A DNA stretch of 64,000 bases, from assembly GCF_007483665.1 (NCBI RefSeq), contig NZ_ML660186.1, positions 276,533 to 340,532 on the forward strand. Reading direction: 5' to 3'. Position 1 is the first letter of the stretch. Each line of letters opens with the position of its first letter. The notes under the pieces are model-generated. The model was given only the letters and a program-made list of their open reading frames with translations, made no database searches and was not told the DNA's origin. The position numbers and the translations under genes are program-made. This stretch comes from Catellatospora sichuanensis. GTDB taxonomy: Bacteria; Actinomycetota; Actinomycetes; Mycobacteriales; Micromonosporaceae. Positions 1 to 64,000 of this stretch are shown here, in pieces.

Positions 1-32
1 TACACATAGCGATGTGAAGGTGCCCTTCCTTT
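1..32. repeat. Hairpin repeat element, copy 1 (cut by window edge)
   Basis: This is the inner loop and one arm (GAAGGTGCCCTTCC) of the roughly 52-bp palindromic element that recurs at 3977, 5978, 14359, 14489, 23777, 25059 and 43890. The other arm lies outside the window. It ends about 3 bases before the ribosome binding site of the first gene. Confidence 0.8.
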
Positions 33-48
33 CAAAAGGAGGATGGGC

Positions 49-807
49 ATGAGCAGGTTCAGTGGGCGGGTCGCGATCGTGACCGGTGGCGCGCAGGGGA
101 TCGGGGCGGCTACCGCGAAGCGGTTGGCGTCGGAAGGGGCGGCGGTTGCGGTCGTCGATCTGAGCGCGGAGAAGAGTGAGGCGCTGGCGAAGGAGATCGC
201 GGCGGCGGGCGGCACCGCTTCGGGGTACGGGTGTGACGTCACCGACGAGGCGGCGGTGCACGCGATGACCGAGCGGGTCGTCGCGGATCACGGACGGCTG
301 GACATTCTGGTCAACAACGCGGGGATCACGCGGGACGATCTGCTGTTCAAGATGAGCGCGGCGGACTGGCACGCGGTGCTGAACACCAACCTGACCAGCA
401 TGTTCTACTGCTGCCAGGCGGCGCAGAAGCACATGGTGGCAGGCAAGTACGGCAAGATCGTCAATTTGAGCAGCCGGTCGGCGCTGGGCAACCGGGGGCA
501 GGTCAACTATGCGGCGGCCAAGGCGGGCGTGCAGGGGTTGACGGCGACGCTGTCGATCGAGCTGGGGCCGTTCAACATCTGCGTCAACGCGGTCGCGCCG
601 GGGTATGTGGCCACCGCGATGACCGCCGCCACCGCCGAGCGGGTCGGCTCGTCGGCCGAGGCGCACCAGAAGTGGGCGAGCGAGCACACGCCGCTGCGCC
701 GGGTCGCCCAGCCAGCGGAGATCGCTTCCGTGGTCGCGTTCCTGGCCAGCGACGACGCCTCCTTCGTCACCGGGCAGACCCTCTACGTCAACGGCGGCGC
801 GCGCTAA
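49..807 (+). CDS. SDR family 3-oxoacyl reductase / 3-hydroxyacyl-CoA dehydrogenase (FabG-like)
   Basis: Classical short-chain dehydrogenase of 252 residues. It shows the nucleotide-binding TGGAQGIG at residues 12-19, NNAG at 89-92, and the catalytic Ser142, Tyr154 and Lys158 (YAAAK). The C-terminal region has the usual PGYVAT and FVTGQTLYVNGG. The ATG at 49 is preferred over the ATG at 43 because AAAGGAGG at 35-42 abuts the earlier codon. It is the first gene of an operon with an acyl-CoA dehydrogenase, a MaoC hydratase and an acyl-CoA ligase. A role in oxidising or reducing a 3-hydroxy/3-oxoacyl-CoA is inferred from those neighbours. The substrate cannot be told from sequence, and a FabG acting on ACP esters is the alternative. 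Confidence 0.87.
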   Translation: MSRFSGRVAIVTGGAQGIGAATAKRLASEGAAVAVVDLSAEKSEALAKEIAAAGGTASGYGCDVTDEAAVHAMTERVVADHGRLDILVNNAGITRDDLLFKMSAADWHAVLNTNLTSMFYCCQAAQKHMVAGKYGKIVNLSSRSALGNRGQVNYAAAKAGVQGLTATLSIELGPFNICVNAVAPGYVATAMTAATAERVGSSAEAHQKWASEHTPLRRVAQPAEIASVVAFLASDDASFVTGQTLYVNGGAR

Positions 808-836
808 GCGAAGCACCACAACCGAAGGGAACCACA

Positions 837-2009
837 GTGGACTTCTCGCTCGACGACGAGCAGCGGGCGATCCGGGACACCGCCCGCGCCTTCATCCGCA
901 AGGAGGTCGTGCCCCTCGAACACGAGCTGCTGCGCCGCGAACGCGCCGGAGAGCCCGGCATCGAGCGGTCGGAGCTGCGCGAGCTGCAGCTCAAGGCCCG
1001 GAAGTTCGGCTTCTGGGGGCTGGCCACGCCGACCGAGTACGGCGGCATGGACCTGCCCGCGATCATGCAGTCGCTGATCTGGACCGAGATCGGGCACACC
1101 CTGGTGCCGTTCCGGTTCGGCGGCGAGGCCGACAACATCCTGTTCCACGCCAACGCGGAGCAGCAGGAGGAGTACCTCAAGCCCACCATCGAGGGTGAAC
1201 GCGTCTCCTGCTTCGCCATCACCGAGCCGGGCGCGGGCTCCGACGCCGCGAACATCAAGCTCAGTGCCCGCAAGGACGGCGACGACTGGGTCCTGAACGG
1301 CGAGAAGACCTTCATCACCAACGGCAACGACGCCGACTTCGCCATCGTGGTCGCGGTCACCGACAGGGACAAGGGGGTACGCGGCGGCGGCACCACGGCG
1401 TTCCTGGTCGACCGGGCGATGGGCTGGCACTCGGAGTTCATCGCCACCATGGGGCCGGGTGGCCCCGCGTCGCTGGTGTTCGACAACGTGCGCGTCCCGT
1501 CCCGCAACATCCTCGGCGAGCTCGGCCAGGGCTTCGAGCTGGGCATGAAGTGGATCGGCAAGGGCCGCTACCTCATCCCGTCGCACGCGCTCGGCATCGG
1601 CGAGCGGGCCCTGCAGATGGCCGTCGACTACGCCAACACCCGGGTCACCTTCGGCAAGCCGATCGGCGAGAACCAGGCCATCCAGTGGATGATCGCCGAC
1701 GCGGAGACCGAGCTGGAGGCGGCCCGCTGGCTGGTGCTGCGCGCCGCGTGGACGGTCGACCAGGGCGAGGACCCGCGCCACTCGTCGTCGATGGCGAAGC
1801 TCTACGGCGCCGGGATGATCAACCGGCTGGTGGACCGGGTCATGCAGATCCACGGCGGCATGGGCTACACCCGGGAGCTGCCCATCGAGCGCTGGTACCG
1901 GCAGGTGCGGCTGCTGCGCATCTACGAGGGCACCGACGAGATGCAGCGTCTGATCATCTCGCGGGACCTGCTGCGCGGGTACACGAAGATCGGGGGGCAT
2001 CTGGCATGA
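837..2009 (+). CDS. Acyl-CoA dehydrogenase
   Basis: FAD-dependent acyl-CoA dehydrogenase of 390 residues, normal length for the family. The N-terminal helical domain begins DFSLDDEQRAIRDTARAF. The middle beta domain has CFAITEPGAGSD and GEKTFITNG. The C-terminal domain has QIHGGMGYTRELPIERWYR and the catalytic-base motif YEGTDE, with Glu364. The GTG at 837 follows GAAGGGA at 824-830. The stop overlaps the next gene by ATGA, so translation is probably coupled. It would introduce the alpha,beta double bond in an acyl-CoA, with the hydratase, SDR and ligase next to it completing a beta-oxidation-like set. A thiolase is not visible. Electrons would go to ETF, which is also not in the window. Confidence 0.92.
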   Translation: MDFSLDDEQRAIRDTARAFIRKEVVPLEHELLRRERAGEPGIERSELRELQLKARKFGFWGLATPTEYGGMDLPAIMQSLIWTEIGHTLVPFRFGGEADNILFHANAEQQEEYLKPTIEGERVSCFAITEPGAGSDAANIKLSARKDGDDWVLNGEKTFITNGNDADFAIVVAVTDRDKGVRGGGTTAFLVDRAMGWHSEFIATMGPGGPASLVFDNVRVPSRNILGELGQGFELGMKWIGKGRYLIPSHALGIGERALQMAVDYANTRVTFGKPIGENQAIQWMIADAETELEAARWLVLRAAWTVDQGEDPRHSSSMAKLYGAGMINRLVDRVMQIHGGMGYTRELPIERWYRQVRLLRIYEGTDEMQRLIISRDLLRGYTKIGGHLA

Positions 2010-2437
2010 GGGTGTTCGCGTCCGCCCAGGAGCTGGCCGCCGCGGTCGGCCAGTGTTTCGGTCCGGGCCCCTGGCAGCGCGTCGACCGGTCGCGGGTGGA
2101 CGCGTACACCGACGCCACCGGCGGCGTCGACTGCATCGGCATCGGGGCGGCCACGCCCGGCTGGCTGACCCTGTCGATGCTGCCGCTGCTGGTCCGCGAC
2201 GTGTACCGGTTCGACAACGTGCGCCTGGGCGTCAACTACGGGGTGAACCGGGTCCGCTTCCCGGCCCCGATCCCGGTGGGCGCCCAGGTGCGCCTCACCG
2301 CCCGCATCGCCGAGGTCGAGCCCGTCGACGGCGGCGTGCAACTCATCGCGCAGCTCACCGTCCGCGCCGACGGCGAGGACAAACCCTGCTGCGTGGCCGA
2401 AACCGTCAGCCGTATCTACTTCGAGGAGGAGCTGTGA
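2006..2437 (+). CDS. MaoC-like (R)-enoyl-CoA hydratase
   Basis: Hot-dog-fold protein of 143 residues resembling the MaoC/NodN group. The front part matches the family pattern in which a hydratase loop follows VDAYTDATGG. The conserved GVNYGVNRVRFPAPIPVG leads into the strand hairpin that closes the fold. In place of the usual hydratase D-x(4)-H the segment reads ATGGVDCIGIG, so the catalytic dyad is not clearly recognisable and activity is inferred from context. It overlaps the upstream dehydrogenase stop (ATGA) and the downstream ligase start (GTGA), which argues for one translationally coupled mRNA. Confidence 0.82.
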   Translation: MRVFASAQELAAAVGQCFGPGPWQRVDRSRVDAYTDATGGVDCIGIGAATPGWLTLSMLPLLVRDVYRFDNVRLGVNYGVNRVRFPAPIPVGAQVRLTARIAEVEPVDGGVQLIAQLTVRADGEDKPCCVAETVSRIYFEEEL

Positions 2438-3969
2438 GCACGCTTTCCCTGGCCGCCGTCCTGGCCGAGGCCGCGCGCCGCCATCCCGCAAAGACCGCCG
2501 TGGTCGACGCGTTCGGCCGCGAGACCTACGCCGACCTGTGGCGGCAGGCGCTCGCGTACGCCGCGGGCCTGCGCGAACTCGGCATCCAGCCCGGTGACGC
2601 GGTCGCGCTGGTCGCGCCGAACGTGACCGACTTTCCGCGCGCCTACTACGGCATCCTCGCCGCGGGCGGCGTCGTGGTGCCGGTGCACCTGCTGCTCACC
2701 CCGACCGAGGCGGCGTACGTGCTGCGCGACAGCGGGGCGAAGCTGGTCGTCTGCCACAGCGGCATGCTCGCGCTGGGCGCACCCGCCGCGGCCGAGGCCG
2801 GCGTCCCTGTGGTCAGCGTCGGCCCGCGTCCCGACGAGGGCGGCCCGGAGCGGCTGGAGCAGATCAGCTCCCGGGTGCCCGCGCTGCGCTCGTACGAGAC
2901 CCGCTACCCGAACGACCCGGCCGTCATCTTCTACACCAGCGGGACCACCGGCAAGCCCAAGGGGGCCGTGCTCACCCACCTCAACCTGGTGATGAACGCG
3001 ACCGTCAACATCTTCGACGCCAACGACGCCCGCCCCACCGACGTGGCACTCGGCTGCCTGCCGCTGTTCCACACGTTCGGGCAGACCGTCGGCATGAACG
3101 GCACCTTCCGCATCGGCGCGACGCTGGTGCTGCTGGCCCGGTTCACCGGCGAGGCGGCGATCGACCTGATGCTGCGCGAGGGCGTCGACGTCTTCCACGG
3201 CGTGCCGACCATGTACGTCGGCCTGCTCGAAGCCGCTGCCGGGCGCACCGACCTGCCCAAGCTGCGGCTGGCCATCTCCGGCGGCGCGTCGCTGCCGGTG
3301 GCCGTGCTGGAGCGGTTCAACAAGACGTTCGACACCACGATCTACGAGGGCTACGGCCTGTCGGAGACCTCCCCGACGGCCACCACCAACCAGCCGCACT
3401 TCGGCGTACGGCCCGGCACCGTCGGCCACTCCGTCTGGGGCGTCGAGGTCGAGATCGCCCGCGCCGAGGTCGACGACCGCATCGAGCTGCTCGGCACCGG
3501 CGAACTCGGCGAGATCGTGATCCGCGGCCACAACGTGTTCGCGGGATACCTCGGCAACCCCGCCGCGACCGAGCAGGCCCTGGTGGACGGCTGGTTCCGC
3601 ACCGGCGACCTCGGCACCAAGGACGCCGAGGGCTTCGTCTCCATCGTGGACCGCAAGAAGGACATCGTGATCCGCGGCGGCTTCAACGTGTACCCCCGCG
3701 AGGTCGAGGAAGTCCTGGCCCGCCACCCGTCCATCGAGCTGGTCTCGGTCATCGGCGTCCCCGACGACGTGCACGGCGAGGAGATCTGCGCCGTCGTCGT
3801 GCTGCGCCCCGACGCCGAACCGGTCACCGAGGACGGCCTCATCACCTGGTCCCGCGACCAGCTCGGCAAGCACAAGTACCCCCGCCAGGTCCGCTTCCTC
3901 CCCGAACTCCCCATGGGCCCCAGCCACAAGATCCTCAAACGCGAGCTCCGCCGTATGCTCACCGACTGA
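2434..3969 (+). CDS. Acyl-CoA synthetase (AMP-forming), long-chain-fatty-acid-CoA ligase type
   Basis: ANL-superfamily ligase of 511 residues that would activate a carboxylic acid to its acyl-CoA via acyl-AMP. The P-loop-like A3 motif YTSGTTGKPKG starts at residue 167. Then come YGLSETSP, the A7/A8 region GWFRTGDLG and DRKKDIVIRGGFNVYP, and the C-terminal motif GPSHKILKREL with Lys499 in the position of the catalytic lysine. The start is GTG at 2434, overlapping the MaoC stop (GTGA), with GAGGAGG at 2423-2429. It is the last gene of the operon and is followed within 8 bases by a hairpin repeat. The natural substrate is unknown. Confidence 0.92.
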   Translation: MSTLSLAAVLAEAARRHPAKTAVVDAFGRETYADLWRQALAYAAGLRELGIQPGDAVALVAPNVTDFPRAYYGILAAGGVVVPVHLLLTPTEAAYVLRDSGAKLVVCHSGMLALGAPAAAEAGVPVVSVGPRPDEGGPERLEQISSRVPALRSYETRYPNDPAVIFYTSGTTGKPKGAVLTHLNLVMNATVNIFDANDARPTDVALGCLPLFHTFGQTVGMNGTFRIGATLVLLARFTGEAAIDLMLREGVDVFHGVPTMYVGLLEAAAGRTDLPKLRLAISGGASLPVAVLERFNKTFDTTIYEGYGLSETSPTATTNQPHFGVRPGTVGHSVWGVEVEIARAEVDDRIELLGTGELGEIVIRGHNVFAGYLGNPAATEQALVDGWFRTGDLGTKDAEGFVSIVDRKKDIVIRGGFNVYPREVEEVLARHPSIELVSVIGVPDDVHGEEICAVVVLRPDAEPVTEDGLITWSRDQLGKHKYPRQVRFLPELPMGPSHKILKRELRRMLTD

Positions 3970-3976
3970 TGAGCAG

Positions 3977-4028
3977 AAGGAAGGGCACCTTCTTATCGCT
4001 TTGCGATGCAGAAGGTGCCCTTCCTAAC
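3977..4028 (+). repeat. Hairpin repeat element, copy 2
   Basis: The arms AAGGAAGGGCACCTTC and GAAGGTGCCCTTCCT enclose a loop containing CGC-TTT-GCG, a second tiny stem. It begins 8 bases after the ligase stop and probably serves as its terminator or mRNA 3' end. Confidence 0.9.
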
Positions 4029-4042
4029 TTCTGCCGCGGGTT

Positions 4043-4070
4043 TTCCAACCCGTGCGCCGTGTGCCGCCGT
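4043..4070 (+). promoter_or_regulatory. Candidate ECF-type promoter, cassette 1
   Basis: The bipartite motif TTCCAAC, 13 bases, GCCGCCGT lies ahead of the first ECF sigma gene. It recurs with identical spacing at 6044-6071 ahead of the second, inside otherwise diverged sequence. An autoregulated promoter is plausible, but shared ancestry of the duplicated cassette is the simpler reading. Confidence 0.4.
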
Positions 4071-4114
4071 GTAGGTGGGGCGGAAGGTCGGACAGACGAA
4101 CGGGGAGGTGTCAT

Positions 4115-4642
4115 GTGGTGGACGACGACGGATTCCGCGAGTTCGTGCACGCCCGGCTGAGCAGGCTGTCGCGCATCGCGTACCTGCTGACCGGAGACCA
4201 TCACGCGGCCGAGGACCTGCTGCAGAACGCACTGGTCAAGCTGGCGTCGCGGTGGTCGAAGGTGGCCTCCGGGGGCGCGCCGGACGCGTACCTGCGCAAG
4301 ATCCTCTACCACGAGCACGTGTCGGCCTGGCGGCGTAACCGCCACCTGCGCGCCGAGTGGCCCACGGCAGAGCCGCCGGAAGGGGGCAGCGGCCGGGACA
4401 TGGCCGCCGAGACGGTGCGCCGCGTGCTTCTCGAGCAGGCGCTCGCCAAGCTGACCCGCAAGCAGCGCGCGGTGATCGTGCTGCGCTTCGTCGAGGACCT
4501 GTCCGAGGCCGACGCCGCCGCGGCGCTCGGCGTCACCGTGGGCACGGTCAAGAGCCAGACGTCGTACGCCCTGAAGCGGCTGCGCGAGCTGGCACCCGAA
4601 CTGCACGTGCTGGTCAGGGAACCGAAGGAGGCCTGGGCATGA
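4115..4642 (+). CDS. ECF RNA polymerase sigma factor, SigE family (copy 1)
   Basis: Group IV sigma factor of 175 residues. Region 2 covers roughly residues 5-70 (RIAYLLTGDHHAAEDLLQNA, then YLRKILYHEHVSAWRR). Region 4 covers roughly 110-165 (KQRAVIVLRFVEDLSEADAA with a helix-turn-helix ending VGTVKSQTSYALKRLREL). GTG at 4115 was chosen because it aligns with the start of the paralogue at 6112 and follows GGGGAGG at 4102-4108. An alternative GTG lies at 4118. It is immediately followed by a mini-ORF and then a one-TM protein that probably controls it. Its target genes are unknown, though a shared motif upstream of both cassettes suggests autoregulation. It is about 70 percent similar by eye to the copy at 6112. 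Confidence 0.9.
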   Translation: MVDDDGFREFVHARLSRLSRIAYLLTGDHHAAEDLLQNALVKLASRWSKVASGGAPDAYLRKILYHEHVSAWRRNRHLRAEWPTAEPPEGGSGRDMAAETVRRVLLEQALAKLTRKQRAVIVLRFVEDLSEADAAAALGVTVGTVKSQTSYALKRLRELAPELHVLVREPKEAWA

Positions 4643-4713
4643 GCGAGCGCAGCGAGCGAATCATGTTGCCCGGGGTTCATGCCGCCGACGAGCGAAGCGA
4701 GGAGAAGGCATGA
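4639..4713 (+). CDS. 24-residue coupling mini-ORF (SER-type leader)
   Basis: The ATG at 4639 overlaps the sigma stop (ATGA), and the frame stays open to a TGA at 4711-4713 that overlaps the ATG of the next gene (ATGA again). GAAGGAGG sits 7 bases upstream. The peptide begins MSERSERI and ends AADERSEEKA. A second ORF with the same beginning (MSER) and ending (AADERGEEQA), and the same ATGA junction, precedes the gene at 50814. Perfect start-stop chaining suggests it relays ribosomes from sigma to partner. Whether the peptide itself matters is unknown. It may be a mobile repeat that happens to be open. Confidence 0.55.
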   Translation: MSERSERIMLPGVHAADERSEEKA

Positions 4714-5975
4714 GCGACCTGACCGAACTGCTGGCCGACATCGGTGACCGCGCCCGCACGTACGACGTCACGGAACAGGCCCTGGTGCTGGGCCGTCGCC
4801 GGCGCAACGCCCGCCGCCTGTCCGGTGTGGGCGGGATCGCCGCGGTGGTCGTCCTGTCGATCCTGGGCGTCACGTACCTGCCTGCCGCGCAGAGCTCGCC
4901 GCCGCCCCCGGCGGCCCCTTCGTCACCGGCCCCGGCCCTGTCGCCGACCACCCCGGCCGTGAACGTGGCCAAATGCGTGCCCCAGCGCCTGCCGATGCCC
5001 AAGGGCTATCCGCCGAAGAGCGTGCTGACCGGCGGCGACCCCACCGGCCGCTTCCTGGTCGGCCGGGCCTACCCGTACGACGGCCGGGACCGCCTGCTGA
5101 TCTGGGAGGACGGCAAGGTCAAGGTGGTCCGGCACGAGGGCGAGGACCCCGACCTCAACGACATCAGCTCCACCGGCATCGCGGTCGGGTCCAGTTTCGT
5201 CGAAGGGGACGTCCAGGTCCCGTGGATCTACCAGAACGGCAAGTTGCGCAGGCTGAAGGGCAAGAACGCGGCGGCGAACGCGGTCAACGACAGCGGCGTC
5301 GCCGTCGGCGCGATGGGCCGCAACGGACCTGCCCTCGGCGGGGCAGGTATTGCCGACGAGCGCCCGGTCGTGTGGCGCTCACCGGCTGCAGAACCGACAG
5401 CGCTGTCAGTACCGGCCGGGATGGTGGGTAGGGCGACAGGCATCGACGCCGACGGCACGATCTCCGGCTGGGTGGGCCCGCCGCCGCGATTCGGCAAGCG
5501 CGGGGAGAAGCCGTCCATGCCGGTGAACCCGAGCCGGGCGGTCGTCTGGCAGCCCGACGGCACGATGCGGGAGCTGAAGGTGCCGGACAGCATCGACGGC
5601 AGGCCGGTCGTCGGGGCCACGGCCGAGGACATCCACGACGGCCAGGTGGGCGGCAGCTTCGTCACCGGCACCGGCGACGCCGACCGGTACGAGTACGTGG
5701 CACAGTGGAACCTCGCCACCGGCGAGGTGCGCTGGCACGCCGTGACCGGCCGCATGAGGCACATCAACGCCTCCGGGCTCGCGGTCCCGTGGGCGAGGCA
5801 TCCCGTGCTGTTCCTGGAGCAGGCCACCGTGCCACTGCCGGACGCGAAGGGCGCCCCCGAGTCCTCGGCGGCCGAGCCGGACATCCGGGTGATCAGCGTG
5901 GACGGCCGCATCGTCGCCGGCTACCAGCCGGTCAACGGAGCCGGCCCCGCCGCGGTCGTCTGGCACTGCACCTGA
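4710..5975 (+). CDS. Membrane-anchored HAF/propeller-like protein, probable regulator of the adjacent ECF sigma (copy 1)
   Basis: Protein of 421 residues with a 35-residue cytoplasmic head (MSDLTELLADIGDRARTYDV), a basic GRRRRNARR stop-transfer stretch and one TM helix at about 39-59. A Pro/Ala/Ser linker follows, then a large exported domain. That domain repeats units such as LIWEDGKVKVV and WIYQNGKLRRLKG, alternating with NDSGVAVG-like turns, as in HAF-repeat beta-propellers. No anti-sigma family (zinc-finger or RskA type) is recognisable. An anti-sigma role is inferred only from coupling to the sigma gene and from the same arrangement in the downstream duplicate. It could instead be a sigma-regulated surface protein. 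Confidence 0.6.
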   Translation: MSDLTELLADIGDRARTYDVTEQALVLGRRRRNARRLSGVGGIAAVVVLSILGVTYLPAAQSSPPPPAAPSSPAPALSPTTPAVNVAKCVPQRLPMPKGYPPKSVLTGGDPTGRFLVGRAYPYDGRDRLLIWEDGKVKVVRHEGEDPDLNDISSTGIAVGSSFVEGDVQVPWIYQNGKLRRLKGKNAAANAVNDSGVAVGAMGRNGPALGGAGIADERPVVWRSPAAEPTALSVPAGMVGRATGIDADGTISGWVGPPPRFGKRGEKPSMPVNPSRAVVWQPDGTMRELKVPDSIDGRPVVGATAEDIHDGQVGGSFVTGTGDADRYEYVAQWNLATGEVRWHAVTGRMRHINASGLAVPWARHPVLFLEQATVPLPDAKGAPESSAAEPDIRVISVDGRIVAGYQPVNGAGPAAVVWHCT

Positions 5976-5977
5976 CG

Positions 5978-6029
5978 AAGGAAGGGCACCTTCTTACCTC
6001 TATGTGTAAAAGAAGGTGCCCTTCTTAAC
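5978..6029 (+). repeat. Hairpin repeat element, copy 3
   Basis: The arms AAGGAAGGGCACCTTCTTA and AGAAGGTGCCCTTCTTAAC are present. The loop (CTCTATGTG) lacks the CGC-NNN-GCG core seen in the other copies. It starts 3 bases after the stop of the preceding gene. Confidence 0.9.
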
Positions 6030-6043
6030 TCGCTGCCGACGAC

Positions 6044-6071
6044 TTCCAACTTTCGTGCCGTACGCCGCCGT
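6044..6071 (+). promoter_or_regulatory. Candidate ECF-type promoter, cassette 2
   Basis: TTCCAAC, 13 bases, GCCGCCGT lies ahead of the second sigma gene, with the same elements and spacing as at 4043-4070. Confidence 0.4.
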
Positions 6072-6111
6072 CAGCTGATGCGGAAGGACGACACGATCGA
6101 GGAGGTGACGG

Positions 6112-6678
6112 GTGGCGGACGACGAAGGTTTCCGCGACTACGTGCACGCGAGGCTGGGCTGGTTGTCGCGTATCGCGTACCTGCTCGCCGGTGATCGCCA
6201 TGCGGCGGAGGACCTGCTGCAGAACACGCTGATCCGGCTGTCCCCGCGGTGGTCGAAGGTGGTGCGCGCGGGCACGCCTGACGCGTACGTGCGCAAGCTG
6301 ATGTATCACGAGCACGTGTCGGCCTGGCGGCGTGCTCGCCACCTGCGCGCCGAATACACGACGGCGGAACTGCCGGACGGGGCGGCCGGGTCGGACATGG
6401 CCGCCGAGACCGTGCGGCGGCTGCTGCTGGAGCAGGCACTGGCCAAGCTGACCCGCAAGCAGCGGGCGGTGATCGTGCTGCGGTACTTCGAGGACCTGTC
6501 CGAGGCCGATGCCGCCGACGCGCTCGGCGTGTCCATCGGCACCATCAAGAGCCAGACTTCGCACGCGCTGTCGCGGCTGCGCGAGCTCGCGCCGGAGCTG
6601 CACGTGCTGGTCAGGGAGCCGAGCGAGCGTGGCGGCACGGCCGTCCGCCAGCTCGGCGGGAACGGGGTGAGGGCATGA
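6112..6678 (+). CDS. ECF RNA polymerase sigma factor, SigE family (copy 2)
   Basis: Sigma factor of 188 residues, paralogous to the gene at 4115. Region 2 (RIAYLLAGDRHAAEDLLQNT) and region 4 (KQRAVIVLRYFEDLSEADAA, IGTIKSQTSHALSRLREL) align without gaps. The C-terminus is about 12 residues longer (RGGTAVRQLGGNGVRA). The start is GTG at 6112 after GAGGAGG at about 6099-6105. Its stop overlaps the start of the partner gene by ATGA directly, without the mini-ORF present in copy 1. Differences are spread along the whole gene, so the duplication is not recent. The two factors may have separate signals because their partners differ strongly in the exported domain. Confidence 0.9.
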   Translation: MADDEGFRDYVHARLGWLSRIAYLLAGDRHAAEDLLQNTLIRLSPRWSKVVRAGTPDAYVRKLMYHEHVSAWRRARHLRAEYTTAELPDGAAGSDMAAETVRRLLLEQALAKLTRKQRAVIVLRYFEDLSEADAADALGVSIGTIKSQTSHALSRLRELAPELHVLVREPSERGGTAVRQLGGNGVRA

Positions 6679-7892
6679 GCGACCTGAAGGAACTGCTGCT
6701 CGCGATCAGCGACCACGCCGGGGTGTACGACGTCACCGAGCGTGCCTACGTGCTCGGCCGCCGCCGCCGTACCAGACGCCGCGCGGCCTACAGCGGTGCG
6801 ACCGCGGTCTTCGCCGTCACGGCCCTGCTGGCCGCGGTGAACCTGCCCCTCGACCGCCCCGCCCCCGAACCGGCGGTAACGCCGTCCCCGTCTCCGTCCG
6901 CGGTCGCCCTGTCGGCGTGCACGGCCGCGGAGCTGCCCACGCCTGCCGGCGTCCGGCCGGACGAGTTCCGCATGGTGGCGGGCGATCCCACCGGGCGGAT
7001 CCTCGCTTCACGTGGCAAGGACGTCAAGGGCGGCGACATCGTGGCGGTCTGGACCGACGGCGTGCCCACCGCGGTGGGCAAGGTGTCGGACCTGGTCGTC
7101 GAGGTCACCGCGGTCAGCTCGACCGGCGCCGTCGTGCTGTTCGGCCAGAAACTGAAGGACGGCAGCCGCGGACAGACCCAGTACACGGCGCTCGCCTGGG
7201 TGTACCAGGACGGCAAGGTGACCCGGCTCAAGGGCGACGAGGCCTTCGGTGCCGCGGTCAACGCCGCCGGCACGGTCGTCGGCATGGTCGGGAAGAACCC
7301 GGTGACCTGGCGCGACGCCACCGCCGAGCCGAAGCGGCTGCCCGTGCCGGCGGGTATGACGGCGGGGGTGCCGATGGCGATCGCCGACGACGGCTCGGTC
7401 GTCGCGCCGCTCTATCAGGGCACGAACAGCCGGTTGCACCTCTGGTCGCCGGACGGCTCGCGCCGCCCGCTCACCTCGCCCGACACGATCGACGGCGCGC
7501 CGGTCGTCGAATCCATGGTCGGCCGGGTCGCCGACGGCTGGGCCGCCGGGACGATCGTCACGCAGAAGGGGCAAGCGCGGCAGTGGTACGCGGCACGCTG
7601 GAATCTCGGCACCGGCGCGGTCGAGTGGTTCGGCGGTCCGGGCCGCCCGGGACCGGTCAATCCGCAGGGGTGGGCCGTCTTCGGGGACACGGCGGCGCTG
7701 ACCCTGGTGCACGGGGACACGGCCGTCGTGGTGACCGGGCTGCCCGGCTACACGCCAGGGACAAACCGCACCGCGATGGACCGGCCGGTCGTCTCGGTGA
7801 TCAGCCCGGACGGGCGCATGCTGGCCGGGAGCCAGATCACCCTGGCGCGGCAGGTGCCGTCGCACCGGGTACTGCGGTGGACCTGCCGGTGA
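6675..7892 (+). CDS. Membrane-anchored HAF/propeller-like protein, probable regulator of the adjacent ECF sigma (copy 2)
   Basis: Protein of 405 residues with the same plan as the one at 4710: a conserved cytoplasmic head (MSDLKELLLAISDHAGVYDV, then TERAYVLGRRRRTRRR), one TM helix at about 41-57, a Pro-rich linker and an exported repeat domain with AWVYQDGKVTRLKG and GTVVGM-type turns. The head and the basic stretch are the best conserved parts between the copies. That fits a shared intracellular partner, while the exported domain has diverged. The last residues (RVLRWTCR versus AAVVWHCT) keep a C-terminal Cys in both. Function as an anti-sigma or sensor is inferred from position only. Confidence 0.6.
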   Translation: MSDLKELLLAISDHAGVYDVTERAYVLGRRRRTRRRAAYSGATAVFAVTALLAAVNLPLDRPAPEPAVTPSPSPSAVALSACTAAELPTPAGVRPDEFRMVAGDPTGRILASRGKDVKGGDIVAVWTDGVPTAVGKVSDLVVEVTAVSSTGAVVLFGQKLKDGSRGQTQYTALAWVYQDGKVTRLKGDEAFGAAVNAAGTVVGMVGKNPVTWRDATAEPKRLPVPAGMTAGVPMAIADDGSVVAPLYQGTNSRLHLWSPDGSRRPLTSPDTIDGAPVVESMVGRVADGWAAGTIVTQKGQARQWYAARWNLGTGAVEWFGGPGRPGPVNPQGWAVFGDTAALTLVHGDTAVVVTGLPGYTPGTNRTAMDRPVVSVISPDGRMLAGSQITLARQVPSHRVLRWTCR

Positions 7893-7897
7893 GCTTC

Positions 7898-7930
7898 GCG
7901 GGCCGGGCACGTGATCTGTGCCCGGCCCGC
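7898..7930 (+). terminator. Hairpin terminator after ECF cassette 2
   Basis: Perfect 13-bp stem GCGGGCCGGGCAC / GTGCCCGGCCCGC with a 7-base loop, 6 bases after the stop. There is no U-tract. Confidence 0.7.
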
Positions 7931-7969
7931 GGCTTGACACCGACCCCTGCCGCGTGATCCGGTCGGGGG

Positions 7970-8659
7970 ATGCAACGGCTGGTGCTCTGGGACATCGACC
8001 GCACGCTGATCGACGGCGGCAAGGTCGGCCGGGACGTGTTCGTCGCCGCGTACCTGGCGGTGGTGGGCAGCGAGCCGCCGCGGCTGCCGGAGTTCGGCGG
8101 GCGTACCGACCACTGGATCTTCACGACGGCGCTGGAGTGGCACGGCCGCGAGGTCAGCACGGACATCGTGGCCGAGTTCTTCGTCCACCTGGCCGAGCAC
8201 ACCCGGGCGCACCGGCCGCAGTTGCTGGCCCGCGGTGCGGCGCTGGCCGGTGCGGCGCAGGCGCTGACCGCGCTGGCGGCGCAGACCGGAGTGGTGCAGT
8301 CGGTGGTCACCGGCAACATCCGGGAGGCCGCGTACGAGAAACTGTCCGCGTTCGACCTGCTCGGGCCGATCGACCTGGAGGTCGGCGGCTACGGCTGCGA
8401 CGACGGGGTGCGTTCCGTGCTGGTGCGGCTGGCCCACGAGCGGGCGCAGGCCAAGTACACCGCGGTACTGCCCGCGCGGCAGGTCGTGGTCATCGGTGAC
8501 ACGCCGCACGACATCGAGGCGGCCAAGGCCAACGGCGCGATCGCGGTGGGTGTGGCGACCGGCTCGTGTACCGCCGACGAGCTGGTCGAGGCGGGCGCGG
8601 ACGTGGTGCTGCCGTCGCTGGCCGACACCGCGGCGGTGCTGCGCGCAGCCCTGGCCTGA
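7970..8659 (+). CDS. HAD superfamily hydrolase (phosphoglycolate phosphatase-like)
   Basis: Haloacid-dehalogenase-fold phosphatase of 229 residues. Motif I is WDIDRTLI, with Asp8 as predicted nucleophile and Asp10 as acid/base. Motif II is VVTGN, followed by a Lys in a helical region (AYEKLSAFDLLG). Motif IV is VVIGDTPHDIEAAKANG, with the paired acidic residues that bind Mg. A helical cap lies between motifs I and II. The family includes phosphoglycolate phosphatases, but nothing here fixes the substrate. The ATG at 7970 follows a G-run (GGGGG). It appears monocistronic between a strong hairpin and a 126-base gap. Confidence 0.85.
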   Translation: MQRLVLWDIDRTLIDGGKVGRDVFVAAYLAVVGSEPPRLPEFGGRTDHWIFTTALEWHGREVSTDIVAEFFVHLAEHTRAHRPQLLARGAALAGAAQALTALAAQTGVVQSVVTGNIREAAYEKLSAFDLLGPIDLEVGGYGCDDGVRSVLVRLAHERAQAKYTAVLPARQVVVIGDTPHDIEAAKANGAIAVGVATGSCTADELVEAGADVVLPSLADTAAVLRAALA

Positions 8660-8785
8660 CCTGTCAGGCCCATAGGCCCACGGCACGACGTCGACCGTGC
8701 GCGTGATTTCGGCGGGGCATGCTCGCGGCTTGATCCGGGGCTTATCGGTTCGACAGGCACCGGACCGACCAGCATGATCGCAGGC

Positions 8786-9292
8786 ATGACACGAACCGAC
8801 GTGCCCGCCACCTGGGACGAACGAGCCACCCTGACCACGTTCCTCGACTACGCCCGCGCGACGGTGCGCGCCAAGTGCGAGGGCATCTCCGACGAGGCTG
8901 CGCGTAGGGCGCCGCTGCCGGACTCTCCGCTGATGACGGTGAAGGGCCTGGTCAGCCACGTGCGCTGGGTGGAGTACTCGTGGTTCCAGGTGGTGCTGCT
9001 GGGTGAGGAGGACGCCGGGCCGTGGACGAAGGAGGAGCCGGACCGCGAGTTCACCTTCGCGCTGGACGTGCCGATCGAGCAGCTGCTCGACGAGTACGAG
9101 GCGCAGAGCGCCCGCTACCGGGAACTGGTCGCCTCGCTCGACCTGGACACCCTCGCCCAGCGTGACCTGCGCGGGGCAGGCCGCCCCGCGACGCTGCGCT
9201 GGATCCTGTTCCACCTGGTCGAGGAGATCGCCCGGCACAACGGCCACCTCGACGTGGTGCGCGAACTCGTCGACGGCACCAAGGGCGACTGA
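8786..9292 (+). CDS. DinB family protein (DUF664 / mycothiol-dependent enzyme fold)
   Basis: Four-helix-bundle DinB-like protein of 168 residues. It carries the His-containing helices expected for the family metal site: VSHVRWVEYSWFQVVLLG near residue 55 and LFHLVEEIARHNGHLDVVRE near the C-terminus. It starts MTRTDVPATWDERATLTTFL. An in-frame ATG four codons upstream at 8774 is possible. Actinobacterial members include mycothiol transferases and maleylpyruvate isomerases, and many have no known substrate. A second, distant DinB protein is encoded at 21644. Confidence 0.82.
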   Translation: MTRTDVPATWDERATLTTFLDYARATVRAKCEGISDEAARRAPLPDSPLMTVKGLVSHVRWVEYSWFQVVLLGEEDAGPWTKEEPDREFTFALDVPIEQLLDEYEAQSARYRELVASLDLDTLAQRDLRGAGRPATLRWILFHLVEEIARHNGHLDVVRELVDGTKGD

Positions 9293-9362
9293 CCTGCCCG
9301 TTCCCGTGATCGCGAGCACCCGGCGCGCGTAACCTGAACCGGAGCGCGTCGGGGGAGGCGTC

Positions 9363-10151
9363 ATGGATCTGCACCTGGGCGGCAAGGTGGCGGTGGTCAC
9401 CGGGGCGAGCAAGGGCATCGGCCTGGCGGTGGTGAAGGCACTGGTGGCCGAGGGCGCGAGCGTGGTCGCCGCGGCCCGGGACACCGCCGGTGAGCTGGCC
9501 GAGATCGCGGCGAACGGCCCCGTGCGCACCGTCTCCGTCGACCTGACCGACCCGGCCGGGCCGCAGCGCCTGATCGACGAGGCGGTGACCGCCCATGGCG
9601 GGCTGGACGTGCTGGTCAACAACGTGGGTGCGGTGAAGCCGCGGCTGGGCGGGTTCGTCTCGGTCACCGACGAGGACTGGCTGTGGTCGCTGAGCGTCAA
9701 CCTGCTCTCCGCGGTGCGCACCACCCGGGCCGCACTGCCGCACCTGCTGGCCCGGGGCAAGGGCAGCATCGTGACGGTGAGCTCGATCAACGCCTTTCTG
9801 CCCGACCCGACGATCATCGACTACACCGCATCGAAGGCGGCGCTGACCAACTTCTCCAAGGCGCTGTCCAAGGAGGTCGGACCGAAGGGCATCCGGGTCA
9901 ACACGATCAGCCCCGGCCCGGTGCGCACGCCGCTGTGGACGGGTGTGGACGGTGTCGCCAAGTCGTTCGGCGTGGCCGGCGGGGTGTCGGCCGAGGAGGT
10001 GGCCAAGCAGGTCGCCGCGCAGGCGGCGACCGGTCGGTTCACCGAGGCCGAGGAGGTAGCCGACCTGGTGGTGCTGCTCGCCGGCGCACGCGCGGGCAAC
10101 GTCACCGGTGCCGACTTCGTCATCGACGGCGGGCTCATCACCACACTGTGA
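9363..10151 (+). CDS. SDR family oxidoreductase
   Basis: Short-chain dehydrogenase of 262 residues. It has TGASKGIG at 13-20, catalytic Ser141, Tyr154 and Lys158 (YTASK), NTISPGPVRTPLW, and a C-terminal VTGADFVIDGG. The usual NNAG is NNVG at 87-90. GGGGGAGG precedes the ATG at 9363. The insert after PVRTPLW (WTGVDGVAKSFGVAGGVSAE) lies in the substrate-binding lid. It stands alone, convergent with the FAD monooxygenase, with two nested hairpins between them. The substrate is unknown. Confidence 0.87.
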   Translation: MDLHLGGKVAVVTGASKGIGLAVVKALVAEGASVVAAARDTAGELAEIAANGPVRTVSVDLTDPAGPQRLIDEAVTAHGGLDVLVNNVGAVKPRLGGFVSVTDEDWLWSLSVNLLSAVRTTRAALPHLLARGKGSIVTVSSINAFLPDPTIIDYTASKAALTNFSKALSKEVGPKGIRVNTISPGPVRTPLWTGVDGVAKSFGVAGGVSAEEVAKQVAAQAATGRFTEAEEVADLVVLLAGARAGNVTGADFVIDGGLITTL

Positions 10152-10231
10152 ACCCCATCGGGTGACCACGGCCGGATTATTTTCGATGCGGAGGTTTGAC
10201 GCGCGGTCTTTCGGGGAAACCCCGTGCGCCG

Positions 10232-10283
10232 CGCGGCCACTCGTCATTGGAGGGATGGGCGCATCCCGGAACGAGTGGCCGCG
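10232..10283. terminator. Nested hairpin between convergent genes
   Basis: CGCGGCCACTCGT (10232-10244) pairs perfectly with ACGAGTGGCCGCG (10271-10283). Its loop holds another hairpin, GGGATG-GGCG-CATCCC. It probably ends transcription from both sides. Confidence 0.7.
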
Positions 10284-10294
10284 TACGGCCGTCG

Positions 10295-10350
10295 CCCGCC
10301 GGCGGCTCGATCGATTCGGTCGCACCCCGGATCGACCGTCCGCCGGCGGG
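10295..10350. terminator. Second inverted repeat between convergent genes
   Basis: CCCGCCGGCGG (10295-10305) and CCGCCGGCGGG (10340-10350) form an 11-bp perfect stem with a 34-base loop. It ends 9 bases from the monooxygenase stop. Confidence 0.5.
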
Positions 10351-10358
10351 CTGCCTGG

Positions 10359-11753
10359 TCAGCCGGCCGGTTCGGCCAGCGAGACCGGGGCGGCCTGGGC
10401 GACCGGCGTGGCACGGGCCTTGCCCGTCCGTCCGGACCACAGCACCCGGGCCAGCACGCCGGGGGAGAAGAGCCGCTGCGGCGGGGACATCAGGTTCGCC
10501 ACGGCCAGGAACGCGAGGCCGACCTCGGGGTGCTTGGCGGCCGCGATGTGCAGGCGGCCGACGTACCCGTTGAGGAAGTCGACCTTGCCGGTGCGAGCGC
10601 CCTCGACCTCGGGGTAGCGCAGGTCGGCGCCGACCGCGATGTCCCACGGCACGTCGATGACCTTCGCTGCGGCCGCGTAGAAGCGCTTGGGCAGGCCGTC
10701 GCGGCCCGCGCGCAGGCTGTCCCGGAGCACGACCGACTCGACCGCGGCCACGGTCATGCCCTGGCCGTATGCCGGGTTGAAGCTGCACATCGCGTCGGCG
10801 ACGGCGACGAAGCCCTCGGGCAGCCGCGTCATCCGCTCATAGCGGCGGCGCACGCTGACCGGCAGCCGCAGGCGCAGTGCCGGACCGGCCGGCTCGCACT
10901 TGCTGAGCAGCTGGAACAGCTCGTCGCCGGGCAGCTGCCGGGCGAACCCGACGTAGTCGTCCGGGTTCGTCGGCGGGGTGCCCGCCTTGCCCACGCCGAC
11001 CAGGGTGACCATCCAGCGGTCGCCCTCGACCGGCACCGCGATGCCGCCGAAGGGCGTCTGCGGCGACGGGCTGATCACGGCCGCGCTGAAGTTCAGCTGG
11101 CCGGGCGTACGGCGGTAGGCCCGCGAGACGTAGACCGTGTGCGGGTCCACGTGCTCCTCGGCGGGCTTGTCGAAGCCCAGCTCGGCGAGCCAGGTCGGGC
11201 CGCGGTTGCCGCGGCCGGTGGCGTCGATGACCAGGTCGGCGTCGAGACGCTGCTCGGCGTCGCCGCCGACGGGCAGCACCCGCGCGCCGACGACCCGGCT
11301 GCCGTCCGCCGAGGCGATCAGGCCGACGGCCTCGTGGCGGGCGTGCAGCGCAACGTTCGGCAGCTCGGTGAGCCGGCGGCGTACGTACGCCTCCAGCCCG
11401 ATCCGGGTGACGCCGAGGCCCTGCAGGCCGGTGGCCTTCGCGGCGAGCCGGTGGCCGTCGTTGATCCAGACGACGTCGTGCTGCACGTCGAGGGGCACGG
11501 CTCCGGCCTGCGCCATGTCGGCGGCGAATCCGGGGAACAGCTCCTCCAGCACTTCGCGGCCGCGGGCGAGCAGGCCGTGCGTGTGGTCGCCCTGCGGCAC
11601 CCCCTTGCGGCCGGTGACGCCGTCGGTGGGCAGCGCGTCGCGGTCGAAGATGGTGACCTTCGCGTACGACTCGCTCAGCACGCGGGCGGCCAGCAGGCCG
11701 CCGATGCTGGCGCCGAGCACGATCGCGTGCCCGGACTTTTCCTTGGCAGACAA
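10359..11753 (-). CDS. FAD-dependent monooxygenase / geranylgeranyl-reductase-like flavoprotein
   Basis: Flavoprotein of 464 residues. The N-terminal FAD-binding Rossmann motif reads AIVLGASIGGLLAARVLSE. GDHTHGLLARGREVLEELFPG follows, a segment typical of the hydroxylase/oxidoreductase group related to polyprenyl-methoxyphenol hydroxylases. The second FAD motif has DLVIDATGRGNRGPTWLAE, and AVADAMCSFNPAYGQGMTVA carries the GD-type FAD contact late in the chain. TTG at 11753 is chosen because GGAG lies 7 bases upstream and residues before it are not family-like. The upstream region is shared with the divergent amylase gene. The substrate is unknown, and a lone tailoring-type enzyme would fit. 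Confidence 0.82.
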   Translation of the reverse strand: MSAKEKSGHAIVLGASIGGLLAARVLSESYAKVTIFDRDALPTDGVTGRKGVPQGDHTHGLLARGREVLEELFPGFAADMAQAGAVPLDVQHDVVWINDGHRLAAKATGLQGLGVTRIGLEAYVRRRLTELPNVALHARHEAVGLIASADGSRVVGARVLPVGGDAEQRLDADLVIDATGRGNRGPTWLAELGFDKPAEEHVDPHTVYVSRAYRRTPGQLNFSAAVISPSPQTPFGGIAVPVEGDRWMVTLVGVGKAGTPPTNPDDYVGFARQLPGDELFQLLSKCEPAGPALRLRLPVSVRRRYERMTRLPEGFVAVADAMCSFNPAYGQGMTVAAVESVVLRDSLRAGRDGLPKRFYAAAAKVIDVPWDIAVGADLRYPEVEGARTGKVDFLNGYVGRLHIAAAKHPEVGLAFLAVANLMSPPQRLFSPGVLARVLWSGRTGKARATPVAQAAPVSLAEPAG

Positions 11754-12145
11754 GGTTTTCTCCGTCTCGGTGTGGGGTGTGCACACACCGTAAGAAGGGG
11801 TGACGCAATCATGAAAACGAATATGCGGTCCGGTAGATGACACTGTGTGCCCGCTCACGCGCGCTGCGTGGGTGCTGTCGGGAGCCCGACGACGGCCGGC
11901 TGGAAGAATCTTTGAAAGATTTTTCACGACGGTGCGCGCGGTAGCCCGGCTCGGCGTGCACCGATGTGGTCCAGGGGTCGCCTGGTGGTAGCCGTCGGTG
12001 CAAATGGAACCCCCACCAGCTCTGATTTGTACGGTAAATCCGGCGCATCGACGCTCTTCACGCCGTGTCAACGCGGGGCTAACATCCTTGAAACTTGCGC
12101 AAGAGTTTCCATCCCCCCGCCCCTCCCTGACCCAGGAGGAGACTC
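11754..12145. promoter_or_regulatory. Divergent promoter region, monooxygenase / amylase
   Basis: No gene is seen in these 392 bases. It contains a 10-bp palindrome GTGTGCACAC (11777-11786) near the monooxygenase start and a 15-bp palindrome AATCTTT-G-AAAGATT (11907-11921). A candidate amylase promoter is TTCACG (12057-12062), 17 bases, TAACAT (12080-12085). The operator-like site at 12090 is listed separately. AT content is clearly higher around 11900-11930. Confidence 0.6.
12090..12109 (+). promoter_or_regulatory. Candidate LacI-type operator of the amylase gene
   Basis: A near-perfect palindrome is centred on CTTGCGCAAG (12094-12103) and flanked by GAAA and GTTTC. It lies just downstream of the predicted -10 TAACAT, where a repressor of the maltose-regulator (MalR/Reg1) type would block initiation. 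The regulator gene is not in the window. Confidence 0.55.
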
Positions 12146-14353
12146 GTGTTCACCCGCAACCGCCCCCTAGCCGCAGCCCTCGCCTCGGTGCTGCTGGCCG
12201 CCGCGCTCTCCGTGGTCGTGCTCCTGCGCCCCGGCACCCCCGACCTCGTCCCGGCGAAGGCAGACGCCAATCCGGGCAACCGCGACGTCATCGTGCACCT
12301 GTTCCAGTGGCCGTGGGCCTCGATCGCGAACGAGTGCACCACCGTGCTGGGCCCGAAGGGCTTCGGCGCCGTGCAGGTGTCCCCGCCGCAGGAGCACGTC
12401 GTACTCGGCAGCCAGGGCTACCCCTGGTGGCAGGACTACCAGCCGGTCAGCTACCAGTTCGTCAGCCGTCGCGGCAACCGTGCCGCCTTCGCGAACATGG
12501 TCTCCGCCTGCCACAACGCGGGCGTGAAGATCTACGTGGACGCCGTGATCAACCACATGGCCGGGGGCGCGTCCACCGGCACCGGCTCCGCAGGTTCGAC
12601 CTACTCGCAGTACAACTACCCGGGGATCTATCAGAATCAGGACTTCCACCACTGCGGCCGCAACGGCAACGACGACATCGTGGCCTGGGGCGACCGGTGG
12701 GAGGTGCAGAACTGCGAGCTGGTCGACCTGTCCGACCTGGCCACCGAGTCCTCCTATGTGCGCGGGAAGATCACCGCGTACCTCAACGACCTGGTCTCGC
12801 TCGGCGTGGACGGGTTCCGCGTCGACGCGGCCAAGCACATGCCCGTCGCCGACCTGCAGGCGATCCTGGGCGGCGTCAGCGGCACGCCGTACGTCTTCCA
12901 CGAGGTGATCGAGGACAGCGCGTTCCCGCCCGGGGAGTACGCCGGGATCGGTGACGTGACCGAGTTCCGCTACGGCGACGTCGTCGGCAACGCGTTCCGT
13001 GACGCGAACCTGTCCAACCTGAACAACCTCGCGTCCCAGATGGCGCTGGCGAGCGGAGACGCGGTCAACTTCGTCGACAACCACGACACGCAGCGCAACG
13101 GCCGCGCCCGGCTCACCTACAAGAACGGGCAGACCCACGCGCTGGCGGCGGCGTTCAGCCTGGCGTACCCGTACGGCACGCCGCAGCTGATGAGCAGCTT
13201 CACGTTCAGCAACAACGACGCCGGCCCGCCCGCGAGCAACGGCGTCACCAGCCAGGTGAGCTGCGGTTCGGGTTGGGAGTGCGAGCACCGCAAGTCCGTG
13301 GTCGCGAACCTGGTCGGCTTCCACAACGCGGTCAACGGCACCGGCGTCGCCAACTGGACCTCGCCGTCGGCGTCCCGGATCGCGTTCGGGCGCGGCAACG
13401 TCGGCTTCGCCGCGTTCAACCGCGACGGCGCAGCCTGGAGCACCACCTTCAGCACCGGGCTGCCCGCAGGCGTGTACTGCAACGTGGCCACCGGCGATTT
13501 CACCGCCGGGGCCTGCGCGGGCAGCACCGTCACCGTGAACGGCTCCGGCCAGGCCGCCGTCACCGTGGCGGCCAACAGCGCGCTGGCGATCTACACCGGG
13601 GCGCTGGTGGGCAACCCGCCCTCACCGACGGCCTCGGGCACCCCGTCGCCGACCCCGTCCGGCACCGCCTGCACCAGTGTGGCGGTCACGCTGGAGTCCA
13701 CCGCCACCACGACCAGCGGCCAGCACGTCTTCGTCGCCGGCAGCATCGCCCAGCTCGGCTCCTGGAACACCGCGAACGCGGTCGCCATGTCCAGCGCGGC
13801 CTACCCGGTCTGGCGGGTCACCATCAGCCTGCCCGCGGGCACGTCGTTCGCCTACAAGTACATCAAGAAGGACGGTTCCGGCACCGTCACCTGGGAGAGC
13901 ATCGCCAACCGCAGCCGTACCGTGCCGACCGGCGTCTGCGCGGTCACCTACCCGGAGACCTGGAACGTGCCCGGCGGCTCGACCCCGTCGCCCAGTGCCT
14001 CCCCGACATCGTCCCCGTCGGCCTCGCCGAGCCCGTCGCCCACCGGCTCGACCTGCGCCTCCATCGCGGCGGCGTTCTCGGTGAACGCGACCACCACCTG
14101 GGGCCAGAACGTCTACGTCGTCGGTTCCATCCCCGCCCTCGGCAACTGGAACGCCGCGAGCGCGGTGGCCCTGTCCAGCGCGGCCTACCCGGTCTGGACC
14201 GCCACGGTCAACCTGCCCACCGGCACGACCTTCGCGTACAAGTACCTCAAGAAGGACGCCGCCGGCACCGTCACCTGGGAAAGCGACCCCAACCGCGCCC
14301 GCACCACCCCCACCGTCCCCTGCACCGCCACCTACCCCGACACCTGGCGCTAG
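12146..14353 (+). CDS. Secreted alpha-amylase (GH13) with two C-terminal starch-binding CBM20 domains
   Basis: Extracellular endo-amylase of 735 residues hydrolysing alpha-1,4 links in starch. A Sec signal peptide (RNRPLAAALASVLLAAAL) is followed by the GH13 barrel starting at about residue 45 (DVIVHLFQWPWASIANEC). The catalytic residues are Asp227 (GFRVDAAKH), Glu253 (FHEVIED) and Asp314 (FVDNHDTQ). A C-domain precedes two tandem CBM20 modules (about 508-610 and 635-735), each with GSWN/GNWN and SFAYKY/TFAYKY lines and separated by Pro/Ser/Thr linkers. The GTG at 12146 follows AGGAGGA. The two CBMs are similar enough (SSAAYPVW in both) to be an internal duplication. It is likely starch/maltose-induced through the palindrome at 12090. 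Confidence 0.93.
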   Translation: MFTRNRPLAAALASVLLAAALSVVVLLRPGTPDLVPAKADANPGNRDVIVHLFQWPWASIANECTTVLGPKGFGAVQVSPPQEHVVLGSQGYPWWQDYQPVSYQFVSRRGNRAAFANMVSACHNAGVKIYVDAVINHMAGGASTGTGSAGSTYSQYNYPGIYQNQDFHHCGRNGNDDIVAWGDRWEVQNCELVDLSDLATESSYVRGKITAYLNDLVSLGVDGFRVDAAKHMPVADLQAILGGVSGTPYVFHEVIEDSAFPPGEYAGIGDVTEFRYGDVVGNAFRDANLSNLNNLASQMALASGDAVNFVDNHDTQRNGRARLTYKNGQTHALAAAFSLAYPYGTPQLMSSFTFSNNDAGPPASNGVTSQVSCGSGWECEHRKSVVANLVGFHNAVNGTGVANWTSPSASRIAFGRGNVGFAAFNRDGAAWSTTFSTGLPAGVYCNVATGDFTAGACAGSTVTVNGSGQAAVTVAANSALAIYTGALVGNPPSPTASGTPSPTPSGTACTSVAVTLESTATTTSGQHVFVAGSIAQLGSWNTANAVAMSSAAYPVWRVTISLPAGTSFAYKYIKKDGSGTVTWESIANRSRTVPTGVCAVTYPETWNVPGGSTPSPSASPTSSPSASPSPSPTGSTCASIAAAFSVNATTTWGQNVYVVGSIPALGNWNAASAVALSSAAYPVWTATVNLPTGTTFAYKYLKKDAAGTVTWESDPNRARTTPTVPCTATYPDTWR

Positions 14354-14358
14354 GGACA

Positions 14359-14410
14359 AAGGAAGGGCACCTTCTTAACGCTCCGCGTTATAGAAGGTGC
14401 CCTTCTTAAC
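14359..14410 (+). repeat. Hairpin repeat element, copy 4
   Basis: It starts 6 bases after the amylase stop. The loop core is CGC-TCC-GCG. Confidence 0.9.
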
Positions 14411-14488
14411 GCCTCACCCGTCTTGAGCTGCGCCGATGCACGCTGTGGCCGCTACGTGCGGCCTGACCAGCGGCGCAGGTCGTCAAAG

Positions 14489-14541
14489 GTTAAGAAGGGC
14501 ACCTTCTACAACGCATAGCGATGTGAAGGTGCCCTTCCTTC
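14489..14541 (-). repeat. Hairpin repeat element, copy 5
   Basis: It lies 5 bases past the stop of the minus-strand HelD-like gene and is oriented with that gene. The loop core on the plus strand is CGC-ATA-GCG. With copy 4 it separates two convergent genes, each gene having its own element. Confidence 0.9.
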
Positions 14542-14545
14542 GTTC

Positions 14546-16708
14546 TCAACGCCAGGGGCGGGTGGCGAGGGTGGTGAGGCGCTGGGTGGCGCGGGAGAGG
14601 GCCACGTAGAGGGTGCGGCGGCCGGCGTCGGTGCCCGCGTCGATGAGGCCGGGTTCGACGAGGACCACGGCGTCGTACTCCATGCCCTTCGCGGCGAGGG
14701 CGGTGACGACGCGCAGGCGTTCGGTGTCCCACTCGGACAGGCGGGCGGTGATCCGGTCGCGGATGCGGGCGTCGGGAGTGATGACGCCGACGGTGCCCTC
14801 GACCTCGCCGAGCAGTGCCGCGACCGCGTCGCGGACGCCGCCGTCCAGCTCGGCCCGGTCCACGATCCGGTGCACGGGGTCGACGCCGGTGGTGCGTACG
14901 GCCGTCGGCAGCGGCAGGTCCGGCGACACCTTCCGGATCACCTCGGCGGCCACCTCGAAGATCTCCGTCGAGTTGCGGTAGTTCGTGGTGAGCTGGTGCG
15001 GGTACCGCTTGCGGCCGCCCAGCGCCTCGTCCCGGGCCCGGGCCACCTCGCCCGCGCTGCCGATCCACGCCGACTGCGCCGGGTCGCCGACCACGGTCCA
15101 GCTGGCCGCGTGCCCGCGCCGACCGATCATGCGCCACTGCATGGGCGTGACGTCCTGCGCCTCGTCCACCACCACGTGGGCGTAGTCGCGGTAGTCGTTC
15201 TCCCGCGGCGCGGCGGCCGATGCGGCGCGCGAGCGCTCGTACGAGGTCGCCACCTCGCGCACCCCGCCCACCGTGTACGCCTCGCGTCGGCGTACCCGCG
15301 GCTTCGGCTTGTCGCCGAGCAGTTCCTGCAGCTCGTCGAGCAACGGCACGTCGTCGATGCTGGGACCCTGCTCGCGCAGCGGCGCCAGCGCCCGCACCAG
15401 GGTGCGCTGCTCCTCGTTCGACAGCGTGCCCTCGGCGTATCGGCGCAGCCGCTGCGGCTCGGCCAGCCAGCCCAGCACCTGCACCGGGCGCACCAGCGGC
15501 CACCAGGTCTTGAGGAACTCGCGGAAACCCTCGTGCTCGGTCAGCTCCTCGTCGAACCGGGCCTGCTCCAGCCTCGGCTGCTTGGCCTTCATCTGCTCCC
15601 AGAGCTGGTCCAGCACCGCGCCGAACGCCTTGGCGCGGATCTCGTTGCGCCGGTTGCCGCGCCCGATCCGCCGCCGGATCTCCTCGCCCTGCCGCCAGGT
15701 CAGCTCCAGCCACTCCCCGCGGTAGCGGAAACGCAGGCCGTCGGGGCTGCCGGGCGGGGCGTCCTCGGCGGCGCGGCGCAGCACCCGCCGCATGCGCGTC
15801 GAGCCCTTCACCGCGCGGACCGCGGCCGTCTCCTCCCGGCTCGCGCTGAACCCGGGCACGAGCTGCCCGAGCGACTTCAGCGTCGCGGTGTCCTCGCCCA
15901 GCGAGGGCAGCACGGTCTCGATGTACTCGACGAACACGGGGGAGGGGCCGACGATGAGCACGCCGCCGCCGGCGAACCGGGACCGGTCGGAATACAGCAG
16001 GTAGGCCGCGCGGTGCAGGGCCACCGCCGTCTTGCCGGTGCCGGGGCCGCCCTCGACCATGGTCACACCGGACGCGGGCGAGCGGATCGCCAGGTCCTGC
16101 TCGTGCTGGATGGTCGCCACGATGTCGCGCATGCCGGTGCCCTTGGCCCGGCTCAGCGCCGCCAGCAGCGCGCCGTCGCCGACCACGCGCATGCCCTCGG
16201 GCGCGGCCGAGGGGTCGAGCAGGTCGTCCTCCAGACCGGTGACCTTCTCGCCGAACGACGAGATCATCCGGCGGCGGATCACGCCGAGCGGCTGCGCGGC
16301 GGTGGCCCGGTAGAAGGCCGCCGCGGCGGGCGCGCGCCAGTCGATGAGCAGCGGCTCCGCTCTCTCGGTACGCACGCCCAGGCGGCCGATGTAGCGGGGG
16401 CGCTCGTCCCAGCCCGCCGCCTCCGGGTCTGCCGCGGCCTCGTCCGGCTCGATGCGGCTGGGGTGCATGTCCAGGCGGCCGAAGACCAGGCCCTCGTGCT
16501 CGGTGTCGAAGGCGTGCCGCCGCCGGGCGGCGTGGAAGACCATCGCGTCGCGCTCGACCAGCGACCCGTACGTGCCGACCCGTGCGAGTTGATAGCCGTC
16601 GGCCTCCGCCTTCGCGGCGTCGGCGCGCAGTCGGGCCAGCCGCACGTAGACGCGGTCCACGTGCTGCTGTTCGATGGCGATCTCGTCGTGCAGGGTGTTG
16701 TCAGACAT
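14546..16708 (-). CDS. HelD/HelR-like RNA polymerase-recycling ATPase (UvrD/Rep-type motor)
   Basis: Superfamily 1 helicase-like protein of 720 residues. The N-terminal charged, probably coiled-coil arm (1-70) is typical of HelD, not UvrD. RYIGRLGV leads to a one-domain insertion, followed by Walker A GGPGTGKT at 220-227, Walker B VVDEAQDVTPMQWR, and the late helicase motifs TTNYRNSTEIFEVA, AKGMEYDAVVLVEPG and YVALSRATQRL. HelD family members pull stalled RNA polymerase off DNA. The actinobacterial subgroup HelR also displaces rifamycins. Which subgroup this belongs to needs alignment of the primary-channel loop. Annotation as a DNA helicase would probably be misleading. No rifamycin-associated element was recognised upstream. 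Confidence 0.85.
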   Translation of the reverse strand: MSDNTLHDEIAIEQQHVDRVYVRLARLRADAAKAEADGYQLARVGTYGSLVERDAMVFHAARRRHAFDTEHEGLVFGRLDMHPSRIEPDEAAADPEAAGWDERPRYIGRLGVRTERAEPLLIDWRAPAAAAFYRATAAQPLGVIRRRMISSFGEKVTGLEDDLLDPSAAPEGMRVVGDGALLAALSRAKGTGMRDIVATIQHEQDLAIRSPASGVTMVEGGPGTGKTAVALHRAAYLLYSDRSRFAGGGVLIVGPSPVFVEYIETVLPSLGEDTATLKSLGQLVPGFSASREETAAVRAVKGSTRMRRVLRRAAEDAPPGSPDGLRFRYRGEWLELTWRQGEEIRRRIGRGNRRNEIRAKAFGAVLDQLWEQMKAKQPRLEQARFDEELTEHEGFREFLKTWWPLVRPVQVLGWLAEPQRLRRYAEGTLSNEEQRTLVRALAPLREQGPSIDDVPLLDELQELLGDKPKPRVRRREAYTVGGVREVATSYERSRAASAAAPRENDYRDYAHVVVDEAQDVTPMQWRMIGRRGHAASWTVVGDPAQSAWIGSAGEVARARDEALGGRKRYPHQLTTNYRNSTEIFEVAAEVIRKVSPDLPLPTAVRTTGVDPVHRIVDRAELDGGVRDAVAALLGEVEGTVGVITPDARIRDRITARLSEWDTERLRVVTALAAKGMEYDAVVLVEPGLIDAGTDAGRRTLYVALSRATQRLTTLATRPWR

Positions 16709-16825
16709 GCGTCTCCCGGGCCGGGTATGGCGGCGATGGTGCCCCGATAGGGTACGGGCTGCCCCCGACCGGAAGATCGATCACCGGGCCGATGTGACGC
16801 GGAGCCCCACCGGATAGGCTGACTA

Positions 16826-17545
16826 TCAGCCCACCCGCTCCTCGCTGGGCCGCTGTGCGGCCGCCGGGGAGATGTCCGTGGCGTGGTCGATCTCATCCGT
16901 GCCGAGGTGGGCGACGGTCTCGTCCGCTGCGGCGGCGACCAGGGACTTCTTCGCCCGGTGCTTGAACCACCAGGTCGTGCCGAGGCCGAAGACCAGGGCC
17001 AGGGCCAAGGCCGCCCAGGAGAACCGCTTCAGCCAGGCCTCCGCCACGGCGCCCAGCGCGTAGATCGCGAAGGTGGTGCCGAACGCCCAGACCAGGCCGC
17101 CACCGGCGTTGGCCAGCAGGAACTTGCGGTACGGCACCTTCAGCGCGCCGGCCATCGGCCCGGCCAGGATGCGCAGCAGGGCGATGAAGCGGCCGAAGAA
17201 GACCGCCCAGGTGCCCCAGCGCCCGAACATCGCCTCGGCCCGCACGATCTGCTCCGGGCCCAGGTGCTTCGGGAACCGGCGGCCCAGGCGGTCCAGCAGC
17301 GGGCGGCCGCCGCGCTTGCCGATCGCATAACCGATGGAGTCGCCGACGATCGCGCCGATCGCGGCGCCGATCGCCACGCCCCACGGTGAGATGTGATCCG
17401 TGGTGGCGGCCAGCAGCGAGGCGCTGACCAGCACGATCTCGCCGGGCAGCGGGATGCCCATGCTCTCGGTCCCGATGACCAGGCCGACGATGAGGTAGAT
17501 GGCGACCGCGGGGAGCGTCTCCAGCCATGCTCCGACGAACTCCAC
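16826..17545 (-). CDS. DedA family membrane protein
   Basis: Integral membrane protein of 239 residues of the DedA/SNARE-associated family, linked in other bacteria to undecaprenyl-phosphate or lipid flipping and envelope homeostasis. Family signatures are GIPLPGEIVLVSASLLA, GDSIGYAIGKRGG, the Arg-containing FFGRFIALLRILAGPMAG, and a last TM stretch AALALALVFGLGTTWWF. The acidic, soluble tail is 40 residues. GTG at 17545 is chosen because GGAAAGGGG lies 6 bases upstream. An in-frame ATG at 17587 would add 14 unlikely residues. It is divergent from the carbonic anhydrase gene. Confidence 0.9.
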   Translation of the reverse strand: MEFVGAWLETLPAVAIYLIVGLVIGTESMGIPLPGEIVLVSASLLAATTDHISPWGVAIGAAIGAIVGDSIGYAIGKRGGRPLLDRLGRRFPKHLGPEQIVRAEAMFGRWGTWAVFFGRFIALLRILAGPMAGALKVPYRKFLLANAGGGLVWAFGTTFAIYALGAVAEAWLKRFSWAALALALVFGLGTTWWFKHRAKKSLVAAAADETVAHLGTDEIDHATDISPAAAQRPSEERVG

Positions 17546-17813
17546 CGGCCACCCCTTTCCGAGCACCATCGCCCGCAGTGACCTCACCGGGACGCTCGAA
17601 AGATACCCGACCAGGAACCCCGGCGCACCCGGCTGAAGCCCCTAAGGGGACACCGGGGGTGTCGGATCACGGCCGCACGCCGCAGTGGCGCGGGTCCGCG
17701 AGGCCGGGCCGACCGGCCGGTTCTGGCGGGTCCGCACGTTCCGGTCGTGAGAAGGGTCGCACTACTTCCGAGTAACCTTCCCGTGACGGGCCATCACCAG
17801 CGACCCTTGACTC

Positions 17814-18449
17814 ATGACGCAGTCGAGGACCGCGCCGTCGGATTCTGGTGTGACGATGACCGGCAACCGTCGGGGGCCCGCAGAGGCGCTGGCCGACCTG
17901 ATGACGGGCAACCGCCGCTTCGCGGCCGGGCGCCCCCGATACGGTCACCACATCGGCGAGGCCGCCGCCCAGTCCAGCGGCCAGGAGCCGTACGCCGTTG
18001 TGCTGGGCTGCATCGACTCGCGGGTGCCGCTGGAGGCCGTGTTCGACCAGAACTTCGGCGACATGTGCGTGGTCCGTTCCGGCGCCCATGTGCTGGACCG
18101 TTCGGTGGTGGGCTCGGTCGAGTTCGCCGTCGCCGAGCTGCACGCCTCGCTGGTGATGGTGCTCGGACACGAGCGCTGCGGCGCCGTCGCCGCCACCGTC
18201 GACGCGCTGCGTACCGGCAGCCGGCCCGACGGGTTCATGGGTTACCTGGTGGACCAGATCGCACCGGCCGTTACCGAGGTCGGCCTGCACGACCCGAAGG
18301 TGAACGCGAAGGCGCTGCGCCGCCACGTCGAGCGCACCGTCGAGCAGCTCCGCCTAGCCGAACGCCTCGCCACCGCCACCGCGGCCAGCCGCCTCCAGAT
18401 CGTCGGCGCCGTCTACGACCTCGACACCGGCGTAGTCGACCTCCTCTGA
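17814..18449 (+). CDS. Beta-class carbonic anhydrase
   Basis: Zinc enzyme of 211 residues interconverting CO2 and bicarbonate. The zinc ligands and dyad are in place: Cys66, Asp68 and Arg70 in CIDSRVP, His119 and Cys122 in GHERCGAV. QNFGDMCVVRSGAH and VGSVEFAVAEL match the beta-class core. No signal peptide is seen, so it should be cytoplasmic. Bicarbonate supply for acyl-CoA carboxylase is a plausible use, but the carboxylase gene at 25114 is not adjacent. Within 70-117 bases downstream lies a very long palindromic terminator. Confidence 0.93.
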   Translation: MTQSRTAPSDSGVTMTGNRRGPAEALADLMTGNRRFAAGRPRYGHHIGEAAAQSSGQEPYAVVLGCIDSRVPLEAVFDQNFGDMCVVRSGAHVLDRSVVGSVEFAVAELHASLVMVLGHERCGAVAATVDALRTGSRPDGFMGYLVDQIAPAVTEVGLHDPKVNAKALRRHVERTVEQLRLAERLATATAASRLQIVGAVYDLDTGVVDLL

Positions 18450-18515
18450 CCCCGGCCCCGCCCGCCGCCCCCCGCGCCCGCGCGCCGGCCGGCGCGGCCC
18501 CACCGGCGACACGAT

Positions 18516-18566
18516 TCTCAAAGACTTGCGGCCTCAGACAGTGTCTGAGGCCGCAAGTCTTTGAGA
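18516..18566. terminator. 51-bp perfect palindrome, bidirectional terminator
   Basis: The 25-base arms from TCTCAAAGACTTGCGG to CCGCAAGTCTTTGAGA are exactly complementary around a single central base. It lies between convergent genes (carbonic anhydrase stop at 18449, small gene stop at 18647). Confidence 0.85.
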
Positions 18567-18646
18567 GTTGTCGCAGAAGGCCCGGGTGGGCATGACTGAG
18601 GCCCCGGCCGCGGAGCGGACGGGGCCTCAGTGTGAGACAGAAGGGC

Positions 18647-18973
18647 TCAGCCCTCGAAGATGCCGGCCTCGGCCAGGCGCTTCTCGGTGGCGTCCCACCC
18701 GTGACCGGGGTGGGTGCTGTTGAGAGCGACCAGCTCGGCACGGATCTTGGTGGCGTGTCCGGCGCCCGCGAGCACGCGGATCTCCTCGACGAAGGCGTCC
18801 GAAGAGGTGCTCAGGTGCACGGTCTTGCCGTTGGTGAGGTTCCGCACGTAGGCGTGCTTGCCGTTGTTCAGCGGAATGATGTACTTGAACTCACCGAGCA
18901 CGCTGAGCGCGCCACCCTTGGCCTCACCGGCCCGGACAGACGCGCGTGCGGTCTTGGAGGTGTTGCTCGCCAC
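18647..18973 (-). CDS. Small conserved-looking protein of unknown function
   Basis: Soluble basic protein of 108 residues with no recognised domain. The first 15 residues are Ser/Thr/Ala/Arg-rich (ASNTSKTARASVRAGEAKGG). The middle looks like a beta-hairpin unit (GEFKYIIPLNNGKHAYVRN, then NGKTVHLSTSSDAFVEEI), and the end is helical (DATEKRLAEAGIFEG). The GTG at 18973 has AAGGAG 6 bases upstream. A possible -10 (TAGAGT) lies just before that. Codon use matches the neighbours, so it is a real gene, but no function can be given. Confidence 0.75.
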   Translation of the reverse strand: MASNTSKTARASVRAGEAKGGALSVLGEFKYIIPLNNGKHAYVRNLTNGKTVHLSTSSDAFVEEIRVLAGAGHATKIRAELVALNSTHPGHGWDATEKRLAEAGIFEG

Positions 18974-19208
18974 GACGTACTCCTTGAAAGTCTGGTTGAC
19001 TTAAGAACTCTACACGACCCCTGAGCAGACCCTGATCGGCGTCGCCTTCCGGTGTGACGGACACGTCGCCGCGGGCCGGTCGGACAATTCATCCGGCGAG
19101 TTTCGCGATTCTCTGGCGCCACATCCGCCCCAGCCGTCATCATGGGTGAGATCGTCCGCGTCGCCAGGCCGTAGGGGAAGACGAGCCTGTCCGTCTCGGG
19201 AGGTCACC

Positions 19209-19703
19209 GTGCCCACGCGTGGCGTCGTACACGTCCACTCGAGCCCGCTTGCCGTGTGTCCTCACGTCGAGTGGGCAATTTCGCGCGCCCTGAAAAATGG
19301 CGCCGTCAACCTGCACTGGACCGTGCAGCCGCTCGAGCCCAGTGCCCGTCGCGCCGAGTGCGGCTGGTCCGGGCGGCCCGGCACCGCCGCGGAGATCGCG
19401 GCTGAGCTGCGCCAGTGGCCGATGCTGCGGTTCGAGATCACCGAGGAGCCCAGCGCCGGTGTCGACGGCGAGCGCTTCATGCACGTGCCGGGCCGCGGCC
19501 TGTTCCGGGCCGCGATGGGCGCGGCCGGGGACATCCAGCTCGGCGAGGACCGGCTGCGCGCGCTCATCACAGGCAGCCGCAGCCCGGAGGCGCTGGCGCA
19601 TGCCCTCGACATGGCGATGGGCACGCCCTGGGACGCCGAACTCGAGCCGTATCGCTACGCCGCCGAGGGTGCGCCGGTGACGCTGCTGACCAGGGCGGGT
19701 TAG
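19209..19703 (+). CDS. DUF3145 family protein
   Basis: Protein of 164 residues matching the actinobacterial DUF3145 family. Features I recognise are the start TRGVVHVHSSPLAVCPHVEW, the following AINLHW-type strand (GAVNLHWTVQPLEP), and the invariant-looking RFEITEEPSAGVDGER and HVPGRGLF. The GTG at 19209 is preceded by GGGAGG at about 19198-19203. An upstream ATG at 19146 would add residues not seen in the family. The biochemical role of DUF3145 is unknown, and it is usually single-copy in actinobacteria. It lies 89 bases before the GH3 lipoprotein gene on the same strand. Confidence 0.87.
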   Translation: MPTRGVVHVHSSPLAVCPHVEWAISRALKNGAVNLHWTVQPLEPSARRAECGWSGRPGTAAEIAAELRQWPMLRFEITEEPSAGVDGERFMHVPGRGLFRAAMGAAGDIQLGEDRLRALITGSRSPEALAHALDMAMGTPWDAELEPYRYAAEGAPVTLLTRAG

Positions 19704-19792
19704 CCCGCGCGCCGGGTGCCCGATCGGCCGTAAGGAGGAGGCCGAGGCGTGTAACGGTTGACCCCGTCCCGTACGGCTGGTGGGATACCCGC

Positions 19793-21490
19793 GTGACCTC
19801 GTCAACGCAGAAGTGGTTCCGCGGGCTCGGCGCCGTCGTGTCCGGCCTGTGCACAGTGGCTGTCGTGGCCAGCGCGTGCGGCACGGCGCCCGACAACGGG
19901 GGAACACTGCCGATGCAGGATCCGGCCGACGTCTCCGCCAAGGTCGCGGGGATCATCAAGAAGATGTCCGACGCGGACCTCGCCGGACAGGTGCTGATGC
20001 CGTTCGCCTACGGACGCTCGGCCACCGACGTCTCCGCCGGCACTGCGGCGGGCAACAAGGCGCTGGCCGGGGTGGACACCCCCGCGCAGATGATCGAGAA
20101 GTACCGGCTCGGCGGCATGATCCTGATCGGGTTCGGTGGCAACGACCCGACCGCGGCCAACCAGCCGGTGAACAACGTGCAGTCCCCGGAGCAGGTGCGC
20201 GCGCTGACCAGCGGGCTGCAGAGCGCCGCGGCCCGGCTGCCCGCCGACGTGCCGCTGCTGATCGGCATGGACCAGGAGTTCGGGGTGGTCACCCGGCTCA
20301 CCACGGGAATGACGGCGCTGCCCAGCGCGATGGCGTTCGGGGCGGCCGCCGACCCGGGCCTGACCGAGGTCGCCTGGCGGGCGGCGGGCCTGGAGCTGTC
20401 CGCGGTGGGCGTCAACGTCAACTTCGCACCGGTCGCCGACGTGCTCGGCGCGGCGGGCAGCCCCGTGATCGGCTCGCGGTCGTACGGGTCGGACCCGCGG
20501 GCGGCCGGTGAGCAGGTCGTCGCAGCGGTCAAGGGGATGCGCGCGGGCGGTGTGGCGGCGACGCTCAAGCACTTCCCCGGGCACGGCCACACCGCCGCGG
20601 ACAGCCACACCGAGCTGCCGGTCGTGAAGCAGTCCCGGCAGCTGCTCGACACCGACGACCTGGCCACGTTCAAGGCCGGCATCAAGGCCGGAGCGCCGCT
20701 CATCATGTCGGGGCACCTCGACGTGCAGGCGATCGACCCGGGTGTGGCGGCGACCTTCTCCAAGAAGGTGCTGACCGACCTGCTCCGCAAGGAGCTGGGC
20801 TTCCAGGGCGTCGTGGTGACCGACGGCATGAACATGGCACCGGCGATGAAGGTGCCGCCGGGCGAGGCGGCCGTGAAGGCGCTGCTGGCCGGCAACGACC
20901 TGATCCTCATGCCGCCGAACGTGGGCCAGGCCCACCAGGGCATCGTCGACGCGGTGAAGGCGGGCACCCTGCCGCGGGCGCGGCTCGTCGAGGCCGCCGG
21001 CCGGATCCTGTCCCTCAAGCTCGGCTTCGGCCAGGCCGCGGCCCCCGCGCTGTCCACCGTGGGCACCCACCAGCAGGACGTCGCCCCGCTCGCCGCGGCC
21101 GCGGTCACCGTGCTGCGCGGCGCCTGCGGTAAGCCGCTGGTGACCGGGCCGGTGCGGGTGACCACCTCGCCGGGGCGCGACAAGGCCCGCAACCGCCTGA
21201 CCGAGGCGCTCAAGAAGAACGGAGCCACGGTGGTCGAGACCGGTGGCAGCGTGGTGCACCTCGTCGGGTACGGCGACGCCGCCGACGACCTGAGCACGGC
21301 CGCGGCGGTCACCGTCCACATGGACGTACCCACGCTGCTGGCCAAGTCGACGTCGAAGGTCCTGCTGGCGACGTATTCGTCCAGTGACCTGTCGATGGAC
21401 GGCCTGGCCGCGGTGCTGACCGGCAAGGCCAAGCCGACCGGCCGCTCGCCGGTCGAGGTCACCGGCCTGCCCCGGACCACCTGCGCCTGA
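19793..21490 (+). CDS. GH3 beta-N-acetylhexosaminidase-like lipoprotein (NagZ-like)
   Basis: Exported glycoside hydrolase family 3 protein of 565 residues. The N-terminal signal ends in a lipobox (VVASAC, Cys29), so it should be membrane-anchored outside the cell. The GH3 barrel carries IGMDQEFGVVTRL, LKHFPGHGHT at about 258-267 with the His dyad residue typical of NagZ, and VVTDGMNM with Asp344 as predicted nucleophile. The C-terminal 170 residues are a second, weaker alpha/beta domain ending in a Cys-containing tail. Bacterial lipoprotein NagZ/LpqI homologues act on cell-wall muropeptides. That role is inferred from the motif, not shown. The start is a GTG with no strong ribosome site close by. 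Confidence 0.85.
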   Translation: MTSSTQKWFRGLGAVVSGLCTVAVVASACGTAPDNGGTLPMQDPADVSAKVAGIIKKMSDADLAGQVLMPFAYGRSATDVSAGTAAGNKALAGVDTPAQMIEKYRLGGMILIGFGGNDPTAANQPVNNVQSPEQVRALTSGLQSAAARLPADVPLLIGMDQEFGVVTRLTTGMTALPSAMAFGAAADPGLTEVAWRAAGLELSAVGVNVNFAPVADVLGAAGSPVIGSRSYGSDPRAAGEQVVAAVKGMRAGGVAATLKHFPGHGHTAADSHTELPVVKQSRQLLDTDDLATFKAGIKAGAPLIMSGHLDVQAIDPGVAATFSKKVLTDLLRKELGFQGVVVTDGMNMAPAMKVPPGEAAVKALLAGNDLILMPPNVGQAHQGIVDAVKAGTLPRARLVEAAGRILSLKLGFGQAAAPALSTVGTHQQDVAPLAAAAVTVLRGACGKPLVTGPVRVTTSPGRDKARNRLTEALKKNGATVVETGGSVVHLVGYGDAADDLSTAAAVTVHMDVPTLLAKSTSKVLLATYSSSDLSMDGLAAVLTGKAKPTGRSPVEVTGLPRTTCA

Positions 21491-21495
21491 GCACC

Positions 21496-21539
21496 CGAAG
21501 CGCCCGCTGCGTGCCCCCGTGGCCGCAGCGGGCGCTTCG
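21496..21539. terminator. Hairpin terminator after the GH3 gene
   Basis: A 16-bp perfect stem (CGAAGCGCCCGCTGCG / CGCAGCGGGCGCTTCG) with a 12-base loop, 6 bases past the stop. Confidence 0.8.
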
Positions 21540-21643
21540 CCGTCTCACGGCTGCGCACCTGACCGGCTGCCGCCGGGCCGCGTCTGCACCGCCGTCTCCG
21601 GCCGCGGCACCCGGACCGGCAGCCACCGGCCACGTCTGCGCTG

Positions 21644-22123
21644 TCAGGCCTGCACCAGCCACTGTCGGCCGTCGATGAGCTCGCGGGTCGCGTCGAGGTG
21701 CCCGGCGTGGCGGGCCGTCTCGGTGATGACGTGCAGCAGCACCTGGTGCCGGCTGGTCAGCCGCCAGTCGCCGAAGTGGCCTTCGGGCCACCAGGCCAAG
21801 CCCGCGTCCGGGTCGGTGGCCGCGATGACGGCGTCGGCGTGGGCGATCTGCCGCCGGTAGCCCTCGAGCACCAGGTCACTGGGCGTCTCCGGAGCGACCT
21901 GCCACGCGTCGGCGGTGACCGCCAGTTCGTCGATCGCCTCCTGCTGCCCGCCCAGCACTGCGCGGAACCAGAACAGCTCGACGTCGTGCGCCAGGTGGTT
22001 GATCAGGCCGAGGCAGGACCAGCCGGACGGCAGCACCGGGCGGTGCAGGTCGGCCTCGGACAGCCCGGCGACGCAGTCGAGCACGTGCCCGCGCTGCCGG
22101 CTGAGGGTGGTGTGCAGGTCCAT
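21644..22123 (-). CDS. DinB family protein (DUF664)
   Basis: DinB-fold protein of 159 residues. The metal-site helices are visible as LINHLAHDVELFWFRAVLGG (His near residue 46) and HVITETARHAGHLDATRELI near the C-terminus. GWSCLGL precedes the first, as is common in the group. It lies 10 bases downstream of the ECF42 sigma gene on the same strand, so it is probably the last gene of the YCII-sigma-DinB operon. Enzymatic activity is unknown. Confidence 0.83.
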   Translation of the reverse strand: MDLHTTLSRQRGHVLDCVAGLSEADLHRPVLPSGWSCLGLINHLAHDVELFWFRAVLGGQQEAIDELAVTADAWQVAPETPSDLVLEGYRRQIAHADAVIAATDPDAGLAWWPEGHFGDWRLTSRHQVLLHVITETARHAGHLDATRELIDGRQWLVQA

Positions 22124-22133
22124 GGGCTGTCTC

Positions 22134-23366
22134 CTAGATCTCGTCGGCGCGGTCGAGCAGGGCGCGCCGCTCGGAGTCGCTGTGGGTGCGCGCGGCGGCC
22201 GCGCGGAACAGCGCCGCGGCGCGTACCCGGTCGCCCGCCCGCGCGGTGAGGTCGGCCTCCGCGGCGATGGCCAGCGGGTAGTCGTCGAGCGCCCCGCCCG
22301 CGCGGGCCCGGGTCAGCAGGTCGAGCCCGGCGACCGGTCCGTACGCGTAGCCGTGCGCCACCGCGCGGTTGAGTTCGATCACCGGGCTCGGCTGCAGTTC
22401 GGCGAGCCGGTCGTAGCAGCCCGCGATCCGGGTCCAGTCGGTGTCCGCGACGGACGCGGCGGTGGCGTGGCAGGCCGCGATCCGCGCCTGCAGCGCGTAG
22501 GGGCCGGACCCCGGCGGCGCGGACTCCCGCAGCTCGGACAGGATGTCGACGGCTTCGCCGATCGCGGCGTGATCCCAGCGGGACCGGTCCTGCCGGTCGA
22601 GCGGGACCAGGTCACCCGCGGCGTCGCGGCGTGCGTGCCGCCGCGAGTGCTGCAGCAGGAACAACGCGAGCAGGGCGCGGGCCTCGGCCTGGTCGGGCAT
22701 GAGCCGCGCGAGCAGCCGGGCCAGCCGGATCGCCTCGTCGGCGAACGCGGGCTCCCCGTCGGCGTTGTAACCGTGGGTGAACAGCAGGTACAGCACGGCC
22801 AGCACGCCGGGCAGGCGCTCGGTGAGCGCCGGGCCGGTCGGCACCCGATACGGGATGCGGGCTTCGGTGATCTTGGTCTTGGCCCGGGTCAGCCGCCGGG
22901 TCATGGTGGACTCGCTGACCAGGAACGCCCGCGCGATGTCCGGGGTCGCCACGGCGCAGATGGTGCGCAGCGTCAGCGCCACCCGGGCCTCCAGCGGCAG
23001 CGCCGGGTGGCAGCAGGTGAAGATCAGCCGCAGCCGGTCGTCCACGATCTCCTCCGGCTCCGGTTCGGCGGTGGCCGCGGTCAGCGCCAGCACGGCGAGT
23101 TCGCGCAGCTTGCGGCGTTCGACGGTGCCGCGCCGGAGCACGTCCAGGGCGCGGTTGCGGGCCACCGTCATCAGCCAGCCGCCCGGGTTGTCCGGCACAC
23201 CGTCGGCCGGCCAGCGGTCCAGCGCCAGCGCCAGCGCCTCCTGCGCGCAGTCCTCGGCGAGCGTCCAGTCGCCCGTGATCCGGATCAGGGCCGCCACGAT
23301 GCGCTGATACGCCTCGGTGGCGGCGGCCGCGGCGGCCTGCGCCGCCGCGGCCCGCGCGTCGGTCAC
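22134..23366 (-). CDS. ECF42-type RNA polymerase sigma factor with C-terminal TPR-like extension
   Basis: Sigma factor of 410 residues. The first roughly 180 residues contain sigma region 2 (ITGDWTLAEDCAQEALALAL, GWLMTVARNRALDVLRR) and region 4 (LTLRTICAVATPDIARAFLV, STMTRRLTRAKTKI). The remaining roughly 220 residues (DUF6596-like, LYLLFTHGYNADGEP, ELNRAVAHGYAYGPVAGL) are the long C-terminal extension characteristic of ECF42. This family has no anti-sigma factor and is controlled through the extension. It is typically linked to DGPF/YCII proteins, as here. The GTG at 23366 overlaps the YCII stop (GTGA). Confidence 0.9.
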   Translation of the reverse strand: MTDARAAAAQAAAAAATEAYQRIVAALIRITGDWTLAEDCAQEALALALDRWPADGVPDNPGGWLMTVARNRALDVLRRGTVERRKLRELAVLALTAATAEPEPEEIVDDRLRLIFTCCHPALPLEARVALTLRTICAVATPDIARAFLVSESTMTRRLTRAKTKITEARIPYRVPTGPALTERLPGVLAVLYLLFTHGYNADGEPAFADEAIRLARLLARLMPDQAEARALLALFLLQHSRRHARRDAAGDLVPLDRQDRSRWDHAAIGEAVDILSELRESAPPGSGPYALQARIAACHATAASVADTDWTRIAGCYDRLAELQPSPVIELNRAVAHGYAYGPVAGLDLLTRARAGGALDDYPLAIAAEADLTARAGDRVRAAALFRAAAARTHSDSERRALLDRADEI

Positions 23367-23698
23367 TGCGACCAGTCGGCCAGCGGCCGGATCTCGATGC
23401 GGCCGCCCCGCGCCATCGGGTGCTCGCGGGCGACCTCGATCGCTTCGTCGAGGTCGGCGCACTCGAGCACGTCGAAGCCCACGATCAGCTCCTTGGTCTC
23501 GGCGAACGGGCCGTCGGAGACCAGGGTCCGGCCGTTGCGCACACGCACGGTCGTCGCCGCCGACTTCGGGCCGAGCCCGATGCCCTGCAGGCGCTGCCCG
23601 CTGGCGTCGTGCTTGTCGACCCACACGTCGATGTCGGTCTCGGGCGCGGGATCGGTGTCCGGCTCGGTGTCGGTGCAGACGAACATCAGATACTTCAT
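23363..23698 (-). CDS. YCII-related (DGPF) domain protein, ECF42 partner
   Basis: Protein of 111 residues with the family start MKYLMFVCTD and the diagnostic DGPFAETKELIVGFDVLEC, then DEAIEVAREHP and a closing IEIRPLADW. The ATG at 23698 has AGGAG about 8 bases upstream. An in-frame upstream ATG at 23728 is rejected because it lacks that signal. YCII/DGPF proteins are the usual co-transcribed targets of ECF42 sigma factors. Their biochemical role is not established. Confidence 0.9.
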   Translation of the reverse strand: MKYLMFVCTDTEPDTDPAPETDIDVWVDKHDASGQRLQGIGLGPKSAATTVRVRNGRTLVSDGPFAETKELIVGFDVLECADLDEAIEVAREHPMARGGRIEIRPLADWSQ

Positions 23699-23776
23699 CG
23701 CTTGCTCTCCTTGTTCGAGGTTCACCACAGTGACGAACGGCGGACCGCGTTCCGGACAGCCCCGCGAAAAATAGTT

Positions 23777-23831
23777 CGAAGGAAGGGCACCTTCTTATCG
23801 CTATGCGTAGAGGAAGGTGCCCTTCTTAACG
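23777..23831 (+). repeat. Hairpin repeat element, copy 6
   Basis: Identical over 55 bases to the reverse complement of copy 7 (25059-25113). The pair forms a perfect inverted repeat around the XdhC and kinase genes. It is the one downstream copy whose orientation opposes the nearest stop codon (XdhC, 23853). Confidence 0.95.
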
Positions 23832-23852
23832 TCTCGCGAGCGTTTCCGCAGG

Positions 23853-24383
23853 TCAGAAGGCGAAGCCGCCGGGGCGGTCGTTGCGGTCGGCGATGAGTCC
23901 GGCCAGCGTCGCCACGGCGATCTCCGCGGGCGTACGCGAGCCGATGTTCAGCCCGATCGGCCGGTGCACCCGGGCCACCGCGGGCTCGTCCACCCCGCGT
24001 TCGCGCAGCGCCGCGACGTGCGGGGCGGTGTGCCGGGGGCTGCCCATCACGCCGATCCAGCGGGCCCGGGTCTGCAGCGCCGCGTCCAGGATCGCACCGA
24101 GTTCCGGCCGGTCGTGGTCGGTGACCACCACATCGGCGTCGCCGTCGGCGAACGACGGGTCGACGGTGCTGGCCAGGTGCAGGTGGCCCGGCTGCGAAGC
24201 GGCCTCGATCCGGCTCAGGTCGGGTTCGACCAGCACGGTGCGGTAGCCCAGGTCGTGTCCGAAGTGCAGCAGGTGCTCGGCGACCGGGGAGGCGAACACC
24301 GCGACCAGGGTGCGGGCGCCGCGCTGCGCCGGCAGGTCGCCGTGGGCCGCGGCGCAGGCCGGATCCGTGTGCTGATGTGCCAC
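23853..24383 (-). CDS. XdhC Rossmann-domain protein
   Basis: Protein of 176 residues corresponding to the C-terminal Rossmann domain of XdhC. It has TLVAVFASPVAEHLLHFGHD at the nucleotide-binding start, DADVVVTDHD, RWIGVMGSPRHTAPHVAALR, the highly conserved VHRPIGLNIGSRTPAEIAVATLAG block, and EI-type helices. The N-terminal XdhC_CoxI domain is absent. Full-length XdhC matures the molybdenum cofactor of xanthine dehydrogenase-type enzymes, but no molybdoenzyme gene is nearby, so the job of this short form is uncertain. It is divergently transcribed from the kinase at 24443. Confidence 0.85.
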   Translation of the reverse strand: MAHQHTDPACAAAHGDLPAQRGARTLVAVFASPVAEHLLHFGHDLGYRTVLVEPDLSRIEAASQPGHLHLASTVDPSFADGDADVVVTDHDRPELGAILDAALQTRARWIGVMGSPRHTAPHVAALRERGVDEPAVARVHRPIGLNIGSRTPAEIAVATLAGLIADRNDRPGGFAF

Positions 24384-24442
24384 TCGCCCAGCCTAGTACC
24401 GTCGCGTCTGAATTTGGGACGGCAGCGGGGAGGCTGGACGCA

Positions 24443-24988
24443 ATGGCGGTGATCGTGGTGACGGGTATCCAGGCCGCGGGCAAGTCGACGGTGGCGCAGG
24501 GGGTCGCCGAGCGGCTGGCGCGGTCGGTGCATCTGCGCGGCGACCTGTTCCGGCGGATGGTGGTCAACGGCCGGGTGGAGATGGGCCCGGCGGACCCGCC
24601 CGCCGAGGCGCTGCGGCAGCTGGCGTTGCGGTATGCGCTGGCGGCGACGGTCGCCGACGGGTATGCCGAGGCCGGGTTCGACGTCGTGCTGCAGGACATC
24701 GTGCTCGGCGAGGACCTGACCACGATGCTGGCGGCGATCAGGCACCGGCCGCTCTACGCGGTGGTGCTCGCGCCGCGGACCGAGGTCGTGCAGGCCCGCG
24801 ACGACGAGCGGCGGGCGCGGCGCGGCAAGGTGGCGTACAAGCCCGGCGACGAGGGCGTGGCGGAGCTGGACGCGTACCTGCGGGCGCATACGCCCCGGAT
24901 CGGGCTCTGGCTGGACACGTCGGACCAGACGGCGGCCGAGACCGTCGACGAGGTCATGTCTCGGGTGTGGACCGAAGGACTGATCTGA
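24443..24988 (+). CDS. Small P-loop kinase / phosphotransferase-like protein
   Basis: Protein of 181 residues with Walker A GIQAAGKST at about 8-16 and a second conserved acidic/arginine segment HLRGDLFRRMVVNG. GFDVVLQDIVLG follows, resembling the Walker B/substrate strand of chloramphenicol-phosphotransferase-like and AAA_33 kinases. A lid region is rich in Arg (ARDDERRARRGK). ATG 24443 follows GGGGAGG at 24427-24433. The substrate is unknown. An antibiotic or small-molecule O-phosphotransferase and a nucleotide kinase-like enzyme are both possible. Confidence 0.75.
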   Translation: MAVIVVTGIQAAGKSTVAQGVAERLARSVHLRGDLFRRMVVNGRVEMGPADPPAEALRQLALRYALAATVADGYAEAGFDVVLQDIVLGEDLTTMLAAIRHRPLYAVVLAPRTEVVQARDDERRARRGKVAYKPGDEGVAELDAYLRAHTPRIGLWLDTSDQTAAETVDEVMSRVWTEGLI

Positions 24989-25058
24989 GCCGCCGCCGAC
25001 GCCATCCGCACAACCCAACGGCGCTTAGCCGACGAATACGCAGCTCACGGACGTGAGG

Positions 25059-25113
25059 CGTTAAGAAGGGCACCTTCCTCTACGCATAGCGATAAGAAGG
25101 TGCCCTTCCTTCG
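25059..25113 (-). repeat. Hairpin repeat element, copy 7
   Basis: It directly abuts the accD stop (25114), oriented with that gene. It is identical in reverse complement to copy 6. The loop core is CGC-TAT-GCG on the minus strand. Confidence 0.95.
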
Positions 25114-26523
25114 TCAGAGCGGGATGTTGCTGTGGGCGCCGCGGGCGGCGGGGGCGGCGGCGAGGGCTTCGGCGATGCGTTTGCGGGACTCGGCGGGTTT
25201 GATGACGTCGTCGACGACGCCGATCTCCAGGGCACGGTTCACACCGCCGGCGGTGTGGGTCTGCTCGTCGATCAGCCGGGTGCGCAGGGCCTCCCGCTGC
25301 TCGGCGGGGGCCGCGGCGAGCTTCTTGCGGTGCAGGATGTTCACGGCCGCGCCGGCGCCCATGACGGCGACCTCGGCGTTCGGCCAGGCGAACACGGCGC
25401 TCGCACCGAGCGCGCGGGAGTTCATCGCGATGTACGCGCCGCCGTACGCCTTGCGGGTCACCAGGGTCACCCGGGGCACCACCGCTTCGGCGAAGGCGTG
25501 CAGCAGCTTCGCACCGCGGCGTACCACGCCGTCCCACTCCTGGCCGAGGCCGGGCAGGTAGCCGGGCACGTCCACCAGCACGATCAGCGGCACGCCCAGC
25601 GAGTCGCACATGCGCACGAAGCGGGCGGCCTTCTCCGCCGCAGCCGAGTCGAGGCAGCCGCCCAGGCGCAGCGGGTTGTTGGCGACGACGCCGACGGTGC
25701 GCCCGGCGAAGCGGCCCAGCGTGGTCACCACGTTCGGGGCCCACTTGCCGTGCAGTTCCACGCCGGGCTCGTCGAGCAGGGCCTTGACGACGGGCCTGAC
25801 GTCGTACGCCCGGTTGGCCTGCTCGGGCAGCCAGGCGCCGAGGTCCCGGTCGTCGGCGGCGTCGGCCGGGGACAGGCGGCCCTGCCTGCCGAGCAGCCTG
25901 GCCAGCCGGCGCGCCTCGCCGAGCGCGGCGTCGTCGTCCTTGCAGGTGAGGTGCACGACGCCGGAGCGGCGGCCGTGCGCGTCCGGACCGCCTAGGCTCT
26001 CCATGTCGACCTCCTCGCCGGTGACGGAGCGGACGACCTCGGGGCCGGTCACGAAGATGCGGCCGGCGTTGCTCATGATCACGATGTCGGTCAACGCGGG
26101 CCCGTACGCCGCGCCGCCGGCCGCGGGGCCGAGCACCACGGAGATCTGCGGCACCCGGCCGGAGGCCCGCACCATCGCCGCGAAGACCTGGCCCACGCCG
26201 TCCAGCGCGACCACGCCCTCGGCCAGCCGCGCGCCGCCGGAGTGCCACAGGCCGACGACCGGGATACGTTCGCGTACCGCGGTGTCGATGGTGTCCACGA
26301 TGTGCCGGCAGCCCTCGACACCCATCGCACCGCCCATCCGGGTGGCGTCGGTGGCGAACGCGACGGCGGGCATGCCGTCGATCTCACCGCGGGCGGCGAG
26401 CACGCCCGAGCCGTCCGCGCCGTTCAAGGTCCGCACGGTGCCCTGGTCGAACAGGGCCCGCAACCGCACCAGCGGATCGCGAAGGTCGACGTCCCCGCCG
26501 ACCGCTGCCGAGATCGTCGTCAT
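25114..26523 (-). CDS. accD: Acyl-CoA carboxylase, carboxyltransferase (beta) subunit
   Basis: Carboxyltransferase of 469 residues. The crotonase-fold N domain carries LWHSGGARLAEGVVALDG, VLGPAAGGAAYGPALTD and RIFVTGPEVVRSVTGEEVD. The C domain carries VPLIVLVDVPGYLPG, VTRKAYGGAYIAMNS and AVMGAGAAVNILHRK. The oxyanion-hole GG pairs are present. It is the last gene of the fatty acid synthase operon, in the place of accD6 in mycobacteria, so it probably makes malonyl-CoA. Acetyl/propionyl preference is not readable from sequence alone. AGGAGA precedes the ATG. The 108-base gap to fabF holds a small hairpin (CCAGGCG/CGCCTGG) that could tune expression. Confidence 0.92.
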   Translation of the reverse strand: MTTISAAVGGDVDLRDPLVRLRALFDQGTVRTLNGADGSGVLAARGEIDGMPAVAFATDATRMGGAMGVEGCRHIVDTIDTAVRERIPVVGLWHSGGARLAEGVVALDGVGQVFAAMVRASGRVPQISVVLGPAAGGAAYGPALTDIVIMSNAGRIFVTGPEVVRSVTGEEVDMESLGGPDAHGRRSGVVHLTCKDDDAALGEARRLARLLGRQGRLSPADAADDRDLGAWLPEQANRAYDVRPVVKALLDEPGVELHGKWAPNVVTTLGRFAGRTVGVVANNPLRLGGCLDSAAAEKAARFVRMCDSLGVPLIVLVDVPGYLPGLGQEWDGVVRRGAKLLHAFAEAVVPRVTLVTRKAYGGAYIAMNSRALGASAVFAWPNAEVAVMGAGAAVNILHRKKLAAAPAEQREALRTRLIDEQTHTAGGVNRALEIGVVDDVIKPAESRKRIAEALAAAPAARGAHSNIPL

Positions 26524-26631
26524 TCGGGTCTCCTAGGGGCAGGGCGGGTATACGAAACGACGCCCAGGCGCCTCACGGCACCTGAGCGTCGCCTGGCTAC
26601 GGCCGGGGACCGAACGCTTCGGCCACCCGGC

Positions 26632-27858
26632 TCACGGCCGCGTGAACAGGAGGGCGACGTTGTGCCCACCGAAGCCGAACGAGTTGTTCAGCGCGGCTGC
26701 GATCTGGAGGGGGCGGGCCTTGTGCGCCGCCACATCCATGGTCAGGGCGTCGTCGGGGTCGTCGAGGTTGATCGTCGGCGGCACGACACTGTCGCGGATC
26801 GCCAGGATCGTCGCGATCGACTCCAGCGCGCCCGCCGCGCCGAGCAGGTGCCCGGTCATCGACTTGGTCGCGGTCAGCACCGGGTGGTCACCCAGCGCCG
26901 CCCGCAGCGCCGCGATCTCCGCCATGTCGCCGACCGGGGTCGACGTGGCGTGGGCGTTGACGTGCACGACGTCGGCCTTGGCCACGTCGGCGTCGCGCAG
27001 TGCCATCGCGATGGCCCGGGCGGCGCCCGTGCCCTCGGGGTGCGGCTGCACGATGTCGTATCCGTCGGAGGTCATGCCCGCGCCGGCGAGACGCGCGTAG
27101 ATCCGCGCGCCGCGTGCCGCGGCATGGTCGGCCCGCTCGAGGATCAGGATGCCCGCGCCCTCGCCCAGGACGAAGCCGTCACGGCCCTTGTCCCACGGAC
27201 GGGAGGCCTTCTCCGGGTCGTCGTTGCGCGTCGACATGGCGCGCATCGAGGCGAACCCGGCGATCGGCAGGGGGTGGATGACGGCCTCGGTGCCACCGGC
27301 GATGACCACGTCGGCGCGGCCGGACCGGATCATGTCCAGACCCCAGGCGACCGCCTCCGCTCCGGTGGCGCACGCGCTGGTCGGCGCGTGTACGCCGGCC
27401 TGCGCGCCGTACTCCAGGCCGACGAAGGCGGCCGGACCGTTCGGCATCAGCATCGGCACCGTGTGCGGGCTGACCCGCCGGGCGCCGGACGCCTCCAGGA
27501 TGTCGTCCTGGGCCAGCAGGGTCTGTGCGCCGCCGATGCCGGAGCCGACAACCACGCCGAGCCGCTCGCGGTCGAGGCCGGCGTCGGCCAGCCCGGCGTC
27601 GGCCCACGCCTCGGCGGCGGCGATGAGCGCCACGGCCTCGGAGCGGTCCAGCTTGCGCAGCCGGACGCGGTCGATGACCTCGCTCGGCTCCACCGCCAGC
27701 TGGGCGGCGATCTTCACTGTCAGCTGATCGGCCCACTCCTGGGTCAGCTTGCTGACCCCGGAGCGGCCCGCCAGCATCGCGTCCCAGGTCGACGCCACGT
27801 CCCCGCCGAGCGGGGTGGTGGCGCCGATGCCGGTGACGACAACGTCAGGCTTGGTCAC
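26632..27858 (-). CDS. fabF: 3-oxoacyl-[ACP] synthase II (KASII)
   Basis: Condensing enzyme of 408 residues that elongates acyl-ACP with malonyl-ACP. The nucleophile is Cys163 in TSACATGAEAV. The two catalytic histidines are in VNAHATSTPVGD and SMTGHLLGAAGA, and the C-terminal GFGGHN loop is present. N-terminal VVVTGIGATTPLG is typical. It lies 15 bases after acpP. It corresponds to kasA of mycobacteria and fabF of Streptomyces. Only one KAS II is present here, whereas mycobacteria have a kasA/kasB pair. Confidence 0.95.
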   Translation of the reverse strand: MTKPDVVVTGIGATTPLGGDVASTWDAMLAGRSGVSKLTQEWADQLTVKIAAQLAVEPSEVIDRVRLRKLDRSEAVALIAAAEAWADAGLADAGLDRERLGVVVGSGIGGAQTLLAQDDILEASGARRVSPHTVPMLMPNGPAAFVGLEYGAQAGVHAPTSACATGAEAVAWGLDMIRSGRADVVIAGGTEAVIHPLPIAGFASMRAMSTRNDDPEKASRPWDKGRDGFVLGEGAGILILERADHAAARGARIYARLAGAGMTSDGYDIVQPHPEGTGAARAIAMALRDADVAKADVVHVNAHATSTPVGDMAEIAALRAALGDHPVLTATKSMTGHLLGAAGALESIATILAIRDSVVPPTINLDDPDDALTMDVAAHKARPLQIAAALNNSFGFGGHNVALLFTRP

Positions 27859-27873
27859 GTCAATCTCGCAACT

Positions 27874-28116
27874 TCAGGAGTTGGCGACGATGAAGGAGAC
27901 AGCGTCGCCGACGGTCTTCAGGTTCTGGACCTCGTCGTCCGGGATCTTCGCGCCGAACTTCTCCTCGGCGGCCACGACGACCTCGACCATGGAGAGCGAG
28001 TCGACGTCGAGGTCCTCGGTGAACGACTTCTCCTCGGAGACGTCGTCGGGGTTCACGCCGGCGACCTCTTCGAGGATCTCGGCCAGGCCGGTGACGACCT
28101 CTTCGCGCGTAGCCAT
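27874..28116 (-). CDS. acpP: Acyl carrier protein
   Basis: ACP of 80 residues, acidic and four-helical. The phosphopantetheine attachment Ser40 lies in LDVDSLSMVEV. It carries the growing acyl chain for the flanking FabD, FabH and FabF enzymes. It is encoded between fabH (58-base gap) and fabF (15-base gap), the usual actinobacterial order. The start ATG has a GAAGGGAAACC leader. Confidence 0.96.
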   Translation of the reverse strand: MATREEVVTGLAEILEEVAGVNPDDVSEEKSFTEDLDVDSLSMVEVVVAAEEKFGAKIPDDEVQNLKTVGDAVSFIVANS

Positions 28117-28174
28117 GGAACTTGGTTTCCCTTCGGTTGGTGGAACTTATGGTGAGAAAAGCCAGGGGTGGGGC

Positions 28175-29119
28175 TCAGGGGCAGCGGACTACCTGACCGG
28201 CGTAGGTCAGGCCACCGCCGAAGCCGACGAGGAGCACCGGCGAGCCGGACTTCACCTCGCCGCGTTCGATCATCTTGGACAGCGCCAGCGGGATGCTCGC
28301 CGCCGACGTGTTGCCGGATTCCACGATGTCGCGGGACAGCACCGACGGGTCCACGCCGATCTTGCGGGCCAGCGGCTCGATGATGCGCAGGTTGGCCTGG
28401 TGGGGCACGAAGCCGCCCAGGTCGCCGGGAGCCACTCCGGCCTTCTCACAGGCTGCGAGCGCGACCTGGGGCGCGGTGCCGGTGGCCCAGCGGAAGACCT
28501 TCTGGCCCTCCTGCACGATGTACGGCTGCCAGCCCTCGATCGCGATCGCGTCGCTGGGCTCGCTGCCCCAGACCACGGGGCCGACACCGGGCTCCTCGCC
28601 CTCGGCGGTCGCGGAGACGACCGCGGCGCCCGCGCCGTCCGCGAAGATCACGCAGGTGCTCCGGTCGGACCAGTCGGTGATCTGCGACAGCTTCTCCGCG
28701 CCGATCACGAGGGCGTGCTTCGCCGCGCCCGCGCGGATCGCATGGTCGGCGTTGGCCAGCGCGTACGAGAAGCCGGAGCACGCGGTGTTCAGGTCGAACG
28801 CGGCCGCCCCGGCGACGCCGAGCTTGTCGGCGACCCGGCAGGCCACGTTCGGGCTGCGGTCGATCGAGGAGCAGGTCGCCACGATCACCAGGTCGATGTC
28901 GGCGGCGGTCAGGCCGGACGCGGCCAGCGCCTTCTCCGCGGCGAACCCGGCCATGTCGGCGACGGTCTCGGTGTCGGCGATGCGCCGCTCCTTGATGCCG
29001 ACGCGGGACTGGATCCACTCGTCGTTGGTGTCGACCATCTGCGCCAGATCGTCGTTGGTCACGACGCGCGACGGCTGGTAGTGCCCGAATGCGAGGATCT
29101 TGCTGCCGTTAGCGGTCAT
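28175..29119 (-). CDS. fabH: 3-oxoacyl-[ACP] synthase III (KASIII)
   Basis: Initiating condensing enzyme of 314 residues, joining an acyl-CoA primer to malonyl-ACP. Cys114 is in LNTACSGFSYAL. The His and Asn of the triad are in FVPHQANLRI and ESGNTSAASIP. The closing strand reads LVGFGGGLTYAG. The start overlaps the fabD stop by ATGA, so the two are translationally coupled. Actinobacterial FabH often takes branched primers, but specificity is not determined here. Confidence 0.96.
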   Translation of the reverse strand: MTANGSKILAFGHYQPSRVVTNDDLAQMVDTNDEWIQSRVGIKERRIADTETVADMAGFAAEKALAASGLTAADIDLVIVATCSSIDRSPNVACRVADKLGVAGAAAFDLNTACSGFSYALANADHAIRAGAAKHALVIGAEKLSQITDWSDRSTCVIFADGAGAAVVSATAEGEEPGVGPVVWGSEPSDAIAIEGWQPYIVQEGQKVFRWATGTAPQVALAACEKAGVAPGDLGGFVPHQANLRIIEPLARKIGVDPSVLSRDIVESGNTSAASIPLALSKMIERGEVKSGSPVLLVGFGGGLTYAGQVVRCP

Positions 29120-30081
29120 GATTGCTCTCCGATACGGGCTTGCGGGGTGGACTCGTGCGACCCCGGTGCGCTGTGGCGCGAGATGAGGTCCTTCGCGGCG
29201 GCCAGGTCGTCGGGCGTGTTCAACGTGACGATCTCCGGCGTGCCGGTCTTCAGCTCGCGCTTGACCAGCCCGGCGAGTGTGCCCGCGGGCGGCAGCTCGA
29301 TCACGGCGGTGACGCCGAGCTGGGCCAGGCTCCGCATGCACAGGTCCCAGCGCACCGGCGCGGTGACCTGGCGGACCAGGCGGCCCAGCATCTCGCGGCC
29401 GTCGGTCACGGCCGTGCCGTCGGCGTTGGACAGCTGCGGGCGCTCGGCGTCGGCGGTGTCGACGTCGCTCGCGACGGCGGCCAGCGCCGCCTCGGCGGGG
29501 GCCATGAACGGGGTGTGGAACGCGCCCGCGACCTGCAGCTTGATGATGCGGGTCCGGGCCGGCGGGTTGGCCGCGAACTTGTCCAGCGCGTCGAGCGCGC
29601 CCGCGATGACGACCTGGCCCGCGCCGTTGCGGTTGGCGGCGTAGAGGCCGTGCGCCTCCAGTGCGGCCAGCAGCTCGGCCTCGTCACCGCCGAGCACGGC
29701 GGCCATGCCGGTGGGCTCCAGGGCGCATGCGGCGGCCATCTCGCGACCGCGTACGCCGGCCAGCGTGATCGCCGCGTCGGGGGTCAGCATCCCGGCCAGC
29801 GCCGCCGCACCGAGCTCACCGACACTGTGCCCGGCCACGACCGACACGTCCGCCATCGGCAGGTGTTCGGCGGCGAGCAGCGCGGCGGCGACGAGCAGCG
29901 GCTGGGTCTTCGCGGTGTCCTTGATCTCCTCGGCGTCCGCCTCGGTGCCGAGGTGCACCAGGTCGACCCCGGCGAGACTCGACCACCAGCGCAGACGTTC
30001 GGCGGCGCCGTCGAGGTCGAGCCACGGCGTGAGGAATCCTGGTTTCTGGGCACCCTGGCCCGGGGAGAGTACGGCGAGCAC
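29116..30081 (-). CDS. fabD: Malonyl-CoA:ACP malonyltransferase
   Basis: Acyltransferase of 321 residues loading malonyl groups on ACP. It starts with the conserved SPGQGAQ, and the nucleophile Ser86 is in VVAGHSVGELGAAAL. RNGAGQVVIAG and AGAFHTPFM carry the later conserved Arg/His segments. The start is GTG at 30081 with AAGG about 8 bases upstream. It is the first biosynthetic gene after fasR, with a 118-base intergenic region that carries a palindrome likely to be its operator. Confidence 0.94.
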   Translation of the reverse strand: MLAVLSPGQGAQKPGFLTPWLDLDGAAERLRWWSSLAGVDLVHLGTEADAEEIKDTAKTQPLLVAAALLAAEHLPMADVSVVAGHSVGELGAAALAGMLTPDAAITLAGVRGREMAAACALEPTGMAAVLGGDEAELLAALEAHGLYAANRNGAGQVVIAGALDALDKFAANPPARTRIIKLQVAGAFHTPFMAPAEAALAAVASDVDTADAERPQLSNADGTAVTDGREMLGRLVRQVTAPVRWDLCMRSLAQLGVTAVIELPPAGTLAGLVKRELKTGTPEIVTLNTPDDLAAAKDLISRHSAPGSHESTPQARIGEQS

Positions 30082-30149
30082 GTATTCAACCTTGAGGGAT
30101 CACGGACCCGCACGCCGTTGCCGGGGATGACTAAATCCTCCTACCGGAG

Positions 30150-30166
30150 TTGTGGGTACCCCACAA
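30150..30166 (-). promoter_or_regulatory. Candidate FasR operator in the fabD promoter
   Basis: Perfect inverted repeat TTGTGGG-TAC-CCCACAA in the fasR-fabD gap. On the minus strand it overlaps a possible -35 (TTGTGG), with TAGGAG 17 bases on. In Streptomyces FasR binds the fabD promoter region. Assigning this exact palindrome is inference. Confidence 0.5.
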
Positions 30167-30199
30167 AGATCGGCGGACCGTGTTGGAATTATGTCCCGT

Positions 30200-31408
30200 T
30201 CATGTCGGCTTGGTGAGCTGTTCGACCTGCGTACCGGGCTCCAGGCGGCCCAAAGCCAATGCGATCTTGAGGGTGAAAGCGTCACGCGGAGTCAGCGGGC
30301 CGAAGCCTGTGACCTCGGCCACTCGGCGCAGTCGGTAACGCACCGTGTTCGGGTGGACGAACAGCGCCCGTGCTGTCGCTTCCAGCGCGCCACCGTGGGT
30401 GAGGAACGCGTCCAGCGTCTCCAGCAGCTCCCCGCTGGTCCGGGCGAGCGCGCCGTACGCCGAGTGGCGCAGGATGCGCCGCGCCTCCCCGTCGCCCGCC
30501 AGCGCCCGCTCGGGCAGGAGGTCGTCGGCGGCCACCGGCCGGGGCGCGGCGGGCCATGCGGGCGCGGCGCGGTAGCCGGCCATCGCCGCGCGGGCCGACT
30601 CGGTCGCCGCCTCCAGCGACGGCACCGCCGGGCCGACCACCACCGGGCCCTCGCCGAACGCGGGCAGCAGCCGCTCGGCCACCGACACCGGGTCGCTCGC
30701 CCCGCCCATCACCACGACCAGCCGGTCGCCGTGCACGCCGCCGAGCACTTCCACGTCGGCGCGGCGGGCGGCCCGGTGCACGCCGTGCAGCACGATCGCG
30801 GCCTCGCCGCCGGGGGAGCGGCCCACGACCACCGCGACCGGCGGCGCGTCGGTCCAGCCCAGCGCAGCCGCGCGGCTGGCCAGAACGTCGGCGGAGTCAC
30901 CGCGCAGCAGCGCGTCCACCAGCAGGGCCTGCAGCCGGGCGTCCCACGCGCCGCGCGATTCGGCCGCGCGGGCGTACACCCGGGCCGCGGCGAACGCGAC
31001 CTCCCGGGAGTAACGCAGCACGGCCTCGCGCAGCTGCTGCTCCTCACCCGGCGCGGCCAGGTGCGGCACCTGCTCCTCGACCACGTCGATGGTGACCTTG
31101 ATCAGCGCGACCGTCTGCTGCAGGTTGATGCTGCGGGCCAGGGCCCGCGGTGCGACGTCGAACACCTCGTCGGAGACGGCCTGCGGCCCGCCCCGCGTGC
31201 CTGCGCCCGTGCGCAGCCACTGCACCAGCGACTGGACACCGGCCTGGGCCACCAGCATGACCCACGACCGCTGGTCGGCCGGCAGCTCGCGGAACCACGG
31301 CAGCGACTCGTCCATGCGCGACACGCTGGCGGTGGCCAGGGCGCCTGCGGACCGCTCGATCTGCCGCAGCGTCGCGGCCAGCGGTTCGCCGTCGGTCATG
31401 TGCCCCAT
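30200..31408 (-). CDS. fasR: PucR-family transcriptional regulator of the fatty acid synthase operon
   Basis: Regulator of 402 residues. An N-terminal ligand-sensing region is followed by a GGDEF-like degenerate middle (VAVVVGRSPGG, VHGDRLVVVMGG). A C-terminal PucR helix-turn-helix follows (TLDAFLTHGG, EATARALFVHPNTVRYRLRR). Its place directly upstream of fabD matches FasR of Streptomyces, an activator of the operon, and Rv2242 of mycobacteria. The start is uncertain between ATG 31408 and ATG 31399. A TAATAT hexamer sits immediately before 31408, so the mRNA could be leaderless at 31399. Confidence 0.87.
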   Translation of the reverse strand: MGHMTDGEPLAATLRQIERSAGALATASVSRMDESLPWFRELPADQRSWVMLVAQAGVQSLVQWLRTGAGTRGGPQAVSDEVFDVAPRALARSINLQQTVALIKVTIDVVEEQVPHLAAPGEEQQLREAVLRYSREVAFAAARVYARAAESRGAWDARLQALLVDALLRGDSADVLASRAAALGWTDAPPVAVVVGRSPGGEAAIVLHGVHRAARRADVEVLGGVHGDRLVVVMGGASDPVSVAERLLPAFGEGPVVVGPAVPSLEAATESARAAMAGYRAAPAWPAAPRPVAADDLLPERALAGDGEARRILRHSAYGALARTSGELLETLDAFLTHGGALEATARALFVHPNTVRYRLRRVAEVTGFGPLTPRDAFTLKIALALGRLEPGTQVEQLTKPT

Positions 31409-31574
31409 ATTAGGGAGCCTGCGGGCTCCGGAACCCCGGCTCACCCGGCACGCCCCGGACCGGGCGCGGATGCGGGCAGCCGGAGGCCCCGTCCGGCCCC
31501 CGGATCGCCCGCGCCGTGCGCCGGCCCCGGAGCGGGTGAGCCGACTCCGGGGGCGGCGATGCCGGCGCGTGGTG

Positions 31575-32390
31575 TCACGGTTGGGGGTGTCCGTCCGCCC
31601 CGCCCTGCGGCGGCGTGGCGTAGGGCTGCGTCGTCGGGTGCCCGCCGACGGGCTGGGCCACGGTGGCCGGGTCGAACGAGGCCACGGCGTTCGGGTCGGC
31701 CGTGGCGGCGGGCGCCTTGCGGCGGGTGAGCCAGACGGCCAGGAACACGATGGCGGCGATCACGGCGAGGCCGAGCACGCCGCCGACCACGGCGACGACC
31801 AGCCAGGGGAAGGCGCTGCCCTCCTCGGCCACGGCGCGCAGCTCGTTCTTGCCGCCCAGCGCCACGTTCCAGCGCACGGTGTCGCCGTCCACGACCGCCT
31901 TGGCGTCGTGCTCGACGACCTTGCCGGGGAAGGTGATCGCGAAGGTGATCTGCAGGCTGCTCAGGAACGGCTTGACCATCTCGGCCTGCGGGCCGAGGCC
32001 GTCGGCGCCGGTGTCGAGGTCCGCGGTGAACAGGTACTTGCCGTTGGCGTGGGTGATCGAGGGCGCGCCCTTCTCACCGGTGTTGAACTCGGTCAGCGGC
32101 AGGTCGTCGTAGACGATCTTCTTGCCGTAGTACTTGCCGTCGTCGTACACCTCGGTGCGTGTGCCCTTCGGCAGCTCCGTCAGGCTGTCGCCGGCCTCCT
32201 CGAAGGCCTGCTCCGGGCTCTTGCCGCTCAGCTGCAGCACCGACTTGTCCAGTGCCATGATGATCGTGCCGTCGACGGTGTCATCGCTGTTGACGGTCAT
32301 GTTCATGTCGAGCTTCATGCAGCCGGTGAGGCTGAAGGCCGCCAGGGCCAGCACGGCGAGGGTGCGCAGGGGTTTGCGGGGCAGTCGCAT
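31575..32390 (-). CDS. LppM-like lipoprotein (DUF3153 type)
   Basis: Protein of 271 residues starting MRLPRKPLRTLAVLALAAFS with a lipobox LTGC. MNMTVNSDDTVDGTIIMALD follows, then a globular exported domain, a C-terminal TM helix (about 210-235, VVAVVGGVLGLAVIAAIVFL) and a Pro/Gly-rich cytoplasmic tail. The combination of lipidation signal and C-terminal TM, with the DxNMTV start, matches LppM of mycobacteria, a protein affecting envelope lipids and phagosome traffic there. Function here is unknown. It follows another membrane protein gene by 89 bases on the same strand. Confidence 0.75.
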   Translation of the reverse strand: MRLPRKPLRTLAVLALAAFSLTGCMKLDMNMTVNSDDTVDGTIIMALDKSVLQLSGKSPEQAFEEAGDSLTELPKGTRTEVYDDGKYYGKKIVYDDLPLTEFNTGEKGAPSITHANGKYLFTADLDTGADGLGPQAEMVKPFLSSLQITFAITFPGKVVEHDAKAVVDGDTVRWNVALGGKNELRAVAEEGSAFPWLVVAVVGGVLGLAVIAAIVFLAVWLTRRKAPAATADPNAVASFDPATVAQPVGGHPTTQPYATPPQGGADGHPQP

Positions 32391-32479
32391 CGGGCCAGTA
32401 TGTGGCAACTGCGCCCCGGCCGGAAGCCGGGGCGCAGGCCACCGATGTCGGAGGGTGCGCCGGGAGGCGCACGCGGATG

Positions 32480-33142
32480 TCAGATGGTGCGCCGGAACGC
32501 GTACGCGATGGCGAACACCCCGAGCGCGATGACCACGACGACCGCGCCGTTGAGACCCACGAAACGCTGCCAGTCGCCGACCATGGCGCGGATGTCCGGC
32601 TCGGCGGTCGCCGACTCCACCAGGCCGCCGCCCACGCCGCCCGCCTCGACCGGCGCGGCCGTGCCCAGCAGGAGCCCGGCGCCGCGCAGCGAGGCGTCCA
32701 TGGTGAAGCGGCCCAGGAACCAGGCGGCGGTGACCTTGCGCTTGTCGGGCTGCGCGGCCGGCCGGAACACCCGGGGACCGCCCGCGGCCAGCGGATACAG
32801 GTCGTAGGTCTGCTTGTCCACGCCGTTGACCGCGCTCACCACGACGAACTTCGGGCCGAGCTTGTCCGCGGCCGGCGGCTTGAGCGCGGAAGTCCCGCCG
32901 GCCAGCCAGTCCACCTCGCCCGCCAGCGCCGCGAACTGGCGCTGGTGCTGGTCGGAGCGCAGCACGATGGGCGCGGTCAGCGTGTCCGAGGAGATGGTGA
33001 TGCTGCGCACCGTCGGCGACGGGCTGGGCTTGGGCGACGGCGTCGGCGCGCCGAACGCGGGCGCGCCGAGCAGCAGGAGGGCGGCTGCGAACAGTCCTGC
33101 CACGACCTTCACGATGGTGCCCCTCACGATGGTGCCCTGCAT
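32480..33142 (-). CDS. Exported single-TM protein of unknown function
   Basis: Protein of 220 residues. A signal peptide (VVAGLFAAALLLLGAPAFG) is followed by a Pro/Ser linker (TPSPKPSPSPTV). An exported domain of about 140 residues contains ITISSDTLTAPIVLRSDQ and ATAEPDIRAMVGDWQRF. One C-terminal TM helix (VVVVIALGVFAIAYAF) is closed by Arg-Arg. Gly/Ala-rich AGGVGGGLVES suggests a flexible loop. I do not recognise a family. Topology is type I. It is probably co-transcribed with the LppM-like gene downstream and may work with it at the membrane. Confidence 0.7.
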   Translation of the reverse strand: MQGTIVRGTIVKVVAGLFAAALLLLGAPAFGAPTPSPKPSPSPTVRSITISSDTLTAPIVLRSDQHQRQFAALAGEVDWLAGGTSALKPPAADKLGPKFVVVSAVNGVDKQTYDLYPLAAGGPRVFRPAAQPDKRKVTAAWFLGRFTMDASLRGAGLLLGTAAPVEAGGVGGGLVESATAEPDIRAMVGDWQRFVGLNGAVVVVIALGVFAIAYAFRRTI

Positions 33143-33367
33143 GGCCCGCCCCGTTTCGCCGCGTCACCTGGTGCCAGTGTGACTGGTGGTACCTCTTCTA
33201 GACCCGCGAGAAACCTGTCAGGTTGCTGCTCTGATAGTCACGTTTCGGACACGGACGGAGCACTGTCCGGCTCGGTGGGTGACATGCGCGATTCGCCGGG
33301 AACCGAACAGGCCGGTAACGTCGACCAACTGCGGATTGCGGTGGATCATAACGAGGCGGAGGCGATC

Positions 33368-33973
33368 GTGGGGGACAGTCGGCAGCGGACCCGGGAGCAC
33401 CGGGCGGCAAGACGCGGCGCGGCGGTGCTCGCCGTCCTGGTGGGACTGGGCGCGCTGCTGCTCGGCGCGACTCCCGCCTGGGCACACAATGCCCTGGTCG
33501 AGGCGTCGCCGAAGAAGGACGCGAAGCTGACTGCCGCGCCTCCGGCAGTGAAGTTGACGTTCCTGGCCACGCTGAAGAGCGATGGGACGAAGCTCACGGT
33601 GACCGGCCCGGACGCGGCCGCCGCGGCGGGCCCGGTGACCGTCAGCGGCAAGACGGTGTCCGCGCCGTTCACCGGTACGGCGGGCGGCGCCTACACCGTC
33701 GCCTACGAGGTGTTGTCAAAGGACGGCCACGTGGTGAAGGGCTCGTACAGGTTCACCCTGGCGGTGGCCGAGAGCGCCGCGCCGAGCCCATCCCCGGTCA
33801 CGGAGTCGGCGCAGGTCAGCCCGTCGGCGGCTCCGGTCGCGGCGAGCACCGCCCCGGTGGCGGACACGGAATCCGGCGACCCCTGGTGGCCGTGGGTCGG
33901 CGGGGCCGCTGTGGCGGGCATCCTGGTCGGCGGACTCGTCAACCTCGTCAAGAAGCGCCGCGAAAAGGCCTGA
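33368..33973 (+). CDS. CopC-domain copper-binding/resistance protein, membrane-anchored
   Basis: Protein of 201 residues. The signal peptide ends TPAWA, so the mature protein would begin with His (HNALVEASPKKDAKL), the N-terminal copper ligand of CopC. The beta-sandwich continues with APPAVKLTFLATLK and ends at YEVLSKDGHVVKGSYRFTL, which includes the second conserved His region. A Ser/Pro/Ala linker and one C-terminal TM helix (WWPWVGGAAVAGILVGGLV) close it, as in YcnJ-like anchored forms. CopD is not fused. GTG 33368 is preferred because GCGGAGG lies 5-6 bases upstream. An ATG at 33284 is in frame. Confidence 0.85.
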   Translation: MGDSRQRTREHRAARRGAAVLAVLVGLGALLLGATPAWAHNALVEASPKKDAKLTAAPPAVKLTFLATLKSDGTKLTVTGPDAAAAAGPVTVSGKTVSAPFTGTAGGAYTVAYEVLSKDGHVVKGSYRFTLAVAESAAPSPSPVTESAQVSPSAAPVAASTAPVADTESGDPWWPWVGGAAVAGILVGGLVNLVKKRREKA

Positions 33974-33982
33974 TCCGAACAT

Positions 33983-34012
33983 GAAGCCCCCGCCGAGCAC
34001 GGCGGGGGCTTC
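33983..34012. terminator. Bidirectional terminator between copC-like gene and gltX
   Basis: GAAGCCCCCGCCG / CGGCGGGGGCTTC, a 13-bp stem with a 4-base loop (AGCA), between convergent stops at 33973 and 34025. Confidence 0.88.
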
Positions 34013-34024
34013 GTCGTCTGCGGG

Positions 34025-35452
34025 TCAGGCCGTGGCGGCCTCGAGCCGGCGCAGCGTGCGCTCGCGGCCGAGCACCTCGAGGGACTCGAACAGCGGCAGG
34101 CCCACCGAGCGGCCGGTGACCGCGACGCGGACCGGGGCCTGCGCCCTGCCCAGCTTCAGCCCGTGCGCCTCACCGACGGTGACCAGGGTGTTCTTCAGCG
34201 ACTCGGCGTCCCACGAGGCCAGGTCGCGCAGCGCCGCGATGACGTCGGGCAGGATGCCCGCGTCCTTGGACGCCTTGGCCCACGACGCCTCGTCCAGCAG
34301 CGGCTCATCGAGGAACAGGAAGTCCACGTAGGAAGGCACCTCGGACAGCACCGCGATGCGGGTCTGTACCAGCTCGGCGACCTGCGCGAACACGGCCGGG
34401 TCGTACGCGTCCGCCGGCCACGGCGGCGGCGTGATGCCGTACCCCCGCTCGGCCCGCTCCTCCTCGGTCGGGAACGGCCCGGTCAGCCACGGCGTGCAGA
34501 CCTCGGTGAACTCCGCCGGCGACAGCGCCCGGATGTACTCGCCGTTGAACGCGCGCAGCTTCTTCTCGTCGAAGAACGCGGGGGACGGGTTGACCTCCGC
34601 CAAGCGGAACTCGTCCTCGACCACCGACCAGGGCACGATCTCGCGGTCGCCGCTGGGCGCCCAGCCGAGCAGCATCAGGTAGTTGCGCATGGCCGCGGCC
34701 AGGTAGCCCTCGTCGCGGTACATCTCCAGCGCGACCTTGTCGCGGCGCTTGGACAGCTTCTGCCGCTTCTCGTTCACCACGACCGGCACGTGCGCCCACA
34801 CGGGCGGGACCTTGCCCAGCGCCTCCCAGAGCAGCTGCTGCTTGGGCGTGTTGGGCAGGTGCTCCTCGGCGCGGATCACGTGGGTGATCCCCATGGTCAT
34901 GTCGTCGACGACGTTGGCCAGCAGGAACACCGGCGAGCCGTCGCCGCGCGCGATGACGAAGTCCTCGAGCAGCTTGTTCTCGAAGGTCGGCTCACCGCGG
35001 ATCAGGTCGACGACCTTGGTGACGCCCTCGTCGGGGGTGCGGAAGCGCAGCGCCCGGCCCTCGCCCGCGCTCAGGCCCCGGTCGCGGCAGAAGCCGTCGT
35101 AGCCGGAGTACTTGTTCTCGGTGCGGGCCTGCACGTCGTCGCGGGTGCAGTCGCAGTAGTAGGCGCGGCCCGCGTCGAACAGCTGCTGGGCGGCCTTGGT
35201 GTGCTCCGCGTGGTAGGACGACTGGAACAGCGGGCCCTCGTAGGTGTCGCGGGCGATGCCGATCCACTCCAGCGCGGAGAGGATGCCCTCGGTCCACTCG
35301 GGGCGGTTGCGCGCGGCGTCGGTGTCCTCGATGCGCAGCACGAACACCCCGCCCTGCTGCTTGGCGAAGACCGCGTTCTGCAGCGCCGAGCGGGCGCCGC
35401 CGACGTGGAACATACCGGTCGGGGATGGGGCGAATCGCACTCGTACCGTCAC
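34025..35452 (-). CDS. gltX: Glutamyl-tRNA synthetase
   Basis: Class I aminoacyl-tRNA synthetase of 475 residues charging tRNA with glutamate. The HIGH motif appears as FHVGG (residues 15-19) in [27 protein letters not shown] and the KMSKS counterpart KLSKRR follow. [11 protein letters not shown], a Cys-containing segment in the position of the zinc-binding region, is present. GTG at 35452 ([13 protein letters not shown]) matches family starts. An in-frame ATG at 35491 gives a less likely extension. Actinobacterial enzymes often also charge tRNA-Gln for later amidation, which would apply if no glnS exists. Confidence 0.96.
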
Positions 35453-35518
35453 GACCTCCAGGGTACGGCGCGACCCCGGGCCCTGCGCCACCAGGTTTGC
35501 CGAGGGTGTCCCCGGATA

Positions 35519-35555
35519 CGCGAAGGGCCCACCCGGCGGGGGTGGGCCCTTCGCG
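35519..35555. terminator. Terminator after the GT39-like gene
   Basis: CGCGAAGGGCCCACC / GGTGGGCCCTTCGCG, a perfect 15-bp stem with a 7-base loop, 9 bases past the minus-strand stop at 35565. Confidence 0.85.
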
Positions 35556-35564
35556 TGCTCGCCG

Positions 35565-37259
35565 CTACGGCTGGGACGGGGCGGGCTGCTCGCGCACCAG
35601 CAGGGCCACCGCTACGCCCTGCGTGCGCTGGGCGAACACCGTGGTGAACTCGTCGCGCAGCAGCTCGGCGCGGGCCACCGGCATGTCCGCGAACAGGTCC
35701 CGGTCGGGCGCCGAGGTCACCAGCCAGATCCGGGTGACGCCCCTGGCGCACTCGGCCGGGTCGGCGCACTCGACGGCCTCGAAGCTGCCCCGGTCCTGGC
35801 CCCGCAGGGACACGAAGACGTCCTTCGGCCCGTCGAGATCGCGCAGTTCGAAGGTCATCCCGCGACGGAAGGTCCGCGGGCCGCCATGGGACTCGCCGCC
35901 GTAGGCGATGGCGTCGCCCGGCAGCAGCCGCGGCCGCATGATCTCCGCAGCGGTACGCAGATCCGCCTGGTTGCCGGCGGGCAGCGTGCGCGCCTCGACC
36001 TGGCCCGGCAGGCCGAGCAGGGCCAGCGCCGCCAGCGCGCCCAGCGACACCGCCCAGGCGGGCCCGTCCCCGGCCAGCGCCCGCCGGGGCCGGACCGTGC
36101 CCGGCCCGCCCGCGGCCGACTCCGCACCGGCCGGGGCCGATCCCGCACCGCCCAGGATCGACCTGGCGCTGTGCGAGTTCGCGGCGCGTGCGGCTGTCGC
36201 GGGTGGGACCGGCGACGCGGCCCGGACCGCGGCCGCGCGGGCTGCCGGGGTCAGCGCGGCCACCCGGGCCGCCAGCAGGCGCAGCGTGCAGGCGGCGAGC
36301 AGCACCCAGGCGGGCACGGTGAACAGCAGGTACCGCGACAGCATCATGTTGATCACCGGAGTGAGCGCCAGCACCGCGGCGGGCGGCAGCAGGGCCCAGG
36401 CCAGCAGGAAGCGACGGCGCGGCTCGGCCAGGCGCACCGACAGCAGTGCAAGTGCCAGCACCGCGAGCCCGATCCAGAGCGAGCCGAAGATGCTGGTGAC
36501 GAACTCCCGGACCGACTCCTCGCCGCGGTCGCCGATCCAGCCGATCTGACCGGTCTGCCGCTTGCCCAGCCACAGCAGCGGTGCGACGGGCAGGCCGCCG
36601 GCGGCGGTGGCGAGCATCCAGTTGCGCAGCGCGACCGAGCGCAGGCCCGCCGCGCCGGCCACGGCCACCGCGTACGCCGCCAGCACCGTCAGCGCCACCA
36701 GGTGCGACCAGCCGATGGCCGCCACCACCAGGGCGTACGGCACCCAGCGCCGCCACTGTCCCGGCTGCTCCAGCGCGCGCAGCAGCAGGAGCGCGCCCGC
36801 CACGGAGAACGCCAGCGCGAACGCGTACGGCCGGGCCTCCTCGCCGTAGCGGGAGACCGCGGGCAGCAGCGCGAACAGCAGCCCGGCGACCAGCCCGGTG
36901 CCGGGGGAGAACAGCCGCCTGCCGAGCGCGCCGAGCAGGCCCGCGGCTGCGGCCATGGCCAGTGCCGACGGCAACCGCAGGCTGGTCAGGCTGTCCCCGA
37001 AGAGGGCGACCCACGCGCGGGTGAACAGGTAGAACGGCGCGAACACCGCATCTACCTTGGACAGCAGGAGTTGCAGCTGGTCGGTGGTGAGCGAGGCCGC
37101 CCACCAGGTGGCGTACTCGTCGCGCCAGAGTGCGCGCCGGTCGTGTCCGACCAGCACGACGAGCAGGGTGACCAGCGCCGGAATCGTGATCGGAAGGCTG
37201 CGGGCGAGCCGGGAGCCGAACGCGTTCGCCTCGAGGGCGTGCGGTTGTGGGCGGGTCAA
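35565..37259 (-). CDS. Polytopic GT39/GT-C type glycosyltransferase-like membrane protein
   Basis: Membrane protein of 564 residues. The first extracytoplasmic loop holds [18 protein letters not shown], where the DE pair is in the position of the catalytic acid of GT-C (PMT/ArnT-like) enzymes. [15 protein letters not shown] is another family mark. About 10 TM helices follow. A 60-residue Ala/Pro/Arg-rich hydrophilic stretch at about 375-440 interrupts the membrane part, and the last 100 residues form an exported domain with two Cys ([12 protein letters not shown]). TTG at 37259 is favoured by GGGGGTC 8 bases upstream. An ATG at 37343 is in frame. It probably transfers a lipid-linked sugar to an envelope acceptor, which is inferred. 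Confidence 0.78.
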
Positions 37260-37357
37260 GCGTTGACCCCCTGACGGCGGAAAACGGCAGTCAACATGAA
37301 TGTCCTTATTAACCAAATACGCAGTCCTATGCGGCTTATACACTATGTTGGGTTGTT

Positions 37358-39031
37358 GTGAAGCAGATTGTCAAACGCCTCCTGCCGAGACCCGCACTGC
37401 GCGCCGCGGCCTACCGGCTCCCGCTGCGCCAACGGGTCCGCATCGCCAAGCTGCTCGTCGGTGGACCCTCGCGCACCCGGACCCCCGGCTCCGCGACCCC
37501 GGCCGGCGGGTCGTCGCCCGCCCACGCGTGGCACGACAATCTGCAGACCGTGATCGGGCTGCTGGAGGCCGACGGCGTGGACTACTTCTGCGTGCCGCAC
37601 ACCGACCCGCGGCGCAGCGCGGTCGCCGTCGCGGCCGAGCACCGCGCCCAGGTGCTGCGCCTGCTGCGCGGCAGGTCCGCCGGGGACACGGTCATCCGGA
37701 CCCTGGACACCGTCGGCCGCCGGGTCAGCCCGCAGCGCTGCGCGGTGGTGCAGGTCTACCGGGTCGCCGCGGGCTCGGCGACCACGCCGCTCACCGAGTG
37801 CGCGTACGCCTGCGAGGTCGAGTTCTGGTCGACCGTGAAGCAGCAGGGCTGGCAGGCCCCGCGCCAGGTCGGCCCGCGCAACCACAAGGTCGGCACGGTC
37901 GTCAGCGTGGACAACCCGACGCAGTACGTCGCCGCCGCGCGCCTGTCCGCGTTCGTGCCGCGCGACGCCGAGCCCCGCTACCGCAGCCGCGCCGTCTACG
38001 CCGAGCCCGGCCCCAACGACGTGCAGTTCCCCATCGACGTCGTCTACACCTGGGTGGACGGCGACGACCCGGCCTGGCGTAGCCGCAAGGCACAGGCGCT
38101 CGGCGAGGACGCCGACGACTCGTTCGCCGGGCTCGCCACCAACGACTCCCGGTTCACCTCACGCGACGAGCTGCTCTACTCGATGCGCTCGCTGCACGCG
38201 TTCGCGCCCTGGGTCAACCACATCTACCTGGTGACCGACGACCAGACGCCGTCCTGGCTCGACCCGACCTCGCCGTACGTCACGCTGGTCTCGCACAAGG
38301 AGATCTTCGGCGACGTCGGCGTGCTGCCCACCTTCAACTCGCACGCCATCGAGTCGCGCCTGCACCGGGTGCCGGGCCTGCACGAGCACTTCCTCTACTT
38401 CAACGACGACATGATCCTGGGCCGCCCCGTGCTGCCGACCCAGTTCTTCTTCGCCAACGGCGTGGCCAAGTTCTTCCCGTCCAGCTCGCTGGTGGACGTG
38501 AACCCGCCCGCGCCCGCCGACGCACCCGTGGACGTCGCCGCGAAGAACAACCGCCGCCTGCTCCAGACGCGTTTCGGCACCCAGCTGTACCAGAAGATGC
38601 GGCACGTGCCGTACCCGCTGCTGCGCGGCGTGCTGGAGGAGATCGAGACCGAGCTGCGCGAGGAGTCGCACGCGACCGCCTCGCACCAGTTCCGCGACCG
38701 CGGCGACCTGTCCATCCCGTCGTCGCTGGCGCACTACTGGGCGCACAGCACCGGGCGCTCGGTGCCCGGCTCGATCAGCCACGTCTACATCGACCTGGGC
38801 CGCCTGGTCGCGCCGATCATGCTGGCCCGGCTGGTGCGCCAGCGCAACGTCGACGTGTTCTGCCTCAACGACACCAACTCGGCGGCCGGGGAGATGGACG
38901 AGCAGACGGCGATGGTGCGCGACTTCATGGAGGCGTACTTCCCGTTCCAGGCGCCCTGGGAGCTGACCGGCCGCATGGACCTCACCCAGCGCACCGCCGA
39001 ACTCGCCGCCGCGGCCCCGATCGCCGGCTGA
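37358..39031 (+). CDS. Stealth family capsule-type sugar phosphotransferase
   Basis: Protein of 557 residues with all four Stealth regions. CR1 is IDVVYTWVDGDDPAW near residue 227. CR2 is LLYSMRSLHAFAPWVNHIYL, then VTDDQTPSWL and FLYFNDDMILG. CR3 is ASHQFRDRGDL, then LAHYWAHSTGRS. CR4 is CLNDTNSAAGEMDEQ ending AYFPFQAPWE. Stealth enzymes transfer hexose-1-phosphate units in phosphodiester-linked surface polysaccharides, and family members contribute to immune evasion in pathogens. The first 220 residues are a variable N-terminal extension with no TM. GTG at 37358 is only about 15 bases after a TATACACT -10, so the leader is very short. Confidence 0.9.
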   Translation: MKQIVKRLLPRPALRAAAYRLPLRQRVRIAKLLVGGPSRTRTPGSATPAGGSSPAHAWHDNLQTVIGLLEADGVDYFCVPHTDPRRSAVAVAAEHRAQVLRLLRGRSAGDTVIRTLDTVGRRVSPQRCAVVQVYRVAAGSATTPLTECAYACEVEFWSTVKQQGWQAPRQVGPRNHKVGTVVSVDNPTQYVAAARLSAFVPRDAEPRYRSRAVYAEPGPNDVQFPIDVVYTWVDGDDPAWRSRKAQALGEDADDSFAGLATNDSRFTSRDELLYSMRSLHAFAPWVNHIYLVTDDQTPSWLDPTSPYVTLVSHKEIFGDVGVLPTFNSHAIESRLHRVPGLHEHFLYFNDDMILGRPVLPTQFFFANGVAKFFPSSSLVDVNPPAPADAPVDVAAKNNRRLLQTRFGTQLYQKMRHVPYPLLRGVLEEIETELREESHATASHQFRDRGDLSIPSSLAHYWAHSTGRSVPGSISHVYIDLGRLVAPIMLARLVRQRNVDVFCLNDTNSAAGEMDEQTAMVRDFMEAYFPFQAPWELTGRMDLTQRTAELAAAAPIAG

Positions 39032-39063
39032 TCCGGCTGGGCAGGACGTCCGCGCTTTTTATC

Positions 39064-39122
39064 GACGCTGGCCTATCTCATCGAGAATGATCTACGATTT
39101 CTCGATGAGATAGGCCAGCGTC
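39064..39122. terminator. Long perfect hairpin between convergent genes
   Basis: The 24-bp arms (GACGCTGGCCTATC... and ...GATAGGCCAGCGTC) match exactly around an 11-base loop, between Stealth (stop 39031) and the ABC exporter (stop 39186). Confidence 0.85.
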
Positions 39123-39185
39123 TATGCACGTGACGGGGTGACGGGGTGGCGGGTGGGCGGTCGGGGCGGGGCGCGTCGGTGGGGG

Positions 39186-41090
39186 TCAGGCGGGGTCGGG
39201 GGCGGGGTCGACGAGGAACTGGTGGGCGGCCAGTTCGCGGTAGAGGGGGCTGGTGTCGAGGAGTTCGGTGTGGCTTCCGGTGGCGACCACGCGGCCGTGC
39301 TCCAGCACCACGATCTGGTCCGCGTCCACGACGGTGGACAGCCGGTGCGCGACGATCAGCAGCGTGCGCCCCCGGGCGACGGTGTCGATGGCGGAGCGCA
39401 GCGCCGCCTCGTTGCGTGCGTCGAGGTTGCTGGTCGGCTCGTCCAGCAGCAGGATCGGCGGCGCGGCCAGCAGCGTACGGGCGATGGCCAGCCGCTGCCG
39501 CTCCCCACCGGACAGCAGTACGCCGCCCTCGCCGACCTGCGCCTCCAGCCCCAGCGGGGTCCGGTCGACCAGCTCGTCGAGGTTGACCGCGGCGAGCACG
39601 GTGCGCATCTGCTCCTCGGTCGCGTCGGGCGTGGCCAGGCGCAGGTTCTCCCGCAGCGTGCCGGCCAGCACCGGCGACTCCTGCTCGACGTAACCGAGCC
39701 GGGACCGCAGCGTCTCGTGGCTCAGCTCCCGCACGTCCACGCCGTCGATCCGCAGACTGCCCGAGGTCACCTCGTAGAACCGCTCGACCAGGGACAGCAG
39801 CGTCGACTTGCCCGCCCCGGACGGCCCGACCAGCGCGGTACGCGTACCCACCGGGGCCCGGAAGCTGACCTCGCGCAGCACCGGCTCACCTACCCGGCCC
39901 TCGGCGTCGGTATAGCCGAAACCGACCCGGTCGAACTCGATCGCCGGTGCCCCGGCCACCGCCGCACCGGCCGACGCCGCCGCATGCGCCGACGCTGCCG
40001 CACCGGCCGACCGGGCCGAGGCGGCCGACCGGGCCGAGGCGGACGACGGCTGAGCGCCCACCAAAGCCCTCGCGCCCCCGGTCGGCGCGGTCGCCGTGTC
40101 GTCGCGGGCACCCTCCAGCGGGATGACCAGCACCTCCTCCATCCGCTGCAGCGCGCCGAGGCCCGCCTGCAGCTGGGTGTACGCGTTGAGTGCCTGGCCC
40201 AGCGGCATCACCAGGAAGAACACGAACAGCACGAACGCGACCAGGTCGCCGACGGTGATCGCGCCGGACGCGACACGTGCCCCGCCGACGCCCAGCACTA
40301 GCAGGAACGAGCCCTGGATGGTGGTCACCATGGCGGGCTGCACGATCGCCTGCAACCGGGCGATCCGCACCCCGGCGTGGTACGCCTGCTCGGCGCTGTG
40401 CGCCACGGTCGCGGTCTCGCGGTCCTCGGCGCGGCTGGCCCGGATCGTGCGCGCCGCGGTGATGGACCGCTCGACCGCGGCGGTCATCTCGCCGATGCGC
40501 GCCTGCGCGTCCCGGGACATGCCGCGCACCTTGCGGGCGAAGAAGATGCCGCCGGACAGGCCGATGACCAGGCCGATCAGGGTGACCCCGAACAGCAGCG
40601 GGTCCAGCAGCACCATCGCCGTCGCCGCGCCGACCACCATGATCGCGCCGCTGACGGTGTCGAACAGCCCCGAGGTGACCACGGCCCGCAGCAGCGTGGT
40701 GTCCGCGCCGACGCGGGACAGCAGGTCACCGGTGCGGCGCTGGTCGTACTCGGCGATGGGCAGGCGCAGCAGGTGCCCGGCCAGGCGGCGGCGCGACGTG
40801 AGCACCAGGCCCTCCGCGGTGCGCTGGAGCAGGAAATGCCGGAAGCCGTCGACTGCTGCGACGCCGACCAGGGTGCCGACCAGCGCGACCACCCAGGGGC
40901 CGATCGGCGTGCGCGCGCCGAGCCCGTCGAGCACGTTGCGGGTCAGCACCGGTTGCAGCAGCGTGCCGGCGGTGGTGACCAGCGACAGTGCGGCGACGAG
41001 CAGCAGCGAGGAGCGGTGGGCGCGCAGGTACGGCCAGAGGGTGCGCAGCCCCACTTTGGGCAGGGCGGTGGCGGGGTCTTCCGGGGGCAT
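39186..41090 (-). CDS. ABC exporter, fused permease and ATPase (multidrug/lipid type)
   Basis: Half-transporter of 634 residues. A six-helix exporter domain at about 20-320 begins LWPYLRAHRSSLLLVAALSL. The nucleotide-binding domain has Walker A GPSGAGKST near residue 427, signature LSGGERQRLAIAR, Walker B ILLLDEPTSNLD and the H-loop IVAHRLSTVVD. An unusual linker of about 35 residues, almost only Ala, Ser and Arg, joins the two domains. It probably acts as a homodimer exporting a lipid or drug. It lies 56 bases after the MarR gene on the same strand and is therefore likely under MarR control. Confidence 0.9.
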   Translation of the reverse strand: MPPEDPATALPKVGLRTLWPYLRAHRSSLLLVAALSLVTTAGTLLQPVLTRNVLDGLGARTPIGPWVVALVGTLVGVAAVDGFRHFLLQRTAEGLVLTSRRRLAGHLLRLPIAEYDQRRTGDLLSRVGADTTLLRAVVTSGLFDTVSGAIMVVGAATAMVLLDPLLFGVTLIGLVIGLSGGIFFARKVRGMSRDAQARIGEMTAAVERSITAARTIRASRAEDRETATVAHSAEQAYHAGVRIARLQAIVQPAMVTTIQGSFLLVLGVGGARVASGAITVGDLVAFVLFVFFLVMPLGQALNAYTQLQAGLGALQRMEEVLVIPLEGARDDTATAPTGGARALVGAQPSSASARSAASARSAGAAASAHAAASAGAAVAGAPAIEFDRVGFGYTDAEGRVGEPVLREVSFRAPVGTRTALVGPSGAGKSTLLSLVERFYEVTSGSLRIDGVDVRELSHETLRSRLGYVEQESPVLAGTLRENLRLATPDATEEQMRTVLAAVNLDELVDRTPLGLEAQVGEGGVLLSGGERQRLAIARTLLAAPPILLLDEPTSNLDARNEAALRSAIDTVARGRTLLIVAHRLSTVVDADQIVVLEHGRVVATGSHTELLDTSPLYRELAAHQFLVDPAPDPA

Positions 41091-41146
41091 GTCCCGACAC
41101 TAGCCGCCGTGCCACAACCGCCGTCCTGAGCTGCTGCTCGGCGGCG

Positions 41147-41638
41147 TCAGCGCTGCTCGGCGGCGAGCATCACCCGGCGCAGCAGATCGGCCAGCGTCCG
41201 GCGCTCGTCCGCGTTCAGGGCTCCGAGCAACCGGTATTCCTCGTGGCCCAGCACGTCCATCGCGCCGAGCCAGGCGGCGCGACCGGACTCGGTGAGCTCG
41301 ATGTCGACCCGCCGTCGGTCCGAGACGGAGTGGGTGCGGCGGATGAAGCCGCGCTGTTCCAGCCCGTCGAGGCGGCCGGTGACCGTCGCGGGCGCCATGG
41401 CCAGGTCGCCGGCCAGCTCCGACGGCGCGGCGCGGCCGCCCCGCCCGGCCAGCGAGTGCAGCGTGTCGAACTCGTGGCGCTGCAGGTCGAAGTCGACGAG
41501 CGACTGCTCGCGTACCCGGCGCAGGTGGTCGGACAGCTTTTTCATCCGTGTCACCGCTGCCTCGACGTCGGGGTCGAGGTCGGGCAGCACGGGCAGCCAG
41601 CGGGCGACGTGCGCGTCCACCCGGTCGCGAGGCTCCAT
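41147..41638 (-). CDS. MarR family transcriptional regulator
   Basis: Winged-helix regulator of 163 residues. The dimerisation helix carries HLRRVREQSLVDFDLQRHEF. The recognition helix region is PSELAGDLAMAPATVTGRLD, then GLEQRGFIRRTHSVSDRRRV for the wing with the typical DRR, and VDIELTESGRAA. It sits between an ABC exporter (same strand) and a divergent MFS exporter, the classic layout of a ligand-released repressor of efflux. The 84-base divergent gap carries repeated TTCG-TG-C-AAATA motifs that could be its binding site. Confidence 0.92.
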   Translation of the reverse strand: MEPRDRVDAHVARWLPVLPDLDPDVEAAVTRMKKLSDHLRRVREQSLVDFDLQRHEFDTLHSLAGRGGRAAPSELAGDLAMAPATVTGRLDGLEQRGFIRRTHSVSDRRRVDIELTESGRAAWLGAMDVLGHEEYRLLGALNADERRTLADLLRRVMLAAEQR

Positions 41639-41685
41639 GCCGGTGATCCTATGACGGCAGCGGTCCTTCGACTCTGGATTGTTCG

Positions 41686-41715
41686 TTGACAAATAATTCG
41701 GTGTCGAAATATCTT
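41686..41715 (+). promoter_or_regulatory. Promoter of the MFS gene, probably leaderless
   Basis: TTGACA (41686-41691), 18 bases, TATCTT (41710-41715). The expected start is at or next to the ATG at 41723. The direct repeats TTCGTTGACAAATA and TTCGGTGTCGAAATA overlap the promoter and are candidate MarR sites. Confidence 0.6.
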
Positions 41716-41722
41716 GGGCGGC

Positions 41723-42961
41723 ATGGCCCACCCCCTGCGCCAACGCGCCTTCCGGCTGCTGTTCATCGGTCGCACCCTGTCCTCGCTGGGCGACTTCGTC
41801 ATCCCCGCGGCACTCGCCATCGCCGTGCACCACGCCACCGGATCCAGCGGCGCGCTGGCCCTGGTGCTGGGCTGCGCGATGGTGCCCCGCCTGGTGCTGC
41901 TGCCGCTGGGCGGCGTGCTCGCCGACCGGTACGACCCGCGCCTGGTGGCGCTCGCCGCCGACCTCGTCCGGTGCGCCGCGCAGGTGTTCGTCGGGTGTGC
42001 GCTCATCGGTGGCGATCCGGTGCTCGCGCACCTGGCGGTGGCGTCCGCGGTCGGCGGAGTCGCCTCCGCGTTCGCCATCCCCACCACGTCACCGCTGGTC
42101 GCCGGGGTGGTGGACGCTTCGCAGCGGCAGGCGGCCAACGCCGCGATGGCCGTCGCCACCGGCGTCACCCGGCTGGCCGGTCCGGCACTGGCCGGGGTGC
42201 TGATCCTGTCCGCCGGAGCCGGCTGGGCGTTCGTGCTCGACGGCGCCTCGTTCGCGGTCAGCGCGATCCTGCTGGCCGTCATCCGGGTGCGCCGGGTGCC
42301 GGTCGAGCGCCGCACCCTGCTGGCCGACCTGGCCGCGGGCTGGGCCGAGGTCCGCTCCCGCGACTGGTACTGGACCAGCCTCATCGCCCACGCCGCGTGG
42401 AACGGTGCCGCGGCGGTCCTGATCACGCTCGGTCCGGCCATCGCCGTCGACCGGCTCGGCGGCGACGCGACCTGGGTGCTCGTGCTGGAGGCCGGAGCGG
42501 CGGGCCTGCTGCTCGGTTCGCTGGTCGCGAGCCGGGTTCGCCCGCGGCGTCCGGTGCTGGTGGCGAACCTGGGCCTGGCCACCTACGCGCTGCCGCTGGC
42601 ACTGCTGGCGGTCGCCGCCCCGGCCCCGGCCGTCATCGGCTCGTACGGCCTGGCCATGGCGGCGCTCGGCTTCCTCAACCCGGTGTGGGAGACGGTCGTG
42701 CAGGCCGAGATCCCGCCGCAGGCGCTGGCCCGGGTCACGTCGTACGACTGGCTGTGCTCGCTGGCGGCGACCCCGGTGGGCTACGCGCTCGCGCCGCTGG
42801 CCGCGGCGGCGTGGTCGCCGCAGGTGCCGCTGCTCGCCGGGGCGGTCGTGGTGGCCGTCGCCTGCCTCGGCACCGTGCTCGCCCCCGGGGTGCGCCGGAT
42901 CGGCCTGTCCGTGCCGCCGCCGGCCCCGGCCGCTGCCGAGCCTGTCGCCGCCGTCCGGTGA
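41723..42961 (+). CDS. MFS transporter (drug/siderophore exporter type)
   Basis: Major facilitator of 412 residues, about 12 TM helices. FRLLFIGRTLSSLGDFVIP opens the chain, as in the EntS-like MFS_3 group. The loop 2-3 motif A variant is GGVLADRYDPRLVALAADLV. The second half has a matching LLLGSLVASRVRPRRP. The ligand is unknown. Regulation by the divergent MarR is likely. The ATG at 41723 would be at the 5' end of the mRNA if the TTGACA/TATCTT promoter is used. A TTG at 41714 in the same frame is less convincing. Confidence 0.88.
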   Translation: MAHPLRQRAFRLLFIGRTLSSLGDFVIPAALAIAVHHATGSSGALALVLGCAMVPRLVLLPLGGVLADRYDPRLVALAADLVRCAAQVFVGCALIGGDPVLAHLAVASAVGGVASAFAIPTTSPLVAGVVDASQRQAANAAMAVATGVTRLAGPALAGVLILSAGAGWAFVLDGASFAVSAILLAVIRVRRVPVERRTLLADLAAGWAEVRSRDWYWTSLIAHAAWNGAAAVLITLGPAIAVDRLGGDATWVLVLEAGAAGLLLGSLVASRVRPRRPVLVANLGLATYALPLALLAVAAPAPAVIGSYGLAMAALGFLNPVWETVVQAEIPPQALARVTSYDWLCSLAATPVGYALAPLAAAAWSPQVPLLAGAVVVAVACLGTVLAPGVRRIGLSVPPPAPAAAEPVAAVR

Positions 42962-43004
42962 CCGGCCCTCGTCGCCCGGAAGGAAAGCGTTTACCCTGTT
43001 CGCC

Positions 43005-43664
43005 ATGCGTAGCGCGTTGATCGTCCGGGGCGGGGCCGAGTTCCACGACCCCGTCGGCACCACCGACAGCTTCCTGCCGTTCCTCAAAGGCCAGGGCTTC
43101 ACCGTCGACACCGCCGACGACCTGGTCGTGTACGACGACGCCGCACTGCTCGCCCGCACCGATCTGATCGTCAACTGCTGGACCGCGGGCGGCGACGCGC
43201 TCACCCCCGACCGCGCCCGCAACCTCGACGACGCCGTCCGCGCCGGAACCGGCCTGGCCGGCTGGCACGGCGGCATCGTGGCCGCGTTCACCGAACGCCG
43301 CTACCAGTGGCTCACCGGCGGCTGGTTCACCTGCCACCCCGGCGACTTCGTCCCGCACCCCCTGACCGTGCTGCCGGAACGGGCGGACCATCCGATCGTC
43401 GCCGGGATCAGCACCGTCGCGCTGAACACCGAGCGCTACTGGATGCTCGCCGACCCGCTCAACGACGTCCTCGCCACCATCACGTTCCCCGTCGAGGACG
43501 GCGAGCCCTGGCACGAGCCGGTCACCCACCCGGCGGTGTACACCCGGCAGTGGGGTCTGGGCCGGATCTTCGTCTCCACCGTCGGCCACCACCTGCCCGA
43601 CCTCGACATCCCCGAGATCCGCACGCTCACCGAACGCGGCCTGCTCTGGGCCGCCCGATCCTGA
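43005..43664 (+). CDS. ThuA-like (trehalose utilisation) domain protein
   Basis: Class I glutamine-amidotransferase-like fold protein of 219 residues. It opens SALIVRGGAEFHDPVG. TDLIVNCWTAGGDALTPDR precedes GLAGWHGGIVAAF, the family hallmark where His replaces the GATase Cys nucleophile. GGWFTCHPGDFVPHPLTVLP and SVGHH-like TVGHHLPDLDIPEI follow. ThuA proteins act in sugar catabolism, with 3-ketotrehalose-type substrates proposed. Here no sugar dehydrogenase or transporter is beside it, so the substrate is open. A -10-like TACCCT lies about 12 bases before the ATG. Confidence 0.85.
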   Translation: MRSALIVRGGAEFHDPVGTTDSFLPFLKGQGFTVDTADDLVVYDDAALLARTDLIVNCWTAGGDALTPDRARNLDDAVRAGTGLAGWHGGIVAAFTERRYQWLTGGWFTCHPGDFVPHPLTVLPERADHPIVAGISTVALNTERYWMLADPLNDVLATITFPVEDGEPWHEPVTHPAVYTRQWGLGRIFVSTVGHHLPDLDIPEIRTLTERGLLWAARS

Positions 43665-43747
43665 CCGCGGTCGCCGCCTGCCCGTTCCGCCCCGCCAACC
43701 TTGCCCGGCCCACGCGCCCTGGCCGCCTCGCGGTGCCTCGGGCGGCT

Positions 43748-43814
43748 GAAGATCGCTGTTTCGGGTCAAAAACTATGGTTTGACCGCAGATCTTGACCGG
43801 AAACAGCGATCTTC
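43748..43814. repeat. Branched inverted repeat downstream of thuA-like gene
   Basis: The outer 15-bp arms GAAGATCGCTGTTTC / GAAACAGCGATCTTC enclose an inner hairpin GGTCAAA / TTTGACC (43764-43785). It lies 84 bases after the stop. It may be a terminator or a small structured RNA, and no gene is seen in the 43665-43944 gap. Confidence 0.6.
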
Positions 43815-43849
43815 GCCCGCCGCCAACCGGCGGCGCGCCGGGACGGACG

Positions 43850-43890
43850 CCACGAAGGCCCCGTGACGCCAAGTCACGGGGCCTTCGTGG
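43850..43890. terminator. 18-bp perfect hairpin next to repeat copy 8
   Basis: CCACGAAGGCCCCGTGAC / GTCACGGGGCCTTCGTGG with a 5-base loop. It directly touches repeat copy 8, so aceE transcripts would meet two strong hairpins in a row. Confidence 0.85.
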
Positions 43891-43943
43891 TTAAGAACGG
43901 CACCTTCACATCGCCGAGCGATGTGAAGGTGCCGTTCCTTCTT
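43890..43943 (-). repeat. Hairpin repeat element, copy 8, compensated variant
   Basis: Both arms carry matching changes (GAACGGCACC and GGTGCCGTTC in place of GAAGGGCACC and GGTGCCCTTC), so pairing is kept. The loop core is CGC-CGA-GCG. It ends one base before the aceE stop codon. Confidence 0.92.
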
Positions 43944-43944
43944 G

Positions 43945-46680
43945 TTAGGAGTCGCCGCCGGTTTCGCCGGCGGGGGCCGCCAGGACGTCGTCGATGGCGT
44001 ACTTGCGGGCCGCCTCGGCCGGGGCGGTCGCGGGGACCTCACCGGCGCGGGCGAGCTGGGCCAGGACCGCCACGACGACCGACTCGGCGTCGACGTTGAA
44101 GTGGCGGCGCAGGGCCGAGCGGGTGTCGGACATGCCGAAGCCGTCGGTGCCGAGCGAGGTGTAGTCGCCCGGGACCCAGCGGGAGATCAGGTCCGGGACG
44201 GCGCGCATCCAGTCGGACACGGCCACCTTCGGGCCGGGCGCGTTCTGCAGGGCCCGGGTCACGTACGGCACCTTGGCGGGCTGGTCCGGGTGCAGCAGGT
44301 TGTGCCGCTCCGTCTCGATCGCGTCGCGGCGCAGCTCGGTCCAGCTGGTCGCGGACCACACGTCGGCGGCCACGCCCCAGTCCTCGGCCAGCAGCTGCTG
44401 GGCGCGCAGCGCCCAGTGCAGGCCGACGCCGGAGGCCATGATCTGCGCCTTCGGGCCCTCGACCGTCGCCGGGGCATACCGGTACAGGCCCTTGAGCAGG
44501 CCGGCCACGTCCACGTCGGCGGGCTCCGCCGGGTGCACGTACGGCTCGTTGTAGACGGTCATGTAGTAGAAGATGTCCTCCGGCGTCTCGCCGTACATCC
44601 TCTTCAGGCCGTCCTCGACGATGTACGAGATCTCGAAGCCGAACGCCGGGTCGTACGCCACGGCGGCCGGGTTGGTCGCCGCGATGAGGTGCGAGTGCCC
44701 GTCCTCGTGCTGCAGGCCCTCGCCGTTGAGCGTGGTGCGGCCCGCGGTGGCGCCCAGCAGGAAGCCGCGCGTCATCTGGTCCGCCGCCGCCCACAGGCCG
44801 TCGGCCGTACGCTGCCACCCGAACATCGAGTAGAAGATGTAGACCGGGATCATCGGCTCGCCGTGCGTGGCGTACGCGCTGCCCGCGGCGGTGAACGAGG
44901 CGACCGAGCCGGCCTCGTTGATGCCCTCGTGCAGGATCTGCCCGGCCGTCGACTCCTTGTAGGACAGGAACAGCTCCCGGTCCACCGAGGTGTACTGCTG
45001 GCCGTGCGGCGAGTAGATCTTCGCGGTGGGGAACAGCGAGTCCATGCCGAAGGTGCGCGCCTCGTCGGGGATGATCGGCACCCAGCGGTGGCCGATCACC
45101 TTGTCCTTCATCAGGTCCTTGAAGAGCCGGACGAAGGCCATCGTGGTGGCGATCTTCTGCTTGCCGGAGCCCTTCTTCAGGTCCGCGTAGACCTTGTGCT
45201 CGGGCAGCTGCAGCGGCACGTGTTTGGTGTTGCGCGAGGGCAGCGAACCGCCCAGCGCCGCACGCCGCTCCATCAGGTAGCCGATCTCGTCGCTCTTCGC
45301 ACCGGGGTGGAAGTACGGCGGCTCGTACGGGTTCGACTCCAGGGCCGAGTCCGGGATGTCGAGGAAGAGGCGGTCGCGGAAGCTCTTCAGGTCGTCCAGC
45401 GTCAGCTTCTTCATCTGGTGCGTGGCGTTGCGGCCCTCGAAGTGCGAGCCCAGCGTCCAGCCCTTGATGGTCTTGGCGAGGATGACCGTCGGCTGACCGG
45501 TGTGCTCCGTCGCGGCCTTGTAGGCGGCGTAGAGCTTGCGGTAGTCGTGGCCGCCGCGCTTGAGACCCCAGATCTCGTCGTCGGACATGTGCTCGACCAT
45601 CTTGCGGGTGCGCGCGTCGCGGCCGAAGAAGTGCTCGCGCACGTACGAGCCGGACTCCGCCTTGTAGGTCTGGTAGTCACCGTCGGGCGTCACGTTCATC
45701 AGGTTGACCAGCGCGCCGTCGGTGTCCTGGGCGAGCAGCGGGTCCCACTCGCGGCCCCAGACGACCTTGATGACGTTCCAGCCGGCGCCCCGGAAGAACG
45801 CCTCCAGCTCCTGCATGACCTTGCCGTTGCCGCGGACCGGGCCGTCCAGGCGCTGCAGGTTGCAGTTGATCACGAAGGTGAGGTTGTCCAGCTCCTCGCG
45901 CGCGGCCAGGCCGATCGCGCCCAGGGTCTCCGGCTCGTCCATCTCGCCGTCGCCGAGGAAGGACCATACTCGCTGGTCCGAGGTGTCCTTGATGCCGCGG
46001 TGGTGCAGGTAGCGGTTGAACCGCGCCTGGTAGATCGCGTTCAGGCCGCCCAGGCCCATGGAGACGGTGGGGAACTCCCAGAAGTCCGGCATGAGGCGCG
46101 GGTGCGGGTACGACGGCAGCCCGCCACCCGGGTGCGACAGCTCCTGGCGGAACCCGTCGAGCTGGTGCTCGGTGAGCCGGCCCTCGAGGTACGCGCGCGC
46201 GTACATACCCGGGGAGGCGTGGCCCTGGTAGTAGATGTGGTCGCCACCACCGGGGTGGTTCTTGCCCCGGAAGAAGTGGTTGAAGCCGACCTCGTAGAGC
46301 GAGGCGGACGACGCGTAGGTCGAGATGTGCCCGCCGACGCCGACCCCGGGGCGCTGCGCCCGGTGCACGGTCATGGCCGCGTTCCACCGGATGTACGCGC
46401 GCAGCCGGCGCTCGATGTGCTCGTCGCCGGGGAACCACGGCTCGCGCTCGCTGGGGATCGTGTTGATGTAGTCGGTCGCGGTCAGCGGGGGGACGCCGAC
46501 CTGCCGCTCACGAGCCCGCTCCAGCAGGCGCAACATGACGTACCGGGCGCGCTTGGCGCCTCGCTCGTCGATCACTCCGTCGAGCGACTCCACCCACTCG
46601 GCCGTCTCCTCGGGATCGATGTCCGGGAGCTGGCTCGGCAGGCCGTCGCTGATCACCGGGCGCTTGCGTTCGGTGGCCAC
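43945..46680 (-). CDS. aceE: Pyruvate dehydrogenase E1 component, homodimeric type
   Basis: Thiamine-diphosphate enzyme of 911 residues converting pyruvate to an acetyl group on lipoyl E2. [20 protein letters not shown] carries conserved active-site His residues. The TPP/Mg motif runs from [16 protein letters not shown] to [31 protein letters not shown] and [16 protein letters not shown] are typical of the second half. The length fits homodimeric AceE. The GTG at 46680 has GAGGGAAC upstream. In M. tuberculosis aceE lies beside the regulator-fabD cluster. Here 12.5 kb separate them. E2 and E3 genes are not in the window. Confidence 0.96.
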
Positions 46681-46882
46681 AGGCGTTCCCTCGTAGTTGT
46701 AGTGATGATCGGTCTAGACACAGAGTTTGTCTGTTCGACCCATCCTGCCCCTCCGGTGGGGGATTCGTCACGCGTACCGCCATGCGATGCGACACGCGAC
46801 ACGCATACTGACCAGTAACATTTCGGTCGGCTTCACGACCGGGGACCCGTTTCAGTGGCGTACGCCGATTAGATTGCCGCCC

Positions 46883-47428
46883 ATGCGACGACTCCTCGGC
46901 CTCCTTCTCATCGCATACGGATTCCTGCTCGCCGTCAACACGACCTTCCCCCTCCTGGCCGATCTGGGCGGGGAAAAGGTGACGGCAGGGGTCAACGGTG
47001 ATGAGTGGACCTGCAACAAGGACTTCCTGGCCCCGCCATACGCGGGCATCTACGGCAACTGCGAGCTCAGCTGGGTGATCGGCCCGCTGCGCGACAGCGG
47101 CCGCCTGGTCGGGCCGGACGTCGCCGCCAAGGTCGAGCCGAACAAGGACTCGATCCCGGCGGTCGCGATCACCGGCATGGAGGGGTATGCCTTCCTGCCG
47201 CCCGCGGGTCTGGAGCGCATCGCCGGCTTCGCTGCTCCGCTGGTGATCATCTTCGGCCTGGTCCTGCTGCTCGCCCCGCGAAAGCGCCGCCGGCGCGGCG
47301 GCGGCCACTCGCACGGCCACCACGACCATGACGACGACTACGACAGCGACGACTCCGGCGACTCGGGTGACTCCGGCGGCGACGGTGGCGGCGGTGGCGG
47401 CGGCGACGGCGGTGGCGGCGGGGACTGA
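46883..47428 (+). CDS. Two-TM protein with His/Asp- and Gly-rich tail
   Basis: Protein of 181 residues. TM1 is at about 4-20 (LLGLLLIAYGFLLAVNTTF). An exported segment of about 85 residues carries two Cys (WTCNKDFLAPPYAGIYGNCE). TM2 is at about 110-130 (GFAAPLVIIFGLVLLLAP). A cytoplasmic basic patch RKRRRRGGG leads into GHSHGHHDHDDD, acidic Asp/Ser repeats, and finally Gly-Asp repeats. The two exported Cys could form a disulfide. The tail would bind divalent metal ions. No family is recognised. It is divergent from aceE, with 202 bases between, and is followed 34 bases later by the YjbQ-like gene. Confidence 0.72.
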   Translation: MRRLLGLLLIAYGFLLAVNTTFPLLADLGGEKVTAGVNGDEWTCNKDFLAPPYAGIYGNCELSWVIGPLRDSGRLVGPDVAAKVEPNKDSIPAVAITGMEGYAFLPPAGLERIAGFAAPLVIIFGLVLLLAPRKRRRRGGGHSHGHHDHDDDYDSDDSGDSGDSGGDGGGGGGGDGGGGGD

Positions 47429-47462
47429 CCGCCGCCGCACGGTGCTGTCCTAAGTTGTCCTC

Positions 47463-47867
47463 ATGGACAGCACCGTGCTCACCGTACGCACCGGCTCGCG
47501 CGCGAGCGTGGTCGATCTGACCGACGAGGCCGCGAAGTTCGTCGCGGGCCGGGGAGACGGCCTGCTGCACGTGTTCGTGCCGCACGCGACGGCCGGAATC
47601 GCGATCATCGAGACCGGTGCGGGCAGTGACGACGACCTGCTCACGGCGCTGGAGCACGTGCTGCCCGCCGACAACCGCTGGCAGCACCGGCACGGCTCAC
47701 CCGGCCACGGTCGCGACCACGTGCTGCCCGCCTTCGTCGCGCCGTACGCCAGCCTGCCGGTCCTGAACGGCCGTATCGCACTGGGCACCTGGCAGTCGAT
47801 CTGCCTCGTCGACACCAACGGCGACAACCCCACCCGCCAGGTCCGCCTCTCCTTCCTCGCGGGCTGA
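47463..47867 (+). CDS. YjbQ family protein (secondary thiamine-phosphate synthase family)
   Basis: Protein of 134 residues. The family marks are [20 protein letters not shown], the DDDLLTAL acidic stretch, a His-rich loop [17 protein letters not shown] and [21 protein letters not shown]. coli YjbQ has weak thiamine-phosphate synthase activity, so the annotation reflects that result, not a proven role. The conserved His/Glu set suggests metal binding. It lies on the same strand as the preceding membrane protein gene and could share its mRNA. Confidence 0.85.
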
Positions 47868-47895
47868 AACTTCCACGCCTCCACTGCAGGGGCGA

Positions 47896-47952
47896 TTGAC
47901 ACTCCGGAAACGCGGCGGCAATAATTCATGGGCGCAGATGGGAGCGCTCCCA
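47896..47952 (+). promoter_or_regulatory. Cellulase promoter with perfect CebR/CelR operator
   Basis: TTGACA (47896-47901), 18 bases, AATAAT (47920-47925), then the 14-bp palindrome TGGGAGCGCTCCCA at 47939-47952, just past the expected start. This is exactly the established binding sequence of the LacI-family cellobiose-responsive repressors CelR (Thermobifida) and CebR (Streptomyces). Confidence 0.9.
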
Positions 47953-48027
47953 GCATTTGTGGCGCATTCTGGCTGCTCACGCCCGCTTTCGATGCAACAC
48001 CGATCGCTCCATCGAAAGGAACCCCCA

Positions 48028-50592
48028 GTGCGTAGACCCGTGCTGATCGCGCTGGCCGCCGTGGCCGGGCTCGTGTCGACGAGCCTGACCGCCGCCGCCG
48101 CCTCGGCTGATCCCCCCGAGCAGATCGTCAACGGCACCTTCACCTCCGGCCACGCCCCCTGGTGGGGGACCGGCAACATCACGCTCGACTCCAGCAGCGG
48201 GCAGCTGTGCGCCGACATCCCGGGCGGCACCGTGAACCCGTGGGACGTGATCATCGGGCAGGACAACATCCCGCTGGTCGCCGGAGAGACCTACAGCTAC
48301 ACGTTCACCGCGAGCGCGACCCCCGACAAGGTCGGCAAGGCGCTCATCCAGCTGCCGGTGGACCCGTGGACGCAGTTCCTCGCCGCGAATCCGCTGATGA
48401 CCGGCACTGCCACCGGCTACTCGTACACCTTCACCGCGCCCGTCTCCCTTCCGAACGCGCAGGTGGCGTTTCAGATCGGTGGCAGTGCCTCCCCCTGGCG
48501 GATCTGCCTCGACGACATCTCCCTCAAGGGCGGCGCCGCGCCCGAGGTCTACCAGCCCGACACCGGCCCCCGGGTGCGGGTCAACCAGGTCGGCTACCTG
48601 ACCAAGGGCCCGAAGAACGCCACCGTGGTCACCGAGGCGACGGCAGCCCTGCCCTGGCAGCTCAAGAACGCCGGCGGGGCCGTGGTCGCCAGTGGCGACA
48701 CCACCCCGCGCGGTGTGGACGCCAGCTCCGGCCAGAACGTCCACTCGATCGACTTCAGCGGGTACGCGGTCGCGGGCGCCGGCTACACCCTGGTCGCCGA
48801 CGGCGAGACCAGCCGCCCGTTCGACCTGGCCGGCAACCTCTACGCCGGGCTGCGCGACGACGCGCTGAAGATGTTCTACACCCAGCGCTCGGGCGTCGAG
48901 ATCCTGGACGGCCTGCGGCCCGGCTACGGCCGCCCGGCGGGCCACGTCGGCGTCGCGCCGAACAAGGGCGACACCTCCGTGCCGTGCCAGCCGGGCGTCT
49001 GCGACTACTCGCTGGACGTCTCCGGCGGCTGGTACGACGCCGGTGACCACGGCAAGTACGTCGTCAACGGCGGTATCTCGGTGTTCCAGCTCGTCAACGA
49101 GTTCGAGCGCGGCAAGTGGGCCGCCACCGCCCAGCCCTTCCCCGACGGCCAGCTGAACCTGCCGGAGAGCGGCAACGGCGTGCCGGACATCCTCGACGAG
49201 GCCCGCTGGCAGCTGGAGTTCCTGCTGAAGATGCAGGTCCCGGCCGGTGAGCCGCTGGCCGGCATGGCCCACCACAAGATCCACGATGCCGAGTGGACCG
49301 GCCTGCCGCTGCTGCCGCACCTCGACGACAAGGTGCGCGAGCTGCACCCGCCGTCGACCGCCGCGACGCTGAACCTGGCCGCCGCGGCGGCGCAGGCGGC
49401 CCGCGTGTACGCCCCGTACGACGCGGCCTTCGCGGCCCGCAACCTGGCCGCGGCCCGCACCGCGTACGCGGCGGCGCTGGCCCACCCGGCGATCTACGCC
49501 AGCCCGTCCGACGGCACCGGCGGCGGCACGTACGACGACGTCGTCGTGACCGACGAGTTCTACTGGGCGGCCGCCGAGCTCTACCTGACCACGGGGGAGA
49601 GCCAGTACCAGGCCGCGGTGACCGGCTCGCCGCTGCACACCGCCGACGTGTGGAGCAGCAACGGCTTCGGCTGGCAGTCGCTGGCCGCGCTGGGCCGCCT
49701 CGACCTGGCCACGGTGCCCAGCGCGCTGCCCGGCCGGGCAGCGGTACGCGCCTCGGTGGTGTCCGGCGCGGAGGAGTACCTGGCCGCGATCGAGGCGCAC
49801 CCGTACGGCGTGCCGTACCAGCCGGCGAACAACTCCTACGACTGGGGCTCCAACAGCCAGATCGCCAACAACCTGGTGGTGCTCGCGGCGGCGTACGACC
49901 TCACCGGCCAGGACCGGTTCGCCGACGCGGTGACCCAGGGCGCGGACTACCTGTTCGGCCGCAACGCGCTGAACATGTCCTACGTGACCGGCTACGGCGA
50001 GGTGCACGCCAAGAACCAGCACAGCCGCTGGTACGCGCACCAGCTCAACCCGGACCTGCCGAACCCGCCGAAGGGCACCCTGTCCGGCGGCCCGAACTCG
50101 TCCATCCAGGACCCGCTGGCGCAGCAGAAGCTGACCGGCTGCGTCGGGCAGTTCTGCTACATCGATGAGATCGACTCGTGGTCCACGAACGAGCTGACCA
50201 TCAACTGGAACGCCCCGCTGGCCTGGGTGGCCGCTTTCCTCGCGGGCCAGGGTGACGGCGCTGCCACACCCGCGTCCACGTGCAAGGTGACCTACACCAA
50301 GCACGCCCAGTGGCCGGCCGGGTTCAACACCCAGATCACCGTCAAGAACACCGGCTCCGCCCCGATCAGCGGGTGGACGCTGCGCTGGTCGTTCCTGGGC
50401 GCGCAGTCGGTCGGCGACGTCTGGAGCGCGTCGGTCGCGCAATCCGGTGCGACGGTCAGCGCGACGAACCTCGCCTGGAACAAGGTCATCGCACCCGGCA
50501 AGTCGGTGACCTTCGGGTTCATCGGCGACGTCGCGAGCGGCCCCAACCCGGACCCGGCCCTGTTCACCCTGAACGGCGCCGCCTGCTCCTGA
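48028..50592 (+). CDS. Secreted GH9 cellulase with N-terminal CBM4/9 and C-terminal CBM2
   Basis: Multidomain endo/exoglucanase of 854 residues. The signal peptide cleaves near ASA-DPP (about residue 28). A CBM4/9-like beta-sandwich spans about 30-175 ([15 protein letters not shown]). The CelD-type Ig domain starts [15 protein letters not shown]. The GH9 barrel has [13 protein letters not shown] with Asp337 and Asp340, and the general acid Glu722 in [21 protein letters not shown]2 is at about 757-854 ([20 protein letters not shown]). The GTG at 48028 has AAAGGA 7 bases upstream. This layout is typical of theme-D processive GH9 enzymes. The CebR box shows control by cellobiose. Confidence 0.95.
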
Positions 50593-50607
50593 TTCCTCCC
50601 AGCAGAA

Positions 50608-50642
50608 CGGGGCGGTCGCGGCACCCAGCCGCGGCCGCCCCG
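50608..50642 (+). terminator. Terminator after the cellulase gene
   Basis: A 15-bp stem (CGGGGCGGTCGCGGC / GCCGCGGCCGCCCCG, one T-G wobble) with a 5-base loop, 16 bases after the stop. Confidence 0.85.
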
Positions 50643-50688
50643 CCCCATTGGGGCGCTTCCCTTACAGCGGTTTGGGTAGCCTCGTTTC

Positions 50689-50817
50689 ATGAGCGAACGA
50701 TTTACGGGACGGTCAGACCGACGGGGGACACGGCGGGGTGCGGGCGTGCGCGAGCGCAGCGGGCGAAGCGGGTCACGGGTCGTCGCTGCCGACGAGCGCG
50801 GCGAGGAGCAGGCATGA
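50689..50817 (+). CDS. 42-residue coupling mini-ORF (SER-type leader)
   Basis: It is open from ATG 50689 to TGA 50815-50817, which overlaps the ATG of the DUF4139 gene (ATGA). The peptide starts MSERFTGRSDRRG, contains RERSGRSG and ends AADERGEEQA. It is thus related at both ends to the 24-residue ORF at 4639, although the two loci have nothing else in common. The GAGCGCAGCG-type repeats within both suggest a dispersed sequence element that was captured as a leader ORF. Coupled translation of the downstream gene is likely, and a function of the peptide is unproven. Confidence 0.5.
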   Translation: MSERFTGRSDRRGTRRGAGVRERSGRSGSRVVAADERGEEQA

Positions 50818-52385
50818 GCCTCAGCGCGGAAGGCCTCGACCTGGTCGACGCCCCGATCGTGGCGGTCACGGTGTTCCCGGACCGAGCGCGGGTGACCCGC
50901 CGCGCCATGGTGACCCTGACGCCCGGCGAGCACCGCGTCCCGTGTGGACCGCTGCCGCTGAACCTGCTGCGCGACTCGGTGCGGGTTTCCGGGCACGGCC
51001 CGGCGGCCGTCGCCGGGGTGAACGTGGTGACCCGGCGCGAGCCGGTGACGTCGCACAAGACCGTCACCACGCTGGAGGCGGAACTGCGTGAGATCGAGGC
51101 GGCGATCGCGGTCCTCGACGACACCGACAAGGTGGCGACCGCCCGTGAGCGCTTCCTGGGCCGGCTGGCGATGCGCGGCGCGGGGGCGCTGGCCACGGGC
51201 GAGCCGACGGCGGCGAACCGGTTCGCCGACGGGCTGGACGAGCAGCTCACCGCGATCCATGCGGGTCGCCGCGGCCGCGAACGCGAGCGGCTGGAGCTGC
51301 ACCGCCGCCGGACGGCGACCGAGCGCCGGTTGACGGACCTGCGCGGCAGCACCCGGCCGGACCGGCTGGCCGCCGAGATCCTGCTGGAGGTCGACGAGGC
51401 CGGAGAGATCGAGCTGGAGCTGTCCTACGTGGTGCCCGGTGCGAGCTGGAGCAGCGGCTACGACCTGCGGCTGGCCGGCGAGACGCTGACGCTGACCTGG
51501 CACGGCATGATCATCCAGCGTACCGGCGAGGACTGGCCGGAGTGCGCGCTCAAGCTGTCCACGGCCCGCCCGGCGGGCGCGCTCGAGGTGCCCGAACTGG
51601 ACCCCTGGTACGTCGACGTGATGCGCCCGATGCCGGTCGCCTACGCCGCCGCCGCGATGCCGATGTCCGCCCCGCCGCCACCCGCTCCGGGGGCAGCGCC
51701 GATGCAGACGATGATGCCCAAGGCGCGGGCCGCGGTGCGCGACACCAGCGCGACTGTCGAGGAGGGGCCGGTCGCGGCGACGTACACCCCGCTCAAGCCG
51801 GTGGCCGTGCCCGCCGACGGCACCGCGCACCGCACCCTCATCGCGCGCTTCGACCTGGCCGCCCGCCTGGACCACATCACCGCGCCGGTACGCGCCGAGG
51901 AGGCCACCCTGCGCGCCACCGTGCCCAACACGTCCGGGCACACCCTGCCCGGCGGTGCGGCGGCACTTTTCCACGAGGGCGACTTCGTCGGCTCGACCAG
52001 GCTGGAGCCGTGGGCCCCGCAGGAGGAGCGCGAGCTGGCCCTGGGCGTCGACGACCGGGTCCGTGTCGAGCGCGAACTGGTCCGGCGTAACGCGAGCAAG
52101 GCCACGCTGGGCTCATCGCGCCGCACCGACGCCGAATACAGGATCACGGTCGCCAACCACAGCCCGCGCCAGGTCACCGTCACCGTGCTCGACCAGCTGC
52201 CGGTGTCCCGCGACGCCCAGATCACGGTCAAGGAGCTCAGCGCGAAACCGGAGCCCGCCGAGCGGTCCGATCTCGGCGTCTACACCTGGAAACTCGCCCT
52301 GGCCCCGAACTCCACCCAGGAGATCCACTTCGCCCTGCGCGTCGAGTCGGCCAAGGGCGTCGACATCTCCGGCTGGCGCGACTGA
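50814..52385 (+). CDS. DUF4139 domain protein (mucoidy inhibitor MuiA family)
   Basis: Cytoplasmic-looking protein of 523 residues. An N-terminal DUF4140-type domain (VTVFPDRARVTRRAMVTL) is followed by a charged coiled coil (about 80-185). The DUF4139 beta-rich domain starts IELELSYVVPGASWSSGYDL and ends PNSTQEIHFALRVES. A Pro/Met-rich insert (MPMSAPPPPAPGAAPMQTMM) lies near residue 285. MuiA overproduction blocks mucoidy in enterobacteria, and molecular function is unknown. No signal peptide is visible. Translation is probably coupled to the mini-ORF upstream. Confidence 0.87.
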   Translation: MSLSAEGLDLVDAPIVAVTVFPDRARVTRRAMVTLTPGEHRVPCGPLPLNLLRDSVRVSGHGPAAVAGVNVVTRREPVTSHKTVTTLEAELREIEAAIAVLDDTDKVATARERFLGRLAMRGAGALATGEPTAANRFADGLDEQLTAIHAGRRGRERERLELHRRRTATERRLTDLRGSTRPDRLAAEILLEVDEAGEIELELSYVVPGASWSSGYDLRLAGETLTLTWHGMIIQRTGEDWPECALKLSTARPAGALEVPELDPWYVDVMRPMPVAYAAAAMPMSAPPPPAPGAAPMQTMMPKARAAVRDTSATVEEGPVAATYTPLKPVAVPADGTAHRTLIARFDLAARLDHITAPVRAEEATLRATVPNTSGHTLPGGAAALFHEGDFVGSTRLEPWAPQEERELALGVDDRVRVERELVRRNASKATLGSSRRTDAEYRITVANHSPRQVTVTVLDQLPVSRDAQITVKELSAKPEPAERSDLGVYTWKLALAPNSTQEIHFALRVESAKGVDISGWRD

Positions 52386-52397
52386 GCCACGGCATCG

Positions 52398-52431
52398 CAT
52401 CGGTCCGGCCCGATTCGCGGCCGGGCCGATG
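52398..52431 (+). terminator. Terminator after DUF4139 gene
   Basis: CATCGGTCCGGCC / GGCCGGGCCGATG, a 13-bp stem with one wobble and an 8-base loop, 13 bases past the stop. Confidence 0.75.
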
Positions 52432-52487
52432 CCGAACCGTGGCCGTCGCGGGCAGCGCGTGATCAGTCGATTTCGTAGCGTCGGAAC

Positions 52488-54350
52488 ATGGCTGCCACCG
52501 TCCGCCCCGACCAGGGTGCCGCGCTGCTCACCGCCGCGGTGCCGCTGGCCCTGGCCTGGCTGATCGACCACGGGATCACGATCGCCGACGCGGACTTCGT
52601 CGCACAGGGCGCGGTCCTGCCCGGCACGAGCCTGGGCGTGCGCATCCTCATCTGGCTGCCGCTGTGGGCGCTGGCGCTGGCGGCGGGCGTGCTGGTGGCC
52701 GCGGGGCGCGAGCGCGGCGTCCTCGTCGCACCGGCGGCCGCGCTGCGCGAAGCGGCTCGGCGGGCCGTCGACATCCTGGCCTGGCTGGTCCCGTACGCGG
52801 TCACCGTCGCGGTGCTCTACGCGACGATGCGCTGGCTGGCCTACGGCACCTCGATCTTCCTGGTGGGCCTGCTGGCCCTCGCCTCGCCACTGCTCATCCT
52901 GCCGGCACGGGCGCTGCTCGGGCGGTTCCCCGCGCTGCCGCTGCGGCTGTTCGAGAACGCCGGCCGGAGCGCGGCCACCCACGCGGCCGAGCTGCGCAAG
53001 GACCGTTCGGCGCCCAGCAGCGACCTGACGTTGCTGCTGATCGTGCCGCTTCCCGTCGCACTGCTGCTGGGCCTGGCCGGGGACCTGCTTTCGGCCGTGC
53101 TGCCCGCAGCAGTCGCGCCGCTGATCGTGGGTGTGACGTCGGCATTTCAGCTGCTGGTCGTCTCGGTGCTGGTCGCGCAGCAGGCACGTGCGACAGCGGG
53201 GCGTTACCTGCGGCCACGCGCCGACGGTGACCCGGGGCGGGCGGCGGACCTGGCCCTGGTCGACGCCACCCTGTCCCGGCTGGCCGGGCCGCGGGTGCGG
53301 TCCGTGCCCCGTGCCTGGCTCGCCGCGTACGCCCTCCCGGCGGTCCTGCTCGCGGCGGCCGCCGTCGTCAATCCAGGCGGGCGACCGGTGCTGGCGACCG
53401 CGGACACGGCGCAGTGGCCGAAGGTGGTCGGGCTCGACCCGCAGGGCCTGCCCGTGATCGTGGCCCAGGCGACGGTGACACGTTGCCGGGACCTGCGATG
53501 CGCGGTCCGGACCACGGCGGAGATCACCCGTCAGCGGATCGACGCCGCGTCGGTCACGCCGGACGGCGGGGTCGTCGCGCTGCACGTGCCCGGGCTGGGC
53601 TACGGCGAGCAGGCTTCGCAGACGCTCACGCTCGTCGAGTGCGACGCCGCGGACCGCTGCGCCGAGCGGCCGCTGCGGCTCGACGTGCCCGACAAATACC
53701 TGCTGGCCGTGTCGGTCACGGTCCTGCCCGCGGGCGGGGTGCTGCTGGTCGCCGGGGTCAACGACCAGATGAAGCAACCGGCCGACGATCGGGACGTGGC
53801 TGCCTGGCGATGCAAGGCGAGCTGCGCCGAGGTGGCCCTGGACAGCGCCGAGGAGTTCCTGCCCCGGCCGTCGGCCTTCGTGACCGCCTACGACCGGGAC
53901 GGCGGCGGCCCGATCGTCATGTGGACCGACGGGGGCGGCCAGGACGACGACCCGTCCCGCGCCTACCGTGCCTTCTGCGGGTCCAGGGACTGCGACCGCC
54001 TGTACCTGCGACCCGTGCCGGCCGTGTGGCAGGACCTGCCCGGCAGCCCGGACCTGGCAGGCGTGGGCCTGGACGACCGCGGCGATCTGGTGGTGGCGGT
54101 GTCCCGGCCGGGACGCCTCAGCTGCTTCGAGTGGTGCATGGGCGGGCCGTCGCTCGATCCGATGGTGCTCTCGGTGGTGCGGTGCCTGGCCGCCGACTGC
54201 TCGACGCGTACCGCCGAGGTGCCGTGGCTGCGGCTGGGCCGGTACGACCTGCCGTCCACGCTGGTCACCGCCGGCCCGCGGGGCCCGATCGTCGTGCAGG
54301 TCACCGCGGACGGCCCGGTCACGGCGTGCGTGGCGAACTGCGGGCCGTGA
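52488..54350 (+). CDS. Polytopic membrane protein with exported domain of seven Cys-pair repeats
   Basis: Protein of 620 residues with no recognised family. About six TM helices occupy residues 10-290 (first LLTAAVPLALAWLI, last WLAAYALPAVLLAAAAVV). The remaining 330 residues are exported and repetitive. Seven close Cys pairs of form C-X(3-5)-C occur at 333/338, 385/391, 442/446, 497/502, 546/550, 566/571 and 614/618. Most are followed by a short beta strand (for example RCLAADCSTRTAEV). Between them lie strands and DG turns such as TPDGGVVALHV. The pattern suggests a disulfide-stapled beta-propeller or beta-stack. Role unknown. It is convergent with the metallophosphoesterase. Confidence 0.7.
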   Translation: MAATVRPDQGAALLTAAVPLALAWLIDHGITIADADFVAQGAVLPGTSLGVRILIWLPLWALALAAGVLVAAGRERGVLVAPAAALREAARRAVDILAWLVPYAVTVAVLYATMRWLAYGTSIFLVGLLALASPLLILPARALLGRFPALPLRLFENAGRSAATHAAELRKDRSAPSSDLTLLLIVPLPVALLLGLAGDLLSAVLPAAVAPLIVGVTSAFQLLVVSVLVAQQARATAGRYLRPRADGDPGRAADLALVDATLSRLAGPRVRSVPRAWLAAYALPAVLLAAAAVVNPGGRPVLATADTAQWPKVVGLDPQGLPVIVAQATVTRCRDLRCAVRTTAEITRQRIDAASVTPDGGVVALHVPGLGYGEQASQTLTLVECDAADRCAERPLRLDVPDKYLLAVSVTVLPAGGVLLVAGVNDQMKQPADDRDVAAWRCKASCAEVALDSAEEFLPRPSAFVTAYDRDGGGPIVMWTDGGGQDDDPSRAYRAFCGSRDCDRLYLRPVPAVWQDLPGSPDLAGVGLDDRGDLVVAVSRPGRLSCFEWCMGGPSLDPMVLSVVRCLAADCSTRTAEVPWLRLGRYDLPSTLVTAGPRGPIVVQVTADGPVTACVANCGP

Positions 54351-54405
54351 CGGTCCGCCGCAGGCGCCTGCCGATCCGGGCGCTGCGCCGTCCCGCCGGC
54401 TCAGG

Positions 54406-55338
54406 TCAGTGGCAGGTGCCGCCGCCGAGGTCCGTGAACGTGCTGCCGCCCTGGCCCACGAACTTCCAGGTGTAGGAATCCGGGTAGAGCGCGAGCTTCA
54501 GGACGCCGAAGGTGTCGGCGTTGCGGACCCGCGAGTTCGCCGCGATGGTGTCGCTGAAGCCGTTGAGGCCGCCGCCGCCGGTGCCGACGGTGAACTGGCG
54601 TACGCCCTTGTCGCGGTCGAGCTCGCCGTCGGGGGTCTGCGGGGCGAACCGCTCGTAGTGGTGGTTGTGCCCGTTGAGCACGACCTCCACCCCGTGGTCG
54701 TACAGGATCTGGAAGAACGGCTTCACCCGCGGGTCGGACCCGTGCTTCCAGCCGGACGTGAACAACGGGTGGTGCCACATCGCGACGGTGCACTTCGCGT
54801 CGGAGGAGTCCAGCTCCTCCCGCAGCCACTCGGCCTGGTCGCTGTCCTCCTCGCAGTCGACCAGGTCGCAGCTGGAGTTGAGGACCACGACCTGCCAGCC
54901 GCCGAGCTCGTACGAGTACCAGCCCTTGCCCTTCTCACCCGCCGCGTCGCCGAAGTACTCGTAGTACGGTTCGCCCTCGTCGGTGCGCATGTCGTGGTTG
55001 CCGATGACCGGGCGGGTGCGGTCCTTGTGGCGGCCCCAGTACGGCTCGTAGCACTTCTGGAACTGCTCGGCGGTGCCGGCCACGTAGGCGTTGTCGCCGA
55101 GGGTGAACACGGTGCCGGGGATCCGGTCGAGCAGCTTCGCCGTGGCCTCGTCGCCGTCGCTGAGGCAGCTGCCGATGTCACCGGCACCGACCAGCACGGC
55201 GGGTTCCTCCGCGGCGGCGGGCGCGCGTTCGGCCGTGGCCGCGTTCGCGGCGGGTTGCTGGGGCGCAAGCGCGGCGAACAGGCCGAGACCTGCGGCGGCG
55301 AGCAGAAGACGACGGGCACGGGGGGACCGGTGAGCCAT
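54406..55338 (-). CDS. Secreted metallophosphoesterase (calcineurin-like)
   Basis: Protein of 310 residues with an export signal (RRLLLAAAGLGLFAALAP, possibly Tat because of the Arg pair). The dinuclear-metal motifs occur in order: GAGDIGSC, LGDNAYV, VIGNHDMR, AMWHHPLFTSGW and NGHNHHYER. A C-terminal beta region has FTVGTGGGGLNGFSD. Substrate (phosphomonoester or diester, purple-acid-phosphatase-like) is not determined. The start ATG lies 7 bases after a CATAAT hexamer, so the transcript may be leaderless. It shares its promoter region with the divergent E1 gene at 55452. Confidence 0.88.
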   Translation of the reverse strand: MAHRSPRARRLLLAAAGLGLFAALAPQQPAANAATAERAPAAAEEPAVLVGAGDIGSCLSDGDEATAKLLDRIPGTVFTLGDNAYVAGTAEQFQKCYEPYWGRHKDRTRPVIGNHDMRTDEGEPYYEYFGDAAGEKGKGWYSYELGGWQVVVLNSSCDLVDCEEDSDQAEWLREELDSSDAKCTVAMWHHPLFTSGWKHGSDPRVKPFFQILYDHGVEVVLNGHNHHYERFAPQTPDGELDRDKGVRQFTVGTGGGGLNGFSDTIAANSRVRNADTFGVLKLALYPDSYTWKFVGQGGSTFTDLGGGTCH

Positions 55339-55451
55339 GACGCAGATTATGGGTAAATCTGGATAAATCGTCCATCTTGTGGAGTGGTGTGGCGTGTCCG
55401 ATCACCGATCCGGGTGGTCGCCCCTGCCCCCTCTGGGTAATGCTGTGCAGC

Positions 55452-57758
55452 GTGAGCACCTCTCATGATCTCGACGAACGGTTCCGGAGCGCGCTGGCGG
55501 CGTGGCCCGCCGGTGGCCCGCCGAACGGCGATCCGCATGCGACGGTGCGCCCCGACAGCGGCCTCACCGGGGCCATGGCCAGGGAACTCTTCGACGCGCA
55601 GGTCACCAGTCGGCACCTGGACCTGGCCGCGCGGCGGCTGCGTGCCGACGGCGCCGGGTACTACACCATCGGCTCGGCGGGTCACGAGGGCAACGCGGGC
55701 GTCGCCGCTGCCCTGCGCCCCACCGACCCCGCGCTGCTGCACTACCGCTCCGGCGCGTTCTACGCCGCCCGCGCCGGCCAGCTCGCCGAGGGCAAGGTCG
55801 ACGCCATCCGCGACGTGCTGCGCGGCGTGGTGGCCAGCGCCGCCGAACCCATCGCCGGCGGCCGGCACAAGGTGTTCGGCAGCACCGACCTCAACGTGAT
55901 CCCGACGACCTCGACCATCGCCTCGCACCTGCCCCGCGCGGTCGGCCTGGCCTTCGCCGTCGAACGGTCCAGGCAGGGCCTGGCCGCCCGGCCGGGGCGG
56001 CACGCCGCCGAGTCCGGCGGGCCCGCCCTCGTGCCGCCCGCCTGGCCCCGCGACGCCGTCGTGCTCTGCTCGTTCGGCGACGCCTCCGTCAACCACGCCA
56101 GCGCCGTCGCGGCCTTCAACACCGCGGGCTGGTCCGACTTCACCGGGCTGCGGCTGCCGCTGCTGTTCGTATGCGAGGACAACGGGCTGGGCATCAGCGT
56201 GCGCTCGCCCGCCGGCTGGGTCGGCACCACGCTGCGCTCGCGCCCCGGCCTGCGCTACTACCACGCCGACGGGTGCGACCTCGCCGACACGTACGCGGTG
56301 GCCCGCTCCGCGGTCTCCTGGGTGCGCAGGCACCGCCGCCCCGCCGTGCTGCACCTGCGCACCGTGCGCCTGATGGGCCACGCCGGGGCCGATGCCGAGC
56401 TCGCCTACCGCACTCCCGCCGAGATCGAGCACGACCTGACCCTGGACCCGCTGCTGCGCACCGCCCGCCTACTCGTCGACGCGGGGCAGGCCAGCCCGAT
56501 GGAACTGCTCAGCCGGTACGACGAGATCGGCTGGCGGGTGCAGCAGACCGCCGCCCAGGTCCGCGAGGAGCCGAAGCTCGCCTCCGCCGCGGAGGTCGTC
56601 GCCCCGCTGGCCCCGCGCCGGCCGCTGCGCGTCGCCAGGACCATCGCGCGGGCCGGGGAGCGGGCCGCCGGTGCGGCGCTGGCCGAGCGCCACCGGATCT
56701 TCGGCGGAAAGCTGCCCGAGCAGGCCGGCCCGCAGACGCTCGCCCAGGCCGTCAACGCCACCCTGTCCGACCTCATGATCAGCCACCCGCAGGCCATGGT
56801 CTTCGGCGAGGACGTGGCCCGCAAGGGCGGCGTCTACGGGGTCACCAAGGGCCTGCGCGACCGCTTCGGCCCGGCCCGCGTCTTCGACACCCTGCTCGAC
56901 GAGACGTCCATCCTCGGCCTGGGACTCGGCGCCGGGCTCGGCGGGCTGCTGCCCATCCCCGAGATCCAGTACCTGGCGTACCTGCACAACGCCGAGGACC
57001 AGCTGCGCGGCGAGGCCGCCAGCATGCGCTTCTTCTCCCAGGGCGCCTACCGCAACCCGATGGTCGTACGCATCGCCGGGCTCGCATACCAGAAGGGCTT
57101 CGGCGGGCACTTCCACAACGACCACTCCGTCGCCGTGCTGCGGGACATCCCCGGCCTGGTCGTCGCGGTGCCGTCGCGCGCCGACGACGCCGCGGCCATG
57201 CTGCGCACCTGTGTCGCCGCCGCCGAGGTCGACGGCACGGTCAGCGTGTTCCTGGAGCCCATCGCCCTCTACCACACCCGCGACCTGCATCAGGATGGCG
57301 ACGGCGGCTGGCTCAGCCCGTACACCGCACCCGACCGCTGGGCCGACACGCACGTGCCCGTCGGCCGCGCCCGCAGCCACTCCTACGGCACCGGGGACCG
57401 ACTCACCGTGCTCACCTTCGGCAACGGCGTACGCATGTCGCTGCGCGTCGCCGCGCGTCTCGCCGAAGAGGGCCACGGCTGCCGCGTCGTCGACCTGCGC
57501 TGGCTCGCCCCGCTGCCGCTGGCCGACATCGTGCGCGAGGCCGGGGCCACCGGCCGGGTGCTGGTCGTCGACGAGACCCGCCGCTCCGGCGGGGTCGGCG
57601 AGGGAGTGCTCGCCGCCCTGGTCGACGCCGGTTATGTCGGCCTCGCCCGGCGCGTCGCCGCCGTGGACACCTTCCTGCCGCTCGGCCCGGCCGCCGACCA
57701 CGTGCTGGTCGGCGAGGACGCGATCGAGCGCGCCGCGCGTGCCCTGCTGGCCGCCTGA
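55452..57758 (+). CDS. Fused alpha-beta E1 of a 2-oxoacid dehydrogenase (branched-chain type)
   Basis: Thiamine-diphosphate enzyme of 768 residues. The alpha part (about 40-370) has GYYTIGSAGHEGNAGVAAAL, the TPP motif region CSFGDASVNHASAVAAFNTA, LLFVCEDNGLGISV and LRTVRLMGHAGADAE. The beta part (about 430-768) has AMVFGEDVARKGGVYGVTKG, VFDTLLDETSILGLGLGAGL, IAGLAYQKGFGGHFHNDHS and VDETRRSGGVGEG. Normally alpha and beta are separate genes, but fused forms occur in actinobacteria. No E2 or lipoyl gene is adjacent. A branched-chain or related 2-oxoacid is likely. GTG 55452 follows TAATGC by about 8 bases, consistent with a leaderless mRNA. Confidence 0.87.
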   Translation: MSTSHDLDERFRSALAAWPAGGPPNGDPHATVRPDSGLTGAMARELFDAQVTSRHLDLAARRLRADGAGYYTIGSAGHEGNAGVAAALRPTDPALLHYRSGAFYAARAGQLAEGKVDAIRDVLRGVVASAAEPIAGGRHKVFGSTDLNVIPTTSTIASHLPRAVGLAFAVERSRQGLAARPGRHAAESGGPALVPPAWPRDAVVLCSFGDASVNHASAVAAFNTAGWSDFTGLRLPLLFVCEDNGLGISVRSPAGWVGTTLRSRPGLRYYHADGCDLADTYAVARSAVSWVRRHRRPAVLHLRTVRLMGHAGADAELAYRTPAEIEHDLTLDPLLRTARLLVDAGQASPMELLSRYDEIGWRVQQTAAQVREEPKLASAAEVVAPLAPRRPLRVARTIARAGERAAGAALAERHRIFGGKLPEQAGPQTLAQAVNATLSDLMISHPQAMVFGEDVARKGGVYGVTKGLRDRFGPARVFDTLLDETSILGLGLGAGLGGLLPIPEIQYLAYLHNAEDQLRGEAASMRFFSQGAYRNPMVVRIAGLAYQKGFGGHFHNDHSVAVLRDIPGLVVAVPSRADDAAAMLRTCVAAAEVDGTVSVFLEPIALYHTRDLHQDGDGGWLSPYTAPDRWADTHVPVGRARSHSYGTGDRLTVLTFGNGVRMSLRVAARLAEEGHGCRVVDLRWLAPLPLADIVREAGATGRVLVVDETRRSGGVGEGVLAALVDAGYVGLARRVAAVDTFLPLGPAADHVLVGEDAIERAARALLAA

Positions 57759-57954
57759 GCGCTCGGACGGCCCCGTAGAGTGCCGCGCGGAGAGGGCCCC
57801 GGCCGCGTTTTTGGCGACCCGCCGGGGCCGCCACTTGCGCTGGGCGCTAGAACTGTGTGGACTACCCGCAGTCGGCTGTGACGCCGACGACAATAATCGA
57901 GTGACCCCGCAGCGAACTGCGGGTGTCCGGAAAACGAAGAGGAGGCACAAGACA

Positions 57955-58398
57955 GTGAGCGCGACCGCTGGTCAGGCCGCCGAGGGCGTACGCAGCCTGG
58001 CGGACCGGTTCGGCATCGAGCCGGACATGGTGGTCATGGAGATGGGGTACGACGACGACGTCGACGCCGACCTCCGTGACGCCCTGGCCGACGCATGCGG
58101 ATCAGATCTGGTGGACGAGGACACCGACGAGGTCGTCGACGCGGTCCTGGTGTGGTACCGCGAGGACGATGGTGACCTGGTCGACCTGCTCGTCGACTCC
58201 ATCGCCCCGCTCGCCGAGAGCGGCGTGGTGTGGCTGCTGACCCCCAAGTCGGGTCGGCCCGGGCACGTCGAGCCCAGCGAGATCAGCGAGGCGGCACCCA
58301 CCGCCGGACTTACCCAGACTTCCACCCTCAGCGCCGGCAAGGACTGGAGCGCGGCGCGGTTGGTGGCCCCGAAGGCGGCGCGCGCGCCAAAGCGCTGA
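57955..58398 (+). CDS. DUF3052 family protein
   Basis: Small acidic protein of 147 residues of the actinobacterial DUF3052 family (Rv2239c-like). VRSLADRFGIEPDMVVMEMG is followed by a highly acidic region (DDDVDADLRDALADACG), VDAVLVWYREDDGDLVDLLV and GVVWLLTPKSGRPGHVEPSE. The Ala/Thr-rich tail ends basic. GTG 57955 has GAGGAGG 9 bases upstream. The 5' leader holds a small hairpin CCCGCAG-CGAA-CTGCGGG at 57906-57923. Function unknown. The pairing with the peroxiredoxin gene 95 bases downstream is conserved in mycobacteria. Confidence 0.88.
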   Translation: MSATAGQAAEGVRSLADRFGIEPDMVVMEMGYDDDVDADLRDALADACGSDLVDEDTDEVVDAVLVWYREDDGDLVDLLVDSIAPLAESGVVWLLTPKSGRPGHVEPSEISEAAPTAGLTQTSTLSAGKDWSAARLVAPKAARAPKR

Positions 58399-58493
58399 GC
58401 CCCGCCGCCGACGACGAGCGGCCTGCCCCGACCGGCAGGCCGCCAGGCATCCCTGCGATCATGGAAGCTTCACCGATGTGGGGGCAGATCACC

Positions 58494-58952
58494 ATGCCGA
58501 TCGAAGCCGGCGCGCAGGCGCCCGATTTCGTGCTGAAGGACCAGAACAACCAGGAAGTCAAGCTGTCCGACTTCCGTGGTGCCAAGAACGTGCTGCTGGT
58601 CTTCTACCCGCTCGCCTTCACCCGCACCTGCGAGGGCGAGCTGTGCGAGATCCGCGACAACCTCAATGACTTCGTCAACGAGGGCACCCAGGTGCTGTCG
58701 ATCAGTGTCGACTCGGTGTTCGCGCACAAGGTGTGGGCCACCGAGCAGGGCTACGAGTTCCCGCTGCTGGCCGACTTCTGGCCGCACGGCGGCGTGGCCC
58801 AGGCGTACGGCGTCTTCAACGACGATCGCGGCTTCGCCAACCGGGGAACGTTCGTCATCGACAAGGCGGGCGTCGTCCGGTACGCCGAGATGAACCTGCC
58901 CGGTGAGGCCCGTGACCAGGACGCCTGGCGCAAGGCGCTCGCGGCGCTCTGA
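58494..58952 (+). CDS. ahpE: AhpE-type peroxiredoxin
   Basis: Thiol peroxidase of 152 residues, the same size as mycobacterial AhpE. VFYPLAFTRTCEGELCEIR contains the peroxidatic Cys46 in the P-x(4)-T/x-C context and a second Cys51. LADFWPHGGVAQAYGVFND and ANRGTFVIDKAGVVRYAEM are closely AhpE-like. M. tuberculosis AhpE has Asp at the position of Cys51 and works as a 1-Cys enzyme. The C-X(4)-C here matches the arrangement of atypical 2-Cys BCP enzymes, so mechanism could differ. ATG 58494 is chosen by alignment to the family start. ATGs at 58461 and 58476 are in frame. Confidence 0.9.
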   Translation: MPIEAGAQAPDFVLKDQNNQEVKLSDFRGAKNVLLVFYPLAFTRTCEGELCEIRDNLNDFVNEGTQVLSISVDSVFAHKVWATEQGYEFPLLADFWPHGGVAQAYGVFNDDRGFANRGTFVIDKAGVVRYAEMNLPGEARDQDAWRKALAAL

Positions 58953-58960
58953 ACCGCTTC

Positions 58961-59001
58961 ATGATCACATCCCGGTCCGGTCGGGGTCGGGATGTGATCA
59001 T
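58961..59001 (+). terminator. Terminator after ahpE
   Basis: ATGATCACATCCCG / CGGGATGTGATCAT, a perfect 14-bp stem with a 13-base loop, 9 bases after the stop. Confidence 0.82.
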
Positions 59002-59078
59002 TGCGGGTCGAGAAGTCCCGCGAAGACGAGGTCGCCGGTCAGGTAGGATGTGCCGGTTCGTGTCGGCGCAGGCCGAGC

Positions 59079-59153
59079 GGGCGTGTAGCTCAGCGGGAGA
59101 GCATCCGCCTTACAAGCGGAGGGTCGCAGGTTCGAACCCTGCCACGCCCACCA
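59079..59153 (+). tRNA. tRNA-Val (anticodon TAC)
   Basis: A complete cloverleaf: acceptor GGGCGTG / CACGCCC, D arm GCTC...GAGC, anticodon stem TCCGC / GCGGA with loop CTTACAA (anticodon TAC, valine GTA codons), T arm GCAGG-TTCGAAC-CCTGC, encoded CCA. It is the anchor of the accessory zone that fills the rest of the window. Confidence 0.97.
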
Positions 59154-59155
59154 CC

Positions 59156-59181
59156 GGGACCAGGTCATTTGGCCTGGTCCC
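59156..59181 (+). terminator. Terminator of tRNA-Val
   Basis: GGGACCAGG / CCTGGTCCC with an 8-base loop, starting 3 bases past the CCA. Confidence 0.85.
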
Positions 59182-59261
59182 AACTGCTCTCCGTACCGGG
59201 CAGGATCGTCGTTCTCTCGCCGTGGTTGACCGCCGGGAACCGTGTTTCGCCGACTCTTGTC

Positions 59262-59284
59262 GCACGGATATCGCACGCAAGATC
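59262..59284 (-). repeat. 23-nt motif, copy R1
   Basis: It reads GCACGGATATCGCACGCAAG plus ATC. Related copies lie at 62008 and 63963. On the minus strand one frame reads DLACDIRA. It lies 109 bases beyond the tRNA-Val 3' end. The rest of 59182-59382 holds no gene that I can support. Confidence 0.75.
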
Positions 59285-59382
59285 GCTCAGTTGCGGCGGA
59301 AGACGATCACCATGGATTGCGCTGCGTCAGCGCAGGTCTGTAAATTCCCGGCGCTTATGTTGCAGGTACGGAGGGCGAGACG

Positions 59383-60039
59383 TTGCGCGTGACACCGGAA
59401 GCAGGACGGGTGGGTGACGTCTGGCGCATGTCTGCGGGGGACCAGGCCGTACGGGTTAAGGGCCTTTCCAAGCGGGAGATCAGGATCGAGGCCCCCGGCC
59501 CGCCTCAGGAGTTCGGATGGGCCTTCCCATACGAAGACTGGGACTACACGCTCTACCGCATCCGTGAAGACCTGGGCGAGGTGCACGTTGGGGATTTCGT
59601 CCACCTCCATGTCCCCGCTACCGACGTGTACCTGTTGGATGTGAACCTTGACGAGCGGTGGCCCGCGCTTAGCCAGTGGTTCGCGTTCCGTGTCGGGGAG
59701 CCCCCCGAGCCCGAACTCGGTGAGGGCGGGCTACGGTTCCACCCGGCCGAAGACGACAGCATGTCTGCGGAGCTGGTGTTTCGACCGTTCTCCATGCTTG
59801 ATGACGGCATGCGCGTGGACGACGCCGCCAGCAGAGCATGGACCTTCCGCGCGCCGTTCTTCTTCACTGATGACACCGATGCCCGCGGCGTGCCGTCGTG
59901 GCCGCTCGAGGTTCCCGGCTCGGCGGAAGCATCGGCACTTCTGAACCACACGAGCCTGGACGTAGAGGTGGCTGCGTTCGAGAAGGCAGCCCGAGTAGAT
60001 TTTTCGGTGTTCGATGTCGTGTGGCCCGATTGCGACTGA
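59383..60039 (+). CDS. Hypothetical protein, accessory zone
   Basis: Soluble acidic protein of 218 residues with no recognised domain, signal peptide or TM helix. It is rich in aromatic residues (FGWAFPYEDWDYTLYRIRED, WTFRAPFFFTDDTD) and looks beta-rich. It ends FSVFDVVWPDCD. TTG 59383 is preferred because GGAGGG lies 7 bases upstream. A GTG at 59389 is an alternative. The codon bias is actinobacterial but less GC-extreme than the core genes. It is the first gene after tRNA-Val, where cargo of integrated elements is usually found, and may be an orphan cargo gene. Confidence 0.65.
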   Translation: MRVTPEAGRVGDVWRMSAGDQAVRVKGLSKREIRIEAPGPPQEFGWAFPYEDWDYTLYRIREDLGEVHVGDFVHLHVPATDVYLLDVNLDERWPALSQWFAFRVGEPPEPELGEGGLRFHPAEDDSMSAELVFRPFSMLDDGMRVDDAASRAWTFRAPFFFTDDTDARGVPSWPLEVPGSAEASALLNHTSLDVEVAAFEKAARVDFSVFDVVWPDCD

Positions 60040-60040
60040 G

Positions 60041-60063
60041 TCGAACCCTGAACCTACGGATTA
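60041..60063 (-). repeat. tRNA-like fragment / direct repeat DR1
   Basis: On the minus strand it reads TAATCCGTAGGTTCAGGGT followed by TCGA, which looks like the 3' anticodon arm, variable loop and T loop of a tRNA. Nineteen bases recur exactly at 63258-63276 in the same orientation. It starts 2 bases after the preceding stop. Confidence 0.7.
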
Positions 60064-60213
60064 GTCGCGGCACGGTCGATGCCGGTTGATGGCGAGGCCA
60101 TACGGCCCATACTGGTCAGCTGGCGCCGTTTGGCGACGACCCCGTTGCTGTACTTCCGTGCTGTACGGTGGCCACCGTCGTGCATCACGATCATCAGGTA
60201 GGTGAGGGCGGGT

Positions 60214-60654
60214 ATGGGCGCATGGGGTGAAGGCCCGTTCGACAACGACTCCGCCGCTGACTGGTGCGGCGACCTCCACGATGCGATGCCTGCAGCCCGC
60301 CCGGGCATGGTGAGCGCCGCGCTGGCATTGGCTGCCCACAGCACCGCCTACCTCGACTACGACGACGGCGCTGCAGCAGTAGCTGCAGCCGCGATCGTCG
60401 CCTCACGGCTGCCCGGGGGCGCACCGATCACCTCGGCCCACGCACCCGACTTCCTCCTGGCCGGCGAATCCATTGACCTGGACGACGATCTACCGCAGCT
60501 GGCCATTGCCGCGCTGGACCGCATCGTCGGGGACCACTCCGAATGGCGGAGCCTGTGGGGTGAGGGTGGTGCCACACGGTTCCCTGAGATCGACAAACTC
60601 CGGTCCGTTCTGGCGGGACCGCCCGAGGTCCCCGGCCAGATGGCGTTGCTCTAA
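60214..60654 (+). CDS. DUF4259 family protein
   Basis: Protein of 146 residues. The start MGAWGEGPFDNDSAADW is the hallmark of DUF4259. A helical body (AALALAAHSTAYLDYDDGAA, AVAAAAIVASRL) and a C-terminal ALDRIVGDHSEWRSLWGE then PEIDKLRSVL complete the family pattern. The family is common in actinobacteria and in variable regions. Function is unknown, and several members lie near toxin-immunity type islands. ATG 60214 matches the family start. A GTG at 60202 is in frame. Confidence 0.85.
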   Translation: MGAWGEGPFDNDSAADWCGDLHDAMPAARPGMVSAALALAAHSTAYLDYDDGAAAVAAAAIVASRLPGGAPITSAHAPDFLLAGESIDLDDDLPQLAIAALDRIVGDHSEWRSLWGEGGATRFPEIDKLRSVLAGPPEVPGQMALL

Positions 60655-61058
60655 CTCCAACGTTCCGCACCCGATTACAAGCCGGATCGAGGCTTGCCGA
60701 TCCAGATCGGATCCTGTCGTCGTCGCAGCCCGCGTGACACCGAACCCCTGTATCGGTCTGGAACGGTACCGTGCGGTTGCTGTCAGGATTTGCTGTCAGG
60801 TTGGACGCCCGTACGGCGGCCTTCCGCGCGCACCAGCCGGAGGGTCACAGGTTGGAGCCCTGCCAGACCCCAGCTGGGCCAAGGCAATTTCCTGGCGCCC
60901 CCCACCTCAGCAACACCCGCTGCGCGCTCTTACTTAGGTTCGCCGGCGTTGCGGGACGAGCGGGGTAGATTGTGGACACCGTACAGGGCGGTACCCCAGC
61001 ATTCTGTCGTCGTTCAGTCGGCCGGTCGAAGAGTCAAGAACATGTTGCAGGAGGGCAT
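60655..61058. other. Gene-free stretch with degenerate tRNA-Val 3' end
   Basis: No gene is supported in these 404 bases. From about 60838 to 60872 the sequence CGGAGGGTCACAGGTT, GGAGCCCTGCCA matches the T arm and 3' end of the tRNA-Val at 59079 with about 5 changes in 33 bases. The resemblance continues into the downstream terminator (GGCAATTTCCTGG versus GGTCATTTGGCCTGG). The 5' half of the tRNA is absent. It is best read as a decayed attachment site or tRNA duplicate. Confidence 0.55.
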
Positions 61059-61835
61059 ATGACTTTGACGAGTCCTGGTGCGCAATCAGTACCGTCGACA
61101 AGTACCGCCGCTGGCCAGTGGATAAGGAATCCCTTAGGGATAATATCGATATTCTTAGCGCTCACCGAGGTGGCTATAGTCGTCGCAATCACTCAGGCAG
61201 CGGGCGGTATACAGATCCTTCTCGCTACTTTCGCAACCGTCTTCCCGATTGGCGTAGCGTCCGCATTCTTCTATATCGTGTGGCACAAGCCGCAGAACTT
61301 GTATGGCCCTGGCGACTATACCCATGGCACTTCTGTTACGTCATTTGTTGAGGCGTTAAGTCTTCCCTTGGGACGAAGCGACGCTGCGGTCGAGCTGGCA
61401 GTTCGGTCGGCGGTAGAGGCCGCCATCGACCGCGTCGCGAAACCAGGCATAACGCAAATTCAGGTCAACAGTGTAATTGACCAAGCCGTTGAAGTAGCGA
61501 AGCAGGATTTGGCTCGGCGAACAATCGAGGTTGAGATTGGCGAGCTGGACTTTGGGTCCGCGAAGAAGATTCTCACCATTCCAGTGGAGGATTCAACCAG
61601 AGCCGACCAATTGCTCAATCGCATTTGGTTTGGGATTAAGGATCGAGTGCCAGCCTACACTTACGGGAAAGCCTGGGTTCTTGTCGACTCCAAGGGCCGC
61701 GAGTTGGATTCGATTGGCACAAATTGGGCCGCCCAAAACCTCGGGACACGATCCGATAATCGCACTCTTGCCGATGCTGGCATCCCGCTCGACTCCAAGC
61801 TGTCTGTGCTCTATAAAGAAAGAATGCCTGTCTGA
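61059..61835 (+). CDS. Two-TM protein of unknown function, compositionally foreign
   Basis: Protein of 258 residues with visibly lower GC than every other gene in the window. Two TM helices (about 20-45 IISIFLALTEVAIVVAITQA and 52-72 ATFATVFPIGVASAFFYIVW) precede a cytoplasmic region. A helical part (SDAAVELAVRSAVEAAIDRV) is followed by a compact C-terminal domain of about 85 residues (TIPVEDSTRADQLLNRIWFG, AYTYGKAWVLVDSKGRELD), possibly beta-grasp-like. AGGAGGG precedes ATG 61059. The last codons run into a tRNA-Phe-like fragment. The 2TM-plus-small-sensor plan is seen among phage-defence effectors, but I recognise no specific family. Confidence 0.65.
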   Translation: MTLTSPGAQSVPSTSTAAGQWIRNPLGIISIFLALTEVAIVVAITQAAGGIQILLATFATVFPIGVASAFFYIVWHKPQNLYGPGDYTHGTSVTSFVEALSLPLGRSDAAVELAVRSAVEAAIDRVAKPGITQIQVNSVIDQAVEVAKQDLARRTIEVEIGELDFGSAKKILTIPVEDSTRADQLLNRIWFGIKDRVPAYTYGKAWVLVDSKGRELDSIGTNWAAQNLGTRSDNRTLADAGIPLDSKLSVLYKERMPV

Positions 61836-61876
61836 AAATCGGAAGGTCGGCGGTTCGACCCCGCCCCTGGCCACCA
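61829..61876 (+). repeat. Truncated tRNA-Phe 3' half (attachment-site relic)
   Basis: The anticodon loop CTGAAAA (GAA), GGAAGGTC, T arm with GGTTCGACC, acceptor CCTGGCC and ACCA match the 3' half of an actinobacterial tRNA-Phe. The 5' half (GGCCAGG, D arm) is missing. The preceding CDS stops inside it. Confidence 0.8.
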
Positions 61877-61897
61877 AAGCTCTTCGCCGGGCTTTGT

Positions 61898-61933
61898 AGC
61901 CCCGACCTGTGGAAACGCGGCTCGGGGCTTTTT
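61898..61933 (+). terminator. U-tract terminator behind the tRNA-Phe relic
   Basis: AGCCCCGA / TCGGGGCT stem followed by TTTT, the only classical U-tract terminator in the window. Presumably it is the terminator of the former tRNA gene. Confidence 0.8.
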
Positions 61934-62007
61934 CGTGCCCGGCTCGGCGAATCACGCTTGAACGTCCGTGACGTACCGCACGTTCCTCATGATCCCCGCG
62001 GCGTATC

Positions 62008-62030
62008 GCACGCAGATCGCACGCAAGATC
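62008..62030 (-). repeat. 23-nt motif, copy R2
   Basis: It reads GCACGCAGATCGCACGCAAG plus ATC. The minus-strand frame reads DLACDLRA. It lies 132 bases beyond the tRNA-Phe relic, similar to the spacing of R1 from tRNA-Val. No gene is supported in 61877-62176 apart from the terminator and this motif. Confidence 0.75.
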
Positions 62031-62176
62031 AAAGAACTTGGACGGTCCCACCGGCATGTCCTCCTGTCCTGACAGGTATGGAACCTGACGAAGTACCGCG
62101 ATGGTGCTGGCCGAGCAGCGGACCCCCTTGGTCCGGCGGATAGAGTGGCCGCCTTCACCCTGACGTATGGAGCACC

Positions 62177-63199
62177 GTGACCTGGACTTTTAGGCGCATG
62201 ATGTGGGGCCTGGCGGTAGCAGCGCTGCTTGGTGTCGCCGCGTTCGCCGCGCACGCATACGGCGCGGAGCAGCGCCAGCAGGTGGTTGACCACGGTCTGC
62301 GCTTCCCTGCGAGGGTCGTCGCCACGCATAAGTCACGCTGGGCCGACTCGTCGGATGTCACCTATCGGGTGAATGGCCGCGTTGATCAGGCCCGGCTCTA
62401 CGGTACGTGGGACGGCAGGCTGGAGATCGGCACGACGATCACCCTCTACCAGGACCCCGATGACCCTTCCCGGCTTGTCACGGCCGACGGCTACGCCACC
62501 GACGTAAGCACGATGTGGCCGATGCCGTTGACGGTTTTCGCGGGAGCACTCGCGCTGGCGGCCGTGTCCAGCTGGCTTAGCGCGCTACGCAGACGCAGGT
62601 GGGACGCGGTCACGGTGGACCCCGAACCCGAACCCGAACCCGACCCCGACGCGGTGCCGCGCCGTCGCCGGGGTGTGGTGCGCCGGGTCGATGTAGTCAC
62701 ACGCTCCGTGTTCGCTGTGCTGGCCGCCGTCATGGTGGTGATCGTCTGGCTGGCCCCGTGGGACGAATCCCTTGGCCTCGCCGTAGGCATGACGGTCGCC
62801 TGCATGGCCGTGATGTACCTGCTCGGCATGGCACACAAGATTGTCGTCACGCCCCAGAGCCTGGCCGTCTTCCAGCGGTTCCGAGTGCATCGCGTGCCAC
62901 GCCACCTCGTCGAGGCCGTGCGCCTTGTCGACGACGGTGTCCTTGAGTTGAGCGTCCGGGACGCCCAGGTGATCCACATTCCCACCGGTGCGGCGTCGAC
63001 CTGGGGTGCCCAGCTCAATGGTCGGCCGGCGCAGCTGCGCGCCGCAAACCGGCTACGCCGCCTTCTGGTCGCGGTGCCGCCCGTGGCCAGCGACCGACGG
63101 GTCACGACTTCTCCGCGCTACGTGATGATCGTCCTGGCCGTCCTGATCGTGGCGGCGTTCGCCGCCACGATGACGTTTCTGGCCGCGACCGCGAACTGA
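62177..63199 (+). CDS. DUF3592-like polytopic membrane protein
   Basis: Protein of 340 residues. TM1 is at about 10-26 (LAVAALLGVAAFAAHAYG). An exported DUF3592-like beta region follows (ARVVATHKSRWADSSDVTYR, GTTITLYQDPDDPSRLV). TM2 is near 115-133. A Pro-acid linker (DPEPEPEPDPDAVPRRRRG) leads to a TM pair at about 175-215, a PH-like cytoplasmic domain (KIVVTPQSLAVFQRFRVH) and a last TM at about 315-335. GTG 62177 has GGAG about 6 bases upstream and a TAGAGT -10-like box at 62141. Function unknown. Similar proteins cluster in variable regions. Confidence 0.72.
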   Translation: MTWTFRRMMWGLAVAALLGVAAFAAHAYGAEQRQQVVDHGLRFPARVVATHKSRWADSSDVTYRVNGRVDQARLYGTWDGRLEIGTTITLYQDPDDPSRLVTADGYATDVSTMWPMPLTVFAGALALAAVSSWLSALRRRRWDAVTVDPEPEPEPDPDAVPRRRRGVVRRVDVVTRSVFAVLAAVMVVIVWLAPWDESLGLAVGMTVACMAVMYLLGMAHKIVVTPQSLAVFQRFRVHRVPRHLVEAVRLVDDGVLELSVRDAQVIHIPTGAASTWGAQLNGRPAQLRAANRLRRLLVAVPPVASDRRVTTSPRYVMIVLAVLIVAAFAATMTFLAATAN

Positions 63200-63257
63200 A
63201 GTTCGGCGGATAGGGTCAGCCGAGCGCCCATGTCGCCGGTTCGTGCGCCCAAGACGC

Positions 63258-63276
63258 ACCCTGAACCTACGGATTA
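63258..63276 (-). repeat. Direct repeat DR2 (tRNA-like)
   Basis: It is identical to 60045-60063 (ACCCTGAACCTACGGATTA on the plus strand). The pair brackets 3.2 kb that include the DUF4259, two-TM and DUF3592 genes. Otherwise 63200-63417 holds no gene I can support. Confidence 0.75.
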
Positions 63277-63417
63277 CTGGCAGTCTGGTCGCTCAAGGCT
63301 GGGCAGGCGCATATACGTATGGTTCAGAGCATTTGAGGTCGGCGGAGTGCGGTGGCGTTGCTGTACGTGGCTGCTGTGCAGCAACTGCAGCGTGCATGGA
63401 TTGGGTCGACATGACCT

Positions 63418-63897
63418 TCAGGTCCACCAACCTAGCGGCTCTCCACTGGGGTCATAGACATTGCCAAACATCCACTCGGCTACTAACGCAACCGACAGCG
63501 CTTGCACATATGACTCGATGGACGAGAAGCCTGCCGTCACGGGAAAAGTGAGCACGAGCATATGGCTGTCGCAGCCATCGACGCTTCCGCCGGCGTGCTT
63601 GACCTGACCTTCGATTTGAGCCAACGCCGCAGTTGAAATTCCGCGATGGTACATCTGCACGCAGACGTTGCCTGATCTGCTTACGACTTGGATGGTGGCC
63701 GTCGCCTGGTCGTACTGCACGATGTCTCCCGCTGCTGCACCGCCTACGAGCGCGGGCGACAACTTCAATCGCAAGTGGACTTCGGGAAGTGGCTCGACGA
63801 GCAATCTTTCGTGAACGGGTGGATCGCCCGAATCTGGCACCACGACGTCAATAGTCCAACATTCGCCAACAGTGGTCACGGCGCTAGGGTGGCACAT
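63418..63897 (-). CDS. DUF4265-like protein
   Basis: Protein of 159 residues resembling DUF4265. HERLLVEPLPEVHLRLKLSP and GGAAAGDIVQYDQATATIQV match the family strand pattern ending in a GD-type turn. VVSRSGNVCVQMYH, AALAQIEGQVKHAGGSVDGC and VLTFPVTAGFSSIESYVQAL form the second half. No signal peptide or TM is seen. ATG 63897 is chosen. An upstream ATG at 63981 would extend the protein through motif R3. The ribosome site is weak (GCGAGA). Function unknown, and it is the only minus-strand gene of the accessory zone. Confidence 0.65.
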   Translation of the reverse strand: MCHPSAVTTVGECWTIDVVVPDSGDPPVHERLLVEPLPEVHLRLKLSPALVGGAAAGDIVQYDQATATIQVVSRSGNVCVQMYHRGISTAALAQIEGQVKHAGGSVDGCDSHMLVLTFPVTAGFSSIESYVQALSVALVAEWMFGNVYDPSGEPLGWWT

Positions 63898-63962
63898 CGT
63901 CTCGCTTAGCTGCCCGGGCCGATGGTGGGCGGGGTGCGACTCCCCGGAGCCCGAGGCTAGTT

Positions 63963-63985
63963 GCACGGATGTTGCACGCAAGGTC
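63963..63985 (-). repeat. 23-nt motif, copy R3
   Basis: It reads GCACGGATGTTGCACGCAAG plus GTC. The minus-strand frame reads DLACNIRA. It lies 66 bases beyond the DUF4265-like start. Confidence 0.7.
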
Positions 63986-64000
63986 AGGCTGTGTTCTGGT

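Follow-up and report, generated by a model that had tools for sequence, protein, structure and literature searches.

Class I anti-sigma factors such as RseA, RskA and RsiW are membrane-anchored partners of ECF sigma factors, usually encoded by the neighbouring gene, and CnrY, of class II, has a single transmembrane (TM) helix. In the accessible text of one survey (PMC7406223), only about 32% of ECF sigma factors have a class I anti-sigma domain nearby, cytoplasmic domains of less than 50 aa are set aside as possible class II, and CnrY is described with two helices, which lie on σ4 and σ2; the part of a review that was available (PMC8103513) asks what controls the ECFs that have no evident anti-sigma neighbour. 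Two further actinobacterial arrangements appear in the available portion of PMC8999054: the groups ECF48/52/53 (e.g., SCO4117), which carry a C-terminal TM fusion and for which proteolytic release is expected, and the Streptomyces coelicolor SigE (ECF39, CseBC), which is controlled transcriptionally by a two-component system, with no anti-sigma factor. In the literature searched, as far as its accessible text extends and the main ECF surveys (Casas-Pastor 2021, Huang 2015) aside, no description was found of the head or of the SigE-partner layout considered here.

The locus lies in a 64,000-nt stretch of the genome of the soil actinomycete Catellatospora sichuanensis (hereafter the window; GCF_007483665.1, NZ_ML660186.1, positions 276,533-340,532, forward strand), in which positions 4043-7892 hold two cassettes in tandem, each made up of a TIGR02983 SigE-family ECF sigma factor gene and the gene of a partner with one TM helix. 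A preliminary description, made from the letters alone, had claimed such a pair, and the cassettes are real: both sigma factors score above the curated TIGR02983 cut-off of 141.55 bits, both are short (175 and 188 aa) and carry the Pfam domains PF04542 and PF08281, as ECF factors do, and they are 78% identical to each other. The genes and the parts of their products are as follows.

4115..4642, forward strand: sigma factor 1, SigE-family ECF, 175 aa, GTG start (TIGR02983, 179 bits; Pfam Sigma70_r2 and r4_2)
4710..5975, forward strand: partner 1, 421 aa, with head, basic run, one TM helix, Pro-rich linker and a predicted exported beta-propeller
4710..4817, forward strand: head and Arg run of partner 1, residues 1-36, the proposed sigma-binding peptide (conservation, sigma co-variation)
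4818..4880, forward strand: single TM helix of partner 1, about residues 37-57 (hydropathy scan)
4971..5972, forward strand: predicted exported propeller of partner 1; Cys89 and Cys420 lie close to either end (AF2, Foldseek)
6112..6678, forward strand: sigma factor 2, SigE-family ECF, 188 aa, GTG start (TIGR02983, 169.6 bits)
6675..7892, forward strand: partner 2, 405 aa, its ATGA start overlapping the sigma 2 stop
6675..6782, forward strand: head and Arg run of partner 2, residues 1-36 (conservation, identity to partner 1)

The two partners are 37% identical overall and 69% identical across residues 1-36, and among 22 complete partners with this head type the mean column identity is 0.50 in head residues 1-28 versus 0.32 in the exodomain; the head is thus the better conserved part, as had been proposed. 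In the window heads about 28 residues precede the Arg run, and the TM helix, placed by hydropathy, is reached after 36 aa. The exodomain had been described as an exported HAF/propeller domain, of which the propeller is borne out by structure prediction (AF2 pLDDT mostly 70-95; 124 PDB matches at E ≤ 0.001 with Foldseek, the best 50 of the 124 being mostly propellers by name, with TM-scores below 0.6), and HAF is not, neither partner having an NCBIfam match to it at E up to 1; the Cys pair that flanks the exodomain is present in 41 of 43 related partners. The stated absence of a known anti-sigma motif holds in both databases, since no anti-sigma model matches either partner in Pfam (E up to 10) or NCBIfam (E up to 1), and the 32 other scan-coupled partners of the same genome have no Pfam match to such a model either. 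Neither window head contains Cys, so the Hx3Cx2C motif that defines ZAS domains is absent from them. When partner 1 is modelled alone with AF2, residues 2-49 form a single helix with a pLDDT of about 51, falling to 32; a search of the head profile against the PDB (E up to 10) returned two unrelated chains and no CnrY chain, and head-to-PDB searches are uninformative.

The sequence around the genes contains a candidate promoter before each cassette, together with repeats.

3980..4023, no strand: inverted repeat with perfect arms GAAGGGCACCTTC...GAAGGTGCCCTTC, upstream of cassette 1
4043..4073, forward strand: proposed self-promoter of cassette 1, TTCCAAC (-35-like) ... CGTGTA (-10-like)
4639..4713, forward strand: 24-codon mini-ORF within a 71-bp repeat insertion
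5981..6024, no strand: second copy of the same inverted repeat, between the cassettes
6044..6074, forward strand: proposed self-promoter of cassette 2, TTCCAAC ... CGTCAG

The bipartite motif reported upstream of each cassette is exact at both and found nowhere else in the genome (TTCCAAC-N13-GCCGCCGT, zero mismatches, exactly two sites). Because of these two copies, and because CCAAC-N16-19-CGT precedes 24 of 25 cassettes with this head type (versus 2 of 21 with other heads), the motif looks like an ECF-type self-promoter; the form [AG]CAACC shows the opposite distribution, 0 of 25 versus 16 of 21. As a marker of a wider regulon the motif was rejected, since with up to two mismatches it yields 38 sites versus 82 in the reversed control and is therefore not enriched genome-wide; the looser TTCCAAC-N16-19-CGTGTA matches at cassette 1 and at one site within a long SDR-like reading frame. 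The palindromic repeat with arms GAAGGGCACCTTC...GAAGGTGCCCTTC occurs genome-wide, in 117 copies versus 0 for the reversed control, and is probably unrelated to the function of the cassettes. Coupling by ATGA, claimed for both cassettes either directly or through a mini-ORF, stands for cassette 2 (ATGA at 6675-6678), and the mini-ORF route in cassette 1 turns out to be a repeat insertion: the 71 bp are missing in the C. paridis orthologue (L037), whose sigma and partner genes share an ATGA overlap, and the repeat that the mini-ORF carries has 16 copies in the genome versus none for the reversed control. The mini-ORF is probably not a gene, and a regulatory role for it was ruled out on the same grounds.

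The arrangement is not confined to the duplicated cassette, contrary to the idea of a special system at this locus. The suggested genomic search for further cassettes was productive: 45 SigE-family genes were examined in the own genome, and the scan finds 34 of them coupled to a partner with a short head and one TM helix, the spacing being exactly -4 in 22 (as a control, 6 of 192 ORF ends of the 64-kb window scored positive), and one more is coupled as judged by eye; nine are intact sigma-TM-exodomain fusions, and one is a broken sigma gene followed by a partner. The SigE family of this genome generally shows the layout, which is not peculiar to one singular pair, and in a phylum sample it is present in 22 of 26 usable loci; the partner is absent in two of that sample (L137, L138), and the remaining two (L152, L153) are without a clear layout. 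Co-occurrence in other genomes, on which the preliminary description had staked its proposal beforehand, was likewise found. Among 30 head matches, taken one per genome and including cassette 1 of the window itself (17 further matches were left out), 27 come immediately after a SigE sigma factor, one is fused to one and two follow another head-bearing gene; their exodomain is a propeller in 16 and not in 14. At nine loci a propeller occurs without a directly coupled sigma factor. In L071 the exodomain is an enzyme-like LytR-CpsA-Psr domain.

The proposal that the pair controls sigma, with the head matched to its sigma factor, gains from the co-variation of 43 sigma/partner pairs, in which the head tracks the sigma factor far better than the exodomain does: correlated with sigma divergence, the divergence of the head gives a rho of 0.67, that of the exodomain 0.29 and that of the TM helix 0.09. 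The partial head-sigma correlation given the exodomain is 0.64 (0/999 permutations), and the partial exodomain-sigma correlation given the head is 0.11 (63/999). The former persists within each of the two head classes (0.59, n = 22; 0.62, n = 21), where the exodomain also tracks the sigma factor weakly (0.24, 51/999; 0.27, 32/999), and the head-sigma correlation remains when three hybrids are removed (0.62, n = 40, 0/499) or near-identical pairs are thinned (0.63, n = 34, 0/499). Head columns 1-18 correlate with sigma at 0.75, the remaining columns at 0.16 and the TM helix, as above, at 0.09; the tracking signal sits in head residues 1 to about 24. Because the head is coded beside the sigma factor, linkage may contribute to the correlation; nevertheless, the sharp drop within the head makes linkage unlikely as the main cause, with the caveat that the Arg run and the TM helix hold little information.

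Fused and hybrid proteins lend this proposal further support. In L110 a diverged sigma factor, a window-type head (alignment z 10.5, 0/2000 shuffles), a TM helix and a propeller form one ORF, and in L181 a sigma factor, a head with TYDVTDRA and a TM helix are joined. The fused paralogues taken as a set have no detectable head (profile probability 1.3%). Four of them were also compared one by one: two are similar to the L049 head, L045 and L050 are not clearly so (z 1.8), and similarity to the window head is seen in none; one head common to all fused proteins is not supported by the set profile and the single tests. Comparison of the window-type head with other SigE heads gives a profile probability of 65% without the Arg run (reversed heads, 1%), which is suggestive only of a relationship because the intermediate L014 sits in the second set. 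Three loci from related genomes (L013, L020, L021) combine a sigma factor 91-92% and a head 83-90% identical to those of cassette 1 with an exodomain closer to cassette 2 (49-59% identity versus 34-39% to cassette 1), and these hybrids may derive from one or two recombination events.

Taken together, each cassette is probably a self-amplifying membrane-signalling switch, in which a short membrane-anchored head holds the sigma factor inactive and an exported sensor releases it. Judging from the conserved upstream sequence, the sigma factor would drive its own operon from the CCAAC/CGT promoter, and the ATGA overlap suggests that the partner is made beside it through translational coupling; roughly the first 24 residues of the partner would then bind the sigma factor and keep it inactive at the membrane in a CnrY-like, class II manner, with the Arg run and the predicted TM helix as the anchor. 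The exported beta-propeller would sense an envelope or extracellular signal, and the sigma factor would be freed by proteolysis or conformational change. The same layout appears to serve the SigE (TIGR02983) family across the genome, the head staying matched to its sigma factor and the sensor apparently being swapped more freely, and in some members the parts are joined in a single chain.

The partner might instead be an output of the sigma factor, an envelope effector coupled to it just for co-expression, with the head as an ordinary signal-anchor tail. The variety of exodomains, that of L071 included, and the nine propeller loci devoid of a directly coupled sigma factor fit such a role, but a plain anchor is expected neither to follow the sigma factor much better than its own exodomain nor to be fused to it, and the head occurs on differing exodomains yet directly behind a SigE sigma factor in 27 of 30 cases; an output role is therefore unlikely. 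The gene order and the single TM helix are those of many class I proteins, and the head could be a strongly diverged domain of that class. This is highly improbable, with some 28 residues before the Arg run against a class I mean of 101 ± 33 aa (in the accessible text of PMC7406223), no match to an anti-sigma model among the window partners (Pfam, NCBIfam) or the 32 others (Pfam), and no Cys, hence no Hx3Cx2C, in the window heads. There is also little likelihood that the head favours the sigma factor, tethering or co-activating it so as to concentrate or stabilise it with no inhibition: the nine single-chain fusions of the own genome need a release step and not necessarily an inhibitor, but with a putative self-promoter on 24 of 25 cassettes an uninhibited loop would be expected to run away, and the membrane-anchored ECF partners described in the available parts of PMC8103513 and PMC7406223 are inhibitors.

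Beyond the switch itself, we put forward more tentatively, at somewhat less than even confidence, that the first 24 or so residues represent an undescribed minimal class of anti-sigma factor, the default control of SigE (TIGR02983) factors in Actinomycetota, with about 45 copies in a single genome, exchangeable exported sensors and single-chain versions, which would explain a good share of the ECFs without a recognised anti-sigma factor. If a peptide of this size controls the SigE family, sequence would suffice to predict many unexplained actinomycete ECFs, each having its own sensor, and the tandem pair and the natural hybrids offer ready-made swaps for the study of specificity.

Among known systems, the class I proteins RseA, RskA and RsiW resemble the cassettes in having a membrane-anchored partner beside an ECF sigma factor. 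They differ in their domain of about 100 aa (accessible text of PMC7406223) versus the window head of about 28 aa, which matches no model. The S. coelicolor SigE shares with the window factors its name and its actinobacterial origin, and differs in that no anti-sigma factor is listed for it in the part of PMC8999054 available. ECF48/52/53 are alike in the fusion of an ECF to a TM part, comparable to L038, L042 and L181; as described in that same portion, they include a zinc-finger part, whereas in the window sigma factor and partner are separate genes and the heads are free of Cys. CnrY, in the accessible account, lays two helices on its sigma factor, whereas AF2 predicts one low-confidence helix for the window head, the partner having been modelled alone, so that a two-helix CnrY-like clasp is without support from the model; the head profile has no match to a CnrY chain in the PDB at E up to 10, and the sensor of window-type partners is an exported propeller or other exodomain. 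The likeness to CnrY lies in the very short cytoplasmic part, the window heads falling, at 36 aa, below the 50 aa used for possible class II proteins, and the best reading of the head is that of a very short membrane-anchored anti-sigma factor of CnrY-like size.

Each of the two tandem cassettes, in a genome of 9.45 Mb, joins a SigE-family ECF sigma gene that passes the TIGR02983 cut-off to a partner with a single transmembrane segment (TM, by hydropathy), as the preliminary description had proposed; the same tandem pair is present in Catellatospora paridis (L037). The features are as follows.

3980–4023 and 5981–6024: perfect inverted repeat GAAGGGCACCTTC...GAAGGTGCCCTTC, one copy ahead of each cassette
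4115–4642: sigma 1, SigE-family ECF factor, above the TIGR02983 cut-off
4639–4713: insertion with mini-ORF, carrying the GAGCGNAGCGAGNGAATCATG repeat
4710–5975: partner 1, with head, Arg run, TM, Pro-rich linker and exported domain
6112–6678: sigma 2, SigE-family ECF factor, above the TIGR02983 cut-off
6675–7892: partner 2, with head, Arg run, TM, Pro-rich linker and exported domain

The sigma factors share 78% identity, and the partners 37% overall and 69% across residues 1–36, which include the cytoplasmic head of about 28 residues that precedes the Arg run in both. In cassette 1 of C. paridis an ATGA overlap joins the sigma stop to the partner start; relative to it, window cassette 1 has 71 bases inserted at this junction, with the ATGA overlap kept at both ends, so that the coupling may survive the insertion. 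The resulting spacing of +67 recurs in a related genome (G003, L009). The GAGCGNAGCGAGNGAATCATG repeat of the insertion has 16 copies in the genome and the inverted repeat 117, against none for either in the reversed controls.

The sequence distances indicate that the head belongs to the sigma. The 65 loci of partner 1 relatives yielded 46 unique coupled pairs, of which the 43 with complete partners were analysed, including L034, which scores 59.9 bits against the family profile (all others at least 212) and probably carries a different exported domain (exodomain); the same gene, represented also as L177, gave no propeller match. Head and sigma distances correlate at 0.78 (Pearson), and at 0.72 given the exodomain (0/999 permutations), whereas exodomain and sigma given the head reach 0.15 (4/999); by rank, the values are 0.67, 0.64 (0/999) and 0.11 (63/999), respectively. 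The head–sigma partial correlation exceeds that of exodomain and sigma both within the window head class (n = 22; 0.59, 0/999, versus 0.24, 51/999) and among the other head classes (n = 21; 0.62, 0/999, versus 0.27, 32/999), and stands at 0.62 (0/499) after removal of three hybrid loci (n = 40) and at 0.63 (0/499) after thinning to sigma distances above 0.10 (n = 34). Correlation with sigma is at most 0.39 in the 26 exodomain windows of 36 columns tested, and falls from 0.75 in head columns 1–18 to 0.16 in the remainder of the head and 0.09 in the TM; such a drop across about 54 bases hardly fits linkage alone, although the Arg run and TM are low in information.

The head also appears in other settings. 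As a query, it gave 47 matches (E ≤ 0.001), spread over 31 of the 101 genomes searched; among the 30 examined with their loci, one per genome and including window cassette 1, a propeller is attached in 16 and absent in 14, and 27 lie directly behind a SigE sigma gene, which bears out the co-occurrence of the pair in other genomes that had been anticipated. In L185 and L189 the head gene stands second, after another head-bearing gene, and no sigma was found upstream within the fetched stretch; these paired partners seemingly have one sigma in common. A single ORF comprises sigma, TYDVTDRA head and TM in L181, and a divergent sigma (46.7 bits over two pieces), window-type head (z 10.5), TM and propeller in L110; L092, L093 and L094 are each one sigma–TM–propeller gene with no head recognisable by eye. 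The hybrids (L013, L020, L021) each consist of one cassette followed by the same HAD-like gene (89–93% identical), with a sigma 91–92% and a head 83–90% identical to cassette 1, and an exodomain 49–59% identical to cassette 2 versus 34–39% to cassette 1; in L020 and L021 the switch already comes between head and TM, in L013 past the TM, and the three may stem from one or two events.

The exodomain is predicted to be all-beta (AlphaFold2, run on four sequences; pLDDT mostly 70–95), the N-terminus of the partner being modelled at low confidence. Foldseek returned 124 PDB matches (E ≤ 0.001), and most of the best 50 are beta-propellers, judged by name. In 41 of 43 related partners a Cys lies near each end of the exported part (the exceptions are L034, with both Cys internal, and L115, with a single Cys), a pattern to be expected if a disulphide closes the propeller. 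Nine propeller relatives (L025, L027, L031, L099, L107, L108, L111, L112, L116) have no directly coupled SigE sigma; in two, L025 and L111, a sigma-like ORF lies further upstream. The SigE partner at L071 (G000:C9:283634–284104 region) has a LytR-CpsA-Psr exodomain (98.5 bits), an enzyme family here occupying the sensor's place.

The search for further cassettes, suggested earlier, found the layout with nearly all SigE-family genes examined in this genome. TIGR02983 matches the genome at 64 places (E ≤ 1e-15), and the census covered the 45 of at least 110 bits, the 19 weaker ones being excluded. An automatic scan placed a short-head one-TM gene behind 34 of the 45 (22 at −4, five at −8), calling ten fused and one without partner; nine of the ten are open sigma–TM–exodomain chains, and the gene called without partner (L080) has the layout at −4 with a TM under the scan threshold. 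In the tenth gene called fused, L055 (G000:C4:106697–107119), an in-frame TGA interrupts the SigE sigma, and an apparently intact head–TM gene follows at +70. As a control, 6 of the window's 192 ORF ends gave a hit in the same scan. When the length limit was relaxed, so did 5 of 20 sigma genes from the rest of the genome's set, but visual inspection revealed the combination of head, Arg run and TM in none of the five. In the phylum sample (29 loci, the best match in each of 29 genomes; L143, L157 and L161 have too little downstream DNA), 22 of 26 usable loci have the layout, 21 coupled and one (L156) with a longer head; no partner gene was found at L137 and L138, L152 and L153 are ambiguous, and two of the coupled loci (L158, L163) have the same partner N-terminus. 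Separately, G000:C16:142160–146006 (L042, L050, L043) is a tandem array of three sigma–TM–exodomain fusion genes, and the window holds another sigma-70 type gene (22134–23624, minus strand; Sigma70_r2 match) with a long C-terminal extension, which may be an ECF42-type factor.

The upstream motif previously described as shared, TTCCAAC-N13-GCCGCCGT, has exactly two mismatch-free sites in the genome, at cassettes 1 and 2; allowing up to two mismatches, the whole genome shows no enrichment (38 sites versus 82 in the reversed control), and no further targets were found in the genome-wide motif search. Among related and hence not independent cassettes, CCAAC-N16-19-CGT lies upstream of 24 of 25 of the window head type (shuffled mean 0.30, maximum 3), 15 of them with the full TTCCAAC, and of 2 of 21 with other heads, whereas [AG]CAACC-N12-17-CGT precedes 16 of these 21 (shuffled maximum 3) and none of the 25. 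The arrangement is that of ECF −35/−10 promoters, and the simplest reading of these sequences is that the cassettes are self-activating from a candidate promoter whose element varies with the sigma type.

Alongside the adjacency, co-occurrence, head–sigma co-variation, fusions, conserved promoter-like motif and predicted propeller apparent at the sequence level, a mechanism can be proposed in which the head would bind its sigma and thereby inhibit it, the propeller would act as the sensor, and release would free the sigma, raising its own operon. The closest comparison is with CnrY, a very short class II anti-sigma factor that, according to PMC7406223, contacts sigma4 and sigma2 with one helix each. 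Because no sequence relation to CnrY was found and the AlphaFold2 model of the partner alone shows one helix, in contrast to the two of CnrY, the head is not filed as class II; by analogy with CnrY, which is of similar length, a class II mode of action is proposed for it.
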